DNA from: Acidobacteriaceae bacterium
Lineage (GTDB): Bacteria; Acidobacteriota; Terriglobia; Terriglobales; Acidobacteriaceae
Assembly (NCBI GenBank): GCA_003156805.1
Contig: PMHV01000024.1
Coordinates: 1-64,000, forward strand
Length of the DNA: 64,000 nt
Direction: 5' to 3'
Position 1 is the stretch's first letter, and each line of letters opens with the position of its first letter. Below, piece after piece: positions 1 through 64,000 of the stretch. Made by a program: the position numbers and the translations under genes. The notes under the pieces are model-generated. The model saw only the letters and a list, made by a program, of their open reading frames with translations, ran no database searches and was not told where the DNA came from.

Positions 1-1056
1 ATTGAAAAGCAGTTTGGCAAAGGCTCGATCATGCGGTTGGGGTCGAAGGAAGCGATCGTCCCCATCTCGGTGATCTCGACTGGCGCGATCTCGTTTGACG
101 CGGCTCTCGGCGTGGGCGGCTTTCCGCGCGGACGCGTGGTTGAAGTCTTCGGACCGGAGTCTTCCGGAAAAACCACCATCACTCTGCAAGTGATCGCCGA
201 AGCGCAAAAGACCGGCGGCATGGCCGCATTCGTGGATGCCGAGCACGCGCTCGATCCCGGCTATGCGAAGAAGCTGGGCGTCGACGTCGACAACCTGCTG
301 GTCTCGCAGCCTGACTATGGCGAGCAGGCGCTGGAGATCACGGAGGCGCTGGTGCGCTCGAACGCCATCGACGTGCTGGTGGTGGATTCAGTCGCCGCGC
401 TCGTGCCCAAGGCCGAACTCGACGGCGAAATGGGAGACAGCCACATGGGCCTGCAGGCGCGGCTGATGTCGCAGGCGTTGCGCAAGCTGACGGGGACGGT
501 TTCCAAGTCGCGCACCTGTTTGATCTTTATTAATCAGATCCGCGAAAAGATTGGCGTGATGTTCGGCAATCCCGAAACCACCACCGGCGGGCGCGCGCTG
601 AAATTCTATTCGTCGGTGCGCGTGGATATCCGCCGCATCGCTGCCATCAAAGAGGGCGACATCGTTACCGGCTCGCGCACCCGGGTCAAGGTAGTGAAGA
701 ACAAAGTGGCCGCGCCCTTCCGCGAGGCCGAGTTCGACATTCTCTATGGCGAGGGTATTTCGCGCGAAGGCGATCTGCTCGATTTGGCGGTGAACAACAA
801 CATTCTGGAAAAATCCGGGTCGTGGTTCAGCTACAAAGGCGAGCGCATCGGCCAGGGCCGCGAAAATGCCCGCCAGTTCCTCAAAGACAACAAAGACACC
901 ATGGCCAAGCTCGACGCCGAAGTGCGCAAGGCGCTGGGACTGATCCCGGCTGCAGCGCAGCCCGCGGCCGCGGCACAAGCTTCTACAGGCATCGCCAAGG
1001 TCGCAACCATGCCCACCGGCACCGATGCAGGCAAAATTCCGGCGGCCAGACGATAG
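1..1056 (+). CDS. recA: Recombinase RecA (5' end outside window)
   Basis: Central homologous-recombination ATPase that coats single-stranded DNA, drives strand exchange and triggers LexA self-cleavage. The frame is already open at base 1 and reads [14 protein letters not shown], the conserved N-terminal segment of RecA, so the true start lies a little to the left of the window; ATG 31 is an internal Met. Visible motifs: Walker [10 protein letters not shown], the Walker B-like [15 protein letters not shown], the loop segment [20 protein letters not shown], and [16 protein letters not shown] near the end of the core. The C-terminal tail is Ala/Pro-rich ([12 protein letters not shown]) rather than strongly acidic. 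Identification is secure; only the first residues are missing. Confidence 0.97.
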
Positions 1057-1240
1057 GCCCTTTACCTCATCCGCGAAAGAAACACTCACCCTGCCGGCGG
1101 CCGTGCAGTTGAAAAGCTGCACGGCTCCGCGTTTCTGGACACAGTATTTCTGGGCGCCTCGCGCTGCCGGCGGCTCAGGGCGTAAAATTAACGACGCCTT
1201 TAGTTCTCTGTCCCAAACTAGACTAGATGGAGATCCCCGA

Positions 1241-1987
1241 ATGAAAAGCCGACTGCTAGCCTTCCTGCTCGTCGCACTAGCTGCTGCTCAGTCGTTCGCC
1301 GCCGATGGAAAGACCGTTTCCTACAAGAGCGGCGACGAAACCGTGCAAGGCGTGCTTTACGTGCCCCCCGGCAAAGGACCGTTCCCCGCGCTGGTCGTTG
1401 TTCATGAATGGTGGGGTCTCAACGACTGGGTGAAAGATCAGGCCTCAAAGCTGGCGGATGAAGGCTACGTGGCGCTGGCTGTCGATCTCTATCGCGGCAA
1501 GGTGGCCACTACGCCAGACATGGCTCACGAAATCATGCGCGGCGTCCCTGAAGACCGTGCCCAGCGCGACCTTCACGCCGCCGTGGAATTTCTTGAGTCG
1601 CAGCCCAGCGTCAACAGAGCGGGCATCGGCTCCATCGGATGGTGCATGGGCGGCGGTTACTCGCTCGATGTCGCGCTGCAGGAGCCAACTCTGGCTGCAA
1701 CCGTCATCAACTACGGCCATCTCGCCACCGATCCCGCGGCGCTCAAGAAAATCAACGCTCCAATCCTGGGACTATTCGGCGCGCAGGATCGCGGCATCAC
1801 GCCCGACGACGTCAACAAGTTCGCGGAAGCTCTGAAACAGCTCGGCAAGAAAGTGGACATCAAGATTTACCCCGACGCCGGCCATGCCTTCGAAAATCCC
1901 AACAACAAAGACGGTTACCGCGCCGAAGATGCCGCCGACGCCTGGAAGCGCACGGTCAGCTTTCTGGCCGAGAACCTGAAAAAATAA
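1241..1987 (+). CDS. Secreted dienelactone hydrolase family protein
   Basis: An alpha/beta-hydrolase of the dienelactone hydrolase (DLH) family, 248 residues. ATG 1241 is chosen because it starts a clean Sec signal peptide (MKSRLLAFLLVALAAAQSFA-A), although the frame stays open further upstream. The nucleophile elbow is GWCMGG, with Cys as in true DLH; the acid is in GAQDRGIT and the His in YPDAGHAFENP. The family opens cyclic enol-lactones in chlorocatechol pathways, but most genomic members are uncharacterised esterases, so the substrate is unknown. It stands alone, 184 bp after recA. A second, cytoplasmic-looking DLH lies at 29133-29837. Confidence 0.85.
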   Translation: MKSRLLAFLLVALAAAQSFAADGKTVSYKSGDETVQGVLYVPPGKGPFPALVVVHEWWGLNDWVKDQASKLADEGYVALAVDLYRGKVATTPDMAHEIMRGVPEDRAQRDLHAAVEFLESQPSVNRAGIGSIGWCMGGGYSLDVALQEPTLAATVINYGHLATDPAALKKINAPILGLFGAQDRGITPDDVNKFAEALKQLGKKVDIKIYPDAGHAFENPNNKDGYRAEDAADAWKRTVSFLAENLKK

Positions 1988-2079
1988 ACGGCAAGGCCCA
2001 TTTTTTCTAGGGCGCGAATTTCCACTTGCCAGAAGATGCTGATCTGGTTACTATGTCGCATCCCGCAATGCTCCCCACG

Positions 2080-2427
2080 ATGAATATCGGCGAGACCATC
2101 CGGAACTACCGGCTGCAGAGAGGCATGTCTCAGGGCGACATCGAAAAGCGCACTGGCCTGCTCCGCTGCTACCTGTCGCGCGTGGAAAACGGCCACACCA
2201 TCCCTTCGCTCGACACACTGTCGAAGATCGCCGGCGCCATGGAGATTGCGCTTTCGCAGTTTTTCTCCGAGTCCGGGCACAGCAACGGTTCCAAGGGCTT
2301 GCCCCAGCTTTCCGACGACGAAGTTCGCTTCCTGAGCCAGATCCGCCGCTACGCCACCAACCTCAACGACAGCGACCGACGCCTGGTTCTCGCCATGGTC
2401 AAGAAAATGGCGTCGAATTCGAAGTAA
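2080..2427 (+). CDS. XRE-family helix-turn-helix regulator
   Basis: Small DNA-binding protein of about 115 residues. The HTH_3/XRE domain fills the N-terminal half: IGETIRNYRLQRGMSQGDIE, then RTGLLRCYLSRVENGHTIPS (recognition helix) and LDTLSKIAGAMEIALSQFF. The C-terminal half (DEVRFLSQIRRYATNLNDSDRRLVLAMVKKMA) is helical and may dimerise. Three in-frame ATGs are available (2053, 2068, 2080). I chose 2080 because the HTH begins directly after it; none has a strong ribosome-binding site. No signal-sensing domain is present. It precedes the MXAN_5187-like gene, separated by a repeat element, so a shared transcript is possible but not shown. Target genes are unknown. Confidence 0.85.
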   Translation: MNIGETIRNYRLQRGMSQGDIEKRTGLLRCYLSRVENGHTIPSLDTLSKIAGAMEIALSQFFSESGHSNGSKGLPQLSDDEVRFLSQIRRYATNLNDSDRRLVLAMVKKMASNSK

Positions 2428-2430
2428 AGC

Positions 2431-2580
2431 TTCAGACCTCAGCCGTCGGACCTCAGACCGCAGCAAGAACTCTTCTGCCAGAGCACAAAGGTAGGCCCCT
2501 GTGTGCGCGGAAGCCGTAAGAGAAATTGGGCAGCCGCTATCCCAGGTCCGAAGGTCCGAGGTCTGAGGTCCGACGTCCGC
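2431..2580. repeat. REPIN-like inverted repeat element
   Basis: Two GC-rich arms flank about 100 bp. The 15-nt GTCGGACCTCAGACC at 2445-2459 has its perfect reverse complement at 2560-2574, and both arms carry further degenerate GGACCT/AGGTCC units. The outer part of the left arm, TCAGACCTCAGC (2432-2443), occurs as its exact complement at 63523-63534, so the family is dispersed. The arrangement resembles REP doublets (REPINs). It lies in the gap between the XRE gene and the MXAN_5187-like gene. Confidence 0.7.
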
Positions 2581-2672
2581 CCTCCCCTTACTTTCGTACC
2601 ATCACCTCGGTGACCGTCGGGTACCTCGTCCATAAGCCTCACACCTCCTACACTGTGGCCTGGAGACTCCCC

Positions 2673-3296
2673 GTGACCACCGATGAGGAATTGAGCGTTC
2701 TCGAGACCCAGCTGCGGCGGCTGAAGATCGAGTACGAAACCTACTTCAACAACCCGACCAAACGGCCTCCCACCGACATCGAGTGGAAGGTGCTCTCCCT
2801 ACTGCGCAAATTTTCCGACGGCGGCCGCATGAGCTTCTCCCAGCGCTTCCGTTACAACGAAATGGCCCAGCGTTACGCCATCTACAGCGATCTTTGGCGC
2901 AAGAAGTCCCGCATCCGCGAAGAAGGCTATCGCCGCCCGCAGGATGCGCTTCTCTCCGTGCAAGGCGTCCGCCCTGAAGAGGAACACAAACCCCAACATC
3001 CCCCCGTCTACGGTTTGAGTCATGCTGCCGCGGCGGCCGCCGTTACCGCGCCGCAGCCCTTCACTCTGCACACCGTAGACCACGCCGAGAGCGAACAGGT
3101 CGAGCGCCTGTACAACACCTTGGTCGCGGCTAAGAAAAAAGCCGGCGAAAACGTCTCCGGCAGCTTCGATTCGTTCACCACCTTCGTCCAGAAAAAAACC
3201 GAGCAGATTCGCAAGCAGTACGGTTGCCAGGGGGTCGAATACTCGGTGGAATTGATCGAAGGCCAGGTTAAGCTGAAAGCCAAGGCGAAGACGTAA
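2673..3296 (+). CDS. MXAN_5187 C-terminal-domain-like protein
   Basis: A 207-residue soluble protein starting at GTG 2673, chosen because the sequence upstream in frame is repeat-derived (RSEGPRSEVRRPPS). The conserved part is near the start: LRRLKIEYETYFNN, then PPTDIEWKVLSLLRKFSD and SFSQRFRYNEMAQRYAIYSD. From memory this matches the domain named after Myxococcus MXAN_5187; function is unknown. The C-terminal half (QVERLYNTLVAAKKKAGENV ... FVQKKTEQIRKQYG) resembles a conserved helical segment seen in the same proteins. There is no signal peptide or membrane segment. Similar proteins in myxobacteria are associated with envelope or regulatory functions, but that is not shown here. Confidence 0.65.
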   Translation: MTTDEELSVLETQLRRLKIEYETYFNNPTKRPPTDIEWKVLSLLRKFSDGGRMSFSQRFRYNEMAQRYAIYSDLWRKKSRIREEGYRRPQDALLSVQGVRPEEEHKPQHPPVYGLSHAAAAAAVTAPQPFTLHTVDHAESEQVERLYNTLVAAKKKAGENVSGSFDSFTTFVQKKTEQIRKQYGCQGVEYSVELIEGQVKLKAKAKT

Positions 3297-3322
3297 GACC
3301 GGTATGGCGGTCTGCTTCGCGC

Positions 3323-3356
3323 CCTTCGCGAAACCTTTGCGTTCTTTGCGGTTAGG
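3323..3356 (+). repeat. 34-bp dispersed repeat, copy upstream of purH
   Basis: The segment starting CCTTCGCGAAACCTTTGCGT and ending TGCGGTTAGG recurs at 5142-5175 in the same orientation with three mismatches. The two copies bracket purH as direct repeats. The copy sits in the 176-bp gap before purH. Confidence 0.75.
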
Positions 3357-3472
3357 TTTCTTCCTTCCACCAGCCAAGCTCTCGATCGCAAAGCGCCAAG
3401 GCCGCCCCCTCAGATTGCTGATAGAATTTTCAGTCGCCTCGCAAGGCGCCCATCCCGTGTTCGAGGCCACTC

Positions 3473-5056
3473 ATGTCTCCGACGCTCTCCAAAATCCGCC
3501 GTGCCATCCTCAGCGTCACTGACAAAACTGGCCTTGCCGATTTCGCCCGCCAACTCGCGCAGCTCGGCGTCGAACTCATTTCCACCGGAGGCACGGCCAA
3601 GCTGCTGCGCGACTCGGGAATTGTCGTCAAAGATATTTCCGAACTCACCGGCTTTCCCGAAATGCTCGATGGCCGCGTCAAAACTCTTCATCCCAAAGTG
3701 CACGGCGGTATTCTGCATCGCCGCGAAGATCCCGCGCACCGCGCCGCCGTCGCCGAGCATGCGATCGCTCCCATCGACATGGTTGTCGTCAACCTCTACG
3801 CATTTGAAAAAACTGCGGCCAAGCCCGGCGTGCCCTTCGACGACCTCATCGAAAACATCGATATCGGCGGACCCTCCATGATCCGCTCCGCCGCCAAGAA
3901 TTTCCACGATGTGGCCGTCGTGACATCACCCGCCGACTACAACTCCATTGCGGAAGAGATGACCCGTTCCGGCGGCGAGCTCTCGCTTGAAACTAAGTGG
4001 CGCTTGGCGCAGAAAGCTTTTGCCACTACTGCCGCTTACGATTCCGCCATCGCCTCCACGCTCGAGCGCGTCACCGCCAACGGCAACTTCCATCTCCAGC
4101 CCACAACGGAGACTTTTCCCAAGACCCTTCGTCTTTCGTTTCAGAAAACTCTCGATCTCCGCTACGGCGAAAACCCGCACCAGAAAGCGGCCATGTATTC
4201 CGACGGCTCGGCAGCGGGCGTGGCCAACGGATGCCAGCTTCAGGGCAAGGAACTTTCTTACAACAACATCGTCGATTTGCAAGCCGCATGGGATCTCGCT
4301 CAGGAATTCAGCGCTCCCGAAGATGCCCCGGTCTGCGCCATCATCAAGCACACCAACCCCTGCGGCACTGCGACTGGCAAGACTCTGGCCGAGGCTTACA
4401 AAAAAGCTCTCGAATGCGATCCGGTGTCGGCCTTCGGCGGCGTCATCGCCGTCAACCGCGCGCTCGATGGCGAAGCGGCCGAGGAAATGCACAAGCTGTT
4501 TCTCGAAGTCATCGCCGCACCCGCGTTCGACGAAGCCGCGAAAGCGAAATTCGCTACCAAGAAAAATCTGCGCCTGGTGGAGGTCATCGCAACAGAGGAG
4601 AAATGGGTGCTGAAAAATGTCTCCGGAGGAATTCTCGTGCAAGATGCCGATATCCGCCCGCTTCAACCCTCCGACTTGAAAGTTGTCACGCAACGCCCGC
4701 CCACTCCCGAAGAAACGCGCGCGATGCTGTTCGCTTGGAAAGTTTGCAAGCACGTAAAATCCAACGCCATCGTCTATGCTCGTGACGGCCAAACCATCGG
4801 CGTGGGCGCAGGCCAGATGAGCCGCGTCGACTCCGCCAAACTCGGTGCTATGAAAGCCCAGCTACCGCTCAAAGGAACCGTCGCCGCCTCTGACGCGTTT
4901 TTTCCTTTTCCCGATGGCGTGGAAGAAATCGCTAAAGCCGGCGCCACCGCCATCATTCAGCCCGGCGGCTCGCAGCGCGACCCCGAAGTCATCGCCGCCG
5001 CCGACCGTCTCGGTCTCGCCATGCTCGTCACCGGCGTTCGCCATTTCCGCCATTGA
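3473..5056 (+). CDS. purH: Bifunctional AICAR transformylase/IMP cyclohydrolase PurH
   Basis: Carries out the last two steps of de novo purine synthesis: formylation of AICAR with 10-formyl-THF, then ring closure to IMP. At 527 residues it has normal length. The N-terminal MGS-like cyclohydrolase domain shows [33 protein letters not shown] and [15 protein letters not shown]. The transformylase domain shows [39 protein letters not shown] and [16 protein letters not shown] 3473 directly precedes the conserved start of the domain. It stands alone, bracketed by the 34-bp direct repeats at 3323-3356 and 5142-5175. I saw no purine riboswitch in the short upstream gap. Confidence 0.96.
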
Positions 5057-5460
5057 CGGATCGTTGAATTCTTGATTGTGATCGTGCGCGGCCCGGTTCG
5101 ACCTTATCCCTAATTTTTAGGCACGCGCATTTTCTCTGCGTCCTTCGCGAAACCTTTGCGTCCTCTGCGATTAGGTGATCGTTTATTCCGTTGACGAACT
5201 GTTAAGCGTGATAATTGCCCTTCAACCGACAATCGACAAATCAATAACCAGCGGCCGTCGATCCCTTTACCTAAATTGACAATCTCCTCCGCAGTCCCTG
5301 TCCTTCCGGTTCGCTTCTGCGCTCAGCGGCGCCTCAGTGTTGTTCCCCATCCTCACTCGATCGGTTAGAATAAGAGCACCCCGTCCGCCGCGGCGTTGCA
5401 TCCAATCGCTATGGTTTCGGGAGTTTGCATTCTTAATCCAACCGAGTCCAGAGCCGCCGG
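5057..5460. other. Intergenic region downstream of purH
   Basis: No convincing gene. It contains the second copy of the 34-bp dispersed repeat (5142-5175) and AT-rich stretches with TTGACG (5191) and TTGACA (5276), neither of which has a well-spaced -10 box. The 15-bp tandem array before the TPR gene follows immediately. Confidence 0.6.
5142..5175 (+). repeat. 34-bp dispersed repeat, copy downstream of purH
   Basis: Same sequence as 3323-3356 apart from three substitutions (TTCTTTGCGG becomes TCCTCTGCGA). It lies 85 bp after the purH stop. A looser relative appears near 63436-63463 on the opposite strand. Confidence 0.75.
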
Positions 5461-5550
5461 ATTCGACAGAGACAGATTCAACAGAGTCAGATTTAACAGA
5501 GTCAGGTTCAACAGGATCACGTTCAGCATGGTCAGGTTCAGCATGAAAAG
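5461..5550 (+). repeat. 15-bp tandem repeat running into a start codon
   Basis: Six units of exactly 15 bp: attcgacagagacag, attcaacagagtcag, atttaacagagtcag, gttcaacaggatcac, gttcagcatggtcag, gttcagcatgaaaag. The ATG used by the following TPR gene (5543) is inside the last unit, and the unit before it also has an ATG at the same place. The frame stays open through the array and would encode a repeated NRVRF-like pentapeptide if translation began upstream. Confidence 0.85.
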
Positions 5551-7594
5551 ATTTGTTCTTATCACTATGGCTCTCTCGGCGGTCGCCGCAGCTGCCCAGA
5601 CGTCCTCTGCCGGCAACCAACCCACGCCTTCTTTGCCCCGTAAATCCGACCGCGCCGCCGCCTATTATCATTACACTCTCGCGCACATGTACGAAGAGCA
5701 GGTCACTATGTACGGCCGCAGTGAGATGGCCGGCAAAGCCATCGAAGAGTATCGCGCCGCCATCGACGCCGATCCCTCCTCCGAATACCTCACCTCCGGT
5801 CTCGCCGAGCTCTACGCAAAAACCGGACGCATCCGCGACGCCGTCCTCGAGGCCCAGGACATCATCAAGCGGGATCCCAACAACCTCGAAGCTCACAAGC
5901 TTCTCGGTCGCATCTATCTTCGCTCTCTCGGCGATATGCCCGGCGGCAGCGGCTCCGATAACGTGCTCAAGCTGGCCATCGAGCAGTACGAGCAAATCAT
6001 CAAGATCGAGCCCGACAACGTCGACGATCGCCTGCTGCTCGGCCGCCTCTACCGCTACGACAACGATCTGCAGAAAGCCGAAGGCGAACTTAAAGCCGCC
6101 GTCAAACTCGATCCCGGGTCCGAAGAGGCCGTCACCAGCCTCGCCCTCCTCTACACCGATGAAGGCGACACCGCTCGCGCCCTGCAGGTGCTCAGTTCCG
6201 TGCCCGACAATTCCCGCTCCGGCAAGCTCTACGCCGCTCTGGGCGCGACTTACGAGCAGCGCAAGGATTACAAGAGCGCCATCGAGGCCTACCGGCACGC
6301 CATTCAGTTGGATCGCGACAATCTCGATTCAATTCGCGGCCTCGCCGAAAATCTTTTAAATGACGGCCAGATCGACGCCGCGCTCGATCAATACAAGGTC
6401 ATCGCCGACGCCAATCCTGAAGACGCGCAAACTTACCTGCGCATCTCGGAAATCTACCGCCGCCAGGGCAAGTACGATCAGGCTCTGGAGAGCCTGAAAA
6501 AAGCCGAAGCCATGGTCCCCGACGCCCTGGAAGTTCCTTACAACATAGCCTTGGTGTATGAGGCGCAGGGACGCAATGACGATGCGGTCAAGATTTTGCT
6601 GGATCTGAGCAAGAAGACCGAGAAGCCCGACAACAACTACACCTCCGCCGACCGCAATAATCGCAGCATCTTCATCGAGCGCCTCGGCATGGTCTATCGC
6701 GATCAGGAAAATTACCCGGCCGCGGTCGAAACCTTCCGCAAGATGCTTCCTCTCGGCGATGAAAACGCCAAGACCGGCTATCAGGAAATCATCGACGCTT
6801 ACCGCGATGCCCGGCAGTGGGCGCAGGCCACCGCCGTCGCCAAAGAGGCCGTGCAAAAGATGCCGGGCGACCGCGATCTGCGCATGGTGCTCGATGCCCA
6901 GCTCGCCGACACCGGCGACCCTGACACGGCTCTCGCCGACGTTCGCTCCATGCTCAAAGGCACGCCCGAAGATCGCGAAGTCTACATCCGTCTGGCCATC
7001 ATGTACACGCGGCTTAAGCGCTGGAACGATGCCGAGCAGTCTCTCGACAAGGCCCAGCCGCTCTCCCTCAAACCCGAGGACAAGGAGTACGTCGACTTTT
7101 TGCGCGGAACCGCCTATGAGCGGCAAAAGAATTACGATCAGGCCGAAGCCGAATTCAAGAAGGTGCTGGCCGCCGATCCTCAAAGCGCCGTTACCCTCAA
7201 CTATCTGGGCTACATGAACGCCGATCGCGGCGTGCGCCTGGAAGACGCGGTCAACTATATCAAGGCGGCCGTCAGCCTGGAGCCAACCAACGGCGCTTAT
7301 CTCGATTCCTTAGGGTGGGCTTATTTCAAAATGGGTAAGTACGACCTGGCTGAAGAAAATCTCAACAAGGCTTCCCAGCATCTGAGCTCCGATCCCACGG
7401 TGCAGGATCACCTCGGCGATCTCTACCAGAAAACCGGACGTCTCAAGCTAGCCGCGGCCCACTGGGAGCGTGCTCTGCAGGAGTGGAACAAAACCGTCGC
7501 TCCCGAAATCGACACCGATCTCGAAGCAGCCACTCAAACCAAACTCGACGCCGCCAGAGTCCGCCTGGCCAAGGAAGAATCGGAAAAGCAGTAG
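5543..7594 (+). CDS. Secreted tetratricopeptide-repeat protein
   Basis: 683 residues. ATG 5543 is chosen because it begins a Sec signal peptide (MKRFVLITMALSAVAAAAQ). The mature part is almost entirely TPR units, about a dozen: EQYEQIIKIEPDNVDDRLLL, ELKAAVKLDPGSEEAVTSLA, AIEAYRHAIQLDRDNLDSIR, and near the C-terminus AEAEFKKVLAADPQSAVTLN, followed by YLGYMNADRGVRLEDAVNYI. The YLGY...GV.L.DA pattern and the following SLGWAYFKMGKYDLAEENL match large bacterial TPR proteins predicted to be periplasmic scaffolds. No catalytic domain is visible. The upstream 15-bp tandem array overlaps the start codon. Partners are unknown. Confidence 0.85.
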   Translation: MKRFVLITMALSAVAAAAQTSSAGNQPTPSLPRKSDRAAAYYHYTLAHMYEEQVTMYGRSEMAGKAIEEYRAAIDADPSSEYLTSGLAELYAKTGRIRDAVLEAQDIIKRDPNNLEAHKLLGRIYLRSLGDMPGGSGSDNVLKLAIEQYEQIIKIEPDNVDDRLLLGRLYRYDNDLQKAEGELKAAVKLDPGSEEAVTSLALLYTDEGDTARALQVLSSVPDNSRSGKLYAALGATYEQRKDYKSAIEAYRHAIQLDRDNLDSIRGLAENLLNDGQIDAALDQYKVIADANPEDAQTYLRISEIYRRQGKYDQALESLKKAEAMVPDALEVPYNIALVYEAQGRNDDAVKILLDLSKKTEKPDNNYTSADRNNRSIFIERLGMVYRDQENYPAAVETFRKMLPLGDENAKTGYQEIIDAYRDARQWAQATAVAKEAVQKMPGDRDLRMVLDAQLADTGDPDTALADVRSMLKGTPEDREVYIRLAIMYTRLKRWNDAEQSLDKAQPLSLKPEDKEYVDFLRGTAYERQKNYDQAEAEFKKVLAADPQSAVTLNYLGYMNADRGVRLEDAVNYIKAAVSLEPTNGAYLDSLGWAYFKMGKYDLAEENLNKASQHLSSDPTVQDHLGDLYQKTGRLKLAAAHWERALQEWNKTVAPEIDTDLEAATQTKLDAARVRLAKEESEKQ

Positions 7595-7638
7595 AAGCGC
7601 TTCCAAGGTAAACCGCGGTTGCCAGAGTGCAGATGATG

Positions 7639-8574
7639 TCAGCGTCGCGCCGCGTTGCCCATCATCAGCGCGAAAAGAAGCGGAAGATAAACCACCGTGG
7701 CCTGTAACAAGCGGCGGGCCAGCATTTTAGACCGGGCGCTGGCCAGCGGCAGTTTCAGGAAAGCCAATCGAGCTCCAAAATAGAACAGGGAGACTCCCAA
7801 AATCACCGCACCCACCATATAAATCCTTCCCGCCATTCCCAGAACGCCAGGCAGGACGCTGATGGGGATGAGAATCACCGAATAGATCAGGATACGGCGG
7901 GCGGTTGAGCGCCCGTCTTCCTCCACCACGGGCAACATGCGAACACCGCCTTCGGCATAGTCTTCGCGGTAAAGCCACGCGATCGAGAAAAAGTGGGGGA
8001 ACTGCCAGACGAAGAGAATCGCGAACAGAACCAGAGTGCTCCACTCAAGGCGTCCGCGCGCCGCGGTCCAGCCGAGGACTCCGGGCATAGCTCCAGGAAA
8101 AGCGCCCACAAAGGTGCAGATGGGCGAGATGCGCTTGAGGGGAGTATAGGCAGCGAGGTAGACCACCGACGTTAGAAGAGTCAGCAGCCCAGTCAGCGGA
8201 TTGGAAAAAATTGCCAGGTAAATCGAGCCTCCAATCGCCGCGATCAGCCCCACGATGGTGGCGTGGAGCAAGGTCATGCGGCGGGCGGGGAGCGGACGCT
8301 GCGCGGTCCGGCGCATTTGCGCGTCCACGTCATGTTCCATCACTTCGTTGAGAGCGGCCGTGCCGCTGGAGACCAGGCCGATGCCCAGCAGAGCGTGAAA
8401 TAACCCCAGGCTAAACCAGGAGGCGCCGGCTTTTTGGGCGCCAAAAAAATAGCCGCACCACGCCGTCATGACAATGAGGCTCGTGACGCGAAGCTTGGTG
8501 AGTTCGGCGTAATCCCGCACAAGGGAAGTTGCACGGGTGCGTAAGGCGGAAAAAGGCAGTGTGATCGCGCTCAT
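7639..8574 (-). CDS. ctaB: Protoheme IX farnesyltransferase (heme O synthase)
   Basis: UbiA-family membrane prenyltransferase that adds a farnesyl group to heme B, giving heme O for heme-copper oxidases. 311 residues, normal length, with about eight or nine hydrophobic segments. The diagnostic prenyl-diphosphate/Mg site is NEVMEHDVDAQMRRTAQRPL, and the second Asp-rich loop is around WLYREDYAEGGVRMLPVVEE. Start MSAITLPFSALRTRATSLVR precedes the conserved YAELTKLRVTSLI. It lies 3 kb from the cytochrome oxidase operon at 11.6-19.5 kb, in the opposite orientation, and probably supplies its heme. Heme A synthase (CtaA) is not in the window. Confidence 0.93.
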   Translation of the reverse strand: MSAITLPFSALRTRATSLVRDYAELTKLRVTSLIVMTAWCGYFFGAQKAGASWFSLGLFHALLGIGLVSSGTAALNEVMEHDVDAQMRRTAQRPLPARRMTLLHATIVGLIAAIGGSIYLAIFSNPLTGLLTLLTSVVYLAAYTPLKRISPICTFVGAFPGAMPGVLGWTAARGRLEWSTLVLFAILFVWQFPHFFSIAWLYREDYAEGGVRMLPVVEEDGRSTARRILIYSVILIPISVLPGVLGMAGRIYMVGAVILGVSLFYFGARLAFLKLPLASARSKMLARRLLQATVVYLPLLFALMMGNAARR

Positions 8575-8740
8575 GAAATAGGCCGTAGAAATTGCTTTAC
8601 CACGTTGCAGACGTTACAAGTTCGCCCGTTACCCAAGGATTGCATAGGTACTCCGATGGATATTGAAAGTCAAGTATAAACTCGGCGTTCAGCTTCAAAC
8701 AGGAACCGAATAAATTTCGATTAACTGCTTATCGCTCCAT

Positions 8741-10069
8741 TTACTGGTTGGCAGAAAAGCCAGAAGAGTCAAAAGTTTCCGGCGGATCGAAAAAACATTG
8801 GTGCCAAAGGGCCGCATCCGACAGAGTACCAGCTTTCCATTGCTGAAGCGTGGGCAGAGTGGCGGCGATCATGCCTCCGTCGGCGGAATCGAAAATCAAT
8901 ACCAGCCCAGCCAGATCTTGCGGCTTCTTCGCAAGCTCCGCGTAATCCTTGTCGAACAAAGACTTGGCGAATGCCAGCTTGGCTTCGGACCCGCCATCCT
9001 TTTCGTTTTCATCTGCCTTCTGCACGCTGACAATCTTCACGTTCTTGCCCCGAAGAGGCTGCCAATCTCCCGGAAATGGCGCAGTTTCCTCCCGGCTGGC
9101 CCGAAACAGGTCGGCGGCGGCAGAGGTTGGCGCCGGGCCGGGGTGCGCGTCGGTGTCGGGAATACTATCGGGCATTTCCAGACTGTTGCGCCAGATCCAG
9201 CCGCGCGAAAGGCCGGAAATTCGGACATGAACCCAGTCCGGGTTGAAGTCCAACATTTCGAACTCGTCGTGCGCGCTGGCGAGAAACAGCGTCTTCGCAT
9301 TCAGGCTTGGTGTCGCGACCACGGCCGTGCCTGATTTTCTTACCGCCACCAGGTTCTTCGGATGAGCCTGATTTTTCAGAATCTCCTCCAGGCCGTCGGC
9401 CTCAGCTTTCAGACCGCTTGGATCCTCATCTCCCATCTTGTTTCGCGAGGTTTGCGAACCTTGCTGTTCCTGGGCGGCCAAACCCTGAGCCAAGGACGAA
9501 GAAAGCGCACCCCCGGTTTCGGGAAGCCTGGGCATGGGCGCCGCCAGCGTTGGCTCGGCCGCGGCCGGCTGTGTGGCCGACGGGGGCGTGACGGAAGTAA
9601 CCCCGCTCTTGCTGCCGAGAACCTCCGCCAACTGATCGAGCAGATCCTGTTCGAGGCGGCCATTCGAGGTCAGTAACTGGTAACCGGAGCGCGAAGCGAC
9701 GGAGTCCGCGTACCAGGCCGTCACTTTCGTGCTGATCCGCACTAGAGATCCGCCGGAAGCAGTCGAAACCACCTGCAGGGTGCATTGATAGTAGCCACGC
9801 TGATAGCGGTCCAGAGGATGATCCTTCGGAACGGCAAAGCCATCGAGAACCGGCAGCCGCCCGCCCAACGAGGATTGCAATTCCTGCAGCGCCTTTTCCA
9901 CCGTCACCTTGGATTGGGGAAAGGTCCGTTCGGTGGCATTGCCCTGTGCTGCTGCGCCTGCCGCATAAATCAGCAGCAAAGCGACAGCCAGCAGCGCTTG
10001 GATCCCAGGACCGCGGCCCGAAGCGAGGCTGTTCACGGCAGCAACTCCAATTGATCGCGAGGAATCCAT
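8741..10069 (-). CDS. Secreted protein with SH3-like domain
   Basis: 442 residues. A hydrophobic segment near the N-terminus (IQALLAVALLLIYAAGAAAQ) looks like a signal peptide, though a 25-residue leader precedes it. The N-terminal region (KALQELQSSLGGRLPVLDGF ... CTLQVVSTASGGSLVRISTK) reads as an alpha/beta domain of unknown type. A bacterial SH3-like segment follows: AVVATPSLNAKTLFLASAHD, DWVHVRISGLSRGWIWRNSL. The last 130 residues match nothing I recognise. The start lies inside the 3' end of the gene at 10033-11199 (37-bp overlap), so the two are probably translated together. SH3b domains in secreted proteins often bind peptidoglycan or peptides, but no function can be assigned. Confidence 0.65.
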   Translation of the reverse strand: MDSSRSIGVAAVNSLASGRGPGIQALLAVALLLIYAAGAAAQGNATERTFPQSKVTVEKALQELQSSLGGRLPVLDGFAVPKDHPLDRYQRGYYQCTLQVVSTASGGSLVRISTKVTAWYADSVASRSGYQLLTSNGRLEQDLLDQLAEVLGSKSGVTSVTPPSATQPAAAEPTLAAPMPRLPETGGALSSSLAQGLAAQEQQGSQTSRNKMGDEDPSGLKAEADGLEEILKNQAHPKNLVAVRKSGTAVVATPSLNAKTLFLASAHDEFEMLDFNPDWVHVRISGLSRGWIWRNSLEMPDSIPDTDAHPGPAPTSAAADLFRASREETAPFPGDWQPLRGKNVKIVSVQKADENEKDGGSEAKLAFAKSLFDKDYAELAKKPQDLAGLVLIFDSADGGMIAATLPTLQQWKAGTLSDAALWHQCFFDPPETFDSSGFSANQ

Positions 10070-11199
10070 CCATGCTGGCCGTCGTGGGTTTCCACTCCGA
10101 ACCAGTAGGGCGTGGAAATCACAATGAGAACCTCCGTACCAGTGGATAGAGACTTCAGGGTACTCGCCGTGTGGAAGGGTGCGGACTTGAGCGGAGCGCC
10201 GGGCGCTTTCACCAGCCGCTCCACCTGCCGGCGAAGATCCTGAACGCGCTGCTCCAAAGTCTGGGCCGGGGCGGATGCGGAGAGCTGTGAGGTTGAAGGC
10301 TCCGGGGTGGTGACCTCGACTCGATTTTCCATGACCGGCTGAGGTGTCGGGCCAGCTTGAGATTCTCGAGAGCTCGAAACCGGCGGGGATGAATTAGCGG
10401 AGGGATTTGCGCCATTCACGCCCAGGCGCTGTTTTCGCTCCACCTGCTCCTGCCGTTCCCTTTGCGCCTCGAGAGTCTCCTGCTTCATGGTTTCGATGGC
10501 GTCGAGGTGCTCCCGGATGTCTTTGTACTCGGCGGTTTCGACCGAACCGTTCGACTGGTGCACAGTGCGGCGGAAGTCCTCCTCATAGAGCGCGTCAATG
10601 CGCACGACGGTATTCTTGTCGCCTTGCCCGTGCACCACATAGCGCACGGCCAGCGTCCCGACATCCCCGCCATCTTTGAAGTTGCGCGGATCGAGCGCCT
10701 GCTTGCGCACCTTGTAGAAAACTTGTCCACCCTCGGTCCATGCGGGGAACACCGAGGAAGAAGCAACGGCGACAGCGCCGGTGATGTACTCGTCCTTGTT
10801 GTATTCCTTGGATCCACGGATGATCCCGCTCTGCACCACCTCCTGCACCACCTGCACCACTTCGGCTTCCGGCAACGGGATGTTGACGATGAGGCCCATG
10901 CCGTAATCGACTTTGTCCTTTTCGCGGCTTTGGAGGGGCAGAGCAGCCGCCAAGAACAGCAAGAAACCTGTTATTAGGCCGCACAGCAAGGCGTCAACTG
11001 AGGAGGGGGAAAATAGCCGGGTAACCGCCCCGCGGCCTGCCACCGGACTCGCGGGGACCGTCTCGGCTGTGCGAAACAGATCGGGAGCCAGCCACGTGCC
11101 GCCAACATCGTTTCGGAAATTCCTCCGGCTCCCCACTGCGAATCTCCCGTTTCCACACTGGCTGAGAGTCTCATACGCCGATGAGCGCAAGCCTGTCAA
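10033..11199 (-). CDS. Membrane-anchored or secreted protein with C-terminal SH3-like domain
   Basis: 388 residues from ATG 11199. A single hydrophobic helix (ALLCGLITGFLLFLAAALPL) lies about 70 residues in, so the true start may be further downstream or this may be a signal anchor. After it comes a domain with VEVVQEVV-like periodicity (LPEAEVVQVVQEVVQSGIIR, ALYEEDFRRTVHQSNGSVET), then a coiled-coil stretch (EAQRERQEQVERKQRLGV), a Ser/Pro-rich linker, a second short coiled coil (LEQRVQDLRRQVERLV) and a C-terminal SH3-like module (GTEVLIVISTPYWFGVETHD ... GWIPRDQLELLP). It forms a two-gene unit with the downstream SH3 gene. Function unknown. Confidence 0.65.
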   Translation of the reverse strand: MTGLRSSAYETLSQCGNGRFAVGSRRNFRNDVGGTWLAPDLFRTAETVPASPVAGRGAVTRLFSPSSVDALLCGLITGFLLFLAAALPLQSREKDKVDYGMGLIVNIPLPEAEVVQVVQEVVQSGIIRGSKEYNKDEYITGAVAVASSSVFPAWTEGGQVFYKVRKQALDPRNFKDGGDVGTLAVRYVVHGQGDKNTVVRIDALYEEDFRRTVHQSNGSVETAEYKDIREHLDAIETMKQETLEAQRERQEQVERKQRLGVNGANPSANSSPPVSSSRESQAGPTPQPVMENRVEVTTPEPSTSQLSASAPAQTLEQRVQDLRRQVERLVKAPGAPLKSAPFHTASTLKSLSTGTEVLIVISTPYWFGVETHDGQHGWIPRDQLELLP

Positions 11200-11364
11200 C
11201 TGGACCGGGCAATTTTCTCGAAATCGGGACGGGCCGCGAAATTAGCAGGCAGAACTGCAGGAAACTCACGAAAACTAAGGAGGGGAGAAAAAAATTGGGT
11301 ATTCACGTTAACACTATTTTTACAAAGACCGTTGTCACGAAAATGTAAGAAAGTGGATTTACCC

Positions 11365-11394
11365 CTTGAACTACGACTTGCAGTAGTAGTAGGA
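11365..11394 (+). promoter_or_regulatory. Candidate sigma70 promoter with internal palindrome
   Basis: TTGAAC at 11365-11370 and TAGGAT at 11389-11394 with an 18-bp spacer. The spacer carries ACTAC (11369-11373) and GTAGT (11382-11386), a 5-bp inverted repeat with 8 bp between the arms. That geometry suits a repressor site and loosely resembles BlaI/MecI-type TACTAC...GTAGTA operators. No such regulator is encoded in the window. Confidence 0.35.
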
Positions 11395-11535
11395 TTCCGC
11401 CCCGGTACGATGGTATGACCAATTCTGAAATTCAAGGGTCGCTCACTGACGGAGCAGAACGCCATCGGGAGGCGGGTTGCTGCTGGGCCTTCGTTTGCGC
11501 CTTCGGCATTGTGGAAGAAAGTCATCGCCACGAGA

Positions 11536-11577
11536 AACGATCTTTGTCTAACGATCTCTGTCTAACGATCTCTGTCT
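11536..11577 (+). repeat. 14-bp tandem repeat in the respiratory operon leader
   Basis: Three units of 14 bp: aacgatctttgtct, aacgatctctgtct, aacgatctctgtct. The array ends one base before the ribosome-binding site GAGGAG (11578-11583) of the porin-cytochrome gene, so copy-number change would alter the leader just upstream of the Shine-Dalgarno. Confidence 0.8.
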
Positions 11578-11589
11578 GAGGAGTAAGGC

Positions 11590-13038
11590 ATGGGTATGAT
11601 CAAGCAATCTCGCGTGGGTCCGAAATTTTCCTTTGCGACCTCCGTGGTAACGGCCGCACTGATGCTAACCATCCTGATGCTGAGTGCCAGCCAGCGGGCC
11701 AATGCCCTTCCGGCCTTCGCCCGGAAATACGGCCTGCGCTGCTCCGCTTGCCATGAATCCTGGCCGATGCTCAACTACTTCGGCCAGAAGTTCAAGGACA
11801 ACGGCTACCAGCTCATGAACGACCGTGATGCTCCGATCTGGCAGAATCCGGGCTATTGGCCGGTTACCTTCCGCATCACGCCGATCTGGCACCGGGTGAG
11901 CACCGGCAAAGTCGATATTGATACATACTCGGGCGGAGTGCTCTCAGGTTCGGCGATCCAGCGCGTCACGAGTTCCGGCTTTGACCTGAGCGGCCTCGAC
12001 TTCCACACGGGTGGCACGCTGGAAAAGAACTTCTCGTTCTACGTGCTGCCGTCTTCCGATCCGACGGCTTCTTTCCACTTTGAAACGGTCATGGCGCGGC
12101 TCGACAACCTTTTCGGCAGCTCTTGGCTCAACGTGAAGCTGGGCAAGTTCGAACTCGATAACCTGCTTTCAGAAAAGCGCATCCTGACGCTAACCGCTAA
12201 CGGGGGCATCTACCAGCTCTACCACTTCATCCCGGCGGGCGATGGCAACATCTTCGGCCAAATGGGAGACAACCAGCTCGGGGTTGAGGTGTTGGGCCAC
12301 TCGTACGACGACCGTACGCGCTACTCCGCAGCCCTGCTTAGCTCCAATGACGGTCAGGTGGAGCTATCCTATGGCAACGCCTACACGGGATTCGTTACCT
12401 TCAGTCAGGCCTTCGACACCGGCAAGGCTGGGGTGCAGCGCATTGGAGCCTACGCGATGGTCGGCGAGGCTCCAACCACGTGGCTCACTACCGGCGGCGC
12501 GCTCTTTACCGGCGCCAACGGCACTGGCCCCGCCGCGATCGGCAACAAGTCTTTCAGCCGTGAGGGCTTCGTTGGGCAATTCTACTTCGGCCAGCATGCC
12601 GACCTTACGGTTGTGACTCAGCATGGGCAGGATAGCGCTTGGTTCGGGCAAGGGTATGGCGATTTGATCGACGGGATCGTCACGAATAACAACACCACGG
12701 GGACGGTCTTGCCCGCTGGCTCACAGGCGCCGACGTGGAATGGCGTCTTGTTTGAGCCGCACTACGTCTACAGCCCGCAGCTCATCTTCATCGGGCGGTA
12801 CGAAACGATCCGGATGTCGCAGCAGGCCGACGGGCCGGGATCAGCCGTTCCTTCTGCTTCCAACCTTGGCAATATCTCGACGTACACCATCGGCTACCGC
12901 TACAACCCGTTCATGACCAGCCGGGCCGGCTTTGCGTGGCACAACGAGTACAACTGGTTGCACTCCGACGGCACGGGCCCGAACGGCGCCAACATCAACA
13001 CCAGCGAATTGTTGCTCGGCTTTGACTTTGACTTCTAG
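11590..13038 (+). CDS. Outer-membrane monoheme porin-cytochrome, Cyc2-like
   Basis: 482 residues. A signal peptide (to about residue 38, ending ...SQRANA) is followed at once by one c-type heme site, CSACH (51-55), in the context LPAFARKYGLRCSACHESWP and then LNYFGQKFKDNGYQ. The remaining 400 residues are rich in alternating polar/aromatic strands and end in LLLGFDFDF, a C-terminal Phe typical of BAM-folded beta-barrels. This layout, heme plug plus barrel in one chain, is that of Cyc2-type porin-cytochromes, some of which oxidise Fe(II) outside the cell. Other cytochrome-porins share the N-terminal motif, so the donor is inferred, not shown. First gene of the operon; ribosome-binding site GAGGAG. 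Confidence 0.72.
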   Translation: MGMIKQSRVGPKFSFATSVVTAALMLTILMLSASQRANALPAFARKYGLRCSACHESWPMLNYFGQKFKDNGYQLMNDRDAPIWQNPGYWPVTFRITPIWHRVSTGKVDIDTYSGGVLSGSAIQRVTSSGFDLSGLDFHTGGTLEKNFSFYVLPSSDPTASFHFETVMARLDNLFGSSWLNVKLGKFELDNLLSEKRILTLTANGGIYQLYHFIPAGDGNIFGQMGDNQLGVEVLGHSYDDRTRYSAALLSSNDGQVELSYGNAYTGFVTFSQAFDTGKAGVQRIGAYAMVGEAPTTWLTTGGALFTGANGTGPAAIGNKSFSREGFVGQFYFGQHADLTVVTQHGQDSAWFGQGYGDLIDGIVTNNNTTGTVLPAGSQAPTWNGVLFEPHYVYSPQLIFIGRYETIRMSQQADGPGSAVPSASNLGNISTYTIGYRYNPFMTSRAGFAWHNEYNWLHSDGTGPNGANINTSELLLGFDFDF

Positions 13039-13050
13039 AGAGGGACAGAC

Positions 13051-13920
13051 ATGCGGAGAACGTTGCGGAAGTGGTCGCCATTCATAGCTGCTGCTGCGGT
13101 TTTCGCCCTTGCTCCTGCTTTATCGGCGCAGCTAACTCAGTACGATCTGGAGCCGCGCTCGGGCATGGAAAGCCACATCGGGAATATTACCGGCCACGCC
13201 AAGGACGCCAAGGCCGACTACCGCCGCTTTTGCGTCGGTTGCCACGGCGAACTCGGCGACGGAAACGGCGAAAACTTTCCTTGGCTCGACCCCAAGCCCC
13301 GCGATTTCCAATTGGGCATATTTAAGTGCCGCTCCACCCCCACTGGGACTTTGCCCACCGACGAGGATTTATCCAACACCCTCGCTCGCGGCTTGGACCG
13401 GTCGAATATGCCGCAATGGAGCAACCTTACCAAGCAGCAGCGCGCCGACTTGGTGGCATGGGTCAAACATTTCTCCCCACGCTGGGTGAGTGAAAAGCCC
13501 GGCACGCCAATTCAGATTCCGGCAGAGCCAGAGGTCACACCGGAGCGCATCAAGGCGGGTCGCGATGTATTCGCCAAGGTGCAGTGCTGGAAGTGCCACG
13601 GCGTGGAGGGTAAAGCCGACGGGCCATCAGCCGCGACTCTCACCGACGATCAGGGCCGCCCTATCCTGGCCTTCAACTTCACTGAAGGGGCCAGGCCAAA
13701 GTGCGGATCTACGGATCAAGATTTGTATAAGATTTTCATGACCGGCTTGGACGGCACTCCGATGCCGTCGTTCGCGGATAACATTAAGCCGGATGAGGCT
13801 TGGGACTTGGTTTTCTACTTGAAGGCCCTCGAGCCCCAGAAGAGCAAAGAAAAAGCGATCGCCAAGCAACTGGGATTGAAACCGGTCGACCCCAATGCGC
13901 CGCCGCCCAGCGGGCAGTAG
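13051..13920 (+). CDS. Periplasmic diheme cytochrome c
   Basis: 289 residues with a signal peptide (MRRTLRKWSPFIAAAAVFAL...ALSA). Two cytochrome c domains are visible, each with one heme site: CVGCH at residues 61-65 and CWKCH at 179-183. Candidate axial Met residues are in NMPQW and GTPMPSF. The first domain contains CRSTPTGTLPTDEDL, a pattern common in cytochromes next to oxidases. It starts 12 bp after the porin-cytochrome stop with ribosome-binding site GAGGGA, so it is co-translated in the operon. It probably shuttles electrons through the periplasm towards the CuA subunit. The Pro-rich C-terminus (PNAPPPSGQ) is likely unstructured. Confidence 0.88.
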   Translation: MRRTLRKWSPFIAAAAVFALAPALSAQLTQYDLEPRSGMESHIGNITGHAKDAKADYRRFCVGCHGELGDGNGENFPWLDPKPRDFQLGIFKCRSTPTGTLPTDEDLSNTLARGLDRSNMPQWSNLTKQQRADLVAWVKHFSPRWVSEKPGTPIQIPAEPEVTPERIKAGRDVFAKVQCWKCHGVEGKADGPSAATLTDDQGRPILAFNFTEGARPKCGSTDQDLYKIFMTGLDGTPMPSFADNIKPDEAWDLVFYLKALEPQKSKEKAIAKQLGLKPVDPNAPPPSGQ

Positions 13921-13993
13921 TCATACAGCAAACCCGGCACGGCGCTGCGTTACGTTTGCGTTTTTTTGCACGTCTTTTTAAGGAGAGCCTTTC

Positions 13994-14743
13994 ATGAAGA
14001 GCCGCTACAGACGCATTCTTTCCGCTGTACTATCAACGGTAGTATTGATTGGTGGCGGCGCATTGATCCTAGGCCAGAGAGTCAATGCCGCCGGTGAAGG
14101 CAAGATTACCGGAAGTGTCAAACTCAATGGCGCCGCTCCCCACATGAAGGGCATCGACATGTCGAAAGACCCCTATTGCGCCAAAGCCCACGCCACCGAT
14201 CCCGGTCACTTGGAAACGGTAGTGGCTGGCGCAAACGGAGGATTGGAGAATGTGGTCCTCTACATTTCCGACGGCTTGTCTGGCAGCGCGCTCACTGACG
14301 TTCCCACGGCCGTCCCCGTGTTTGATCAGAAGAATTGCGTGTATACACCCCACGTATTGGCGATGGACATCGGCCAGAAATTCAAGGTGGTGACCAGCGA
14401 TCAGACGGCCCACAATATTCACCCGAACCCCAACCCGATGACCGGCAATATCCCGTGGAATCAGTCTCAGCCGCCGGGAGCGCCGCCAGTCGAGAAGAGC
14501 TGGAAAGCGGCGGAGGTGATTCCGGTGCAGTGCAACATCCATCCCTGGATGCACGGATGGTTCGTCGTGGTCAAAGGGCCCTATGCGACCACTGACAGCA
14601 GCGGTGCCTACACCATTAACAATGTGCCTCCGGGAAGCTACACGGTGACAGCGTGGCAGGAAGAGTACGGAACTCAGACACAGAAGGTCACAGTCGCTGG
14701 GGGACAGTCGGCGACTGCTGATTTCACGTTTAAGGCTAAGTAG
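13994..14743 (+). CDS. Cupredoxin-like protein with carboxypeptidase-regulatory domain
   Basis: 249 residues, signal peptide to about residue 33. The middle is a plastocyanin-like domain: a His in TSDQTAHNIHPNP (about 140) and the cluster QCNIHPWMHGWF supplying Cys180, His183 and Met186 (or His187), as in type 1 copper sites. The C-terminal 55 residues (ATTDSSGAYTINNVPPGSYT) are a carboxypeptidase-regulatory-like beta-sandwich. The N-terminal GKITGSVKLNGAAP is also beta-rich. Ribosome-binding site AAGGAG. Its position between the diheme cytochrome and CuA subunit II suggests a small electron carrier; copper binding is inferred from the motif only. Confidence 0.75.
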   Translation: MKSRYRRILSAVLSTVVLIGGGALILGQRVNAAGEGKITGSVKLNGAAPHMKGIDMSKDPYCAKAHATDPGHLETVVAGANGGLENVVLYISDGLSGSALTDVPTAVPVFDQKNCVYTPHVLAMDIGQKFKVVTSDQTAHNIHPNPNPMTGNIPWNQSQPPGAPPVEKSWKAAEVIPVQCNIHPWMHGWFVVVKGPYATTDSSGAYTINNVPPGSYTVTAWQEEYGTQTQKVTVAGGQSATADFTFKAK

Positions 14744-14833
14744 CAACCCAATCGACGCAGAATAGCCGCCGCAAACTCTGTTGCGACGGCTAGTTCCTAA
14801 AAGGAGGCCGCCTCGGAACCGGGCCGGACGAGG

Positions 14834-15643
14834 ATGTTTATGGCGAAACTCTTTGCAGTCACGATCCTACTGATCGCGATTGGATCGGCGATCCCGATTC
14901 TGCGCCACACCTGGGACGCACCACCCGATATCTCCACGCATGGCACTCTAATCGACGAACAAATGTCGGATACCATGGTGGAAGCTGGGATCTCGTTCCT
15001 GGTGTCGCAGATCCTCCTGGCTTTCTTCATCTGGAAATTTTCCAGTTCGCGTCCGAGCGACAAGATCAAGACTTTTCCAGGCGGCGCGAAGACCATCGTC
15101 TGGGCGGCCTTCCTTCTGGTAGGAACGGAAGTGCTGGCGCTGGGAGTCTTCGGAGTCAAGGCTTGGGCCAACGTATACCTGACCCCTCCTTCAGCGAACG
15201 CTCTGCCCATCCAGGTGCAGGCCGAGCAGTTTGCGTTTTACTTTCGTTACCCGGGACCCGATGGCACGTTCGGCCCTGTTCACCCGGAAATGATTAATGG
15301 GGCCACGGAAAATTTTTTCGGCATCGACCAGACCAATGATGCCGACTCGAAGGACGATATTGTCACTGCGGAGATGGCGATCCCAGTGAACCGCGAGATT
15401 CATCTGCTGATGCACGCGAAGGACGTGGGGCACTCGTTTTTTGTCCCAGAGTTACGGGTGCAGCAGGACTTTGTTCCCGGACTCGATCTCTCGGTGCACT
15501 TCACGGCCACCAGGATTGGTCGGTACGAGATTGTCTGTACCCAGCTTTGTGGTTTGGGACACTACAACATGAAGGCATACCTAAGTGTGTTGTCCGCCCA
15601 AAACTACGATGACTGGCTCAAGAAGCAAGCGGCGCTACAGTAA
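14834..15643 (+). CDS. coxB: Cytochrome c oxidase subunit II
   Basis: 269 residues. Two transmembrane helices (about 4-22 and 88-112, with a further hydrophobic stretch near 52-68) precede a periplasmic cupredoxin domain. The binuclear CuA site is complete: His200 in GHSFFVPELR, then Cys235, Cys239, His243 and Met246 in CTQLCGLGHYNM. Gln237 stands where many mitochondrial-type subunits have Glu (CSELCG); Gln variants are known. No C-terminal cytochrome c fusion, so electrons must come from the separate diheme cytochrome or cupredoxin. It receives electrons and passes them to heme a in subunit I. The start could be ATG 14834 or ATG 14840. Confidence 0.93.
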   Translation: MFMAKLFAVTILLIAIGSAIPILRHTWDAPPDISTHGTLIDEQMSDTMVEAGISFLVSQILLAFFIWKFSSSRPSDKIKTFPGGAKTIVWAAFLLVGTEVLALGVFGVKAWANVYLTPPSANALPIQVQAEQFAFYFRYPGPDGTFGPVHPEMINGATENFFGIDQTNDADSKDDIVTAEMAIPVNREIHLLMHAKDVGHSFFVPELRVQQDFVPGLDLSVHFTATRIGRYEIVCTQLCGLGHYNMKAYLSVLSAQNYDDWLKKQAALQ

Positions 15644-15709
15644 ATCATTCAACGGGGCTGCATGCTGCTGATGAGCATTTCTCAGAACACTGTTTCTCCG
15701 AGGTGAACC

Positions 15710-17488
15710 ATGCACGACGTGCCAGTCCATCACCATGCGCCTCCCACCAGCTTTCTCCGGAAGCACGTCTTCAGCCTGGACCACAAAGTAATCGGGAAGC
15801 AGTATTACGGGCTGGCTTTGATCGCGGTGTTTGTAGGAATGATACTTTCCTGGCTGATGCGCATCCATCTCGGCTGGACCAACTTGGCCATCCCCGGGTT
15901 GCAGCTGCTCTCCAAGTCCGGCGCTCCCGGCGGCATCATAACCCCGGAGTATTACCTCCAGTTGATGACCATGCATGCCACCATCATGGTCTTCTTCGTG
16001 CTGACGACTGCCCCCTTCGCTGCCTTCGGCAATTATTTCTTACCGATTCAGGTGGGTGCCGAAGACATGCCCTTCCCGCATTTCAACATGATGTCGTTCT
16101 GGGTAACCTTCATCGGCTTCGTAGTTCTGATGTCATCGTTTTTTGTGGGCGACGGTCCAACCTTGGGCGGCTGGACGCAGTACGCGCCGCTAAGCGCAGT
16201 TGGCGCGGTATCCGGTCCCGGACAGGGCACAGGCGTGGTACTGTGGGCGACTGCCATCGCGATCTTCTGCATTGGCCAGTTGCTCGGCTCGCTAAACTTC
16301 ATCACCACTACCCTCGACATGAGGACGCGCGGAATGAGCATGTGGCGGCTGCCGTTCAGTGCGTGGGCCTGGTTCATCACCTCCATCATGGGCCTGACCG
16401 CTTTTGCGGTATTGATGCCGGCCTGCATTCTGCTCATCCTTGACCACGTTGCCGGTACCAGCTTTTTTGTGCCGGGCAATCTGGTGATCAATGGCCAGAT
16501 TCAACCGCACTCGGGCGGTTCGACATTGCTCTGGCAACATCTTTTCTGGTTCTTCGGGCACCCTGAGGTTTACATCGCCATCGTGCCCGGCATGGGCATC
16601 GTCTCCCATGTCCTGACTCCGAATCTGCGCAGGCCGCTGTTGAGCCATCGAGTCATGGTTTACTCCATGGGAGCGCTGGCGGTTCTCAGCTACATGGTGT
16701 ACGGCCATCACATGTTCGTCAGCGGAATGAACCCAGTTTCTTCGCTGGTTTTCTCCTTCCCCACGCTTGTTATCACCATTCCTTCGACGATCGTCGTGCT
16801 CATCTGGATGGGAAGCCTCTATGGCGCCAAGTTGCGCATCAACTCCCCGTCCTTGTTCGCTCTGGGCTTCATCTCGATGTTCATCACCGGCGGAATCAGC
16901 GGATTCTTCCTGGCCCAGCCTTCCATCGACATCATGCTGCACGCAACCTACTTCGTGGTGGGCCACTTTCACCTGGTAATGGGCGTCGCGGCGATGTTCG
17001 GAATCTTTGCCGGAACCTATTTCTGGTTTCCCAAGATGTTTGGCCGGATGATGAACGAGACCCTGGGAAAGATCCACTTCTGGTTGAGTTTCGTGGGCGC
17101 TTATTGCATCTTCATGCCGTTCCATTATCTTGGAATTGCCGGCAATGTCCGCCGCTACCCGGCCTTTACCGACGATTACTTGCAGCCGCTGATTCCGCTG
17201 CACCGCTTCATCACCGTCGCCGCCGTGCTGACCGGGATAGCCCAGTTCATCTTTCTCTACAATCTGGTCCACAGCCGCTTCTGGGGAAAACCAGCGCCAG
17301 AGAACCCCTGGGAAGCCACCTCGCTGGAGTGGAGCACGCCGTCTTCGCCGCCTCCGTTTGACAACTTTGGCGGCAAACTTCCAACGGTTTATCACGATCC
17401 TCATCAGTATGGCGTCGAAGGCGCGTCGGCCGACTACGTGATGCAGACGTCGCCGGAACAAATCAAGAGCGGCCACGACGAGGCGTAA
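15710..17488 (+). CDS. coxA: Cytochrome c oxidase subunit I (A-type)
   Basis: 592 residues, twelve or more membrane helices; reduces O2 to water and pumps protons. Conserved residues: low-spin heme ligand His89 (MTMHATIM), CuB/cross-link motif His284-Pro-Glu286-Val-Tyr288 (FFGHPEVY), CuB pair HH 333-334 (VYGHHMFVSGM), and heme ligands in VVGHFHLVM. The D-channel entry Asp119 and Asn126 are kept (GAEDMPFPHFN), and the Glu of HPEVY makes this an A1-like enzyme. The C-terminal extension (from about 540) is polar. It starts with ribosome-binding site GAGG after coxB and continues into two coxC genes. Confidence 0.96.
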   Translation: MHDVPVHHHAPPTSFLRKHVFSLDHKVIGKQYYGLALIAVFVGMILSWLMRIHLGWTNLAIPGLQLLSKSGAPGGIITPEYYLQLMTMHATIMVFFVLTTAPFAAFGNYFLPIQVGAEDMPFPHFNMMSFWVTFIGFVVLMSSFFVGDGPTLGGWTQYAPLSAVGAVSGPGQGTGVVLWATAIAIFCIGQLLGSLNFITTTLDMRTRGMSMWRLPFSAWAWFITSIMGLTAFAVLMPACILLILDHVAGTSFFVPGNLVINGQIQPHSGGSTLLWQHLFWFFGHPEVYIAIVPGMGIVSHVLTPNLRRPLLSHRVMVYSMGALAVLSYMVYGHHMFVSGMNPVSSLVFSFPTLVITIPSTIVVLIWMGSLYGAKLRINSPSLFALGFISMFITGGISGFFLAQPSIDIMLHATYFVVGHFHLVMGVAAMFGIFAGTYFWFPKMFGRMMNETLGKIHFWLSFVGAYCIFMPFHYLGIAGNVRRYPAFTDDYLQPLIPLHRFITVAAVLTGIAQFIFLYNLVHSRFWGKPAPENPWEATSLEWSTPSSPPPFDNFGGKLPTVYHDPHQYGVEGASADYVMQTSPEQIKSGHDEA

Positions 17489-17527
17489 CCGGGAACCTTA
17501 GCCGTTAGTTAAGGCGGTCTAAAGTTT

Positions 17528-18205
17528 ATGGCGACCACAGTACATGAACCACCAAGAGCCGGACGAGAAGACGATTCCCCGCCACGGCCGTCCGGCAACG
17601 GCGGCGGACGAAACCTGATTCCGGCAAGCGGAGACTTGCGCGCTGTGAAACGCTACTCGCCACCGCCGGCCTTCACCGGTATCTGGGTGGTGCTCGCCTC
17701 GATTACGATGACTTTCCTGGCGTTCACCAGCGCCTTGGTCGTTCGCCAGGGGTCGGGCTCAGACTGGCGGCACCTCACTCTTCCCCGGGTCCTTTATCTG
17801 AACACACTGGTTCTATTCGCCAGCAGCATCGCACTCGAGATCGGGCGGCGGCAGGTTCGCGCGTTCTTCAAAGGCGTAAAGGACCGTGCAGCAAACCCCG
17901 CGCGCTGGCTGTCTATCGCCTTATTCCTCGGCTTGCTTTTTGTGGCGGGCCAAGTTGCGGCCTGGCTGCAATTGCGTTCGCGGGGACTCTACCTGGCCAC
18001 CGGTCCGAACAGTTCTTTTTTTTATGTGCTGACGGCGGCCCACGCAGTGCACGTGCTGGGCGGGCTGGGTGGACTGGCGCGGGTAATTCGCAAGCTGAAG
18101 CAATCGACGCTGCGAAAAAGTACGTTGGACGCTACCGCCCACTATTGGCATTTTATGGACGGTCTTTGGGTGTATCTGCTTTGGCTGCTGTGGATGAAAC
18201 TGTAA
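17528..18205 (+). CDS. Cytochrome c oxidase subunit III family protein (first paralogue)
   Basis: 225 residues. A charged, Gly/Pro-rich 45-residue N-terminus is followed by about five membrane helices. Family features: FTGIWVVLASITMTFLAF, AWLQLRSRGLYLATGPNSSF, FYVLTAAHAVHVLGGLGGL and the C-terminal ATAHYWHFMDGLWVYLLWLL, the HYWHFMDxxW signature of subunit III. It lies directly between coxA and a second subunit III homologue, with 25 bp to the latter. Together they probably make up the subunit III part of the complex, as in oxidases where subunit III is split or doubled. Which one occupies the canonical place is not clear. Confidence 0.85.
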   Translation: MATTVHEPPRAGREDDSPPRPSGNGGGRNLIPASGDLRAVKRYSPPPAFTGIWVVLASITMTFLAFTSALVVRQGSGSDWRHLTLPRVLYLNTLVLFASSIALEIGRRQVRAFFKGVKDRAANPARWLSIALFLGLLFVAGQVAAWLQLRSRGLYLATGPNSSFFYVLTAAHAVHVLGGLGGLARVIRKLKQSTLRKSTLDATAHYWHFMDGLWVYLLWLLWMKL

Positions 18206-18230
18206 CACTGAGAAAAAATCAGGAGGGGCC

Positions 18231-18848
18231 GTGAGCCACGCCGATTTGACCTTGGAAGGATACTCCGCGGCGATAATGCCGCCCGCATTCTCGATTCCTG
18301 CGAAAAAGATGGCGATGTGGCTTTTCATCATCGCCGACTCGGCCACGTTTGCCGCGTGCCTGGTGGCTTATGGTTATCTCCGCGTCGCCGATGCCCACTG
18401 GCCCAGACCCTTCCACAGCATCACGAACGTAGCCATCATGACGGTGATTCTAGTCACCAGCAGCCTGACCATGCTCTTTGGCATCGATGCAGCCAAGGCG
18501 GGGGACAAAGCGAAGGCCGTCCGCTGGACCATGATCACCGCCGCCGGCGGCATTCTTTTTGCCCTCCTGCACATTCGCGAGTGGCTTGGACTGATCGACG
18601 AAGGCATGCGCTTGTTTCAGAATCCCTGGGGCTCGGCCCTGTTCGGCGCATCTTTTTTCAGCATCACTGGTTTGCACCTTTTGCACGTGACCGGTGGCGT
18701 CATTGCGTTAATTGTAGTCGGCATTCGCTACAAGGGCGGCCGTTACAATTCTGACGATTTAGAAATCACCGGCCTCTACTGGCACTTTGTGGATCTGGTC
18801 TGGATGTTTGTGGTGCCGCTGGTCTATCTTTTAAACCTTTCCCACTAA
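18231..18848 (+). CDS. Cytochrome c oxidase subunit III family protein (second paralogue)
   Basis: 205 residues from GTG 18231, which follows a strong AGGAGGGG ribosome-binding site. About five membrane helices. Family features: KKMAMWLFIIADSATFAACL, the conserved REWLGLIDEGMRLFQNPWGS, FFSITGLHLLHVTGG and the terminal TGLYWHFVDLVWMFVVPLVY. This copy is closer to the usual heme-copper subunit III in its C-terminal signature (YWHFVDxVW). It is followed 25 bp later by subunit IV. Confidence 0.88.
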   Translation: MSHADLTLEGYSAAIMPPAFSIPAKKMAMWLFIIADSATFAACLVAYGYLRVADAHWPRPFHSITNVAIMTVILVTSSLTMLFGIDAAKAGDKAKAVRWTMITAAGGILFALLHIREWLGLIDEGMRLFQNPWGSALFGASFFSITGLHLLHVTGGVIALIVVGIRYKGGRYNSDDLEITGLYWHFVDLVWMFVVPLVYLLNLSH

Positions 18849-18873
18849 AGGATCCCGTCAGGAGATCGAAGCT

Positions 18874-19185
18874 ATGGCAACTGCCGAAGCGCATCGCAGC
18901 AGCACCGGGAAATACATCGTGGTATACGTCTGCATTCTCGCAATCGCGGCACTGCAGTTTGTCATCGCCTACTCCAATCTCGATGGATCGCAGATGCTGG
19001 CCCGCATGTTAGTGCTGGCCACCATCGAAGCAGCCCTGGCGGTTTTGTTTTTCATGCATCTGTGGATGGAGAATCGCGGGCTGCTCTGGTTCGTCGTGAT
19101 TCTCACAGGATTCGTCATCTTTGCGATGCAATATAGCTGGACTGACAGTTTCCGTCTGCTGAACGGCGTTCCGTGGGCGAAGTAG
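18874..19185 (+). CDS. Cytochrome c oxidase subunit IV family protein
   Basis: 103 residues with three predicted helices: YIVVYVCILAIAALQFVIAY, MLARMLVLATIEAALAVLFF and WFVVILTGFVIFAMQYSW. The motif ATIEAALAVLFFMHL is typical of the small prokaryotic COX4/COX4_pro subunit. It supports assembly or stability of the oxidase and is not catalytic. Ribosome-binding site GGAGA, 25 bp after the second subunit III gene. Confidence 0.82.
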   Translation: MATAEAHRSSTGKYIVVYVCILAIAALQFVIAYSNLDGSQMLARMLVLATIEAALAVLFFMHLWMENRGLLWFVVILTGFVIFAMQYSWTDSFRLLNGVPWAK

Positions 19186-19216
19186 TACCCCGAGACGCCG
19201 TGGTAAGGAGGAGTTA

Positions 19217-19507
19217 ATGAAGACTCTCAAATCAGCCCAGGCCGCAAGCTTCGCGCTGGCAGCGCTGGTTGTGCTGTTGGCTGCCCCGTCGGCCTTTTCG
19301 CAGAACTGTGCTCTCTGTTACACGCAAGCCGCTTCTGCGGGATCTCGCATGATTCAAGCGCTGCGCAGCGGAATTCTGGTGCTGATTATTCCTCCCACAT
19401 TCATGTCTGTCGGCATGATTTTCGTGGTTCGCCACAAGAGCAATCAGTTCAAGCGGAACGACGAAGACGCAGATGACGACGACCGCTATGACAGGCAGGA
19501 TTCTTAA
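19217..19507 (+). CDS. Small secreted/membrane protein with CALC motif, end of oxidase operon
   Basis: 96 residues. A signal peptide (MKTLKSAQAASFALAALVVL...AFS) is followed by QNCALCYTQAASAG, one CxxC pair just after the predicted cleavage site, then a membrane helix (GILVLIIPPTFMSVGMIFVV) and a charged, Asp-rich cytoplasmic tail (NDEDADDDDRYDRQD). Strong AAGGAGG ribosome-binding site, 31 bp after subunit IV. I recognise similar small proteins beside oxidase genes but know of no assigned function; a role in copper or thiol handling during assembly is only a guess. Confidence 0.6.
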   Translation: MKTLKSAQAASFALAALVVLLAAPSAFSQNCALCYTQAASAGSRMIQALRSGILVLIIPPTFMSVGMIFVVRHKSNQFKRNDEDADDDDRYDRQDS

Positions 19508-19582
19508 TCGTCAGAGCTGTTCTCAAGCTAAAGCCGGTCGCGCAACGGTCGAGTAGAGTGCGCACCCGAACCAGCACAGTGG

Positions 19583-20893
19583 TTATTTCCTGCACACCAC
19601 TCCGCCCTTCATCACAAATGTGACGTTCTGTACGGCGCTGATATCGGCCAGAGGATCGCCGGAAACTGCCACGATGTCTGCCAGGGAACCCGCGTCCAGC
19701 GCGCCGATTTGTCCCTCCCAGCCGAGCAGCTTTGCCCCATTTAGAAAGTCCGCTTGCAGCACCGCCAGCGGCGACATGCCATATTTCACCATCAGCACCA
19801 GCTCCCGGGCCTGCGTTCCATGAGGAAACGGTCCCACATCCGATCCCACAGCCATCGGCACTCCCGCCGCCACCTGCTTGCGAAATTCCTGCACCTTCAG
19901 GTCGAGCATTTGCCGCTCGCGTGTGGCCTGCGCCGGCGATGCCGCATGATCGGCAAAGTATTCGAAGATGGTGAAAGTGGGGACGGCGAAAATCTGCTTC
20001 TCGCGCATAAGCCGCATCGTCTCGTCGCCAAGCTGATTGGCATGGTCGATAGAAGTTACCCCAGCTTGCGCCGCGTAGAGAGTGCCCGGCTCACCGGTGG
20101 CATGAACCGCAACCCGTTTGCCCAGCCGAGCCGCCTCTTGCACCGCCGCGCTCAGTTCGGCTTCCGTGTATTGATAAATCGTCGAGAGCCGCCCATCACG
20201 TACCGTGTCCGGGCCGGTTTCGTAGATCTTGGTGAAGTCTGCGCCTTCTTTGTATTGCCGGCGCATGACAGTCACGAGTTCGTCTTTACTATTCGCATAG
20301 TCAGCGTTGGGCAGTACGCGCTGCTCCGGGTTGTAGCCGATGGCGTCTTCGTGCCCGCCCAGGATGTTCACCGCATTGCCGCTAACGCGCAGCCGCGGCC
20401 CGGGAATGCTGCCGTCATCAATCGCGTCGCGCACCGCCGTGTCCGCGGAGCCTGCACCTTCGGTACCCATGTCGCGCTCAGCCGTAAAACCGGCCATGAG
20501 ATCGGCGCGAGCCGCGAGCGTGGCTGAAATGGTGCGCTGCGCCACGGATTCCTGAATGGTCTGCAAATCCTCCGCGCCCGGATGCAGAAAAAGATGCACG
20601 TGCGCATCAATCAGGCCAGGCATCAACGTGCGATCGCCCAGGTCAATTATTTCCGCACCGGCCGGATGCTTCACCGTCGACCCGGCCTCGACAATGCGTT
20701 CGCCCTCGACGAGCACTTCCCCAGGTTTCAGCACGCGTCCGGTCTTAATATCGAGCAAGCGTGCGGCGTGCAGTACGATCGCGTGCTCAGAAGCAAGCGA
20801 GGCTGGGGTTTGCGCCGTCAATGCTGGCCCGTGTAGGACCGAAGAAAGGAGAAGGGATAGCAAGAATCCTGGAAGAAAGTGAGGTTTGTTCAT
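19583..20893 (-). CDS. Secreted amidohydrolase family protein
   Basis: About 436 residues from ATG 20893, chosen because it begins the signal sequence MNKPHFLPGFLLSLLLSS; the frame is open 12 codons further. Metal-dependent hydrolase of the imidazolonepropionase/prolidase-like amidohydrolase group. Motifs: beta-sandwich start LHAARLLDIKTGRVLKPGEV, metal site GLIDAHVHLF, carboxylated-Lys region around the phrase GADFTKIYETG, HATGEPG, SIDHANQLGD and the catalytic Asp in AVGSDVGPFPHG. Secreted members hydrolyse cyclic amides or dipeptides; substrate unknown. It follows glnD by 49 bp on the same strand but has no obvious link to nitrogen signalling. Confidence 0.85.
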   Translation of the reverse strand: MNKPHFLPGFLLSLLLSSVLHGPALTAQTPASLASEHAIVLHAARLLDIKTGRVLKPGEVLVEGERIVEAGSTVKHPAGAEIIDLGDRTLMPGLIDAHVHLFLHPGAEDLQTIQESVAQRTISATLAARADLMAGFTAERDMGTEGAGSADTAVRDAIDDGSIPGPRLRVSGNAVNILGGHEDAIGYNPEQRVLPNADYANSKDELVTVMRRQYKEGADFTKIYETGPDTVRDGRLSTIYQYTEAELSAAVQEAARLGKRVAVHATGEPGTLYAAQAGVTSIDHANQLGDETMRLMREKQIFAVPTFTIFEYFADHAASPAQATRERQMLDLKVQEFRKQVAAGVPMAVGSDVGPFPHGTQARELVLMVKYGMSPLAVLQADFLNGAKLLGWEGQIGALDAGSLADIVAVSGDPLADISAVQNVTFVMKGGVVCRK

Positions 20894-20942
20894 CTCAGCA
20901 AGGGATGGTACCACCGAGGGTATGGGCAAGCCAGCGCCGGCT

Positions 20943-23528
20943 CTACTCGCTCTTTATTTCCTCCAGCAAGGCCTTCTCCACTTTTTTCTGGTGTTCCGCG
21001 GTCAACTTTTTTCCGCCAGAAGTCAAGTAGAACGCGTCGATCGCCATTTGACCTTCCGTATCGATCAGCGCGATCTCAATGTTGCATTTCTGACGGGAAA
21101 GACAGGAACTGACCCGGTGCAGCAGCCGCGGCCGGTCTTGCGCAATCACTTCGAGCAGTGTGCTGGTCGCCGAACATGTATCGTCGAATTCAATCTTGGT
21201 TTCCACCTTCACTTTGGCGATCGCGCTTTTCTCGCCGCGCTGCCGGTCGCGGAGCATACGATCCAAATCCGCCTCGCCCAGCAATACGTCGGTGATGCTG
21301 CGCTTGAATCGCTCCCATTCCGAGAGGTTCAGCTCCAGCGTGCGAAAGCGGTCGGTAAAATAAATAGTGTCCACTACGGTTCCTGCCTGGTTCGAGAAGG
21401 CGTTGGCCTTCACAATGTTCATGCCCCATGCCGCGAGAACGCCCGTCAATGTGGCAAACAGCGAAGGCCGGTCCTTCGTCACCAGCGTTAACTCGTACCA
21501 GTGCCGGCCGCGCTTAAGATCGACCTGTACCGCAGTCCTGCTCAGTTGCTCGGCGATTTCCATATGCCGCATCACGTCTTCGGCGGAATGCACGCGAAGA
21601 TAACGCTGCGGAAATCCCTCCACAAAGTCTTTGAACTTGCTCCCAGTCACAGATGCCAGGCTGCGCAGGCGTATAAGCTTTTCGTCGTTTACGTCGGTGT
21701 GTACGCGCTGGTCCGCGCTGTGATTCAGGTAGTTCGCTGCGCTGATGTAAATCTGCCACACATTCTCGGCCTTCCACGGAGTCAGCGCCTCAGGATTCAC
21801 AGCCTTGATATCCGCATATGTCAGCAGGCAGAGCATTTTCAGCCGCTCCGGCGTTCCCAGCCTTTCCGCGAAAGCCGCCACCGTCTCGGGATTGAAAATG
21901 TCGCGCCGCAGCACCGCCGACATCTCCAGGTGATTCGCGATCAAGAACAACACCGACGCGCGCTCGCTGGGTTCCACGTCCAGCCGGTCGAGGCAGCGGC
22001 CGGCGATCTCCACGCTTGCCTCCACATGATTGCCGCCGGGTACGCCTTTTCCCGTGTCGTGCAAAAGCAGAGCGAGATAAAGCATCTCGGGATCTTCCAG
22101 CTCTCCCAGCAATTCGGCGTAACGCTTATCCCATTCCGATTGCGATTGGTTCAAGCGGTGTAAACTCTCGATCGCGAGAAACGAATGCTCATCCACGGTA
22201 AAGCGATGGTAAAAATCCCGCACCACCAACGAATCAATCGGTTTCAGTTCCGGCAGCAACAACGTCAGAAGGCGCAGCGAATGCATGGCGCGCAGTGCGT
22301 CGGCGGCGTGCGGTTGCAGCAAAGTCTCCTGCAGATAGAGCCAAAGTTCTGCCCCCCGCGGCGGCGTTGCCGCCAGCGACGGCAGCGCTTGTTCGATACG
22401 ATACTCGGTTGTGGTGCTCAGCTTGAGTCCGTGATGGGCAATGAAGTGAAAAAGGCGCAGCAACATTTCGGGATCTTGCAGAGCCGAGGTCTGCTGCAGA
22501 AAAACCAGTCCGTCTACCACGGAAAAATCCGACGTCGAGAGCCTCGACCGCCAGCTCTGGAACTGCCGGTAGAGTGACGACCAAGCCTCGGGGATCTCTT
22601 CCAGCAATTGCGTCACGGTGCGCTGGATGGCGCGGGCGTGCCCGAAGTAAATCCGCATCCAATCCGCTGCGGTAAGTCCGGCCGAGCCGATTTTCAGCTC
22701 TGCGGCTTCGTCCTGCGCCTCCCAGCTCAGCGTGTTGTCGTCGCGCCCATGGCGGAAATGCAGGAAACATCGCGCCGCCATCAGGAACTCCAGCGCCGCG
22801 TCGAGCTGCCTGCGAAGTGGCGCCCGCCACGAACTGGCATCGGGCCAGTCGTGCAACTTGTCCATGGTGGAAATCAGCGCCAGCCAGCAAGCCACGTTGT
22901 AGTCGCGCAGCCCCCCCGGAGTTTCTTTCAAATTCGGTTCGAGGTGAAACACCGTCTGCCCGAACTTGCCATGGCGATCGCGTGTCACTTCAGCGAGTCC
23001 CTGCAGCAACGGCTTCGCCTCACGCATCACTAACTTCGGAATGACCTTATCGTGCAGGCGGAGAAAAAGATCACGGTCCCCCGCCAGATAGCGGCAATCG
23101 AGAAGAGAGATTGTGAACTCGGTGTTGTTCGGGTCGAAGCGATCGCATTCGGTCAGGGTACGTGACGCCGGACTAAGTTTTACTTTCAGATCCCAAATTT
23201 CCTGCGAGAAGCGCCGTATGGGATCCTTCCAGTCCCGTTCTCCATTTTGATCGGCATAGAGAAAGAGCAGATCAATATCAGAGTAGGGAAACAGCCAGCC
23301 ACGTCCGAAGCCTCCCGTCGCCACCAGCGCAAAATCCCGCGGCCCTTGCTCGTCGGCAGAGATCAATTCCCGCCACAACCGCCGAAGGATTTCCTCGATC
23401 AGCCGGGTGCGGTCCGCCACGGCGGCGCGGCCGTCTCCTTTGGCCGCGAAGTCACGCTCAATGCGCGCCGATTCCTCGGCCAGGATGCCTCGCAGTTCAT
23501 TGATGAGTGGTGAGGACGCAGTCGTCAT
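20943..23528 (-). CDS. glnD: PII uridylyltransferase/uridylyl-removing enzyme GlnD
   Basis: 861 residues, the usual length. It senses glutamine and uridylylates or deuridylylates PII. Domains in order: nucleotidyltransferase with GGFGRGWLFPYSDIDLLFL, a helical linker with the conserved ETPGGLRDYN (KETPGGLRD), an HD phosphohydrolase domain with LLHDTGKGVPGGNHVEASVE, and two C-terminal ACT domains (HWYELTLVTKDRPSLFATLT and LLEVIAQDRPRLLHRVSSCL). It lies downstream of, and is transcribed with, the PII gene at 23670-24008, so modifier and target are paired. No amtB or glnA lies in the window. Confidence 0.95.
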   Translation of the reverse strand: MTTASSPLINELRGILAEESARIERDFAAKGDGRAAVADRTRLIEEILRRLWRELISADEQGPRDFALVATGGFGRGWLFPYSDIDLLFLYADQNGERDWKDPIRRFSQEIWDLKVKLSPASRTLTECDRFDPNNTEFTISLLDCRYLAGDRDLFLRLHDKVIPKLVMREAKPLLQGLAEVTRDRHGKFGQTVFHLEPNLKETPGGLRDYNVACWLALISTMDKLHDWPDASSWRAPLRRQLDAALEFLMAARCFLHFRHGRDDNTLSWEAQDEAAELKIGSAGLTAADWMRIYFGHARAIQRTVTQLLEEIPEAWSSLYRQFQSWRSRLSTSDFSVVDGLVFLQQTSALQDPEMLLRLFHFIAHHGLKLSTTTEYRIEQALPSLAATPPRGAELWLYLQETLLQPHAADALRAMHSLRLLTLLLPELKPIDSLVVRDFYHRFTVDEHSFLAIESLHRLNQSQSEWDKRYAELLGELEDPEMLYLALLLHDTGKGVPGGNHVEASVEIAGRCLDRLDVEPSERASVLFLIANHLEMSAVLRRDIFNPETVAAFAERLGTPERLKMLCLLTYADIKAVNPEALTPWKAENVWQIYISAANYLNHSADQRVHTDVNDEKLIRLRSLASVTGSKFKDFVEGFPQRYLRVHSAEDVMRHMEIAEQLSRTAVQVDLKRGRHWYELTLVTKDRPSLFATLTGVLAAWGMNIVKANAFSNQAGTVVDTIYFTDRFRTLELNLSEWERFKRSITDVLLGEADLDRMLRDRQRGEKSAIAKVKVETKIEFDDTCSATSTLLEVIAQDRPRLLHRVSSCLSRQKCNIEIALIDTEGQMAIDAFYLTSGGKKLTAEHQKKVEKALLEEIKSE

Positions 23529-23669
23529 GACGATGGATCGCTCCTCGTGTGCCGCATGCCACCGGGGAGAGGCCTGGTGACACGCCGCTTTTCAGATGCT
23601 TTCCTGTCGCGTCCCAGTGGAATTGCTGCTGCCCAATCTATCTGCGATCTGCCCAGCGGATCGCTTGTG

Positions 23670-24008
23670 TCACAATGCTCCCTCGCCCCGCTCATCATTG
23701 CGGATGCGAATCGCTTCTTCGACGCGCGACAGGAAAATCTTTCCGTCGCCGATCTTGCCGGTGCGCGCCGCCGAGATAATCGCCTGCACTGCTTTGTCCA
23801 CCATGGTATCGGCCAACACCATCTCGATCTTGGTCTTCGGGATCAGATCAACGCTGTACTCGCGCCCGCGGTAGACCTCGGTATGACCCTTTTGCCGGCC
23901 ATGCCCGCGCACCTCGATCACCGTCATGCCTTCCACGCCGGCCTCCTGCAACGCGGTCTTTACCGCTTCCAGTTTGGAGTTTTGGATGACTGCCTCGACC
24001 TTGGTCAT
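23670..24008 (-). CDS. glnB: Nitrogen regulatory protein PII
   Basis: 112 residues from ATG 24008; seven more in-frame residues lie upstream but the family begins MxKVEAVI. Trimeric sensor of 2-oxoglutarate, ATP/ADP and, through GlnD, glutamine. The T-loop carries the uridylylation site Tyr in YRGREYSVDLIPKTKIEMVL; the ATP-binding segment is TGKIGDGKIFLSRVEEAIRI; the N-terminal helix is LEAVKTALQEAGVEGMTVIE. The C-terminus (RIRNDERGEGAL) resembles GlnB/GlnK. GlnB and GlnK cannot be separated from sequence alone; pairing with glnD instead of amtB favours a GlnB-type role. Confidence 0.93.
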   Translation of the reverse strand: MTKVEAVIQNSKLEAVKTALQEAGVEGMTVIEVRGHGRQKGHTEVYRGREYSVDLIPKTKIEMVLADTMVDKAVQAIISAARTGKIGDGKIFLSRVEEAIRIRNDERGEGAL

Positions 24009-24137
24009 TTTTGTCGTCTTAGTCTTCAATTCCCCCGGACGCAGTCAGGCACAAACCTTCTCTGTAACTGTACCGTTCCTGGCGGCTTCAGGGAAATCGA
24101 ATCTATTTATCCCTTCCATCAGGATTTGTTTTACAGC

Positions 24138-24611
24138 TCACCTCGTCACCTGCTGTTTCGCCTTTGAGAAATCCTCCACCACGAACAACTGCCCGTCGCG
24201 CTCGGCAACCCCCACGCCGATCGAATCGATATCTGCATCCAGTAGGTTGGCGCGGTGATTCGGGGATCTCAAAAACTCATTGTAAACGGCCTCCACGCTC
24301 GCTCCCTGGACGACGTTTTCCGAAAGCGAATAAAAGTGGCATCCGGCTTGCGTGGCGCGGGAAGGCAAAGTGGCTTCGCCGGCAAAGACATGCTGCGCCG
24401 CACCGTGCTTCGCCATTTGCAACGCGTGCCGCCGCGCGGCAGTTGCCAGAGCCTCATCCCACCTGAGCGCGGGCAGACCCTGCGCCCGGCGCGCTTGATT
24501 CGCCGCTGCGAACAACTGCCGCTCTGCGGTTGTAGAGGCTTGCGTCCATGCCAACAAGACAAAAACCCAACTGATTGTCAGCACAGCGGCGCAACGGATT
24601 ACGATTCGCAT
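24138..24611 (-). CDS. CAP/SCP-domain secreted protein
   Basis: 157 residues from ATG 24611, with signal sequence MRIVIRCAAVLTISWVFVLL. The rest is one CAP (SCP/TAPS) domain: LFAAANQARRAQGLPALRWD, ATAARRHALQMAKHG, the SENVVQGAS motif, LRSPNHRANLLDADIDSIGV and VGVAERDGQLFVVEDF. The canonical His and Glu of CAP proteins appear present (H in ARRHALQMA, E in SENV). Bacterial members are secreted and mostly uncharacterised. It sits between the PII gene and a cytochrome gene on the same strand. Confidence 0.88.
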   Translation of the reverse strand: MRIVIRCAAVLTISWVFVLLAWTQASTTAERQLFAAANQARRAQGLPALRWDEALATAARRHALQMAKHGAAQHVFAGEATLPSRATQAGCHFYSLSENVVQGASVEAVYNEFLRSPNHRANLLDADIDSIGVGVAERDGQLFVVEDFSKAKQQVTR

Positions 24612-24640
24612 GGCAACTCCATACTGAGCCATCACTTGGC

Positions 24641-25789
24641 TTACTCTTTCGGCCCTCCTGCCGGCTCCGGAGGCCTGGCAAACTTCGCATCGTCCACCGG
24701 AACGTTCTGTTTCACTTCTGTCACCTGGATCGTGAATCTTCCGCTCGGCCGCGCCAGCGTCCAGCGAAACGGAATCTTTACCCCGTTGGCCTCGCGATAG
24801 TCAGCGTAATCGATTTGCGTCGGCAGCTGTCCCAACGGTGTCTCGCCATATCGAACCAGGCGCACGAGCAGGCCCGACTGCTCGTCGAAATACAGTCGAA
24901 CCGGCGGCTTGTCTGCGCGCCGTCCAAAAACTTCGTAGGCTTCGTGATCGCCAATCTTCTCAGTTCCTCCCACTCGCACCTCGGCAAACATCTGTTTCAA
25001 TTGCGCCGCGGAGTGAAGGTCGGCGTCCATCGCCGCTCCCTCCAGATCGGGTCCGTGCATCTCGCGCACCGGACGTCCCGGAGCGCCCAGCCAGCCTTCG
25101 TGTCCATCAAAGACAGTGATACTGTCCCCGTTCGCCATGTGCATGAACGAAACTCGCTTCTTCGGATCTTTCGAGAAGATCTCGATGGCAACATCGCGGC
25201 CACCAACGTTGATCGTGCCCTTCTGCACCCGGCTGGTTATCTTGTTGACGGCGTCCGCGCCGCCTATAGCTTGCAGGTATTTGTCGAAAAGCTGATCGGC
25301 GGTCGGTCCCGTGGGCTTCTTCGCGTCATCTTCCTCGGCTTTCTTCGGCTCGCCAAATCCTTCTTTTGCGTCTTCGGCCATGACAAGCGGCGTCCCGACC
25401 GGGTCCGTGTTCCCGCGATGGCAGGTATAACAGGTGACTTCGCGATGCCGGTCAAAATTGTCGGCATTGATGGCGAAGGTCATTTCCATCATCTTGCGCG
25501 CGGTTTGCTTCGGCTTCTTATCGTCTTTTTCAAATGCGCCCTGCACGTGGCAGAAATCGCACTCCACGCCCAGCGACGCCGTGATGAACTGCATCGCGGG
25601 AATCACCTGATCGGCAGGAACTCCCTTCAGCACCTGGATATTCTTGAACTGTTGCTCGGCCAGTCTTGGCCCTTGAGGGGCAGCGGCTAGCGCTGTGTTC
25701 GACTGCGCCTTCGCCCCTAAGATCGCAACTCCGCCAGCCACAAACACTGCCAACATTCCCACAATCAACGCCGGTATCTTTTTCTTCAT
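24641..25789 (-). CDS. Diheme c-type cytochrome, reaction-centre cytochrome-like
   Basis: 382 residues from ATG 25789, which starts a signal peptide (MKKKIPALIVGMLAVFVAGG). The N-terminal part resembles the photosynthetic reaction-centre cytochrome c subunit domain often found in non-photosynthetic acidobacteria: FKNIQVLKGVPADQVIPAMQ, FITASLGVECDFCHV with heme site CDFCH, then MMEMTFAINADNF and the second site CYTCH in REVTCYTCHRG. After an acidic linker, the C-terminal half (LFDKYLQAIGGADAVNKITS ... IQVTEVKQNVPVDDAKF) looks like an outer-membrane lipoprotein-sorting-type beta domain. Electron partners unknown. Codon 13 was preferred over upstream Met codons 1 and 10. Confidence 0.8.
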   Translation of the reverse strand: MKKKIPALIVGMLAVFVAGGVAILGAKAQSNTALAAAPQGPRLAEQQFKNIQVLKGVPADQVIPAMQFITASLGVECDFCHVQGAFEKDDKKPKQTARKMMEMTFAINADNFDRHREVTCYTCHRGNTDPVGTPLVMAEDAKEGFGEPKKAEEDDAKKPTGPTADQLFDKYLQAIGGADAVNKITSRVQKGTINVGGRDVAIEIFSKDPKKRVSFMHMANGDSITVFDGHEGWLGAPGRPVREMHGPDLEGAAMDADLHSAAQLKQMFAEVRVGGTEKIGDHEAYEVFGRRADKPPVRLYFDEQSGLLVRLVRYGETPLGQLPTQIDYADYREANGVKIPFRWTLARPSGRFTIQVTEVKQNVPVDDAKFARPPEPAGGPKE

Positions 25790-25855
25790 TCCAGTCATCG
25801 CTCTTGCCTCAGTTGGAGTCTTCAAAGTCTAACAGGGTGCCTCGCTCCAGGAAAT

Positions 25856-27736
25856 TTACGGCCGATTGCTGTACACATATTTGTTTGAAAGCTCGGCCAC
25901 CACGAACTTGTTTGCCAACAAGCCATCCACTCTGGCTTTTTCGTACGGCGGTACAAACAAGAACACGCGTCCGGCGCCGGCCCACTCGCGCTGCAGATCT
26001 GCGTCGCTCAGATAAATTTTGGGCGCGTCCGCGAAAGTCGAACCGAACCACATCGAAGTGGTTCGCCCTTCCACCAGATCGACCGGCCGCTGCAAATAAA
26101 ACAACAGTGACGACCCAAAAGCCTGATCGCCGTAGATCATGACTCTATCTTCCGCTGCCGCTCGTGCCGCAATTTCGCGCGCCAAGTCCCGTGACGAAAG
26201 ATAAGGTCCAAAACGCACCAGCGCAATGTGGGCCGCCACCAGAAATATCGCCATTCCAGCAGCCAGAGTCCAGGTTGCCAGATAGTACCTGCGCAACACT
26301 CGCAAGAAGAATGAAAGCAACGGACCAACCAGCAGGATCACCGCGGCCAACACCGCCGGAAGTCGCAACGCCGCAAACGATGCATAGCTCAAGTCCAGCA
26401 TATGTGAGGTGGAGAGCGTGTAGGTGTCGATGCTGTGCTCAGCCAGCACCTTGCCGATGTCGGGCGCGAACGGCAAGTTTCGCGATTGCCACAGTCCCAC
26501 GATCAGCGCCGCGCTGGCCAAAATGCCAATCACCGCAAGCAAGCCCGCGGATGTCCTCAACCACCCCGCGCGTACCCGGCGCTGGCACTCGGCCCACTCC
26601 GATTGCGCGATTCCGTCGGCCAGCAACAGCAACAACGGTAAGTAAGCCGGGAAGGTGTAATACTCCTGGTTGGTCGAGAGCGCAAAAAAAATCAGCACAA
26701 CACCGGCCAGAATCCAGCACAGCAGCCGCGTACGCGCAGCGAAGCTGCCTTGCCGTGCCGCGGCGTCTTCACCGCCGGCGAGGTGGGATCCTCCGCGTTT
26801 CATTTTCCATTCCGCAACTACCGTCCGCACTGCTGCCGGCAGATACAGGCTCCAGGGAAACAGCCACACCAGGTGTAGCGTCCAGTACAGCAGCGCCGGA
26901 AGCTTGTTGTAATCTCGCGGATAACGCCTGCCCAGAAATCTCAGAAAATGTTCATTGACGAAATAGAACCAGAAGAAGCCGTGATGCTCGGCAGTGCCCG
27001 GATTCCGCAGTCCAGCCAGAATGTGCCACGGCGCGGCAATCAACAGAAACAACGCCATGCCGGAAACCAGCCGGAACTCGCGCCAACGCCGGAATTCGCC
27101 AGTAATAAGGATGTAGAAAAACACTGCGGCCGCCGGAAACACCAGGGCGATCAGCCCCTTCGTCAGAACACCCAGCGCTATCGCAGCGTAAGCGGCATAC
27201 CATCTCCAAGCCGCCGCGCCCGGTTCAAGCGCGGTCAAAAAGAAATATATCGATGCAGCGATCAGGAGGCTCAGCAGAACATCGGGAATCAGAATGCGGG
27301 TAAATAGGTACACGCCCGCGCTGGTATAGACGAATAACGCGGAATAAATCCCCGCGCGCTCCCCGAACGCCCGCCGTCCCCACCACAATCCCAGCAACCC
27401 GAGCAGCATCACAGAAAGCACCATGGGCAAGTGGGTGGCGAATTCATTCACACCAAACATCCGGTAACTGATCGCCACCAGCCAATAGGGCAGCGGCGCT
27501 TTCTCCAAATAACGCACGCCGTTCACATGCAGCGTGACGTAATCTCCGGTCACAAACATTTCCCGTGCCGCCTCGGCGTGGGTGCTGTCGGCATCGTCGA
27601 GCAGAGGCGGCGAAAACAGCGATCCAAAATAAACCGCGAGAAACACCGCTGCCAGCGCGCAATAGGACGCTGCGCGCCATGGTGCCCGCACGCGCTGCTC
27701 GATCTGGGATGTAATAGAAATTGGGATCGCGTTCAA
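25856..27736 (-). CDS. ArnT/PMT-family membrane glycosyltransferase
   Basis: 626 residues with about twelve hydrophobic helices. The first periplasmic loop has the conserved acidic motif DDADSTHAEAAREMFVTGDY followed by VRYLEKAPLPYWLVAISYRM, as in lipid-linked sugar transferases of the ArnT/PMT_2 (GT83) type that use undecaprenyl-phosphate sugars. Another family feature is the PAVLYWTLHLVWLFPWSLYL-like stretch at PALLYWTLHLVWLFPWSLYL. The C-terminal soluble region (RPVDLVEGRTTSMWFGSTFA) is periplasmic. The modified acceptor (lipid A, glycan or protein) cannot be told from the sequence. It may be co-transcribed with the copper monooxygenase gene 47 bp upstream. Confidence 0.82.
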   Translation of the reverse strand: MNAIPISITSQIEQRVRAPWRAASYCALAAVFLAVYFGSLFSPPLLDDADSTHAEAAREMFVTGDYVTLHVNGVRYLEKAPLPYWLVAISYRMFGVNEFATHLPMVLSVMLLGLLGLWWGRRAFGERAGIYSALFVYTSAGVYLFTRILIPDVLLSLLIAASIYFFLTALEPGAAAWRWYAAYAAIALGVLTKGLIALVFPAAAVFFYILITGEFRRWREFRLVSGMALFLLIAAPWHILAGLRNPGTAEHHGFFWFYFVNEHFLRFLGRRYPRDYNKLPALLYWTLHLVWLFPWSLYLPAAVRTVVAEWKMKRGGSHLAGGEDAAARQGSFAARTRLLCWILAGVVLIFFALSTNQEYYTFPAYLPLLLLLADGIAQSEWAECQRRVRAGWLRTSAGLLAVIGILASAALIVGLWQSRNLPFAPDIGKVLAEHSIDTYTLSTSHMLDLSYASFAALRLPAVLAAVILLVGPLLSFFLRVLRRYYLATWTLAAGMAIFLVAAHIALVRFGPYLSSRDLAREIAARAAAEDRVMIYGDQAFGSSLLFYLQRPVDLVEGRTTSMWFGSTFADAPKIYLSDADLQREWAGAGRVFLFVPPYEKARVDGLLANKFVVAELSNKYVYSNRP

Positions 27737-27783
27737 CGTGGTCTAGCCCGACTCAGTTTTGCAGATACGAATCGGCACAGCAA

Positions 27784-29136
27784 CTAGCGGGGGCTGGCCG
27801 GCTGCGTGCTGCCTGCTGTTTCTCCGTGGCGGACAAAATACTGCCACTTATCTGTCCCCGCCGGAACCGCCACATCGAAGAATCCAACCATCATCTCATC
27901 CGACGTCTGGTCACCCCATTTCACCAGTTGCGTCGGATCCGGATTGTGCGGATTGTTCCGCGAATTGTCATACCACGCCACCGCCCGCAACCGAGTGCCC
28001 GCTTTCAGCAGTCGCGGCTCCGCCAGTTTGTAACTTAGCTGCCAGTGAAAGTGATAATTTACCCGCAGCAACGTTTCCACGCTGCCATCGTCGTGCACAA
28101 TGTCGTACTCAAAGCGCTTTCCGCGAAGATGCATGTGCGGAAACAAACTCAGCAACATCGCATCGTTGGGCAGCGTGCCCTGTACCTCGACCCGAAAATC
28201 GTCGGCTCCGGGCGGAATCAGCAGCGCGTGATCGTTCAACTGCAGCGTGATCACCCGCTGCTTTGGCGCAGACTTGGCAAATACCAACCCGGCGCTGGTT
28301 GCGTCGCTGGCAGCTTCGCCGTTCGCCGTGTAATGCATCTGAAAGACCAGATCCGATCCCGCGGGCACAAATTTCGCCATTCCGTCCGCCCACTTGTCGG
28401 GTGAACTTCCCGGCGCATAAACCAGCAGCAAATCGCTGGTGGTTTCGTGGGCCTCGCGTCGCTCTTCCGGATCGCTCAGCATCGACGCCGTAAACGGCTC
28501 GCCCACTGGCGCGTGCCGGAGCCATTGCGAATCCGGAGGCCGAATGTACACCACCGCATGATGCACGTGCGCCGCGCTCGAAGGCCGCACCTCGACCATC
28601 TGCACCCACTTATCTTCGGTGAAGTGCGTGGGCACAATCTCGTATGTATATTCGATTTCTCCCCGCGCGGGAATCGGCGCCGGCCTGGACATTTTAACGA
28701 CCACATCAGGCTCAGGAATATTCCATCCCTCGGCCCACTTTCGCGGCGCGGGCGCGTCTCGCACATCTCCCGCCGGAGCGCCCGCCTCCGCCCACGCCAA
28801 AATCGCCGCAATTTGCTGTGGAGTCAGCGACGGATCATCTGAAAAGTGGCCATAACGTGGATCGGCGAACCACGGCGGCATCATCTCCATTGCTACCGTC
28901 GCTCCCATCTTCCGTGCCCACGGCTTCGTCTGCTCGTAGGTCACCAGTGGCATGGGCGCAACTTCTCCGGGCCGGTGGCAGCTTTGGCAGTGGTCCTGCA
29001 GAATCGGCAGCACGTCCTTATAGAAAGTTGGCGGCGCGCTCGCCTTCGTTTCCCGCGCCGCGCGAATATTTCGCAACCCCATGCTGCTGAATACCAGAAG
29101 TATCGCAATCGTGACGAGAATTCCGAGCCGCTTCAC
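27784..29136 (-). CDS. Copper type II ascorbate-dependent monooxygenase-like protein with c-heme domain
   Basis: 450 residues from GTG 29136, which overlaps the upstream hydrolase stop as GTGA and starts a signal anchor (VKRLGILVTIAILLVFSSMG). An N-terminal cytochrome c-like segment carries one heme site, CQSCH in LPILQDHCQSCHRPGEVAPM. The C-terminal region resembles the copper-binding PHM/DBM C-domain: HVHHAVVY, FQMHYTANG, LFPHMHLRGK and GDQTSDEMMVGF provide the His/Met ligands. Such fusions are common in acidobacteria and their substrate is unknown. The coupled start suggests joint expression with the dienelactone hydrolase at 29133-29837. Confidence 0.8.
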   Translation of the reverse strand: MKRLGILVTIAILLVFSSMGLRNIRAARETKASAPPTFYKDVLPILQDHCQSCHRPGEVAPMPLVTYEQTKPWARKMGATVAMEMMPPWFADPRYGHFSDDPSLTPQQIAAILAWAEAGAPAGDVRDAPAPRKWAEGWNIPEPDVVVKMSRPAPIPARGEIEYTYEIVPTHFTEDKWVQMVEVRPSSAAHVHHAVVYIRPPDSQWLRHAPVGEPFTASMLSDPEERREAHETTSDLLLVYAPGSSPDKWADGMAKFVPAGSDLVFQMHYTANGEAASDATSAGLVFAKSAPKQRVITLQLNDHALLIPPGADDFRVEVQGTLPNDAMLLSLFPHMHLRGKRFEYDIVHDDGSVETLLRVNYHFHWQLSYKLAEPRLLKAGTRLRAVAWYDNSRNNPHNPDPTQLVKWGDQTSDEMMVGFFDVAVPAGTDKWQYFVRHGETAGSTQPASPR

Positions 29137-29837
29137 GGCCGCAGAAACTCCAGCGTCAGCGCCCACGCCTGCCGTGCCGAACGCGGCTCATACGCTGGAC
29201 GTTCGTCACAAAAGAATCCATGGTCGGCGTGGGAAAACTCAACATTCACATAAACTTTCTGCTGTGCTCTCAGAGCCTCGGTCAACGCTTCCCGGTGCTC
29301 CGGCGTAATATGCTTGTCCAATTCACCCCACACCAGCAACAGAGGCCCATGCTGTTTTTCTGCGCGGTCCGGCCGTCCGGGAGCGATTCCTCCGCCATAA
29401 AACGAAACCGCCGATCGCAGCGGAAGCGCGCTATTGGCGATGAACGACACGCGTCCGCCCATGCAGAAGCCTACGCTCGAAATCTGATCGGCTTTCACGT
29501 GCGAATTCTGCCGCAGCCAATCATAGGTGGTACGCGCATCGGCCTCGGCCGCTTCCGCGGTCACGGCCTGGTAGTGCGGCATGATGGAAGGAAAATCGTT
29601 GTAGCTGCCTTCGAATCCCGGCGGCGCGGTGCGGTGAAACAACTCCGGAGCGATCGCCACATACCCCTGCTCGGCAAATCGCTCTGTCACTTTGCGAATG
29701 TGCCCATTCACCCCGAACGCTTCCTGAAACACAATCAGCCCCGGATGCGGTCCGCCAGTCGCGGGCCGCGCCACATACGCCGGCATCTTGGTGCTGCCCG
29801 GCACTTCCAGTACGATTTTCTCTGTCGTAATTCCCAT
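29133..29837 (-). CDS. Dienelactone hydrolase family protein
   Basis: 234 residues, no signal peptide, so cytoplasmic. Catalytic triad: Cys in SVGFCMGGRVSF, Asp in WGELDKHITPEH and His in HADHGFFCD. Further family features are GLIVFQEAFGVNGHIRKVTE and FAEQGYVAIAPELFHR. It overlaps the downstream monooxygenase start by 4 bp (GTGA), an arrangement that couples translation. The physiological substrate is unknown; carboxymethylenebutenolidase activity is a family default, not a finding here. Confidence 0.88.
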   Translation of the reverse strand: MGITTEKIVLEVPGSTKMPAYVARPATGGPHPGLIVFQEAFGVNGHIRKVTERFAEQGYVAIAPELFHRTAPPGFEGSYNDFPSIMPHYQAVTAEAAEADARTTYDWLRQNSHVKADQISSVGFCMGGRVSFIANSALPLRSAVSFYGGGIAPGRPDRAEKQHGPLLLVWGELDKHITPEHREALTEALRAQQKVYVNVEFSHADHGFFCDERPAYEPRSARQAWALTLEFLRP

Positions 29838-29954
29838 TTGCGTTATTGCCTCTTATGGCCGCTGCCGGCCAATTCGCCGCTTCTAGTTTCGCACAAACTC
29901 TGGGTTCGCTAGCGCGGCACGCTCCGCGACAAAAAATGCTACATTTGGCAGTTC

Positions 29955-30998
29955 ATGTCCGCGCCCAATTCCAGTTTCGTGCGCGCCTGCAAGTCGCAGC
30001 CGGTCGAGCGCACTCCGGTATGGTTCATGCGCCAGGCCGGGCGCTACATGCCCGAGTACCGGGCCGTGCGCAAGCAACATTCACTGCTTGAGATTTGCAA
30101 GAAGCCCGCGCTCGCCGCCGAAGTCACCATCACCGCCGCTGAAATCCTCGGCGTCGACGCAGCCATTATCTTCGCCGATCTCCTGCTTCCTCTGGAAGTG
30201 ATGGGCTTGCCTTTTCATTTTTCCGCGGGCGAAGGCCCGGTCATCGAAAAGCCCATCCGCAGCAAAGAAGAGATCGCCGCTCTTCGCACGGACCGCGCTT
30301 CGGAACTCGGCTATGTATCCGAGGCCATTCGTCTTGTCTCGAAACACTTTGCCGATCGCCTGCCTGTGATCGGCTTCTGCGGCTCGCCTTTCACTCTGGC
30401 CAGCTACATGATCGAAGGCGGAGGCTCGCGCAACTACGTTCACACCAAGAAGATGATGTACAACTCGCCCACCGAGTGGGATGAGCTGATGCGCAAGCTG
30501 GTTGCCGTCACCGCGGAATACTCGGCCGAGCAGGTTCGTGCCGGCGCCGACGCTATCCAGATTTTCGACAGTTGGGTCGGATGCCTCAGCGTGGAAGATT
30601 ATCGGCGCTACGCTCTCAGGCACGTCACAGATTTGGTGAAGACTTTGCAGAAGACCGGCGCGCCCATCATTTATTTTGGCACGGACAGCGCAACGCTCTT
30701 GCCCGCAATGAACGAGACTGGAGCCGAGGTCATCGGTCTCGACTGGCGCATCCCGCTCGACCAGGGCTGGCGCAGCCTCGAACGTCACTGCGCCGTGCAG
30801 GGCAATCTCGATCCCGTGCTGCTTTTCGCGGACTGGAAAGAATTGAAGTCGCGTGCCGCCGATATTCTTCAACGCGCCTGTGGACGTCGCGGCCACATCT
30901 TCAATCTCGGGCACGGCATTTTGCCGGAAACGCCGGTTGAGAATGTGAAAAATCTGGCTCGCTTCGTGCAAGAACATTCTCCCGCGCGCGAGTCATGA
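29955..30998 (+). CDS. hemE: Uroporphyrinogen decarboxylase
   Basis: Converts uroporphyrinogen III to coproporphyrinogen III in heme synthesis. 347 residues, normal length. Signature motifs: PVWFMRQAGRYMPEYRAVR at the N-terminus (the substrate-binding Arg and second Arg), ADLLLPLEVMGL with the catalytic Asp, GFCGSPFTLASYMIEGGGSR, IFDSWVGCLS, GTDSATLLPAMNETGAEVIG and FNLGHGILPETP. Its stop overlaps the hemY start as ATGA. Start ATG 29955 is followed by MSAPNSSFVRACKSQPVERT; no alternative is compelling. Confidence 0.96.
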   Translation: MSAPNSSFVRACKSQPVERTPVWFMRQAGRYMPEYRAVRKQHSLLEICKKPALAAEVTITAAEILGVDAAIIFADLLLPLEVMGLPFHFSAGEGPVIEKPIRSKEEIAALRTDRASELGYVSEAIRLVSKHFADRLPVIGFCGSPFTLASYMIEGGGSRNYVHTKKMMYNSPTEWDELMRKLVAVTAEYSAEQVRAGADAIQIFDSWVGCLSVEDYRRYALRHVTDLVKTLQKTGAPIIYFGTDSATLLPAMNETGAEVIGLDWRIPLDQGWRSLERHCAVQGNLDPVLLFADWKELKSRAADILQRACGRRGHIFNLGHGILPETPVENVKNLARFVQEHSPARES

Positions 30999-32380
30999 AG
31001 CGCGTCGCTATCGTCGGCGGTGGCATCTCCGGACTCGCCGCCGCCTTCACTCTCGAAGAACAGCGCCGCACCGGCTCGGCGGAATACACTCTCTACGAAT
31101 CTACGGCACGACTCGGCGGCGTGATCCGCAGCGAGCGCATTGACGGCTGTGTCGTCGAAGCCGGTCCCGATTCCTTCATCACCGAAAAGCCATGGGCCGC
31201 CGATCTTTGCCGCGCGCTCGGCCTCGGCGATCAACTGATTGGCTCCAACGACGCTGATCGTAAGACTTACATACTCACTGACAGCCGACTCGTCGCCATG
31301 CCCGACGGCCTGATGTTCATGGTCCCAACCAAGATTCTCTCGACCGCACTGTCTCCGCTCTTTTCCTGGAAGACAAAGCTTCGCATCGCTCGGGAATTCT
31401 TCAACCCGCCGCGCGCAGCGGAGGCGGACGAATCTGTCGCCTCGTTCGTCATGCGCCACTACGGCGCAGAGATGGTGGATCGCCTTGCCGATCCGCTGCT
31501 CTCCGGCGTCTACGGAGGCGAGGCGGCGAACCTGAGCGTGCGCGCCGTGCTGCTGCGCTTTGCCGAGATGGAACGCACTCACGGCAGCCTCGGCCGCGGA
31601 ATGCTCTCGACTCGCAAGGAAAGGCAGACTGATGCAAACTTGCCCGCGCCTTCGCTGTTCACTTCTCTCAAGGATGGAATGCAGCAGCTCGTCGAAGCGA
31701 CTGTCTCCCGGCTCGACCGGGCTTCGCTGCGCACCAACACGCCGGTGCAGGTGATTCGGCCCGAAGGCGGAGGCTGGATTGTCTCGGCACTCAAGTCCGA
31801 CCAATTCGATGCTGTCGTCCTCGCCGTGCCCACGCACGCTGCGGCACAATTGCTTTCCATCTGCGATCCCCAACTTGCCGCTGAACTTTCGGCTATACAA
31901 TACACTTCGTCGATTACCGTTGGTTTCGGCTACGATGCTGCGGTTCGCCGGTCACTTCCTCCCGGTTTTGGCTTTCTCGTTCCGCGCAGCGAAGGCAAGC
32001 GCCTGCTGGCCGCGACTTTTGTACATAGCAAGTTTCCCTACCGAGCGCCCGAAGATCGCGCGTTGCTGCGCTGTGCTTTTGCGGGATCCAATGCCGAATC
32101 CGTCTGGCAATTCTCCGACGACGAGATCGTCGGCATGGTGCGCGATGAGCTGCGGCAGATTCTCTCCTTGCGTGCCGATCCGCTCTTCGCACGTGTCTAC
32201 AAGTGGAAGTCCGCGATGGCGCAGTACGGTGTCGGCCATCTTGATCGTCTCGATCGCATCGAGCGACTGCTCCAGAAATTTCCCGGGCTCGCGCTCGCGG
32301 GCAACGGTTATCGCGGCATCGGAATCCCCGATTGCATCCGCTCCGGACGCGAGGCTGCCGAACGAGTCCTCAATCTCTAA
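30995..32380 (+). CDS. hemY: Protoporphyrinogen oxidase (HemY type)
   Basis: FAD-dependent, oxygen-using oxidase that makes protoporphyrin IX (or coproporphyrin III in the coproporphyrin pathway). 461 residues. N-terminal FAD site VAIVGGGISGLAAAFTLEEQ, then ESTARLGGVIRSERIDGCVV and EAGPDSFITEKPWAADLCRA. The C-terminal part has LAGNGYRGIGIPDCIRSGRE, the typical closing FAD contact. ATG 30995 overlaps the hemE stop (ATGA), so the two are translationally coupled. Neither hemH/cpfC nor hemQ is in the window, so the branch cannot be decided. Confidence 0.92.
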   Translation: MKRVAIVGGGISGLAAAFTLEEQRRTGSAEYTLYESTARLGGVIRSERIDGCVVEAGPDSFITEKPWAADLCRALGLGDQLIGSNDADRKTYILTDSRLVAMPDGLMFMVPTKILSTALSPLFSWKTKLRIAREFFNPPRAAEADESVASFVMRHYGAEMVDRLADPLLSGVYGGEAANLSVRAVLLRFAEMERTHGSLGRGMLSTRKERQTDANLPAPSLFTSLKDGMQQLVEATVSRLDRASLRTNTPVQVIRPEGGGWIVSALKSDQFDAVVLAVPTHAAAQLLSICDPQLAAELSAIQYTSSITVGFGYDAAVRRSLPPGFGFLVPRSEGKRLLAATFVHSKFPYRAPEDRALLRCAFAGSNAESVWQFSDDEIVGMVRDELRQILSLRADPLFARVYKWKSAMAQYGVGHLDRLDRIERLLQKFPGLALAGNGYRGIGIPDCIRSGREAAERVLNL

Positions 32381-32764
32381 GAGCGAAGGTTCGCGTCTTC
32401 AGGACTTGTGGAAATCTGCCTGAAAAATACTGACGGCGGCTGACTCCACCAATCCATGCGAACGCAAATTCTCCGGGTCTGAGAACTGATTTTGAACGGT
32501 ACCCCCCCTCCCACCTATTTCGCGAATCGCCAGTAAACATGCGGGTTGGCGCGATTTCGAGTGCGCGTTAAGCGCATTTGGTCTTTGTTTCCAATCACTT
32601 GCGGGCAAAATCTAGGCAACAAAGCACTTAGCTCGGATGCCGACCGAGTGGACCGTACTGCCTCCGCCTTGACTATGTTCTGCTTATTGCGTTTTGGCTG
32701 CAAGGTCAGATGTCACAAGCTAGATTTCCCTGCTCCAGTCCTAGCATGTCCCTTGCTTTGAACG
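32381..32764. other. Intergenic region with G/C-tract element
   Basis: No supportable gene between the convergent hemY and recQ. It contains GGTACCCCCCCTCCCACC (32498-32515) with a C7 run, so the other strand reads GGGAGGGGGGG, followed by AT-rich, repeat-looking sequence to about 32700. The short open frames here have no family features. Confidence 0.5.
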
Positions 32765-34690
32765 CTACGCGGGAACGTCGGCCTGGCTTACGCTCTGCTC
32801 GCGCCGCAGCCGTGCCACCACCAGGCGAATCTCGTCATAGGTAATTTCCGGCGGCAGGATATCTTTGAGTGGCTTGAGCGCCTGCAGGCCTGCGCGAGCG
32901 CAAGCGGCTTCGATGACCGACTGCTTTTCTTTGCCAACCCAGTCGACGCGAAATTGAACGTCTCCCGCTTCGACCAGCTTGGCCACGGCGCTCACAATCG
33001 TGGAAAGCTGGCGCCCGCGAAGCTGGGCAATCTCCTCCAGGGTGCGGCCTTCGGCCAGCAAGCGCGTGGTTTCATCGGCGGGCTTGGGAGTTTTCTTCAG
33101 CGTAATGCTGCTGCGAGCGCCGCCGCGAAAGCGTTCGAGCGCGTCCAGAATCTGCTGTCCATAAAGTTCGGCCTTGCGATCGCCGATGCCCGAGATTTGC
33201 CGAAGTTCGGCGAAGAACTTCGGACGCCGCTGGCAAATTTCCTCCAGCGAAGAATCGTGCAGCACCACAAATGCAGGAACGCCCTGCCGCTTCGCGGTGT
33301 CGCGGCGCCACTCGCGCAAATACTCGGTCAGCTCGTCGCCGCCCTGCGCGCCTGTGACTGAAGGCACCGCTGCAAAAACACCCGGAGTCTTTAAGGCTTC
33401 ACCCGATCCCGCCAGCGGCTTGACCCGCGTGCGGCGATGCCCCGCCTGCGGAGTAGAGGACGGAATCACCATCCACTCGGCGACGCTGCCGCACACATCG
33501 CAAGCGTTACAAGTCTCCCACTTCGGCAGCTCGCCAAAATGGGTGCAGATTTGCCGGTGACGGCAGCGGCTGGACTCCACGAACGCGCGGATGATGCGGT
33601 AGCGTTCCCAGGCGCGTTCGCGCTCTGCCGAGTCGGTGATCTGGTTGGCGAAAAATCCGAGCAGCCCCGCGTCTTTCTTCTGCCACAGCAAAATGCAATC
33701 CGCGGACTGGACGTCACGCCCGGCGCGGCCGGATTCCTGATAATACTGCTCGATCGACTTGGGCAGCGCCAGGTGCACAACCGCGCGCACCATTGCCTTG
33801 TTGATACCCAACCCGAAAGCAATGGTTCCCACGATCACTCGCACTTCGTCCGAGGTCCAGCGCTCCTGGTTGCAGCGGCGGTCTGCACTACTCATCTTGC
33901 CGTGATAGCCCACCGCGGCAATGCCCTGGTCTTCGAGAAAGTCAACGGTCTCTTCCACTTTGTTAATGGTGGGCGCGTAGACGATTACGTTGCTGCCGGA
34001 ATAATGGCGCAGAGCGCGCAGCAACAGATCCGCCTGCTCCAAGCCTTCGCATTCGCGAACCAGATAGCGCAGGTTCGACCGGTGAAAACTGGCGATGTAT
34101 TTGTCGGGATTGCGAAGCTGAAGCTGGGCCAGAATATCGTGGCGCACGTGGCGAGTGGCGCTGGCGGTAAAGGCCGCGATGGGATGATCGGGAAAGCGGG
34201 TGCGCAGGCGGCTCAACTGCCGGTATTCAGGACGGAATTCGTGTCCCCACTCGGAGATGCAGTGGGCTTCGTCGATGGCGAAAAACGCGACTGGCACTTG
34301 CTGCAGCCATGCCAGCGTGTCGCCGCGAGCGATGCGCTCGGGAGAAAGATAAAGGAGGCGGTAAGCGCCATCGCGCCCCTGCCGCATCACGGTGGATTGT
34401 TCTTCCTCGGTCAGCGTGCTGTTCAGAACCGCGGCGGCAATGCCCATTTGCGCCAGTTGCGCGGCCTGGTCCTGCATCAGCGCGATCAGCGGAGAGATCA
34501 CGACCGCAGTCTGGCCCGAGATCACCGCCGGCAACTGGTAGCAAAGCGATTTTCCGCCGCCGGTCGGCATCACCACGCAGGTGTCGCGGCCCGCGAGCAG
34601 ACTGCGCACAATCCGCTCCTGCAGCGGACGGAACGCGCTGTATCCCCAGTAACGGTGCAGCGGAGCCAGCAGATCCGGTTCCGGGGTCAT
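32765..34690 (-). CDS. recQ: ATP-dependent DNA helicase RecQ
   Basis: 641 residues; 3'-5' helicase acting in recombination and fork repair. Motifs: Walker A VVMPTGGGKSLCYQLPA, DEAH box AIDEAHCISEWGHEFRPEY, FTASATRHVRHDI, motif V VIVGTIAFGLGINKAMVRAV and VI YYQESGRAGRDVQSADCI. The zinc-binding RQC part has CRHRQICTHFGE and CNACDVCG. An HRDC domain (DSSLEEICQRRPKFFAELRQ, GIGDRKAELYG) and a C-terminal helix-turn-helix segment (TRLLAEGRTLEEIAQLRGRQ) follow. Domain order and length match full-length RecQ. Confidence 0.95.
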   Translation of the reverse strand: MTPEPDLLAPLHRYWGYSAFRPLQERIVRSLLAGRDTCVVMPTGGGKSLCYQLPAVISGQTAVVISPLIALMQDQAAQLAQMGIAAAVLNSTLTEEEQSTVMRQGRDGAYRLLYLSPERIARGDTLAWLQQVPVAFFAIDEAHCISEWGHEFRPEYRQLSRLRTRFPDHPIAAFTASATRHVRHDILAQLQLRNPDKYIASFHRSNLRYLVRECEGLEQADLLLRALRHYSGSNVIVYAPTINKVEETVDFLEDQGIAAVGYHGKMSSADRRCNQERWTSDEVRVIVGTIAFGLGINKAMVRAVVHLALPKSIEQYYQESGRAGRDVQSADCILLWQKKDAGLLGFFANQITDSAERERAWERYRIIRAFVESSRCRHRQICTHFGELPKWETCNACDVCGSVAEWMVIPSSTPQAGHRRTRVKPLAGSGEALKTPGVFAAVPSVTGAQGGDELTEYLREWRRDTAKRQGVPAFVVLHDSSLEEICQRRPKFFAELRQISGIGDRKAELYGQQILDALERFRGGARSSITLKKTPKPADETTRLLAEGRTLEEIAQLRGRQLSTIVSAVAKLVEAGDVQFRVDWVGKEKQSVIEAACARAGLQALKPLKDILPPEITYDEIRLVVARLRREQSVSQADVPA

Positions 34691-34784
34691 GAAAAAGAGT
34701 ATAGGCGCAAAGGCGTGTTCATCGTGTAGGCGCGGGGAAAAGCGGAGTTCCGAAACGGACCGCGCCGTTGTATTCTTCCTCTGT

Positions 34785-35204
34785 ATGAAAACGGTGCAAA
34801 TGATCGACTATTCCGAGGCTCGGCAGGCGATGGATGCGATCGTGGAGAAAGCTTTGCAGATGCAGAAGGCGGCGGTGGTCGCGGTCGCGGATTCGCATGG
34901 CGACCTGATCTGTTTTGCCCGGATGGACGGCGCTCCAGTTTCTTCCATTCGTATCGCAATGAATAAGGTCTGGACTGCGGCTCGTGAGCGCAAACCGACC
35001 AAGGAAATCGGAGAGAAGGTAAAACATCCGGAGAAAGGCCACGACATTGCTTATTACGGCGATCCGAAATATGTGGGCTGGGGTGGCGGGATTCCGGTGT
35101 GGAAGAACGGCGAAGTGATTGGGGCGGTCGCGGTCAGCGGCCTGTCGTCGAATGAAGACATCACTTTGGCTATGCTGGGTGTGGAACTGATCTCTGGCGC
35201 GTAG
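34785..35204 (+). CDS. GlcG/HbpS-family (DUF336) protein
   Basis: 139 residues from ATG 34785; a longer frame exists but its N-terminus (MKKSIGAKACSSCRRGEKRS) does not fit the family. The whole protein is one GlcG/HbpS fold: MIDYSEARQAMDAIVEKALQ, AAVVAVADSHGDLICFARMD, SIRIAMNKVWTAARERKPT, GGGIPVWKNGEVIGAVAVSG and EDITLAMLGVELI. The family includes the glycolate-operon protein GlcG and the heme-binding HbpS, but most members are unassigned. It begins a run of same-strand catabolic genes leading to deoC, so a role linked to that locus is possible. Confidence 0.82.
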   Translation: MKTVQMIDYSEARQAMDAIVEKALQMQKAAVVAVADSHGDLICFARMDGAPVSSIRIAMNKVWTAARERKPTKEIGEKVKHPEKGHDIAYYGDPKYVGWGGGIPVWKNGEVIGAVAVSGLSSNEDITLAMLGVELISGA

Positions 35205-35234
35205 CTTGTTTCAGACTCATCCTCAGAGCCCCCG

Positions 35235-35279
35235 CTTCTGCCGTCCAATTTTCTGCCGTACAATCTTCTGCCGTACAAT
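35235..35279. repeat. 15-bp tandem repeat before deoC
   Basis: Three units of 15 bp: cttctgccgtccaat, tttctgccgtacaat, cttctgccgtacaat. The array ends 9 bp before the GTG at 35289 that opens the longest deoC frame. Same period as the arrays at 5461-5550 and 50103-50192, with a different sequence. Confidence 0.8.
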
Positions 35280-35378
35280 GCAGTACAAGTGGCGCAGGAA
35301 AACAAAACACGGTACAGGGCTGCGGGGCATGGGAATGACGTGACTGCAGAAAAACCTGCGCACAATGCAGACGCTCCC

Positions 35379-36350
35379 ATGGCTGTACTTTCGGGGCGGC
35401 CTCTGCTCTCGAATCGGGGCATCCCGTTGAATCTCGGCTGGGTGCAGCAGGTTCGCGTCAATACCAGCGCGGTCGAGCACAGAGCACAAACTCACGTCGC
35501 CCGCAGAACGGTGAAGAAAGAATGGCAAGCCGCGTGGCTGCTGCGCGCGATCACCTGCATGGACTTGACGACGCTTTCCGGCGACGACACGGACGAGCGA
35601 GTGCGCCGTCTTTGCGCCAAGGCGCGGCGCCCGATCGAGCACGAACTGGTCAAGCAACTGGAAATTGAAGAACTCGAAATCAAAGTTGCGGCGGTTTGTG
35701 TTTACCACAGGTTTGTGGAAACTGCGGTGCGAGCGCTGGAAGGCAGCGGCATTCACGTGGCCGCCGTTTCCGCGGGATTTCCTGCCGGCCTTTCTCCGCT
35801 GGAAGAGCGGATCGGCGAGATTCGCCGCTCGGTGGAGGCTGGAGCGGACGAAATCGATATCGTCATCACGCGGGCGCTGGTTTTCGGCGGAAGGTGGCAG
35901 GAACTCTACGACGAGGTTGCGGAATTTAGGCGAGCTTGCGGCCGCGTTCACATGAAAGCGATTCTGGGAACGGGAGACTTGCTTACTCTGCGCAATGTGG
36001 CGCGCGCCAGCTTCGTTGCCATGATGGCGGGTGCGGACTTCATCAAGACCTCAACTGGCAAAGAACCGACGAATGCCACACTTCCGGTCGGGTTTGTGAT
36101 GACGCGAGCTATACGCGAATACGCACAGGAGACCGGGATGGCGGTTGGATTCAAGCCGGCGGGCGGAATTCGCACGGCCAAGCAATCCACGGAATGGCTG
36201 GCTTTGATGAAGGAAGAGCTGGGAACGCCCTGGATGAAAGCGGATCTTTTTCGTTTCGGCGCCAGCGGACTTCTGAACGACATTGAACGGCAGTTGGAAC
36301 ACTATGCCACCGGCCGATATTCGGCGGACTATCGGCATCCGATCGCGTAG
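35379..36350 (+). CDS. deoC: Deoxyribose-phosphate aldolase
   Basis: Cleaves 2-deoxy-D-ribose 5-phosphate to glyceraldehyde 3-phosphate and acetaldehyde through a Schiff base. 323 residues from ATG 35379; the frame is open to GTG 35289 and the start is uncertain. Conserved features: the MDLTTLSGDDT motif found in the longer, eukaryote-like DERA class, DEIDIVI with the catalytic Asp, ADFIKTSTGKEPTNATLPVG with the Schiff-base Lys, and VGFKPAGGIRTAKQ with the second Lys. The next gene is an aldehyde dehydrogenase, which could remove the acetaldehyde; a sugar kinase and a nucleoside-hydrolase-like gene follow. Confidence 0.93.
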   Translation: MAVLSGRPLLSNRGIPLNLGWVQQVRVNTSAVEHRAQTHVARRTVKKEWQAAWLLRAITCMDLTTLSGDDTDERVRRLCAKARRPIEHELVKQLEIEELEIKVAAVCVYHRFVETAVRALEGSGIHVAAVSAGFPAGLSPLEERIGEIRRSVEAGADEIDIVITRALVFGGRWQELYDEVAEFRRACGRVHMKAILGTGDLLTLRNVARASFVAMMAGADFIKTSTGKEPTNATLPVGFVMTRAIREYAQETGMAVGFKPAGGIRTAKQSTEWLALMKEELGTPWMKADLFRFGASGLLNDIERQLEHYATGRYSADYRHPIA

Positions 36351-36400
36351 TCAGCGAGAGCGAGCAAAAAGACAAATTGCTTCTGTCGAATCGAGCATGA

Positions 36401-38779
36401 ATGAGCATAGCGGAGAAATTTGCCAGCCTGGAATATGGTCCGGCGCCCGAAGATCCGAAAGACGCGCTGAGGTGGCTCGACCGCCACGAGCGAAAGTTTG
36501 GCCACTTCATCGGCGGTGAATGGCGGCCGCCGGTTGAAGGCAAATTTTTCGAGACCAACGATCCGTCCACCGGCGAAGCGATCGCAACCGTGGCGCAGGG
36601 ATCGGCGGCGGATATTGACGCAGCGGTTCAGGCAGCGCGCAAGGCGCTCCCGTTGTGGCAATCTCTCACTTTTCACGCGCGCGCGCGTTACCTGTATGCC
36701 CTGGCTCGGGCAGTTCAAAGACATTCCCGCCGGCTCGCGGTTCTGGAAACGATCGACAATGGCAAGCCGATCCGCGAAAGCCGCGATATCGATATCCCTC
36801 TTGTGGCGCGGCACTTCTACCATCACGCCGGATGGGCGCAATTATTGGAGTCGGAGTTTCCCGGCTTCACCGCGTGCGGCGTGGTGGGACAGATTATTCC
36901 GTGGAATTTTCCGCTGCTGATGTTGGCGTGGAAAATCGCGCCGGCGTTGGCAACGGGCAACACCGTAGTTCTCAAGCCCGCGGAATTCACGCCGCTTACC
37001 GCTCTCGCTTTTGCCGAAATCTGCCAAGAGGTTGGCCTGCCGCCGGGAGTGGTCAACATCGTGACCGGCGATGGATCCACCGGCGAGGCTCTAGTGGAAC
37101 ATGCCGGCGTCGACAAGATTGCGTTCACGGGTTCGACGGAGGTCGGACGCGCAATCCGGCGCGCCACCGCGCAGAGTCACAAAAAGATTTCGCTGGAGTT
37201 GGGAGGAAAGTCTCCGTTCATCGTTTTCGAAGACGCCGATCTTGACAGCGCGGTGGAAGGCCTGGTGGATGGCATCTGGCTCAACCAGGGACAAGTCTGC
37301 TGCGCGGGTTCGCGCCTGCTCATGCAGGAAAGCATCGCGCAAACGCTGCTCGAAAAGATTCGCGACCGCATGAGCACGCTGCGCGTGGGTCCGCCGCTGG
37401 ATAAGGCCATCGACATTGGCGCCATCGTTGCCCCGGCGCAACTCGACCGCATCCGCCGCCTGGTCGATCAGGGAGTTGCGGAAGGCGCAACCTGCTGGCA
37501 GCCGCAGATTGAAATGCCGTCCCGCGGGCTCTACTATCCGCCAACGCTCTTGAGCAATGTGCATCCCACTTCGATGGTTGCGCAGCAGGAAATTTTCGGT
37601 CCCGTCCTCGCAGCCATGACTTTTCGCACGCCAGCCGAAGCGGTAGAACTCGCCAACAACACGGTTTACGGCCTCGCGGCCTGCGTCTGGAGTGAGAGCG
37701 TGAATGTGGCACTGCAAGTTGCGGCGCAGATCAAAGCCGGCGTGGTTTGGGTGAACTGCACCAATCTGTTCGACGCCTCGTGCGGGTTCGGCGGCTATCG
37801 CGAGAGCGGCTACGGCCGCGAGGGCGGCAGAGAAGGCTTGTTGGAATATCTGGAGCCAGCGTGGTTCAAATATGCTCCTGTACTTCCGGTTCTGCAATCG
37901 CCTAACCAGCCCGCGGATCACCAGCAGCAGCCGAATCCCGCAATCGACCGCACGGTGAAACTCTATATCGGCGGAAAGCAAGCGCGGCCGGATTCTGGCT
38001 ACAGCATGGAAGTTCGGGGGCGGACCGGCGAGTTGCTCGGCGAAGCGCCGCTGGGAAACCGAAAAGACATTCGTAACGCCGTCGAAGCTACGCGCAAAGC
38101 GTCGGGATGGGCAAAGACCACAGCACATAACCGCGCCCAGGTCCTTTACTACATGGCCGAGAATCTTTCACTACGCGAAGATGAAATCGCCCGCCGGTTG
38201 GCCCCGGTGGTTGGAGATAACCAGGCGGCGAAAGAAGTCTCTGCCGGCATCGAACGAATCTTTTCCTATGCGGCGTGGACTGACAAGTTCGACGGTGCCG
38301 TGCACAATCCGCCGTCGCGAACCGTCGCCATCGCGATGAATGAACCTATAGGGACGGTCGGAATCATCTCTCCGAACGAGGCGCCGCTGCTGGGGTTGCT
38401 TTCTTTGCTGTTGCCGGTTGTAGCCGCAGGCAATACGGCTGTCCTAGTTCCCTCAGAGACGTATCCCTTGATCATCGCGGACTTATACCAGATCTTTGAC
38501 ACAAGCGATTTGCCGGGCGGTGCCGTAAATATGGTGACTGGGCACAGATTCCAACTGCTTAAGACTCTTGCCGAACACGACGACGTCGACGCAATCTGGT
38601 GCTTCGCCGACGAGGCCGGCGTGTCCGCAGCCAAGTCGTTTTCTGCGGGAAATCTAAAGCAGGTGTTTACGAATGAAGGCCGCGCCATTGACTGGTTTGA
38701 CCCGAGGCAAGCGGAAGGCCGGTGGTTTCTGCAACACGCAACGCAAGTAAAAAATATCTGGGTTCCCTACGGAGAATAG
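36401..38779 (+). CDS. ALDH16-type double aldehyde dehydrogenase
   Basis: 792 residues with two aldehyde dehydrogenase modules. Module 1 (about 35-490) is complete: IIPWNFPLLMLAWKIAPAL, FTGSTEVGRAI, general base Glu in LELGGKSP (about 266) and nucleophile Cys300 in NQGQVCCAGSR. A Pro/Gln linker (PNQPADHQQQPNPA) leads to module 2 (about 517-792), which starts VKLYIGGKQARPDSGYSMEV and keeps part of the NAD-binding fold (GTVGIISPNEAPLLGLL) but stops before any GQxC motif, so it has no catalytic Cys. This is the ALDH16 plan, in which the second half serves structure. Being next to deoC suggests acetaldehyde as a substrate; that is inference. Confidence 0.88.
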   Translation: MSIAEKFASLEYGPAPEDPKDALRWLDRHERKFGHFIGGEWRPPVEGKFFETNDPSTGEAIATVAQGSAADIDAAVQAARKALPLWQSLTFHARARYLYALARAVQRHSRRLAVLETIDNGKPIRESRDIDIPLVARHFYHHAGWAQLLESEFPGFTACGVVGQIIPWNFPLLMLAWKIAPALATGNTVVLKPAEFTPLTALAFAEICQEVGLPPGVVNIVTGDGSTGEALVEHAGVDKIAFTGSTEVGRAIRRATAQSHKKISLELGGKSPFIVFEDADLDSAVEGLVDGIWLNQGQVCCAGSRLLMQESIAQTLLEKIRDRMSTLRVGPPLDKAIDIGAIVAPAQLDRIRRLVDQGVAEGATCWQPQIEMPSRGLYYPPTLLSNVHPTSMVAQQEIFGPVLAAMTFRTPAEAVELANNTVYGLAACVWSESVNVALQVAAQIKAGVVWVNCTNLFDASCGFGGYRESGYGREGGREGLLEYLEPAWFKYAPVLPVLQSPNQPADHQQQPNPAIDRTVKLYIGGKQARPDSGYSMEVRGRTGELLGEAPLGNRKDIRNAVEATRKASGWAKTTAHNRAQVLYYMAENLSLREDEIARRLAPVVGDNQAAKEVSAGIERIFSYAAWTDKFDGAVHNPPSRTVAIAMNEPIGTVGIISPNEAPLLGLLSLLLPVVAAGNTAVLVPSETYPLIIADLYQIFDTSDLPGGAVNMVTGHRFQLLKTLAEHDDVDAIWCFADEAGVSAAKSFSAGNLKQVFTNEGRAIDWFDPRQAEGRWFLQHATQVKNIWVPYGE

Positions 38780-38832
38780 CCCCGAGCGGGGTTAGTTGTG
38801 CCGCTCGCACCGTTCGTCTATCTCAGCACGCA

Positions 38833-38860
38833 TTGACACTATAGAAGCGCGCCCAATACA
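38833..38860 (+). promoter_or_regulatory. Candidate promoter of the sugar kinase gene
   Basis: Consensus TTGACA at 38833-38838 and AATACA at 38855-38860, spacer 16 bp, 52 bp before the kinase ATG at 38912. Upstream, at 38780-38791, CCCCGAGCGGGG follows the ALDH stop directly and may act as a short transcription-ending hairpin. Confidence 0.4.
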
Positions 38861-38911
38861 CTCGGCGTTCCTCGAAGTTGTCTGAATAAGACCTTTCACT
38901 GAACCAGATCT

Positions 38912-39841
38912 ATGGCCAAGCGTCCTCGCATCGCAGTAATCGGCAGCTCCAACATCGACCTGACAACATTCGCGGATCGTTTCCCTGAACCTGGTGAAAC
39001 CATATTCGGGCAGAAGTTCGACCTGGGATTCGGCGGCAAAGGCGCCAATCAGGCTGTGGCGGCACGGCTGTGCGGTGCGGACGTCTTCATGGTGGCGCGC
39101 GTGGGAAGCGACCTGTTCGGTCCCGCCGCTATCGACAACCTGCGCAAGATCGGAATCGATACAACCCACGTGAAGCAGATCGAGGGATTGTCCAGCGGCG
39201 TCGCGCCGATTTTCGTCGAGCCCAACGGGCAAAACCGCATTCTGGTAGTGAAGGGAGCCAACGACGCGCTGAAGCCGGCGGACGTGGATGCTGCCGCCGA
39301 AACGCTGAAAACCGCCGACTGCATCGTTTTGCAGTTCGAGATTCCTGTGGAAACGGTCTATTACGCGATCGCCTTCGCGCGGAAGCACGGCATTCGCTGC
39401 ATCCTGAATCCAGCGCCCGCGCAGGCGGTCGAGATGCAAGCGCTCAACGGGCTCGATTACTTCGTTCCCAATGAGAGTGAGACCGAAGCTATCACCGGCA
39501 CTGCGGCGCGAAATGTAGCTGACGCGAAGAAGTGCACCGAGAAGCTATTAGCCGGCGGCATTCATCGCGTCATCATCACCTTGGGCGCCAACGGGTGTCT
39601 TCTTGCAGGCCGCGACCTGAGCGAGCACCTGCCTGCGTTTACCGTTAAGAGCATCGATAGCAGCGGCGCCGGCGACGCCTTCATCGGAAGCTTTGCCGGC
39701 TTTCTCGCAGAAGGAATTCCAGAACGGGAAGCGGTGCGGCGCGCCAATTTATACGCGGCACTTTCGACAACCGGCATCGGAACCCAGAAATCGTTCTACG
39801 GTCGCGCACGCTTTGACGCGGAATGGGCGCGCCAATCCTGA
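38912..39841 (+). CDS. Ribokinase-family sugar kinase (ribokinase or deoxyribokinase)
   Basis: 309 residues, PfkB family. Ribokinase features: VIGSSNIDLTTFADRFPEPG with the substrate-binding NxD, GETIFGQKFDLGFGGKGANQ with the sugar-binding GGKGAN motif, LNPAPAQAV, VPNESETEAITG, and the anion-hole/catalytic motif SSGAGDAFIGSFAGFL with base Asp. It phosphorylates ribose, or possibly deoxyribose given the neighbouring deoC; sequence alone does not separate RbsK from DeoK. It stands between the ALDH16 gene and the TonB receptor, with its own promoter-like sequence upstream. Confidence 0.9.
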   Translation: MAKRPRIAVIGSSNIDLTTFADRFPEPGETIFGQKFDLGFGGKGANQAVAARLCGADVFMVARVGSDLFGPAAIDNLRKIGIDTTHVKQIEGLSSGVAPIFVEPNGQNRILVVKGANDALKPADVDAAAETLKTADCIVLQFEIPVETVYYAIAFARKHGIRCILNPAPAQAVEMQALNGLDYFVPNESETEAITGTAARNVADAKKCTEKLLAGGIHRVIITLGANGCLLAGRDLSEHLPAFTVKSIDSSGAGDAFIGSFAGFLAEGIPEREAVRRANLYAALSTTGIGTQKSFYGRARFDAEWARQS

Positions 39842-39987
39842 AGATTCGCTGATCTGGCGATGGCAGTGCCCGCAGTCCCATCCCACAAAGCCATCCAAGT
39901 GAACCATGAAGCGGCGAACTGCGAATTTTTTCATCGGACAGTGCCAAAAGATGACGCGGCTAACGCTCGTCCCATCGCCGAAAATTC

Positions 39988-40016
39988 TTGACTTGACAAT
40001 AACGCTCCATTTATAA
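39988..40016 (+). promoter_or_regulatory. Candidate promoter of the TonB receptor gene
   Basis: TTGACT at 39988-39993 and TTATAA at 40011-40016 with a 17-bp spacer; an overlapping TTGACA lies at 39993-39998. Just downstream, GCCGTTCTACGGC (40018-40030) is a perfect 5-bp inverted repeat around the expected transcription start and could be an operator or the first leader hairpin. Confidence 0.5.
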
Positions 40017-40052
40017 GGCCGTTCTACGGCATTCTCTATAAGTTCTGCGCAT

Positions 40053-40098
40053 GCGGACCTCCCAGTCCCGGAAAGGGAAGGGGTAGGGTCCGTTTTTT
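40053..40098 (+). terminator. Intrinsic terminator in the TonB receptor leader
   Basis: CGGACC (40054-40059) pairs with GGTCCG (40087-40092), with an inner hairpin TCCC-GGAAA-GGGA (40066-40078), followed at once by TTTTTT (40093-40098). It lies between the candidate promoter (39988-40016) and the receptor start (40131), so it would act as an attenuator of that gene. It could also end read-through from the kinase gene 212 bp upstream. Confidence 0.55.
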
Positions 40099-40130
40099 GT
40101 TAGGTGATGGGCTACCGTAAGGGGGAGTTA

Positions 40131-43100
40131 ATGCGGAACAAGAAAGCGTCGGCCGCGGTGTTTTTCTGTGCGCTCGGGTTGTGGGCCACTCCACTGCTCG
40201 TCGGTCAGTCGACCGGAACTTTCTCCGGTACGGTCTCCGATAAAGCCGGAGCTGTGATCTCAGGCGCTACCGTGAAAGCCATTTCGCAGGGCACAGGCAT
40301 TTCCCGCGAGGCCAAGACTGACGATTCCGGACGCTACCTCATCCCCCTGCTGCCTGTCGCGTACTACGCGATTCGAGTGGAGTCTCCAGGTTTCGCGCCT
40401 TCGGAGCAGAAAGATGTTCGCCTGCAGGTTGACGAGCACCGCGAACTGGATTTCGCGCTCGTGCCTGCGTCCGTCACGACGGCGGTTGAAGTCAGCGCCA
40501 CTGAAGTGGCAGTGCAGACAACGAATGCCACACTTGGTCAGGTCATCACGTCCGAGCAGGTTGCCGAGCTTCCGTTGAACGGCCGCGACTTCGTGCAACT
40601 GGCGACACTAACGCCCGGAACAACCACTGAAACGAACCCGAACAGCTTCTTCAACGCCGGCGCGAGCAGCGAAGTCGCGGCACGCGGGACTTTTTCGCTC
40701 TCAGTCGGCGGCTCACGAGCCAACAGCACGGACTGGCTGTTCGACGGCAACGACAACAACGAACTCACTGCCGGTGGCATTGCGATTTTACCCTCGATCG
40801 ATGCCATCCAGGAATTCAAGGTTCTCACCTACAACTACTCGGCGGAATACGGCACTCGCGGAGGTCCGACCGTCCTGCTGACGACGAAGTCAGGCTCCAA
40901 CCAGTTTCACGGCGGGCTCTTCGAGTTCTTCCGCAACACAGATCTGGATGCACGAAGCGCTCGCTCGGCGTTCCGCGAACAATTTAATTTGAACCAGTTC
41001 GGATTCGATCTGGGCGGCCCGATCCAGAAGGATAAGACATTCTTTTTCCTCGACTATCAGGCCAAGATGCAGCGCCACGGAATACCGTTTGAAGGGTTCG
41101 TGCCCACGGCGGCGATGCGCACCGGCGACTTCTCATCCGACCTTTTTGGCAATGCTCTGGCCGCTGGAGATCAGATACTCTACAACCCATACAGCACGAC
41201 GGCGACTACCCGTCAGCCGTTCATGTGCGACAGTTCGGGAAATGCTATTCCCGCAAACCCTGATGGAACCCAAACCGGAGGATCGCCTTGCAACAAGATT
41301 CCGTCCAACCTGATTAACCGGGTCGCCGCGGCCATGGTGACCCTCTACCCGGGGACCAACTCGACCTCGTCGGCCGGCAACTTCTCCTCCGTGCCGGTGC
41401 GGAAACTGAATGAGGGCGAATTCGACATCCGCCTGGATCACAACTTTTCCAGCAAGGATTCCGTCTTCGCGCGCTTCAGCTACGACCAGGCGGTGTCGTT
41501 CGTCCCTGGCGGGTCTCCCGGCTTCGCCGAGGCCAATCCTTTTGCGAGCACTCAAAACATCACCAACCACGGGCGCAATGTGGCAGTCTCGGAAACGCAT
41601 ATTTTCTCGGATCGCAACCTGAATCAATTCAACGCGGGCTTTAACCGGATTTTCAACCATATCCTGTCGTACGGCAACGGGACGTGCGAATCCTCCCAAC
41701 TCCCCGCCTCCAGCATCGATCCGTCCCCCACTCTCATTCCCGGCTCCAACCTCGGGAGCAAGTGCGATAGCTTGACCGGGTACCCTGCGAGCTTGTCGCA
41801 GTCCACCAAAGATTGCGTAAGTTGCGGCTTGGCATCGACCCAGATCAACGGTCCGTATTGGTCCTTGGGGGATCGCGGGTACTCGCCGTTTCAGGGTGGA
41901 ACCAATGTGTTTTCCGTCTCCGATACGTTTGACATGATTCGCGGCAACCACAACCTCCGGGTGGGTGGTGGAATTCGCGTCAACCAGATGAACGTCCTGG
42001 CGAATGGGTTCGCCGACGGATACTGGATCTTTACCAACTCCTGGTCGAGCAACCTGGGAGCGGCAGGTACTGGCGACAACATGGCGGATTTCCTGCTAGG
42101 AATGGTGGATCTCGCCCTCCACGATCAGACGTTCCAGGGTGCGACCACCGGCCGCCGATGGAAACTGTTCCGTCCGTTTGTGCAGGACGATTGGCGTGCG
42201 ACGCCAGACCTTACAGTCAACCTCGGTCTGGCCTGGGCTTTGGTGACTCCGATCACGGAAGCGGAGAATCGCCAGTCAAACTTTGACTTTGCCACCGGTC
42301 AATATCTAATCCCGGGTCAGAACTCGGATGGGCGAGTCGGAATTCAACTTGACAAGACCGCGCTCGAACCCCGCATTGGATTGGCCTGGAAGCCAATGGG
42401 GAGCCAGACCACGGCGCTACGCGCGGGGTACGCAATTTTCCACGATTCCTCCTGGAGCATGGGAGCGCAAGGGCTGTGGCAGAACCCGCCTTATTTCCAG
42501 GAGACCGCGGGCGGCTCCTTCTTTTTCCCCGATCTATGTCCCGCCGGTTGGACGAACGTGCCCACTCCTGCCTGCGCAAGTACGCTGGCGAGTTCGCAGC
42601 CAGGGCCAGGCATGATCATTTCTAACGGCTTCCAGTTCTCCACCACGCCTCCGGTCCCGAGCGCATTCGGAGGGAATATTAATTCTCAGAACCTGAATTT
42701 CAAGCAGGGCATGGTGCAACAGTTCAACTTGAACGTGGAGCACCAATTGCCGGGCAACGTTGTCCTGACGGCCGGATACGCGGGATCCCGCAGTTCGCAT
42801 ATCCTGAGCAGCTTCGAGAATCTGAACGTCGCATCGCCCAGTGCCTGTGGCACGGCTGGCTATAGCCTTGGGTGCGGAATTAGCAGTCCGCCGTACCCAA
42901 ACTTGGGCACAATCTATAGCATTCGCGACGTAGGCGCCGCCCGCTACGACTCCCTTCAAGTGAAGGCGGAAACCAAGAGCACCAGGCACGGCATCTACGC
43001 TCTTTTGGGCTATACCTGGGCCCGGAACTTCGACAATGGGCTCTCGGACGGGTTGGGTAGCAACACCGGAGCGACCTATTGGCCGTTGCCTGGCGCCAAC

Positions 43101-43781
43101 AAGTTGGATTGGGGACTGTCGCAAATTCAGCTCAACGATCAGTTCACCGCCAGCATTCTTTACGATTTGCCCTTCGGGAAGGGTAAGCGCTTCGGCAGCA
43201 CGTGGAGCGGACCTGGAAATACCGTCTTCGGCGGTTGGACAGTCAATGTAATCGAAAAAATGACCTCGGGATTTCCTCTTTTCTTGGTCTCCAGTACCAA
43301 CAACTCTGGGGTGCTGTTCTCGGACAACGGGAACAACTATAACCGGCCCATCGAGATCTCTAACCCACACCAGGCAGGACCGGTGCCGTCGAATCCAAAT
43401 CCAGCCTGTTCCACGACGGTTTCGCAGGGTGGAATTGCGCCGGACCACCTCGGGCCATCAACGGTAATGTTCAACAACTGCGCCTTTACGGACGCGCCTT
43501 TCGGAGAGCTTGGCACGCTGCCCCGGGCGCCGCTCTATGGGCCAGACTTTGTGAACACTGACTTTTCCGTCATCAAGCACTTCCGGTTGCCGTATCGTGA
43601 AGGCATGCAATTAGATTTTCGGGGTGAGTTCTTCAATGTGTTTAACCACGCACAGTACTTCATGGGCGGCCTCGGTTTCTCCGGCCTTCAGGATGTAGAC
43701 ACCGAGGCTAACTTCGGGGCGGCAAACGCTACGGTAAATAACCCACGCGTAATTCAGTTTGCCTTGAAGCTTGAGTTCTAG
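40131..43781 (+). CDS. Oar-like TonB-dependent receptor
   Basis: 1216 residues from ATG 40131, chosen for the GGGGGAG ribosome-binding site and the signal peptide MRNKKASAAVFFCALGLWAT. Domains: carboxypeptidase-regulatory-like (GTFSGTVSDKAGAVISGATV ... YAIRVESPGFAPSEQKDVRL), a plug (ITSEQVAELPLNGRDFVQLA, DWLFDGNDNNELTAGGIAIL, GGPTVLLTTKSGSNQFHGGL) and a large beta-barrel ending NNPRVIQFALKLEF with a C-terminal Phe. It imports an unknown ligand using TonB/ExbBD (not in the window). Its place between a ribokinase-like and a nucleoside-hydrolase-like gene suggests nucleosides or their polymers. A leader terminator precedes it. Confidence 0.88.
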   Translation: MRNKKASAAVFFCALGLWATPLLVGQSTGTFSGTVSDKAGAVISGATVKAISQGTGISREAKTDDSGRYLIPLLPVAYYAIRVESPGFAPSEQKDVRLQVDEHRELDFALVPASVTTAVEVSATEVAVQTTNATLGQVITSEQVAELPLNGRDFVQLATLTPGTTTETNPNSFFNAGASSEVAARGTFSLSVGGSRANSTDWLFDGNDNNELTAGGIAILPSIDAIQEFKVLTYNYSAEYGTRGGPTVLLTTKSGSNQFHGGLFEFFRNTDLDARSARSAFREQFNLNQFGFDLGGPIQKDKTFFFLDYQAKMQRHGIPFEGFVPTAAMRTGDFSSDLFGNALAAGDQILYNPYSTTATTRQPFMCDSSGNAIPANPDGTQTGGSPCNKIPSNLINRVAAAMVTLYPGTNSTSSAGNFSSVPVRKLNEGEFDIRLDHNFSSKDSVFARFSYDQAVSFVPGGSPGFAEANPFASTQNITNHGRNVAVSETHIFSDRNLNQFNAGFNRIFNHILSYGNGTCESSQLPASSIDPSPTLIPGSNLGSKCDSLTGYPASLSQSTKDCVSCGLASTQINGPYWSLGDRGYSPFQGGTNVFSVSDTFDMIRGNHNLRVGGGIRVNQMNVLANGFADGYWIFTNSWSSNLGAAGTGDNMADFLLGMVDLALHDQTFQGATTGRRWKLFRPFVQDDWRATPDLTVNLGLAWALVTPITEAENRQSNFDFATGQYLIPGQNSDGRVGIQLDKTALEPRIGLAWKPMGSQTTALRAGYAIFHDSSWSMGAQGLWQNPPYFQETAGGSFFFPDLCPAGWTNVPTPACASTLASSQPGPGMIISNGFQFSTTPPVPSAFGGNINSQNLNFKQGMVQQFNLNVEHQLPGNVVLTAGYAGSRSSHILSSFENLNVASPSACGTAGYSLGCGISSPPYPNLGTIYSIRDVGAARYDSLQVKAETKSTRHGIYALLGYTWARNFDNGLSDGLGSNTGATYWPLPGANKLDWGLSQIQLNDQFTASILYDLPFGKGKRFGSTWSGPGNTVFGGWTVNVIEKMTSGFPLFLVSSTNNSGVLFSDNGNNYNRPIEISNPHQAGPVPSNPNPACSTTVSQGGIAPDHLGPSTVMFNNCAFTDAPFGELGTLPRAPLYGPDFVNTDFSVIKHFRLPYREGMQLDFRGEFFNVFNHAQYFMGGLGFSGLQDVDTEANFGAANATVNNPRVIQFALKLEF

Positions 43782-43892
43782 GGCGGGGTGAGTTCGGCGG
43801 TCCCAATCAAGGGCAGGCTGGGTCGCTCGCGGTCTGCCCTCAACGCTGCAGACTAGAAGATTGTTGTGGCCGATGTTTCATGTTCGGCGATA

Positions 43893-43922
43893 TTGACGGG
43901 GCAAGTTCTACAAGCTTTATAT
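43893..43922 (+). promoter_or_regulatory. Candidate promoter of the nucleoside-hydrolase-like gene
   Basis: TTGACG at 43893-43898 and TTATAT at 43917-43922 with an 18-bp spacer, 45 bp before the ATG at 43968. Together with the promoter-like sequences at 38833 and 39988 it suggests separate start sites within the nucleoside locus. Confidence 0.45.
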
Positions 43923-43967
43923 TGAGCTAATGACCCGGCTGCAACGTATGCGATAAGTCGCCCGCTC

Positions 43968-45062
43968 ATGCCTACACATAACCGCTACTTTCTCGCAGTC
44001 CTGTTCTCGCTGCTGGCAAGCTCATTCGCCCCGGCCCAGCAGCGCCGCAAGGTGATTATCAACGAAGATTTTTCCGGCCCTGGCGGCAGTAACCTGCAGA
44101 CTCTTCTCGTGCTGGTGCAGTCGCCGCAGGTAGAAGTTCTGGGTGCGACGGTGGTGAGCGGCGACCAGTGGCGCGACGAAGAAGTCGCGCACACGCTCCG
44201 CCTGCTCGAAATCATTGGCCGCACCGATATTCCCGTGGTGCCGGGAGCGGTTTTCCCCCTGGTGCGGCGGCGCGAGGAAACTCAACTTTGGCAAGATGTT
44301 TATGGGAAAGTCGCGTACGCCGGAGCCTGGGATGACCGGTGGTGGCACCTGCCCTTGGTCGTGCCGCCGCTGCCCGAAGGCCAGCCCACCACAAAACCTG
44401 CCGACGAAGATGCCGCTCATTTCCTGATTCGCATGATGCGTAAGTATCCGCACGAAGTGACGATCTACGAGGGTGGACCCATGACCAATCTGGCGCTCGC
44501 GATCTCACTCGATGCAGAATTTCCGAAGCTGGCGCAAGAACTGGTCTTTATGGGAGGAAGCCTGAGCCCGCAAACCGACAATCCCGAATTCCTGAATAGT
44601 CCGCGCCACGAGTTCAATTTCTGGTTTGATCCGGAGGCGGCGCAAATCGTTTTGCGGGCGCCCTGGAAGAAGATCGTCTGCACGCCAACCGACATTTCCG
44701 TCAAGACTCGCCTCACCCCGGAAATGGTCAAACAAATCGATGCCAGCGGCACCGCGCTCGCGCATTACATCGCGCGCTTCTTTCATCCTGGTTTGGGCGC
44801 CGATTACATGTGGGACGAACTTGCCGCAGCCGCGTGGATCGACCCAACCATCGTCACCAAGAGCGAGACTCGCTACATGGGTGTGGACCTTGACCGCGGC
44901 GCCGGATACGGCAACACACTGACCTGGACTGAGAAGGATAAGCCGAGATTCGCCGGGCAACCAGTCGAAATCCAAGTGGATTTGGATGCCGAAAAGTTCT
45001 ATCGAATGTTTGTGAGCTTGATGAGCGCCCCAACGCCTGGTGATCACGCTCCCGCTCACTGA
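43968..45062 (+). CDS. Secreted nucleoside hydrolase-like protein with altered metal motif
   Basis: 364 residues with a signal peptide (MPTHNRYFLAVLFSLLASSF-APA), so periplasmic or extracellular. The inosine/uridine-preferring nucleoside hydrolase fold is recognisable: VIINEDFSGPGGSNLQTLL, VEVLGATVVSGDQWRDEEVA, LRLLEIIGRTDIPVVPGA, EVTIYEGGPMTNLALAI, LVFMGGSLS and WDELAAAAWIDPTIV. The family normally begins with an Asp cluster (DTDPGxDD) that binds calcium and the ribose; here the matching stretch reads NEDFSGPGGSN, with Asn at two of the usual Asp places. Activity is therefore uncertain. It sits behind the TonB receptor, with its own promoter-like boxes, and would feed released (deoxy)ribose to the kinase and aldolase. 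Confidence 0.75.
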   Translation: MPTHNRYFLAVLFSLLASSFAPAQQRRKVIINEDFSGPGGSNLQTLLVLVQSPQVEVLGATVVSGDQWRDEEVAHTLRLLEIIGRTDIPVVPGAVFPLVRRREETQLWQDVYGKVAYAGAWDDRWWHLPLVVPPLPEGQPTTKPADEDAAHFLIRMMRKYPHEVTIYEGGPMTNLALAISLDAEFPKLAQELVFMGGSLSPQTDNPEFLNSPRHEFNFWFDPEAAQIVLRAPWKKIVCTPTDISVKTRLTPEMVKQIDASGTALAHYIARFFHPGLGADYMWDELAAAAWIDPTIVTKSETRYMGVDLDRGAGYGNTLTWTEKDKPRFAGQPVEIQVDLDAEKFYRMFVSLMSAPTPGDHAPAH

Positions 45063-45071
45063 CGGAATCAG

Positions 45072-46556
45072 TCATTGCGATTGCGGCGGCGAGCCGGAAG
45101 TTTTGTCCCGCAACCGATAGACAAACTGCGGAATTTCGTGCCGTTCGCGCTCGACGTCTCCGGCCGTTTCTTTTGAGATCTGTTCGTAGAGTTCGAACTC
45201 TTGTCGAGCTTTCAGCTTTTCTCCGGTCTGCCGATAAGCCTGCGCCAAGCGATAATGCGCCTCTTCCAGCCTGGGACTGACCTTGATCGCTTGTTGATAG
45301 GCGGAAATTGCCCGGGGAAAATCCTTCCGCTCAGCGTAGACGACTCCCAATTGTAAATAGCCGACGCCGAGCTGCGGATCGAGACGCACAGTCTTCTCCA
45401 GCGAAGACTCGACTTGCGGCAAATCTGTCGCGTCCTCGGCATTCCCCCGCCGCTTCCACAAACTGACCGCGTAATAGTAATTCGCCAGCGCATTGTCAGG
45501 TTGAAGTCTGACAAATCGCGCTAGTTTCTCGGTAAGCCCCTCTGGCTGGGCCGTCTCGATGCTTTGCATTCTCCCGAGAAACACATAAGGGTTGGGGTCA
45601 CTGGGATCCAGATCTGACGCCTGGTAGAGGCGCTGTGCCGCCTTCTCGTACGAACCGCTCGCGTAATAGGCCACGCCAAGGCCGATCAACATGCGAACGG
45701 AACTCGGGAAAAGGCTGGTCCCCTTCGCGAACACCTCGATGGCTGGCTCCGCCGCGCGATGCGTCAGCAGATCCGATCCCCAATCGAACAGGTTAGGCTC
45801 GCTCGGATTCATTTCTGCGGCCCGCTGGTACTCCTGCACGGCTTCGAGAGGATCGCCCAGTTTCTCTTCCACGTCAGCCAGTGAGTGATGAAGTTCGGCC
45901 GTTTGCTTGACAGCAAGCATGGCTTGAAGCTTGGCCCGCGCATCTTCGCCGTGCGCGTCTATGCCATGCGCATCTATGGACACAACCAGATTCTTGTCGT
46001 CGGCCGGGTCTTGGCTCAGCGAAGCGGTCGCCTTTGCCAGGGCGTTTCTGTTTCGCACAATCGCATCGGAACCGTGTCCACCGAGATTGGTGGCGTCGGC
46101 AACACCCGCGACCGTGAATGTCGGTTGGTCGAAAAACTGCGGAACGCTGGAAGATGTGCTCTGCGTTGCAGAGGTAATGGCGGAAGCCGGCGTCAGGTCA
46201 ATCGTCTTCTCCTCGTTCATCCCGAGAACAACAGGGCCAGCAGTGGCCTCGCCATACTCCGCCATTTCCGCTCGAACTATATACGTACCCTCATGAAGCG
46301 CCGAAAACCGATAGCGGCCTGCCGAGTCCGCACGGGTCGTGGTTGTCACTACGTGCGCTCCATCTTGCCGCATTAGAAACACGGTGACGGCCGCAACCGG
46401 ATGACCGCGCGAGTCTCGGATGTTTCCTTGTAACGCGGCGGAGGGCGAACCTTCGGGCGTTTGTGCCGCCACCGACAATGGCACGGCTAGCGCTGCCAAA
46501 ACACACGCGATCCAAACATTTCGGAATCTACTCAGAGTCCCGCGACAATGGCTCAT
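45072..46556 (-). CDS. Secreted TPR protein with N-terminal carboxypeptidase-regulatory domain
   Basis: 494 residues. Signal peptide within the first 32 residues (VWIACVLAALAVPLSVAAQT). A beta-sandwich module follows (LQGNIRDSRGHPVAAVTVFL, DSAGRYRFSALHEGTYIVRA), then a linker with a doubled pentapeptide (IDAHGIDAHG, encoded by a 15-bp tandem duplication at 45948-45977) and about six to eight TPR units (LGDPLEAVQEYQRAAEMNPS, SYEKAAQRLYQASDLDPSDP, AISAYQQAIKVSPRLEEAHY). No enzymatic domain. It converges with the nucleoside-hydrolase-like gene, 9 bp away, and follows the 1387-residue protein on the same strand by 125 bp, so the pair may be an operon. Confidence 0.8.
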   Translation of the reverse strand: MSHCRGTLSRFRNVWIACVLAALAVPLSVAAQTPEGSPSAALQGNIRDSRGHPVAAVTVFLMRQDGAHVVTTTTRADSAGRYRFSALHEGTYIVRAEMAEYGEATAGPVVLGMNEEKTIDLTPASAITSATQSTSSSVPQFFDQPTFTVAGVADATNLGGHGSDAIVRNRNALAKATASLSQDPADDKNLVVSIDAHGIDAHGEDARAKLQAMLAVKQTAELHHSLADVEEKLGDPLEAVQEYQRAAEMNPSEPNLFDWGSDLLTHRAAEPAIEVFAKGTSLFPSSVRMLIGLGVAYYASGSYEKAAQRLYQASDLDPSDPNPYVFLGRMQSIETAQPEGLTEKLARFVRLQPDNALANYYYAVSLWKRRGNAEDATDLPQVESSLEKTVRLDPQLGVGYLQLGVVYAERKDFPRAISAYQQAIKVSPRLEEAHYRLAQAYRQTGEKLKARQEFELYEQISKETAGDVERERHEIPQFVYRLRDKTSGSPPQSQ

Positions 46557-46681
46557 GGGGGCACAAGTTCTGGAGGCGCAAAGAAATCAGTCAACGTATT
46601 CGGTGGATTATTTTAGTCGCTTGATCGGTGAACGGCAATTGACGGTGCAACCTTCCCCGGTGCGCTCCCAAAACAATTTGC

Positions 46682-49600
46682 CTATGGGTGTAGTTGCTCG
46701 AGCGCCTTTTGCGCTTCCGAATGATCTGGGTGTTGCTCTAGAAGTTCAAGCAAGACGGATCGAGCCTTCTCCGGCGCACCCTCGATCGCATAGACCCGCG
46801 CCAGGTTGAGATAAGACTGATCGAAGGCTGGCGCGACGCGGATGCACTCTTGGAAACTTGCGACGGCTTCATCCCGCCTCTGGGTTCGCAGATAGAGTAT
46901 CCCGAGGTTGTTCAGCGCTTCGGGATACGCGGGACGAGTCTTCAATGCGGTCCGCAGATACGCGTAAGCGCGCTCCGTGTCCCCGGTTTGCGCAAACACC
47001 ATCGCCAGACTGTAATTCGCCTCGGCATCCTGCGGGTCGAGTTCAATCGCCCGCTGAAGAGCTTTGCGAGCTTCATCCCAGCGCTTCTGCTGGCGGTATG
47101 CGTTACCCAGATTTTCAAGCGCGACAAAATGGTTTGGACTCAGCCGCAGAGCCGTTTGAAAATATCCGATTGCATCTTCGGTTCTGCCTTCCCGCGTAGC
47201 GAGAAGGCCAAGGTTGTTCCATGCATTAGGCAGCGTATCAGGATAGCTCGTGGAAAGTCTGGTGGCGCGTTCAAAGCTGTCCCGCGCTTCAGTTGTCTTC
47301 TGCTGGTTCAGGTAGACACTTCCCAAACCATAGAGCGCCTCGGCGCTCGACGGATCGTCGCGAAGAGCAAGCTGGAATGAGGCTTCGGCCTGATCGAGGT
47401 AGCCTCGCTGAAAAAATACCGAACCATAGGAAAGATAGTTGCGCCCGAACTCAAAGGTACTCGCCACGCCGCGAAAGGGCAGCGCCTTCGCGAGAAGATC
47501 GGCTGTGGTTTGTGGGATACGCCGGAAATCTCCTTCGATGTGTTTCGGATTAACCTGTCCCTGATAAATCTTGACGATGTTGCCTCTGTCATCAATCAGT
47601 AACGATGTGGGAAGAATCAAATCGCGATGGCGGTCAAACAGATAGCGATAGAGAATGTTGTAAACGCCGGCTACGTCGTCCGATCCGCGAAGGATGGGCA
47701 AAGAAAACTGCCGCTCCCTCGCCAGCGCTCGCAAGCTTTCAGCGTCGCCAGCAGCATCCAAGTTTATGGTGATCAGTTGAAAACCCTGCGCCGTCCAACG
47801 TAAATGCAGCCGATTGAAAGCGGTCAAGCTTTCCTGGCAAATGGGTGAATCCTTGACCCAGAAGTTGAGCAGCACTGGCTTCCGCCGCAGCGCGAACAGA
47901 GTTTGCGTGTGTCCTGTTAGGTCGGCAAGAGAGAAGTCCGGCGCGGCCACGGGCGCCAGCAGCCAGGTTTCAACCGCCGCGGGCAGCGATTCGGGTTCCT
48001 GCTGCGAGGCGACAGCAAGCCGGCCTGTGATCTGGCCGCGCACCGATGATTGCGTGTTGAACGGCTCAATTCGCGCAAGCTCGGCGCCTTCTTCTACCCA
48101 GATTCGGTGGTTGAGAGGGAGATCTTGAAGTTTCTGCAGCAGCCCGCTTGGCCAACGGATCGAGGCCCGCACCGGGGCTGTGGCTTCTCCGAGGCCGAAG
48201 AATATTTCCTTGCTGTGCTGAGAAAGAAATCCTGACCCGGCTTGCAACGTGCGCGTCTGGCGTCCCGATACAGTTTCCACATGCACTACGGCGCCGATGG
48301 CGTCCCGATTACTTTTCGTGCCGCGCAGTCGAAAAGCGATCGACGGCGGCAGATTCTCCACTACGTTCTTCAACACTCGCAACTGCGGCGCATTACGGTT
48401 TTTCAGGAACACTTCATATCTGCCGTCATGATCGAAATCAGCGAGCGCAAACGATCGTCCGTCCTCAAGAAAGTCCAGCCCCACTACGCCAGAAACGTCG
48501 GAAAACGTTCCATCGCGGTTGTTCGCATAGAAAACATTCCGCTCGAATCCACTCCAGGTCCAATCCGCGCGGATGAGCTCATTAATGGCGTTCCATCCCT
48601 GTTCGTAATCAGGCGAAGGTTTGGACCCATCCGGCGAAGTTGCCACCACTTGCCGCCAGAAGAAACTGTTCAGATCCTCGCGCGACGTGCCCGACACCAT
48701 GCCATTCGCGATGTAAAGGTCGGGGAATCCATCGTGGTCAAAATCCCAATAGTCGCTCGACCAGGCCCAGCGGCCCACGCCGACTCCGGCCAAGCTGGTT
48801 GTGTCTCGAAATGTCTCGGATGCGTTGCCGGCCCTGCTGTTGGGAGCATCGCCGTTGTGGAACAAAGAATTCCCCATGGCGTGTTTGCGATAGAGGCCGC
48901 GGATGTTTTCAGGCGCGTCTTTCTGAAAAATATCCTGCGCAGAGATGCGTTCTCCCGCCGCGGTCCACATGTCGGCAACGTAGAGATCGTCAGCCCCGTC
49001 ATTGTCGTAATCCAACCAGCAGACTCCCATGCCCGCGCCAATGTCTTCCACGCCCGCCGAGGCAGCCACGTCGGTAAAAGTTCCGTCAGCGTTGTTGCGA
49101 TAGAAATTCTTCCGTCCAAAATCATTCACGACATAAAGATCGGGCCAGCCGTCGCGGTTGTAATCGCCCCACGCGCAGCAAAAGCTGTAGCGCGTATTGT
49201 TCTGGCTAAGGCCGGATTCCGCGGTGACATCGCGAAAGGTTCCGTCGCGATGGTTTCGCATCATAAAGTTCGGAGGACCGTTCTCCGCGGCATAATAGGG
49301 TGCCGGATACCTGTACTGCTCAGATCCCTGGTAATACGCGTAGAGACAAAAATAGATGTCCAGCCAGCCGTCGCGGTCATAATCGGCGACCGCCGCACCG
49401 GTGAATGTGCCCTGCGGGTCGTTGGCAAACTGAAAAGCGCCGGGCTTTGGGCGAAATTTGCCTCCGCCTTGGTTCAGGAATAACAGTGGCCCGCTCGCGC
49501 GCACGACGATCAAATCCTGTTGGCCATCGTTGTCGATGTCGGCGAAAAGGGCGCAGGCCGTGTTATCGAGGATTCCCACGCCGGATGCTTCTGTGACGTC

Positions 49601-50845
49601 CTCGAACGTTCCATCGCCGCGATTGCGAAAAAGCCGGTTGGGAAGTCCCGCAGACTGGCACAGGTAAAGATCGTCGAAGCCGTCGTTGTCGATGTCGCCA
49701 GCGGAAACGCCATTGTGCCCGTAGATGTCGATGCCGGACGCACCATCCAGAACCGTCCGCCAGTAGTCCGCTCCATGCAGCAGTTGCGCGGCGTAGCATG
49801 AGTTTGCTCCCAACGCCGCCGCGGAAACGTCTACATAGACCGGCGAGGCAGAGCGGCTCCTCGTTTCATCCAGCGCCTGCCAGCTTCGCAAGCGAAAGCC
49901 GGCTGGTGAATCCGCTGGTAAAGCAGAGGACCGCGAAGATGCTTCCCATTCGAGAATCCATTGCCCGATCCGCTGTTCGCGGTGGAAATCATGGCCTGCG
50001 CCCACAAACTCGTAGCGGACGCGGGTCTGCAGCCGGTCCGGAAATGTGGACGCGGATAGCGGCATTGAACCCACACCCCTATTCGTTGCTTCACTCGTTG
50101 GTGCTTCAATCTTTCTTGCTTCAATCTTTCTTGCTTCAATCTTTGTTGCTTCAATCTTTGTTGTTTCAATCTTTGTTGTTTCAATCTGGGTTATCTGGAA
50201 CTCTGCGGTCACAATTTTCGAGTAAGCGCTCAGCGTCGATCGCAACTCTTGAAGAAACGGATCCCGCGCAAGTCCAGCCTGGGGCGCAAAGCTGATCCGG
50301 CTGGCTTCAACCACCGGACCCGAACGCACAACTCTTGTTGCAGCGGGCCGCAGCGACGCCGCTGAAAATTCCGGGGCCAGCACCTTTTCGATGGCCCGCG
50401 TGTCCTGCGGAGACTGCAGCAGGTTTGCGCTCCATTCCGCGAAAATGGCCGCGATCTGGTCCTGATATTTCTCCGTGACGAAATCGTCGAGGCCGGATTG
50501 CGTTCTGAGCAGTGTGGCATCGAGCGGCCTTTGCGCTCGATAGTGAGGATGAACATGGAATTCGGCGTCTGCCGGCAGCGCATTTCGCAAATCGAACACT
50601 GGAATAGAAGAAAAAGAAAACCCGTGCAGGCTCGCCGGGATCAGCGTAGCTCCGGCTCCCTGACAACAACGGATAAGAAATTGGCGCCGGCCGTGGTCGA
50701 AGGGAAGATGGTCTACCGATTGGCGAGTCTTCTCTGGCCGGCTCAGAGCGATAACCCCCAGATGTTCACGTGTGAAACAGAAATTAACATTCGCACGGGA
50801 ACCGGTCAAGGTTCGCGCGTCCACAGGGATGGCGAGTCTGAACAC
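46682..50845 (-). CDS. Giant FG-GAP/UnbV/redoxin/TPR protein with Tat-like signal
   Basis: 1387 residues. A twin-arginine-like signal lies at about 53-75 (GRRQFLIRCCQGAGATLIPA), so the real start is probably nearer to it, but no better start codon is available. Then: an alpha-helical region with a (K-I-E-A-R/T)n pentapeptide repeat (about 218-250); FG-GAP/VCBS repeats with Ca-binding loops (DIDNDGFDDLYL, DYDRDGWLDIYF, DFDHDGFPDLYI); an ASPIC/UnbV domain (FRLRGTKSNRDAIGAVVHVE ... IRWPSGLLQKLQDLPLNH); a redoxin-like domain (FSLADLTGHTQTLFALRRKP, DSPICQESL) keeping only one Cys of the usual CxxC; and about seven TPRs. The role is unknown, probably extracytoplasmic protein interaction. Confidence 0.8.
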   Translation of the reverse strand: MFRLAIPVDARTLTGSRANVNFCFTREHLGVIALSRPEKTRQSVDHLPFDHGRRQFLIRCCQGAGATLIPASLHGFSFSSIPVFDLRNALPADAEFHVHPHYRAQRPLDATLLRTQSGLDDFVTEKYQDQIAAIFAEWSANLLQSPQDTRAIEKVLAPEFSAASLRPAATRVVRSGPVVEASRISFAPQAGLARDPFLQELRSTLSAYSKIVTAEFQITQIETTKIETTKIEATKIEARKIEARKIEAPTSEATNRGVGSMPLSASTFPDRLQTRVRYEFVGAGHDFHREQRIGQWILEWEASSRSSALPADSPAGFRLRSWQALDETRSRSASPVYVDVSAAALGANSCYAAQLLHGADYWRTVLDGASGIDIYGHNGVSAGDIDNDGFDDLYLCQSAGLPNRLFRNRGDGTFEDVTEASGVGILDNTACALFADIDNDGQQDLIVVRASGPLLFLNQGGGKFRPKPGAFQFANDPQGTFTGAAVADYDRDGWLDIYFCLYAYYQGSEQYRYPAPYYAAENGPPNFMMRNHRDGTFRDVTAESGLSQNNTRYSFCCAWGDYNRDGWPDLYVVNDFGRKNFYRNNADGTFTDVAASAGVEDIGAGMGVCWLDYDNDGADDLYVADMWTAAGERISAQDIFQKDAPENIRGLYRKHAMGNSLFHNGDAPNSRAGNASETFRDTTSLAGVGVGRWAWSSDYWDFDHDGFPDLYIANGMVSGTSREDLNSFFWRQVVATSPDGSKPSPDYEQGWNAINELIRADWTWSGFERNVFYANNRDGTFSDVSGVVGLDFLEDGRSFALADFDHDGRYEVFLKNRNAPQLRVLKNVVENLPPSIAFRLRGTKSNRDAIGAVVHVETVSGRQTRTLQAGSGFLSQHSKEIFFGLGEATAPVRASIRWPSGLLQKLQDLPLNHRIWVEEGAELARIEPFNTQSSVRGQITGRLAVASQQEPESLPAAVETWLLAPVAAPDFSLADLTGHTQTLFALRRKPVLLNFWVKDSPICQESLTAFNRLHLRWTAQGFQLITINLDAAGDAESLRALARERQFSLPILRGSDDVAGVYNILYRYLFDRHRDLILPTSLLIDDRGNIVKIYQGQVNPKHIEGDFRRIPQTTADLLAKALPFRGVASTFEFGRNYLSYGSVFFQRGYLDQAEASFQLALRDDPSSAEALYGLGSVYLNQQKTTEARDSFERATRLSTSYPDTLPNAWNNLGLLATREGRTEDAIGYFQTALRLSPNHFVALENLGNAYRQQKRWDEARKALQRAIELDPQDAEANYSLAMVFAQTGDTERAYAYLRTALKTRPAYPEALNNLGILYLRTQRRDEAVASFQECIRVAPAFDQSYLNLARVYAIEGAPEKARSVLLELLEQHPDHSEAQKALEQLHP
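50103..50192. repeat. 15-bp in-frame tandem repeat inside the giant FG-GAP gene
   Basis: Six units of 15 bp on the plus strand, gcttcaatctttctt (twice), gcttcaatctttgtt (twice), gtttcaatctttgtt and gtttcaatctgggtt, with a more degenerate unit before them. On the coding (minus) strand they encode a repeated KIEA(R/T) or QIETT pentapeptide. Exact 15-bp periodicity keeps the frame, so copy changes would lengthen or shorten a linker. Confidence 0.9.
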
Positions 50846-51123
50846 GAATTCAGGAACCTAGGCAAATCGGACGAGCTGCGCCCTCCGACCGGGAAAGATT
50901 ACAGCGTTCTTTCCTGCGCAGCAGCCCACATTTGATCCAAGTTCAAGAAAACACAAACATTGACGGCAGCTTAATTGGCGACAACCGCATCAAAGAACTG
51001 CTACGAAAACCACCGGGCGTGGTGAACGAATTGCCGTACCGGCGGTTGCACCGCCCGCCTTCGGACACGTACCGGGAAGGCCCACGTCTTGCCTTTTACC
51101 GGCTGGTTTTGAGGACTTATCGG

Positions 51124-53412
51124 ATGCGATTGTTGAGTGCGCGACTCATCGTTTCTCTCATCGTGGGCGTCACGATCGTGTCCTTGTGTTCCTCCTCCTA
51201 CGAGGTTCTTGTCCAGAAGCGCGGACTGCGACGGGACCTGGAAAGGCGCTCCGAAGTTCTGGCAGACAGCCTGGCAAGAAACGTCGAGCGTGACCTGGAG
51301 AAAACCGGACCGCAGACGCTGCAACAGACCGTGCAGCGCTTTGCCAACCGCGAACATCTCGCCGGTCTTGCGGTCTACGACCCGCAAGGCCACATCATCG
51401 CGGTCACCTCCGACCTGGAACCGCTGATGGCAAACCCGCCCGCCATCGTCTCGCAAGCGCTGCACGAGGGCCACGGGGTGGATGTTTTCCAAAAACTCGG
51501 CACGACTTCCGTTCATATCTACGCTCAACCGCTGCACCGCAAAGACGCCGTCATCGGCGCGCTCGCCATCGTACACGACACGGGTTACATCAAAGCTCAG
51601 AGCCTTCGCATTTGGCGCGAAACATTCTTGAGCGCCCTGGCGCACGTATTCCTGATCGTGCTAATTACGCTGCTCATTGTGCGCTGGAGTATTGCCGGAC
51701 CCATCGCCCGCATGGCGCACTGGATGAAAGCCCTGCGGACCGGACGTGCAGGTTCCATGCGCGTCCTCATTCCAGATCTCGACCTCTTTCGCCCTCTGGC
51801 GCGCGAAGTCGCCACCTTTGCCGAGAGCCTCAGTACGGCGCGTTCGGCCGCCGAGCAGGAAGCCCGCCTGCGCGTGGAGGGACAATCTCAGTGGACGGCA
51901 GACCGGCTGGCGATGCACCTGCGCACGCGGCTCGAGGATGGAAGACTTTTCGTCGTTTCCAACCGCGAACCCTATATGCACAGCCGGCGCGGCAAATCGG
52001 TGGACCTGACCGTTCCTGCCAGTGGCGTGGTTACAGCGCTTGAACCGGTGCTGCGCGCGTGCGACGGCACCTGGGTGGCGCACGGCAGCGCCGACGCCGA
52101 CCTTGAAACCGTTGACGAGCATGACCGTCTCCGAGTTCCGCCCGACGATCCGCGCTACACGCTGCGCCGTATCTGGCTCACCAAGGAGGAAGAAGAAGGT
52201 TATTACTACGGCTTTGCCAACGAGGGCCTGTGGCCGCTGTGTCACATCGCGCACACACGACCGGTTTTTCGCGCCGGTGACTGGAAGTCCTATCAAGCGG
52301 TGAACCGGAAATTCGCCAATGCCTTGCTCGAAGAAATGGCCGATACCAGCAAACCGATGGTGTTGGTGCAGGACTACCACTTCGCTCTGCTTCCCCGGAT
52401 GATCAAGCAGAGCAGGCCGGATGCGCGGGTGGCCATCTTCTGGCACATTCCTTGGCCGCATCCGGAGGCTTTTCGCATTTGCCCGTGGCAGCGCGAACTG
52501 ATCGATGGTTTGCTCGGAGCGGATCTGATCGGCTTCCACATCCAGTCGCATTGCACCAATTTTCTGCAAACCGTCGACCGCTCTCTGGAGTCGCGCATCC
52601 ACTGGGAACACTTTTCGGTGCAGCGTTTCGATCACCTCACAGCCGTACGGCCGTTTCCCATCAGCGTGGAGTTTTCCGAAGAGCCTGTCGCAGTGCCCAC
52701 CGAGCCGGCTTACATGGAACAATCATCATTGCTGAAAGCGCTGGGTATTGAAGCGGCGTTCATGGGGATCGGCGTCGACCGCCTCGATTACACAAAGGGA
52801 ATTCTCGAGCGCTTCCTCGCCATCGAGCGGTTTCTGGAAAAATATCCGCGGTACCAGGGGGCCTTCACATTTGTGCAGATCGGCGCTCCCAGCCGCACCC
52901 ACATCAAGCGTTACCACGATCTACAAGCCGAGGTGGAGGCGGAAGCCGAACGAATCAACTGGCGCTTCCAGAAGGACAAGTGGAAGCCCATCGCCTTGCT
53001 GAACCGGCAGCATAATCATGACGAAATCCGGCCTTATTACCGCGCGGCCGATCTCTGCCTGGTCACCTCGCTGCACGATGGCATGAACCTGGTTGCCAAA
53101 GAGTTTCTGGCCGCGCGGCATGACGAGCGCGGCGTATTGATTCTCAGCCGCTTCACCGGAGCTTCGCGCGAACTGCGCGACGCTTTGCAGGTGAATCCTT
53201 ACGACATAGACCAGACCGCGGAAGCGATTCGAGCCGCCCTCGAAATGGAGCCGGAAGAGAAACAATTGCGCATGCAGCGCATGCGCAAAGTGGTTCGAGA
53301 ACACAACGTGTATCACTGGGCGGCGGATTTGATCACCGAACTCTGCGAGGTACGGCTGGATATGCCGGAGAGCGGCCGCGAAAACAACAGAGCGGGAGTA
53401 TCCGCAGCGTAG
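51124..53412 (+). CDS. Sensor-fused trehalose-6-phosphate synthase (GT20)
   Basis: 762 residues from ATG 51124, chosen for the GAGGA ribosome-binding site 8 bp upstream and because the first membrane helix (RLIVSLIVGVTIVSLCSSSY, about 8-26) follows at once; the frame is open back to ATT 50932. Order: TM1, an extracytoplasmic region of about 140 residues (LAGLAVYDPQGHIIAVTSDL reads like a sensor fold), TM2 (about 168-188), a HAMP-like segment (IAGPIARMAHWMKALRTGRA), a helical linker and a GT20 domain from about 272. GT20 motifs: VVSNREPYMH, VLVQDYHFALLPRMI, FWHIPWPHPEAFRICPW, GVDRLDYTKGILERF and SLHDGMNLVAKEF. No phosphatase (OtsB) domain. It leads a trehalose operon with a DUF5752-like gene and a TreT-like gene. 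Confidence 0.87.
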   Translation: MRLLSARLIVSLIVGVTIVSLCSSSYEVLVQKRGLRRDLERRSEVLADSLARNVERDLEKTGPQTLQQTVQRFANREHLAGLAVYDPQGHIIAVTSDLEPLMANPPAIVSQALHEGHGVDVFQKLGTTSVHIYAQPLHRKDAVIGALAIVHDTGYIKAQSLRIWRETFLSALAHVFLIVLITLLIVRWSIAGPIARMAHWMKALRTGRAGSMRVLIPDLDLFRPLAREVATFAESLSTARSAAEQEARLRVEGQSQWTADRLAMHLRTRLEDGRLFVVSNREPYMHSRRGKSVDLTVPASGVVTALEPVLRACDGTWVAHGSADADLETVDEHDRLRVPPDDPRYTLRRIWLTKEEEEGYYYGFANEGLWPLCHIAHTRPVFRAGDWKSYQAVNRKFANALLEEMADTSKPMVLVQDYHFALLPRMIKQSRPDARVAIFWHIPWPHPEAFRICPWQRELIDGLLGADLIGFHIQSHCTNFLQTVDRSLESRIHWEHFSVQRFDHLTAVRPFPISVEFSEEPVAVPTEPAYMEQSSLLKALGIEAAFMGIGVDRLDYTKGILERFLAIERFLEKYPRYQGAFTFVQIGAPSRTHIKRYHDLQAEVEAEAERINWRFQKDKWKPIALLNRQHNHDEIRPYYRAADLCLVTSLHDGMNLVAKEFLAARHDERGVLILSRFTGASRELRDALQVNPYDIDQTAEAIRAALEMEPEEKQLRMQRMRKVVREHNVYHWAADLITELCEVRLDMPESGRENNRAGVSAA

Positions 53413-53519
53413 CCGAAATGAAGAATCCGAACAAAAATAGACGAGTTTATGAAAGCGGTTGCCCATGCACCCCTGTCGGCGTCGATGCTTGTGGAACAAC
53501 CTGATTGGCTCGAAATGCT

Positions 53520-53532
53520 ACCTACTGTAGGT
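53520..53532 (+). promoter_or_regulatory. Perfect 13-bp palindrome at a start codon
   Basis: ACCTAC-T-GTAGGT, 6-bp arms around one base, ends 4 bp before ATG 53537 and overlaps the alternative GTG start at 53531. It covers the place where a ribosome-binding site would lie, so it could be an operator or a small hairpin controlling the DUF5752-like gene. Confidence 0.35.
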
Positions 53533-54226
53533 GATTATGACGAGGACTCGTGAACACCGCTCTAAGCCTCCACTCCGCAAACCCGAGAAGCCTTTCTACT
53601 TCAATACCTCGGAGCATTTGCTGCGCATCGGCCGCGAGCAGGCCGGCACGCTCTCACAATTGCTGCAGGCGCTGCGCGAGTGCCCCGACGATTCCATTTT
53701 TCAGCACACTCTCCGCACCCTGCAGGAACATCATTTCATTCGCCACGGTTTTTCCAATGACTTCGCGCATTGGAGCCTTTCAGCCTGCAATGAGCCGGTG
53801 CTCGCGGAACAGCTGGCCAGCGTCGACGTTCACGAATTCACCACCATCGAGGGTCTGCGCCAGCGCATGATCGGAACTGTGGAAGAATTCCTCCAGCAAC
53901 GTCCTCTTTCCGCGGACCGGCCCGCGCATGAACCGTTCTATTTCTGCGCTTCCACAATTGTTGTGCTCCCCACGCCGTTCGCTCCGGACTCTCTGCCGGG
54001 ATTTATCGACGGCTTGCGGCGGGTCAGCGTGCACTCCATTCACCACCACTTCATCGAAGCCCGGCTGCGTCTCAAGCGTATGTCGAACGATTTCTCCCAA
54101 TGGATCGAAGAAGAAGTCGGGGCGCAGGACGCAGCTCTGGCCATCGAGCGGATCGACATTTACACCAACACCATGGAAGGGGTGCGCCAGCGGATCGCGC
54201 GCATTACAGAGCAGCTTTTGAATTAG
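53531..54226 (+). CDS. DUF5752-family protein of the trehalose locus
   Basis: 231 residues (GTG 53531 or ATG 53537). A soluble protein with a tandem pattern: KPFYFNTSEHLLRIGREQAG ... HTLRTLQEHHFIRHGFSNDF, and again EPFYFCASTIVVLPTPFAPD ... SIHHHFIEARLRLKRMSNDF; each half ends with a basic helix and a [NS]DF[AS].W motif. From memory this matches DUF5752, which is found next to trehalose-synthesis glycosyltransferases; its function is not known. It lies 118 bp after the GT20 gene and 12 bp before the TreT-like gene. The internal duplication is visible in the sequence. Confidence 0.75.
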   Translation: MIMTRTREHRSKPPLRKPEKPFYFNTSEHLLRIGREQAGTLSQLLQALRECPDDSIFQHTLRTLQEHHFIRHGFSNDFAHWSLSACNEPVLAEQLASVDVHEFTTIEGLRQRMIGTVEEFLQQRPLSADRPAHEPFYFCASTIVVLPTPFAPDSLPGFIDGLRRVSVHSIHHHFIEARLRLKRMSNDFSQWIEEEVGAQDAALAIERIDIYTNTMEGVRQRIARITEQLLN

Positions 54227-54238
54227 ATCAGTAAACCC

Positions 54239-55633
54239 ATGAAATCGCCACAGAGCAGGACCGCAACCCAAGATCGTCCCCCCGGCGCATCGGCCGGGCC
54301 ACAACTTTCCGCCGCCGCTGCTGGCCCGCCGGAGGAATCGCCGGCTGCGGTTGCCTCGCGCGCACCTGAGCGGCCGCTTCCCAGCAGCGTACTGACTCCG
54401 CCCGCCCCCTCGCCGCCGCCCCATCTCGACGACTATCAGAACATTATTGGGCAGGCGCAAGTCGACGCCCTGCGTTTTCTGGCACGCGAACTCAAAGGCA
54501 AAACTCTCAAGATGGTCAACTCCACCGCCGTGGGGGGAGGCGTCGCCGAGATGCTGAACCGGCTGGTGCCGCTGATCTCCGAGCTTGGAGTGAATGCACA
54601 CTGGGACGTCATCACGGGCGGCAACGATTTCTTTGAAGTCACCAAGGCTTTTCACAACGCGCTGCACGGCAGCCCCTACGAGTTCACCCAAAACGCCAAA
54701 GACATCTTCCTGATGTATAACGAGCAGAACCGGGCGCGGATGCAGTTCGATGAAGATCTGGTGGTGATTCACGATCCGCAGCCTCTGGCTCTGGTTTGCG
54801 CGCGCGGCAAAAGTCCGGCTCGCTGGGTTTGGCGATGCCACATCGATCTCTCTCACCCGCACGCGCAGCTGTGGGAATTTCTCCGTCCGTTCGTCGAGCA
54901 ATACGATGCCGCTATCTTTTCTTCGCAGTCATTCGCGCGCCAGCTTCCTATTACGCAATACTTGTTTTATCCCTCCATCGATCCGCTTTCGGAGAAAAAT
55001 AAGGATCTCGATGAGTCTGTGGTTCAGAAGGTCTGCGACGAGTTTGGCATCGACCGTTCCCGGCCCATCGTGACTCAGGTTTCGCGATTTGACCGTTTGA
55101 AAGATCCCGTCGGCGTGGTGCAGGCCTACAAGCTGGCCAAGAAGTACGTCGATTGCCAACTGGTACTGGCGGGCGGCGGCGCCTCCGACGATCCCGAGGG
55201 CGCGGCCGTGTTGCAGGAGGTGAAAGAAACGGCGGGAAACGATCCCGATATTATTATTCTGGATCTTCCTCCCTGGTGCGCGATCGAGATCAACGCGATT
55301 CAACGCGCTTCCACGCTGGTGATTCAGAAATCGCTTCGCGAAGGTTTTGGTCTCACCGTCACCGAGGCGCTGTGGAAAGGCAAACCCACCATCGCCGGGG
55401 CCGTGGGCGGCATTCCCAACCAGATCATCCACAAACTCACGGGAACTCTGGTGCATTCGGTGGAGGGTTGCGCGTTTCAAATCCGCTATTTGCTCACCCA
55501 TCCTGAGTTTGCCAAGCGCATCGGTGCGAACGGGCACGAGCACGTCAAAGAGAATTTTCTGATTACGACCAACGTGAAACGCTGGCTGCTTCTGTTCCGC
55601 GTGCTAAGCGAAGCCGGTCCCGCAAATAAATAG
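54239..55633 (+). CDS. GT4 glycosyltransferase, TreT-like trehalose synthase
   Basis: 464 residues with a Pro/Ala-rich 60-residue N-terminal leader, then a GT4 (GT-B) enzyme resembling trehalose glycosyltransferring synthase: MVNSTAVGGGVAEMLNRLVP, AHWDVITGGNDFFEVTKAFH, VVIHDPQPLALV, WRCHIDLSHPHAQLWEFLRP, VTQVSRFDRLKDPVGVVQAY, LVLAGGGASDDPEG and the donor-site VIQKSLREGFGLTVTEALWK. TreT makes trehalose directly from NDP-glucose and glucose. Together with the sensor-fused GT20 this gives two potential routes to trehalose in one operon; substrate assignment is by similarity. Confidence 0.85.
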   Translation: MKSPQSRTATQDRPPGASAGPQLSAAAAGPPEESPAAVASRAPERPLPSSVLTPPAPSPPPHLDDYQNIIGQAQVDALRFLARELKGKTLKMVNSTAVGGGVAEMLNRLVPLISELGVNAHWDVITGGNDFFEVTKAFHNALHGSPYEFTQNAKDIFLMYNEQNRARMQFDEDLVVIHDPQPLALVCARGKSPARWVWRCHIDLSHPHAQLWEFLRPFVEQYDAAIFSSQSFARQLPITQYLFYPSIDPLSEKNKDLDESVVQKVCDEFGIDRSRPIVTQVSRFDRLKDPVGVVQAYKLAKKYVDCQLVLAGGGASDDPEGAAVLQEVKETAGNDPDIIILDLPPWCAIEINAIQRASTLVIQKSLREGFGLTVTEALWKGKPTIAGAVGGIPNQIIHKLTGTLVHSVEGCAFQIRYLLTHPEFAKRIGANGHEHVKENFLITTNVKRWLLLFRVLSEAGPANK

Positions 55634-55719
55634 CCGTCACCGCCGCATCGAACGTTACTCGTTTTCGACCGGGATCAGACTGCGATCGGGATCGACTTCA
55701 ATCGAACTCAGCTTCGATC

Positions 55720-56427
55720 TCAACTTCCATCCGCGCCGGCAACGGCTGTCGCCGCCGAACCTGCCCTTGCCGCAGCGCCTTCTCCGAGCATCCCGCGAAA
55801 CGTCGCGGCCGCGATCACGGCCACCCCCGCCGTTACCGCCATAACCGCCGGATATCCCCAGCGCGCGAAGCCCTCTCCCGCGGCCGCAGCAGCAATCGCG
55901 CTCGCCAACGAGATCACAAAGAAATTGAGCGCCGAAACGCTGCTGCGCTCCGCCACGCCGACCCGGCTCATGAGTAAGCTGTACATGCCGGGCTCGCTCA
56001 TCCATAGCAATGCCATATAACCCGTGTAGATGGCAGCGGCCGGCACAGCCATCGGAACCACGGCCAGGCACCCAAGCGCCAGCGCCGCCGCCAGTTGCGT
56101 ATACATGATGCCGGTGACCAGCCCGTACTTCCGGTAGATCACGGGGGCGAGCAGGATCGCCAGCACCTGCGAAAGCTGCGCCACGGAGAAAACTATGCCG
56201 ATGCGAGAAACCGGCACGTGCAGATGCTGCGAAAAATAGATGTTAAAGAACGGCCCCAGCGATCCAGTTACAAGACTCCAGAGCGCGATCACGACCAGAA
56301 AGCGCGCGAGAAATCGATTTCGCGGGTAGAGTTTATTCTCCCGAGCGGGGAGAGGCGAAGCCCTGAAGCCGGAGATCGGCCACAGGCCCAGCCCTACAAT
56401 CGCGGCGGAGATAAAGGAAAATTCCAT
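55720..56427 (-). pseudogene. C-terminal half of an MFS transporter (probable remnant)
   Basis: An open frame of 235 residues holding only about six membrane helices: FLARFLVVIALWSLVTGSLG, LSQVLAILLAPVIYRKYGLV, IMYTQLAAALALGCLAVVPM, AIYTGYMALLWMSEPGMYSL and further ones to AVMAVTAGVAVIAAATF. It starts in the middle of a helix (FISAAIVGLGLWPI), as the second half of a 12-helix MFS protein would. Upstream in the same frame the sequence becomes Gly/Ser/Arg-rich and hits a stop within about 30 codons, so the N-terminal half is missing. A free-standing half-MFS is rare, so decay or deletion is the simplest reading. Confidence 0.6.
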
Positions 56428-57062
56428 CCAAAGTGGATTATTCCCGGAGCGGGAACCGCTGCCCCGCGCAGACGAGCTTTTTCCTTGACCGCGACTTTTA
56501 CCCGCAGCTAGCGTTTAGAAGTGAGGGGAATGGAAGTGTGAAGAAGAGCCTGGGGATGCCGCGCAAAAAGTGAGTTTGAATTTGCTGGACGCGGCCGAGC
56601 GATGGGCGGGAAGTAAGAGGAGGCGGGAAGTAAGAAGCCCAGGCAGGAAATGCAGGACGCAGAAATACAACGTCGCGGAGGCCCCAGTTAGGGCAAAAGG
56701 TTACCAGATTGAAAGTGTGCACTATTGAACAGTTGCGGCTTTGTGGATCGGTGTAGAATAGTCGAATTTCCGAAAGCAAATATCAATGGGCAACCGCTGC
56801 CGTCGCGGGCGACTGCGAGTGCCGCAACTCACCCTCCAGGCATTCGGGCGATGGCATGGTGCGGATTGCCACTAAGGCAAGAAGGTACTTAAGGCGAGCG
56901 GGGATTGAGGACAAGCGGGTATTTAGGGCGAGATTTAAGACGAGAAAGAGCGCGACAGGAAGGAAGTGCCTGTTTCGTCGCGCTCAACAAATCGATTCAG
57001 CTAGCGGCGGATCTGCCGGAAGGACTTACCTTCCCCATCTCCCGCCCGGAAAGGCGGTCAGG
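56428..57062. other. Intergenic region before the LuxR-type regulator
   Basis: No gene I can support. Contents: a 17-bp duplication of GGCGGGAAGTAAGA (56605-56618 and 56622-56635), a TAGAAT -10-like box at 56754-56759 without a well-spaced -35, and a purine-rich stretch of degenerate 12-17-bp units at about 56885-56950. The regulator frame is open through the last 200 bp but codes low-complexity basic sequence. Confidence 0.5.
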
Positions 57063-57809
57063 ATGAGCAGCATTGGTGAGGAACTGGCGGGGAGGGAGAC
57101 GGTCTCACGGCCGGGTGGTGGTCAGATGGAGATTGCCGTTGCCGGACTTTCCGAGATTACTGCCGCAGTTTTCCTGCTGGCCGAAAACCGGCTGCTGCGC
57201 GAAGCGCTGCTTCGCATTTTGTCGAAGAAGGACGACATTCGCGTGGTTGGGGCCGGGGCATACTCTCCGGAAAGTTTCGCGCAGATCGTTGGCTCCGGCA
57301 CCAACGTCGTGGTACTCGATTCGATCTCTGCGGTTTTATCGCAAGATGGCGTGGCCCGGCGCCTGCATCAGGCGGATCCGGCGATCAAAGTGGTGATGGT
57401 TGGCATGGAAGCCGACGAGAGCATATTTCTGCGCGTGGTGCAGCACGGGGCTCTCGGCTACGTCCTTAAAGACGCGTCGGCGCTGGATGTCGCGCGCACC
57501 GTCCGGGCGGTTGCTGCGGGCGAAGCGGTCTGCCCGCCGGCACTCTCCCGCGCGCTCTTTCAGTGGGTGGCGCGGCACAAACCGGCCCTGCCCAGTGTAC
57601 AGTTGAAGGCCGGTCTCGGCCTCAGCCGCAGAGAGCAGCAACTCCTCGGGCTTCTCCGCGAGGGGCTCACCAACAAGGAAATGGCCTCGCGCCTCAACCT
57701 CTCCGAACAGACGGTGAAGAATCACGTCCACCGCATGCTGCGCAAAGTTGGAGCGCCCGACCGGCTGTCGATTGTGGAGGTTTGCCGCAGCGAAGGCTTC
57801 AACGTTTAG
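57063..57809 (+). CDS. LuxR/FixJ-type response regulator
   Basis: 248 residues from ATG 57063; an earlier ATG at 56856 would add a basic, low-complexity leader, so I prefer 57063, although its upstream bases (GTCAGG) form only a weak ribosome-binding site. N-terminal receiver-like domain: AVFLLAENRLLREALLRILS, phosphoacceptor Asp in VVVLDSIS, and Lys in GYVLKDASALDVARTVRAVA. The acidic pocket is thinned (AEN where ADD is usual), so phosphorylation is uncertain. C-terminal LuxR helix-turn-helix: LSRREQQLLGLLREGLTNKE and LNLSEQTVKNHVHRMLRKVG. No histidine kinase is adjacent. It converges with, and overlaps by 11 bp, the HAD phosphatase gene; targets unknown. Confidence 0.85.
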   Translation: MSSIGEELAGRETVSRPGGGQMEIAVAGLSEITAAVFLLAENRLLREALLRILSKKDDIRVVGAGAYSPESFAQIVGSGTNVVVLDSISAVLSQDGVARRLHQADPAIKVVMVGMEADESIFLRVVQHGALGYVLKDASALDVARTVRAVAAGEAVCPPALSRALFQWVARHKPALPSVQLKAGLGLSRREQQLLGLLREGLTNKEMASRLNLSEQTVKNHVHRMLRKVGAPDRLSIVEVCRSEGFNV

Positions 57810-58593
57810 CTTCACCACTGCTGACATTCGTTCCCCTCGCAGCCGTTCCCTCACGGCTGCGACCCAACCGATCGTCCTTCAGCAGGATTTCTTCCAGGCC
57901 TTGCGCCGAGACCGCTCGGAAGTCCTTCATCACGTAAACCGCGCCCGCCGCGGTGAGCTTCTCCGGTTCCTCGTGGAGCGCAACCGCAAGACAACGCAAC
58001 CCTGCGCCGACGGCAGCCCGGACGCCCGCGATCGCGTCCTCGACCGCGAGCAACTCTTCAGGCGCAATCCCCAGCCGGGCGCAGGCCATCCGGTAGACCG
58101 CAGGATCGGGCTTTCCCGAAGCGACGTCTTCTCCGGTAACTACCACGCGAAAAAGATCTTCCAGCCCAAGCCGCGCCAGAGTCGACAGAGCGCGGCTGCG
58201 GCTCGCGGAAGTGGCCAGAGCCAGCGCCACCCCGGCGCGGTCCAGACTGCGAATCAATTCCAGAACGCCAGGAACCGGAGTCACCTCCAGTTGCATTCTG
58301 CGGAAGATGATGTCTTTGCGACGGCCATATTCGCCGGCTTCCTCGTCGCTCAGATCGCCGAGAAAGTGCCGCAGGATCTCGCCCCGCTTGCGGCCATCCA
58401 GAATAAAATCCAGATCGGAATCGGGCACCTCGCGGCCGAGCGATCGCAAGAACAACCGCCACGTCTTGCGATGCACGGCATGACTGTCGACCAGAACGCC
58501 ATCCATGTCGAAGATGACCCCGCGCAGGCGCAACTGGCACGATGGCAACCCGCGCGGTGCGAGGCCTGCCGCGGTTCGTTGAACGGCGCTCAC
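57799..58593 (-). CDS. HAD-superfamily phosphatase, beta-phosphoglucomutase-like
   Basis: 264 residues from GTG 58593, which overlaps the nucleotidyltransferase stop as GTGA. HAD motifs: I, GVIFDMDGVLVDSHAVHRKT with the DxD; II, ALATSAS; III, Lys in EDVASGKPDPAVYRMACARL; IV, AVEDAIAGVRAA. The alpha-helical cap places it in subfamily I (beta-PGM/phosphatase type). In this gene cluster it is the only candidate for the heptose-1,7-bisphosphate phosphatase step normally done by GmhB, which belongs to a different HAD group (histidinol-phosphatase-like). That role is inferred from context. Confidence 0.82.
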   Translation of the reverse strand: MSAVQRTAAGLAPRGLPSCQLRLRGVIFDMDGVLVDSHAVHRKTWRLFLRSLGREVPDSDLDFILDGRKRGEILRHFLGDLSDEEAGEYGRRKDIIFRRMQLEVTPVPGVLELIRSLDRAGVALALATSASRSRALSTLARLGLEDLFRVVVTGEDVASGKPDPAVYRMACARLGIAPEELLAVEDAIAGVRAAVGAGLRCLAVALHEEPEKLTAAGAVYVMKDFRAVSAQGLEEILLKDDRLGRSREGTAARGTNVSSGEAKR

Positions 58594-59384
58594 GACGCTT
58601 CTCCGGATGCAACGCGATTGGCCCGGGGCTTGGCCGAGGTGCGCAAGCGGCTGGCGGCTTCCGCGGCTTGCTCCTGCAAGGCTGGAGCGCGATCGAGACC
58701 GGGCCAGGTGAGCTGCGCCGTCTGGTAATTCTGCGGCGTACCGATGTCCAGCAAATAATCGGCGATCGGATAAGCCAGCATTTCACCAATCAGCCGCGGC
58801 AACACATGGAAACCGATATCCGCCGGAACACAAGCGGGGACGTGATCGAGAAGCTTCGGACTGGCTACCATAAGTCCGGTAAAAGCCCAGTCGCTGCGCG
58901 GATGCTTCGGCTTCTCCTCGAATTCGATGATCACTTGCTTTTCGTCAGTGATAGCGATGCCGCAGCGCGAGGGTTCGGCCACCTGGTAGAGGCCGAGCGT
59001 GGCGACTGCGGCGCGAGCCTGGTGGAAGTCGGCCATGCGCCGCAGGTTGGCGCTGGTGAGAACGTCGGCATAAAGAATCCAGAAGGCCGCTTCGGATTCG
59101 ACCCATTCGCGGTTAGCGGCGAGCGTCCCGGCAGAGCCGAGCAGCTTCTCTTCGCGGACCAGACGAACCTTCGCCGGCGAGTTATGCTGCGCGAGATATT
59201 CTTCGACTGCCTCGGCCTGGGCGTGCACGTTGATGAGAATGTCGGTAATGCCGGAACGCGCGCAAAGATCGAGCCAAATGGCAAGCAGCGGCCGGCCACA
59301 GATGGGGAGAAGACATTTGGGGACCGCATCGGTAAGGGGACGTAAACGCGTTCCGTGGCCTGCGGCCAAAAGAAAAGCTTTCAT
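58590..59384 (-). CDS. Sugar-1-phosphate nucleotidyltransferase (HddC-like)
   Basis: 264 residues. N-terminal nucleotide-binding signature FLLAAGHGTRLRPLTDAVPK followed by CLLPICGRPLLAIWLDLC; the metal-binding Asp in FWILYADVLTS; later EFEEKPKHPRSDWAFTGLMV and IADYLLDIGTPQNYQTAQLT. Length fits short mannose-1-phosphate/heptose-1-phosphate guanylyltransferases. The neighbours (SIS isomerase, GHMP kinase, phosphatase) favour D-glycero-alpha-D-manno-heptose-1-phosphate guanylyltransferase. It is translationally coupled to the HAD gene. The C-terminal 35 residues are a polar extension. Confidence 0.82.
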   Translation of the reverse strand: MKAFLLAAGHGTRLRPLTDAVPKCLLPICGRPLLAIWLDLCARSGITDILINVHAQAEAVEEYLAQHNSPAKVRLVREEKLLGSAGTLAANREWVESEAAFWILYADVLTSANLRRMADFHQARAAVATLGLYQVAEPSRCGIAITDEKQVIIEFEEKPKHPRSDWAFTGLMVASPKLLDHVPACVPADIGFHVLPRLIGEMLAYPIADYLLDIGTPQNYQTAQLTWPGLDRAPALQEQAAEAASRLRTSAKPRANRVASGEAS

Positions 59385-59958
59385 GGCAGTATCATGTGTA
59401 ACGAGCGGTCAAAAAATCCGGGTAGGGAGGTAACTTGTTTGGCCGCAACCTCTTGCCGGGCATGCTCGGCGAACACCCGCGTCCGGCGCGGCCGGGCGCC
59501 GATTTTGCCCGCGCCTTCAGCCAAACTCCGCAGTCCATTGCTCCGGGCTTTGCTGCCCCGCAGTGGAATCAAATACTTACGGTGAGAAAGTGCCGGCCTG
59601 CGCCAGCCTCCATGGAATCAACAAGTTCGCCTCGGCCTCCATGTGCACATCTATAGCATTAAGATATAAATCGAAACTAGACGAATCCAGCACCCCGCCA
59701 GCGCGTTTTGGCCTGCGGATGGCCTTTGGGACCATCCCGAGCCTGATCGTCGATTGTGGTGCCTTCTAGGCCCCTTGGCGGTGGTCTTACAGGTGATCCT
59801 CAGTGCCGGATTTCAGGTCGGCGGCGTGCGTTCTTCAATCGCCGCCCTTAAGTGCCGTGAAATCAACGAGCGAAAAAGTTATGTCCTTTGAAATCAACTA
59901 TTCCCAAAAGTCATACCCCCAAAGTCCATTCCGGAAGATTCGCGGCTGCCCGGCTGTT
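59385..59958. other. Intergenic region between the kinase and nucleotidyltransferase genes
   Basis: 574 bp with no gene I can support. It has a GC-rich part (59450-59560, with CCGGCGCGGCCGGGCGCCG), an AT-rich segment around 59655-59685 that may hold a minus-strand promoter, and unassigned sequence to 59958. Short open frames here have no family features. The large gap breaks what is otherwise a tightly spaced minus-strand cluster. Confidence 0.45.
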
Positions 59959-61038
59959 TCAAATCACCGGCGCCGGTTCCATGGGTAAAAATGTCCAGCG
60001 GGTTCCGGCGCGCTCGTCGCGATCGATGAAGGGATCGTTGACGATGACCTGCGCGCCCTGAAAATCGAAGGTGAAGGCCATCTCCTGCACGCCCTCGCTT
60101 TCCAGCGCAGCCCGCACCGAATCCTGCCAGCCCCGCTCGCAATAGAGCAGCAGGAAGCCGCCGCCGCCAGCGCCGGTGATCTTTCCCCCCGCCGCGCCGT
60201 GATCGCGCGCTACCTGGTAGAGGCGGTCGATGCGTTCGTTCGAGATGAGATGCGAAACGCGTTTCTTCGCCTGCCAGGCTTCGTGCAGAAGACTTCCGAA
60301 GCGGCCCAGATCGCCGGCCAGGAGCGCGTCGCGCATGGTGGAAGCCGCTGCTTTCACTTCGTGCAGCGCTTCCACGGCGGCACTGGCCGGCATGCGGGTC
60401 GATTTCTCCTGTTCGGCCAGAATGTCCCACGAATGGTGTGCGGAGCCGGTGAAGAACAGCATCAGGCTCGACTGCAGTCCGGCGAGCACATCCGGGCTCA
60501 GGGCGACCGGTTCGACCTCGGTTCCGCCGTCGGGATCAAAGCGGATGTAGTTGAGGCCGCCGAAGGCGGCGGCGTATTCATCCTGCTTGCCCACATGCCG
60601 CCCCAAGCCGCAGCGCGTGATGGAGAAGGCGCGCTCGGCGAGATCGTATTTCGACAAAGGACAGCGCAAACAGGTGGTCAGCACTTTCAGCAGGTTCACG
60701 CAAACGCTGGCGGAAGATCCCAGGCCGGTGCCGGGCGGAATCTCCGAGGCGAGAAACAGATCCGCGGAGAGACCGGCGCCCAGATCCTTGAGCACCGCGA
60801 CCGGAATAGCCAGGGCGCTGTCGTGGGGCAGAGCCGCCAGATCGGCCCAGTTGCCGAACAAGCGCAGATCGGACGAGATGATCTGCACCCGGCCGTCGGC
60901 GCGTTTGCCCAGAAACGTATAGAAGTACTTGTTGATGGCGGTGCTGAGCACGGCGCCGCCAAACTGTTCGTAGTAGGAGGGAAGGTCGGTGCCGCCTCCG
61001 CCAAAACTAATCCGAACCGGACTGCGTCCGATGAGCAT
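59959..61038 (-). CDS. GHMP kinase, D-glycero-D-manno-heptose 7-phosphate kinase-like (HddA)
   Basis: 359 residues from ATG 61038, where the family begins (MLIGRSPVRISFGGGGTDLP); this start lies inside the 3' end of the sugar transferase gene (32-bp overlap). Motifs: substrate loop SFGGGGTDLPSYYEQFGGAV, phosphate-binding loop PGTGLGSSASVCVNLLK and C-terminal KITGAGGGGFLLLYCERG. These fit the HddA/fucokinase-like group that makes D,D-heptose 1,7-bisphosphate. With the SIS isomerase and the guanylyltransferase it forms most of the GDP-D-glycero-alpha-D-manno-heptose route, the sugar donor used in S-layer and capsule glycans. Confidence 0.85.
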   Translation of the reverse strand: MLIGRSPVRISFGGGGTDLPSYYEQFGGAVLSTAINKYFYTFLGKRADGRVQIISSDLRLFGNWADLAALPHDSALAIPVAVLKDLGAGLSADLFLASEIPPGTGLGSSASVCVNLLKVLTTCLRCPLSKYDLAERAFSITRCGLGRHVGKQDEYAAAFGGLNYIRFDPDGGTEVEPVALSPDVLAGLQSSLMLFFTGSAHHSWDILAEQEKSTRMPASAAVEALHEVKAAASTMRDALLAGDLGRFGSLLHEAWQAKKRVSHLISNERIDRLYQVARDHGAAGGKITGAGGGGFLLLYCERGWQDSVRAALESEGVQEMAFTFDFQGAQVIVNDPFIDRDERAGTRWTFLPMEPAPVI

Positions 61039-62506
61039 GTTGGAATAACTCCGGAAAAGGCTGAGGGCGCGGGGACTGCGCCAGAGGCCGCCCGTCCGCC
61101 TCCGGGCCGGCAATTTTCGCCGAAGCCCGGCCGGGCAGGCGGACCAGCCGCAGCGCCAGCGTCCACATGGTTTCGATGAGCAGAGAGATATCTTTGAGCG
61201 GCGAGGGATGCAGCAGGTATTGCAGATCGAGCCGGGTCTTGTCTTCCGAAGCGTGCTGCTCGCGCAGCCCGTGCACTTGCGCCAGCCCGGTCATGCCCGG
61301 CTTTACCGCCAGCCGCTGCTGCTGCCAGGGGGTGTAATGGTGGGCGCGTTCCGGGCCTTCGGGGCGCGGCCCTACCAGGCTCATCTCTCCGCGCAGCACA
61401 TTCCAGAACTGCGGCAGTTCCGAGATGCTGAGCCGCCACAGCATGCGGGCGAAACGCGATCCGGTCTGGGGATCGCGCTCCACGTTCAGACGCAACATGG
61501 AAAACTCGACTCCCCGCCAGCCGGTACGCCGTTCCCAGCGGAGGGCGCGTCCGGTGGTGGAGTGCAGGCGCAGGGCGCAAATCGCCAGCAGCGGCGACGT
61601 GGCCAAAGCCAGAAAAGATCCAAGCACCAGGTCGAGCAGGCGCTTGCCGACGCGGGCCGAGGCCGGCGGAGTGGTTTCTCCCAGCCGCAGCAAGGGCAGG
61701 CCGTCGAGATCGAGCAGGCTGGGGCGCGAAAGATACAGTTCGTAGGGCTGGGGAACCAGGCTGACGCGGATGCCCTGCTCGCGGCACTGCGCCACCAGGT
61801 TGAGGATTTCGGGCGAGGTGGAGTCGTGCGCCAGCACCAGCTCATTCACCCGATGCTGGCCCAACAGTGCGGCCACCTCAGGCGTGCCCACCGTAACCGC
61901 CGCGGGAGAACGGTGGGAATGAACCTCGGGCGCGGGAAACTCAGCCTTGGCACAGAGAAATCCACTCACTTTGCATAACAGCTCGGGATGGCGCTCGAAC
62001 TTAACCGCCAGTTCGCTGGCCACGCGGCCGGAACCGAGAATCACGACGTGGTTCACTTCGCCGCGCCGGTAGCGACGCCGAAGCATACGCAACGCCACCC
62101 AGCGGATGGCGAGGAAACCACCTAACAGCGCGAGTCCGAAGCCCGCGAGTTCCCAGGCGCCAACTCGTCTGCGGGAAACATTTTCCACCGCGAGCAGCAT
62201 CACCAGCAGGAGACCTACAGCCAGCAAAAGATGGGAAACCACCGCCGGCAGACGCCAGCCGCCGCGGAAGCCATCGAGCTGCAGGTTTTCCGAAAGCAGC
62301 GTCCACGCCAGCCAGGTGGCCACGACAAAGAGCAGAAAGTCCGACACACCCAGCGCGGGTCCGCTCCAATGGAGACCGTGGCGCGAGGCCTGCTCGCCGG
62401 CCAAGGCCAGGGGAATCCACGCCAGATCCGCCGCCAGAATGCGATCGCGAAGTTGACGGGGTCTCATGCGGGATCTTGATTGCGATGCCATGCGCTTCGA
62501 GGCCAT
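61007..62506 (-). CDS. Polyprenyl-phosphate sugar transferase, WcaJ/PGT family, with Ser at the Asp-Glu dyad
   Basis: 499 residues. N-terminal helices (ADLAWIPLALAG, LLFVVATWLAWTLL, LLLAVGLLLVMLLA, LAGFGLALLGGFLAIRW), a CoA-binding-like Rossmann domain (HVVILGSGRVASELAVKFER) and a C-terminal phosphoglycosyltransferase domain: FSMLRLNVERDP, LRGEMSLVGPRPEGPER and KPGMTGLAQVHGLREQ. It should load the first sugar phosphate onto undecaprenyl phosphate. The catalytic motif, usually SLDELPQ, reads LSISELPQFW here: the nucleophilic Asp is Ser and the Glu is kept. It may use another nucleophile or be inactive. Confidence 0.85.
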   Translation of the reverse strand: MASKRMASQSRSRMRPRQLRDRILAADLAWIPLALAGEQASRHGLHWSGPALGVSDFLLFVVATWLAWTLLSENLQLDGFRGGWRLPAVVSHLLLAVGLLLVMLLAVENVSRRRVGAWELAGFGLALLGGFLAIRWVALRMLRRRYRRGEVNHVVILGSGRVASELAVKFERHPELLCKVSGFLCAKAEFPAPEVHSHRSPAAVTVGTPEVAALLGQHRVNELVLAHDSTSPEILNLVAQCREQGIRVSLVPQPYELYLSRPSLLDLDGLPLLRLGETTPPASARVGKRLLDLVLGSFLALATSPLLAICALRLHSTTGRALRWERRTGWRGVEFSMLRLNVERDPQTGSRFARMLWRLSISELPQFWNVLRGEMSLVGPRPEGPERAHHYTPWQQQRLAVKPGMTGLAQVHGLREQHASEDKTRLDLQYLLHPSPLKDISLLIETMWTLALRLVRLPGRASAKIAGPEADGRPLAQSPRPQPFPELFQHAHRTQSGSD

Positions 62507-62544
62507 GAGTCTGGATTTCTATGAGCTTGCATTAGGCCGGGTTT

Positions 62545-62607
62545 CAATTTCACTGCACCTAATTTCACTGCACTTCAATCTTAGCGGACTTCAATTTCGC
62601 CGTCCTT
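62545..62607. repeat. Degenerate 15-16-bp tandem repeat before the sugar transferase gene
   Basis: Four units on the plus strand: caatttcactgcacct, aatttcactgcactt, caatcttagcggactt, caatttcgccgtcctt. The array lies in the leader of the minus-strand sugar transferase gene (start 62506). On that strand the units share an A(A/G)ATTGAAG core that also appears in the array at 50103-50192. Confidence 0.6.
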
Positions 62608-62703
62608 CGATTCGATCTGCTGGGCATGGGTTCTGGCTAGTATGAAAGTTGGTTCAGGGCAGATCGCAGATCATGGTTAGAGCAGATCATGATTCATACC
62701 GGA

Positions 62704-63339
62704 TCACTGGCCGATCGAGGCCACACCAGCCGAGCGGGCGGCGGCCCGGGGCGTAGCCACGGGCTGGCGGGTTTCGCTGATCTCGCTCCGCACCACGGTG
62801 AACACGGAGTGGGCGATGGAAAGATGCAGGTCTTCGATGATCTGCATATTCTCCGAGGGCACCACCACGCACAGATCGCACAACTTCTTCATGGCTCCGC
62901 CTTGGAACCCCGTGACTCCGGCGGTAACCGCTCCCAGGCGGCGGGCCACACGCAGAGCGGCCAGCACGTTCGGGGAGTTGCCGCTGCCGCTGATGGCAAA
63001 GGCAATATCTTTGGGGCGCAGCAGATTTTCCAGCTGCTCGGCGAAGATGTCGGCATAGCTGGCGTCGTTGGCCCAAGCGGTGATGAGCGGGATGTTGTCG
63101 GTGAGGGCCACGGCGCGCAGGCGCTTGCCGGGGCCGGCGATGGTGCCTTTGGCCAGGTCGCAGACCATGTGCGAAGCCAGCGCGGCGCTGCCGCCGTTGC
63201 CGAAAAGAAAAACCGTGCGGCCATGGTCGTAGGCCTCAAGAAAGAGGCTGGCCAAACGGTCGATAGCCTCGACCGGCAGCCGTTCGATGGTTCGGGACAG
63301 CTCTTCCAGATAGGGCGTGACGTGCAATGCGGTCGCCAT
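62704..63339 (-). CDS. gmhA: SIS-domain sugar isomerase, GmhA-like
   Basis: 211 residues. SIS fold features: FGNGGSAALASHMVCDLAKG (phosphosugar-binding Ser residues), DIAFAISGSGNSPNVLAALR and VVVPSENMQIIEDLHLSIAH, the last containing the QxxxE/H pattern of GmhA. Sedoheptulose-7-phosphate isomerase makes D-glycero-D-manno-heptose 7-phosphate, first step of the heptose route. It is the first gene of the heptose cassette in this window, 197 bp before the sugar transferase. The last 20 residues are an Ala-rich tail. DiaA-type SIS proteins are an alternative, made less likely by the neighbours. Confidence 0.82.
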   Translation of the reverse strand: MATALHVTPYLEELSRTIERLPVEAIDRLASLFLEAYDHGRTVFLFGNGGSAALASHMVCDLAKGTIAGPGKRLRAVALTDNIPLITAWANDASYADIFAEQLENLLRPKDIAFAISGSGNSPNVLAALRVARRLGAVTAGVTGFQGGAMKKLCDLCVVVPSENMQIIEDLHLSIAHSVFTVVRSEISETRQPVATPRAAARSAGVASIGQ

Positions 63340-63680
63340 AGTCGTGCGTAACCTCTTGGACTGTTTGTGCTTGATCTGGTTCTACTTTACGGCTTCCTTG
63401 CCCCAACTTCAGGGCGAGACACAAGACTCCAATTCACCACAAAGACACAGGGTCACAGAGAAACCGGACCTCAGACCTCGGACCTTAGACCAGACTTCGG
63501 ACCTCTCGGGCAAAGCCGGGTCGCTGAGGTCTGACGCATCTGTCGCGATAGGTTTCTCCGTAGCTCTCTGGGCTGAGCCATTATGCTCCATGTGTTTCTT
63601 CGTCCTGGGTTTGATGTTCCTTTAGTCGTTTTGTTCATTACTCTTAGGCAGGGGCTGCTCGCGTCTTAGGAAAACCTTTC
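63340..63680. repeat. Intergenic region with dispersed inverted repeats
   Basis: No gene. CGGACCTCAGACC (63465-63477) matches 2447-2459 exactly, and GCTGAGGTCTGA (63523-63534) is the exact complement of 2432-2443, so this is a second copy of the REPIN-like family. It is nested in a wider imperfect inverted repeat: ACCACAAAGACACAGG and CACAGAGAAACC (63437-63465) against GGTTTCTC and ATGTGTTTCTTCGTCC (63551-63608), related to the 34-bp family around purH. Confidence 0.6.
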
Positions 63681-64000
63681 TCAATTCGGAACCGGTTCCG
63701 CTTGCGCCGCGCTGAGCACCACTCCGGCGGAACGCATGTGGGCGATGGCGTCGGGAACCTGCTGGGGAATGCCGCCGGAGCTTTGCACCCACGCCAGAAA
63801 GTCGTCGAGAATTTCGGCCAAGCCGCGAGTTGGCCGCCAGCCCAAGCTCCCAAGTTTTCCCACGCTGGAGACGCTGTGCCGATTGTCGCCGCGGCGGTAT
63901 TCGCCGGAGATTTCGATGCCGGCGCCGCCGGGAATCAAATCCAGAACCTGGCGGGCGTAGTCGAGGATGGTGGTGGGGCGTCCGCTGCCCACGTTGAAGG
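63681..64000 (-). CDS. NAD-dependent sugar epimerase/dehydratase, C-terminal part (cut by window edge)
   Basis: About 106 residues are visible; the frame is open at the right edge (FNVGSGRPTTILDYARQVLD), so the N-terminal Rossmann domain and the YxxxK motif lie outside. The visible part is the typical SDR-type substrate-binding end: NVGSGRPTTILDYA, EISGEYRRGDNRHSVSSVGK and LGSLGWRPTRGLAEILDDFL. Extended SDR nucleotide-sugar epimerases and reductases end this way. As the neighbour of the heptose cassette it may act on a GDP- or dTDP-sugar; the substrate cannot be told. Confidence 0.85.
   Translation of the reverse strand, partial: FNVGSGRPTTILDYARQVLDLIPGGAGIEISGEYRRGDNRHSVSSVGKLGSLGWRPTRGLAEILDDFLAWVQSSGGIPQQVPDAIAHMRSAGVVLSAAQAEPVPN

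Follow-up and report, generated by a model that had tools for sequence, protein, structure and literature searches.

A conserved acidobacterial operon joining a Cyc2-like porin-cytochrome to an aa3-like oxidase, a candidate respiratory branch for Fe(II) or other extracellular electrons

Gene content and conservation of the locus

The window, a 64,000-nucleotide stretch of DNA from an Acidobacteriaceae genome, carries nine + strand open reading frames in series at 11590-19507, separated by gaps of 12-90 bp and arranged as cyc2, diheme cytochrome c, cupredoxin, coxB, coxA, coxC, coxC', coxD and orf96. The original prediction had read these frames as a single nine-gene operon and had proposed a survey of gene order in other acidobacteria. 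That survey supported the operon: of the 56 related loci whose DNA extends 7.5 kb or more downstream of cyc2, 50 have exactly this order, so it is not due to chance. The related loci are the best 80 of 271 relatives, all of them acidobacterial MAGs, and the sample therefore favours close relatives. Five of them (L033, L035, L085, L145 and L147) have cyc2 and the diheme gene with no oxidase seen alongside, L035 sitting on a 9.2-kb contig. In G147 the oxidase and a cupredoxin are present but cyc2 is not, and in G278 the partner of cyc2 is a cbb3-like oxidase.

The nine genes stand as predicted; the conserved unit is larger, taking in a divergent gene pair at 8741-11199 and frequently ctaB as well. 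On the - strand, sh3A (8741..10069) encodes a protein of 442 aa that is predicted to be secreted and has a weak SH3-like domain, its SH3_3 match (E 0.0053) falling short of the curated cut-off; sh3B (10033..11199) encodes a predicted secreted protein of up to 388 aa, its start uncertain, with a C-terminal SH3_3 match (E 0.018, below the cut-off). Matches to sh3A occur in 68 and to sh3B in 69 of the 80 loci, and for each gene in 64 of the 68 loci with more than 3 kb upstream of cyc2. Across 297 Acidobacteriota genomes, sh3A was found in the four that have an end-to-end cyc2 match of at least 55% identity, plus a marginal case in G099 (E 8.8e-6); among the 31 same-family genomes sampled, it was found (E up to 1e-5) only in the four end-to-end cyc2 carriers. 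Judged by its sequence matches, sh3A is probably an accessory gene of the operon, and an accessory role may apply to both SH3-like proteins. Also on the - strand, ctaB (7639..8574) encodes a heme O synthase of the heme A pathway (TIGR01473, 251.6 bits; cut-off 210.3), with a match in 42 of the 80 loci, either upstream and divergent or downstream. The divergent intergenic region (11200..11589, no strand assigned) presumably, given its position, contains the promoters for the two gene sets; a search of it for a sigma-70-like consensus promoter before cyc2 gave no match. A terminator was sought after orf96 and none was found, the sole match falling inside orf96.

Generic acidobacterial cox synteny was considered as an explanation for this arrangement and was rejected. 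Ordinary acidobacterial coxB-coxA-coxC-coxC'-coxD-orf96 clusters have the same subunit set, in the same order in most regions seen, but no cyc2 or diheme match was found in the 22 stretches compared (7-19.5 kb each), namely 20 other cox regions and the two remaining COX1 clusters of this genome. The flanking genes also oppose generic synteny: the amidohydrolase that adjoins the operon is conserved in just 7 of the 52 loci long enough to show it, and glnD in 1 of 49, compared with 64 of 68 for the SH3-like genes.

The porin-cytochrome and its periplasmic carriers

The first gene (11590..13038, +) encodes a 482-aa Cyc2-like fused monoheme cytochrome-porin. No match was found when family libraries were searched with this protein; its assignment therefore draws on motif, structure and synteny. 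The available part of the published Cyc2 description gives a consensus, called unique to Cyc2, of AXPXFAR[QK][TY] before CXXCH, followed by PXL (PMC8406198). The heme segment of the window protein (11704..11772, +) fits it with ALPAFARKY at residues 39-47, CSACH at 51-55 and PML at 59-61; the CXXCH, which lies in ALPAFARKYGLRCSACHESWPML, is the only one in the protein, and the C-terminal residue is Phe. Residues P41, F43-Y47, C51, C54, H55, P59 and L61 are invariant across 63 aligned sequences, and A39 is kept in at least 90%; the cyc2 alignment (A2) takes 62 of the 80 loci, chosen as clean, near-complete matches.

The AF2 model has 16 strands by DSSP (pLDDT 78.3, pTM 0.75), with OprO, OprP and PorB folds among its structural matches. 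OprO (TMq 0.53) and OprP (TMq 0.51) have the best query-normalised TM scores among the 50 matches listed, and a second fold comparison gave Z scores of 24.2 for OprP and 23.8 for OprO. These are also the folds given for Cyc2-PV1 in the available part of the published work (PMC8406198). A hydrophobic N-terminal helix is predicted at residues 12-33, and the heme segment is poorly modelled (block means of 36-50 over about residues 31-90). Every testable feature in the accessible Cyc2 description was thus found: the motif, one CXXCH, PXL, a length of at least 365 aa and a predicted 16-stranded OprO/OprP-like barrel. The original prediction had staked its Cyc2-like barrel on structure prediction, and the model upheld it. 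The phylogeny it had proposed was realised in part: a quick Cyc2 tree, built without bootstrap and without characterised Cyc2 references or their clades, separates the acidobacterial branch by a long branch from the Cyc2-like proteins of proteobacterial plasmids. Four of those plasmid neighbourhoods were opened, and no rus operon was found in them.

The second gene (13051..13920, +) encodes a presumably periplasmic 289-aa diheme cytochrome c, which agrees with the original prediction in having two CXXCH motifs and two Cytochrom_C stretches. In 78 of the 80 loci it follows cyc2 within 400 bp, and among the 31 same-family genomes sampled it was found (E up to 1e-25) only in the four with an end-to-end cyc2. 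Among its 19 PDB matches at E up to 1, 6h5l_B ranks first and is alone in covering nearly the full length (residues 51-265, E 2e-56); none of the 19 entries is named c4. We take 6h5l_B to be the diheme protein kustc0457 of PMC6423088. That anammox protein is the redox partner of an octaheme HAO-like protein, whereas the diheme of the window is paired with Cyc2 and an oxidase.

The third gene (13994..14743, +) encodes a 249-aa type-1 copper cupredoxin set in a split transthyretin/carboxypeptidase-regulatory-like domain, of which Pfam recognises only the carboxypeptidase-regulatory-like part. The cupredoxin had been called from its CNIHPWM motif, and the call is sustained by the columns of the presumed copper ligands H140, C180, H183 and M186, invariant in 51 of 51 aligned cupredoxins, and by a predicted plastocyanin/amicyanin-like fold (pLDDT 88.9). 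This alignment (A3) takes 50 of the 80 loci by the same choice of clean matches; the L082 cupredoxin was dropped because of a stop inside the matched stretch. In the model, residues 105-193 match plastocyanin and amicyanin (Z about 9) and the rest matches the carboxypeptidase-D TTR domain (Z 11). AcoP and rusticyanin are not among the profile and fold matches listed, an absence that shows nothing by itself. The idea that the cupredoxin pairing is special to this operon was rejected, as a gene of this kind lies on the same strand and no more than 1.5 kb away for 19 of 31 Cyc2-motif ORFs from 40 survey loci; 5 of the 31 have the diheme. A cupredoxin match was also found in 10 of the 22 cox regions without cyc2, 7 of the 10 within about 2.5 kb of coxB.

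The oxidase and its proton channels

The heme-copper oxidase of the original prediction was confirmed at 14834-19185, all on the + strand. It comprises coxB for subunit II (14834..15643; COX2, E 3.3e-11; CuA ligand motif CTQLCGLGHYNM), coxA for subunit I (15710..17488; COX1, E 1.1e-125), two subunit III-like genes, coxC1 (17528..18205; COX3, E 4.1e-08) and coxC2 with a GTG start (18231..18848; COX3, E 1.1e-12), and coxD for a subunit IV-like protein (18874..19185; COX4_pro, E 7.4e-08). The last gene, orf96 (19217..19507, +), encodes a 96-aa membrane protein that starts CALCYTQAASAG and matches no family above cut-off; it has a tblastn match in 18 of the 22 other cox regions, all without cyc2, and is a general companion of acidobacterial cox clusters. 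COX1 scores 532.8 bits against the NCBI CtaD/CoxA equivalog cut-off of 670.75 and COX2 scores 113.6 bits against the CoxB cut-off of 147.7, indicating that both subunits are divergent. The genome has three COX1 in all, that of the operon included, as expected if the operon's oxidase is special-purpose.

The D-channel check covered N113, D124, N131 and E278 plus Y280 (numbering of PMC3084760; N199, Y35, S134 and S193 lie outside it), and all five residues are present in coxA. The equivalent of the K-channel Lys354 is Val362 (16793-16795), and this position is V, I, L or M in all 54 other linked COX1 rows. The canonical lysine is thus present in 0 of 55 linked rows, against 27 of 31 other acidobacterial COX1 rows. 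A linked row was defined as a match of more than 1500 bp with a frame of more than 450 aa, so loci with a cut or split coxA and L121 (161 aa) fall outside the count; two pairs, L031/L088 and L032/L130, each represent one piece of DNA entered in two collections, leaving 53 distinct rows among the 55. The 31 other rows consist of 22 with checked surroundings (21 with the lysine) and 9 more (6 with it) from contigs without a cyc2 match, the surroundings of three of the nine having been examined. In subunit II, a conserved glutamate was found in 0 of 59 linked and 20 of 21 other sequences; the window coxB has Val89 at this position, presumably that of the K-channel entrance glutamate. Of the predicted A-type oxidase, the tested D-channel residues and Glu278-Tyr280 are intact and the K-channel lysine is gone; owing to this loss, the enzyme is called an A-type-like variant and not a canonical A1 member.

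That loss of the lysine is exclusive to cyc2 linkage was considered and rejected, since G147, G266, G290 and G017 also lack it and no cyc2 was seen next to their oxidases; the contigs of G266 and G290 end too near coxB to judge linkage. A quick tree groups the linked coxA in a single clade (support 100), which also takes in one unlinked row; the COX1 of G147 belongs to this clade. Neither the missing K-channel lysine nor the pair of divergent SH3-like genes figured in the original prediction.

Proposed function and alternative explanations

We conclude, with a probability of roughly 0.6, that the operon is a dedicated respiratory branch carrying electrons from Fe(II) or another extracellular source to O2. 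The Cyc2-family porin-cytochrome would take electrons at the outer membrane from an extracellular donor that is small and soluble (Fe(II) being the likeliest), with the single heme at the periplasmic mouth of the barrel as the point of entry. The diheme cytochrome c and the cupredoxin would ferry the electrons through the periplasm to the CuA site, and the matched aa3-like heme-copper oxidase would reduce O2 and conserve energy via the D-channel, the canonical K-channel being gone. We infer the electron direction, the carrier order and the heme position, as well as Fe(II) as the donor. Electron transfer from an extracellular donor to O2, as first proposed, stands as the best reading, on the predicted barrel, the carriers and the dedicated oxidase. 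A cytochrome b gene in the genome also speaks for it. Against it stand the five loci with no oxidase seen beside cyc2 and the diheme, the oxidase of G147 without cyc2, the long branch in the Cyc2 tree, the low confidence of the modelled heme segment and the lack of a RuBisCO large-subunit gene; four Cytochrome_C7 matches on three contigs of the genome likewise point to other possible electron routes.

The Acidithiobacillus rus operon has the order cyc2-cyc1-cup-coxBACD-rus (PMC10654088). Compared by published order, the two are alike in the porin-cytochrome, diheme cytochrome c, cupredoxin, coxB, coxA, coxC and coxD, with ctaB nearby. The rus operon has rusticyanin, whereas the rusticyanin profile TIGR03095 gave no match in the window's genome (95% complete) at E 0.001; the operon is thus regarded as working like the rus operon and is not filed as one. 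The rus diheme is a c4 cytochrome (Cyc1); the best solved match of the diheme here is 6h5l_B. The window adds a second coxC, orf96 and the two divergent SH3-like genes and sets its cupredoxin in a split TTR-like domain. Its oxidase lacks the K-channel lysine. The likeness is one of published gene order. The original prediction held that a cupredoxin in place of rusticyanin would make the wiring different from described systems. Because the rus operon has 'cup' at the same place (PMC10654088), the position of the cupredoxin, after the diheme and before coxB, is no departure, and the wiring is less novel than supposed; what stands is the difference in the kind of carrier and the missing rusticyanin. 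In a published network, the Leptospirillum iron oxidase Cyt572 clusters with acidobacterial homologues (PMC10654088).

In acidic peat, the same inlet may serve a natural donor other than free Fe(II): Cu(I), Mn(II), an organic complex of Fe(II) or the reduced quinones of humic matter. A one-heme barrel limits the donor merely to whatever enters a pore. Palsa, bog and fen are habitats rich in humic matter, and 24 of the 80 named loci bear one of these labels. The family is divergent and, in the available part of their account, the Cyc2 authors call the function of Cluster 3 the most uncertain; in the same part, however, Fe(II) is oxidised by all three characterised Cyc2 proteins, each from a different cluster (PMC8406198). 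No donor-specific companion gene was recognised, and we regard such a donor as unlikely, although it deserves weight. Detoxification, in which Fe(II) or Cu(I) reaching the surface or periplasm is oxidised without energy gain and the oxidase serves to dispose of the electrons, appears distinctly improbable: two carriers and a full multi-subunit oxidase with the tested D-channel residues intact look like energy conservation. It would agree with the lack of a RuBisCO large-subunit gene in the genome, which means no Calvin-cycle lithoautotrophy, with an RND-like gene set that by eye adjoins cyc2-diheme in L035, and with the link between the rus-operon cupredoxin AcoP and copper resistance (PMC7463520). 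The barrel could also be a porin for nutrients or copper whose heme has a structural or sensory task, in a variant cox cluster with assembly factors; similar cupredoxins near cox clusters without cyc2 (10 of 22) would suit this, but the invariant heme segment, the diheme after the barrel gene in 78 of 80 loci and its confinement to cyc2 carriers within the sampled family make it very improbable. Porin-cytochromes of other families work outward, but export of electrons through the barrel to an extracellular acceptor is scarcely credible here, where the partner is an O2-reducing oxidase, or the cbb3-like one of G278, and none of the operon's genes encodes a multiheme protein.

Acidic wetlands, in which acidobacteria figure prominently, are also places where iron redox cycling affects carbon turnover. 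If the respiratory branch from Fe(II) to O2 works as proposed, bog Fe(II) oxidation gains unrecognised candidates and a marker gene set, and some common wetland heterotrophs would be mixotrophic Fe(II) oxidisers; some supposedly plain heterotrophic acidobacteria of peat and soil would probably become candidate iron oxidisers. A study from 2018 dealt with acidobacterial MAGs from peatland, Ca. Sulfotelmatobacter among them, and its available part reports no dissimilatory iron genes except one putative metal reductase (PMC6018796); the operon was found in MAGs labelled Ca. Sulfotelmatobacter other than those of that study. More tentatively, Acidobacteriota of peat and soil may possess their own counterpart of the acidophilic iron-oxidation operon, built from Cyc2, a diheme, a split-domain cupredoxin, a D-channel-only aa3 oxidase and two SH3-like proteins; its carriers would be largely non-orthologous, its oxidase tuned to a high-potential donor and its SH3-like envelope proteins new. 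A natural aa3-like family without the K-channel lysine and the subunit-II glutamate would offer a direct test of the number of protons that need that route, and the two SH3-like proteins are new candidates for partners of a Cyc2-type protein.

Architecture of the cyc2 operon and its carriers

Nine genes occupy the + strand at 11590-19507 with intergenic gaps of 12-90 bp, in line with the nine same-strand genes of the original prediction. They are a cyc2-like gene, a diheme cytochrome c gene, a cupredoxin gene (cup), coxB, coxA, coxC1, coxC2, coxD, and orf96. In Pfam searches, gene 2 showed two cytochrome c stretches, gene 3 only a carboxypeptidase-regulatory-like part, and genes 4-8 COX2, COX1, two COX3-like and one COX4-like matches; gene 1 and the last gene matched no Pfam family above the cut-off. 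The COX1 and COX2 of the operon score under the NCBI equivalog cut-offs, indicating that the oxidase is divergent. The last gene (19217-19507) encodes a 96-aa membrane protein with CALCYTQAASAG, which matched no known family and is often the last gene in acidobacterial cox clusters.

In PMC8406198, Cyc2 is defined by AXPXFAR[Q/K][T/Y] ahead of CXXCH, then PXL, a minimum length of 365 aa, and fusion to a 16-strand porin like OprO/OprP. The heme segment of gene 1 reads ALPAFARKY GLR CSACH ESW PML. A scan of 84,980 species genomes yielded 271 relatives, of which the best 80 were analyzed; in an alignment of 62 of these loci with the window, P41, F43-Y47, C51, C54, H55, P59, and L61 are invariant in 63/63 sequences, and A39 is kept in at least 90%. 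The AlphaFold2 model built from this alignment (pLDDT 78.3, pTM 0.75) has 16 strands. OprO (0.53) and OprP (0.51) gave the highest query-normalised TM among the 50 Foldseek matches listed, and porins align to the model with Z up to 24.4. The predicted structure thus supports the Cyc2-like beta-barrel first read from the sequence. The heme segment was modelled at low confidence, so the heme position rests on the literature. On the published criteria tested, namely motif, CXXCH, PXL, length, and porin, sequence and model place gene 1 in the Cyc2 family.

Residues 51-265 of the 289-residue diheme cytochrome match PDB 6h5l chain B (E 2e-56), which we take to be the diheme half of an anammox pair with an octaheme protein, kustc0457/kustc0458. 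PMC6423088 presents these two as an anammox diheme/octaheme pair. In the cupredoxin model (pLDDT 88.9), residues from about 105 to 193 form a plastocyanin/amicyanin-like domain, predicted to be nested in a transthyretin-like domain formed by strand 36-45 and the C-terminus. Its presumed type-1 copper ligands, H140, C180, H183, and M186, are invariant in 51/51 aligned sequences. The spacing in rusticyanin is unlike this CxxHxxM, and a search of the source genome found no rusticyanin. A copper-ligand-bearing cupredoxin of the operon type adjoins 19 of the 31 acidobacterial Cyc2-motif genes examined.

At one locus (L049:9380-17731), a Cyc2-motif gene is followed by a cupredoxin and then by an ORF with eight CXXCH, with a diheme-like match a few kb further on. 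This cyc2-cupredoxin-diheme spacing is repeated in L046, L048, L050, L054, L057, and L064, the octaheme being checked in L049 only. Another locus (L092:13240-14187) has an additional gene between cup and coxB, with a STAS/anti-sigma-antagonist-like domain recognized by eye; L084, L089, and L093 have a gap of about 1 kb at the same position.

Conservation and the SH3-like gene pair

The best 80 of the 271 relatives are all acidobacterial MAGs; 24 carry the labels palsa, bog or fen (habitat from record titles only), and others are labelled Ca. Sulfotelmatobacter, Ca. Acidiferrum or Acidipila. When gene order was surveyed in these acidobacteria, as the original prediction had proposed, the nine genes appeared in exact order at 50 of the 56 loci where 7.5 kb or more of sequence follows cyc2. 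L149 has no coxC1 match, and L085, L145, and L147 have no cox genes beyond the cupredoxin. Gene order is permuted at L083 (1817-9603) and L090 (6677-14840), where cyc2-diheme-cup resembles the window's, the oxidase is much more divergent, and coxC1 is shifted ahead of coxB; the oxidase was apparently swapped in place. In 78/80 loci the diheme gene follows cyc2 within 400 bp, and in the other two (L124 and L128) the sequence stops just past cyc2.

Of 297 Acidobacteriota genomes sampled separately, 75 contain a Cyc2-type match of some kind. End-to-end matches to the window's Cyc2-like protein (55-100% identity) occur only in G000, G084, G210, and G073; in G278, G169, and G266 the matches are long, with 31-40% identity. 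Among the 31 genomes sampled from the same family, the diheme (E <=1e-25) and sh3A (E <=1e-5) are likewise found only in those first four. Diheme relatives are common outside the family (63/297 genomes in all).

The gene sh3A belongs to an SH3-like pair, sh3A and sh3B, that the original prediction overlooked. The two genes (8741-10069 and 10033-11199) are divergent, upstream of the operon, and encode predicted secreted proteins whose SH3-like domains are weak, below the cut-off. Matches to sh3A were found in 68/80 loci and to sh3B in 69/80, and the two occur together in 64 of the 68 loci that have more than 3 kb upstream of cyc2; the pair is missing from L122, L124, L145, and L147. For far-side flanking genes, in loci with room, the counts are 7/52 (amidohydrolase) and 1/49 (glnD). 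In L149 the pair lies downstream instead, on the + strand, and in G073 (L033) SH3-like genes lie between the diheme and cupredoxin genes. The pair follows cyc2 through rearrangement, which suggests that the SH3-like proteins are functionally tied to the cyc2 system; candidate roles include heme-porin assembly and the docking of periplasmic carriers.

K-channel loss in the linked oxidase

Loss of the K-channel lysine in the oxidase linked to cyc2 was also overlooked. This oxidase retains Glu278, Tyr280, and all D-channel residues tested but lacks Lys354, part of the K-channel of type A enzymes in a published classification (PMC3084760). Alignment with a mycobacterial COX1 confirms the position. 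Apart from the window's own, the linked COX1 rows all have V, I, L or M there (54/54), and 21 of the 22 COX1 from regions checked as cyc2-free have K. With nine more rows added outside cyc2 linkage, K is present in 27/31, the K-less ones being G147, G266, G290, and G017. The conserved subunit II Glu, presumably the K-channel entrance, is missing from the window and from 58/58 linked coxB rows; it is kept in 20/21 other rows, with G147 as the exception. Removal of the K-channel lysine cripples standard enzymes, and the K-less oxidases therefore need other proton uptake.

In a quick tree, the linked COX1 and that of G147 form one clade (support 100); thus, the K-channel loss marks a COX1 clade and may go back to a single event. 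The K-less G266, G290, and G017 show that the loss also arose, or survived, in other parts of the phylum. Repeated K-channel loss within family A is already discussed, with an archaeal COX1 tree, in a paper on heme A oxidases (PMC8239418), so the loss by itself is not new. Other acidobacterial COX1 genes, those of L243, L186, and L188/L244, with only 47-49% identity to the window's, are also without the lysine (ITVPFAVVGV / ITIPMAVVGV); in each of these three genomes, Cyc2-type matches lie on other contigs.

Modularity, known systems and metabolic setting

In the distant acidobacterium G278 (L034:6803-12998), the next genes after cup-cyc2-diheme are one of the COX1 family and one for a FixO-cytochrome c fusion; this oxidase is cbb3-like, so the inlet module there has a different terminal oxidase. 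G147 (L189:651-12684) has the cupredoxin and K-less oxidase without cyc2 and diheme, in whose place an OMP_b-brl_4 receptor-like protein and two repeat proteins lie upstream, the first of the two LVIVD-repeat-like (below cut-off) and the other a Vgb_lyase/carboxypeptidase-regulatory protein that carries a single CXXCH. G073 has the cyc2-diheme-cupredoxin module without an adjoining oxidase, and its sole COX1 match at E <=1e-100 sits on another contig. From these arrangements, cyc2-diheme-cupredoxin looks like an inlet pluggable into different oxidases.

The operon architecture is of a known kind, like the Acidithiobacillus rus operon (cyc2-cyc1-cup-coxBACD-rus) as presented in PMC10654088. The earlier claim of new wiring therefore fails for the architecture and holds for the carriers, which differ and among which no rusticyanin was found. 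What is new here is the phylum for such an operon, the different carriers, the K-less oxidase, and the pair of SH3-like genes; the likeness may stem from either convergence or a shared ancestral operon. The Leptospirillum Cyt572 network cluster of PMC10654088 already holds acidobacterial homologues, and such relatives are thus already in print. In the open-access literature searched on acidobacterial Cyc2, no title or abstract opening reports this operon. For its own peatland MAGs, PMC6018796 gives iron-metabolism genes as absent save a putative metal reductase.

The operon brings a porin-cytochrome together with two carriers and a CuA oxidase, which fits an inward flow in which electrons would pass to O2. 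Fe(II), the donor demonstrated for characterised Cyc2 proteins (PMC8406198), is the likely donor here by analogy of family and synteny. The source genome has two further COX1 genes, one cytochrome b gene, and four Cytochrome_C7 matches that could serve other electron routes, and a search of it found no RuBisCO large subunit gene. Auxiliary, mixotrophic use is therefore likelier than Calvin-cycle autotrophy.

Two genomes of the same family (L069:9646-11040 and L070:8622-9965) encode a Cyc2-like protein that groups with proteobacterial plasmid-borne ones, off the acidobacterial branch, suggesting transfer between phyla. On a Caballeronia plasmid (L151:6945-9962), a HiPIP, a Cyc2-like protein, and a c-type cytochrome are encoded in a row; the annotated start of the Cyc2-like CDS falls past the heme motif and looks wrong.
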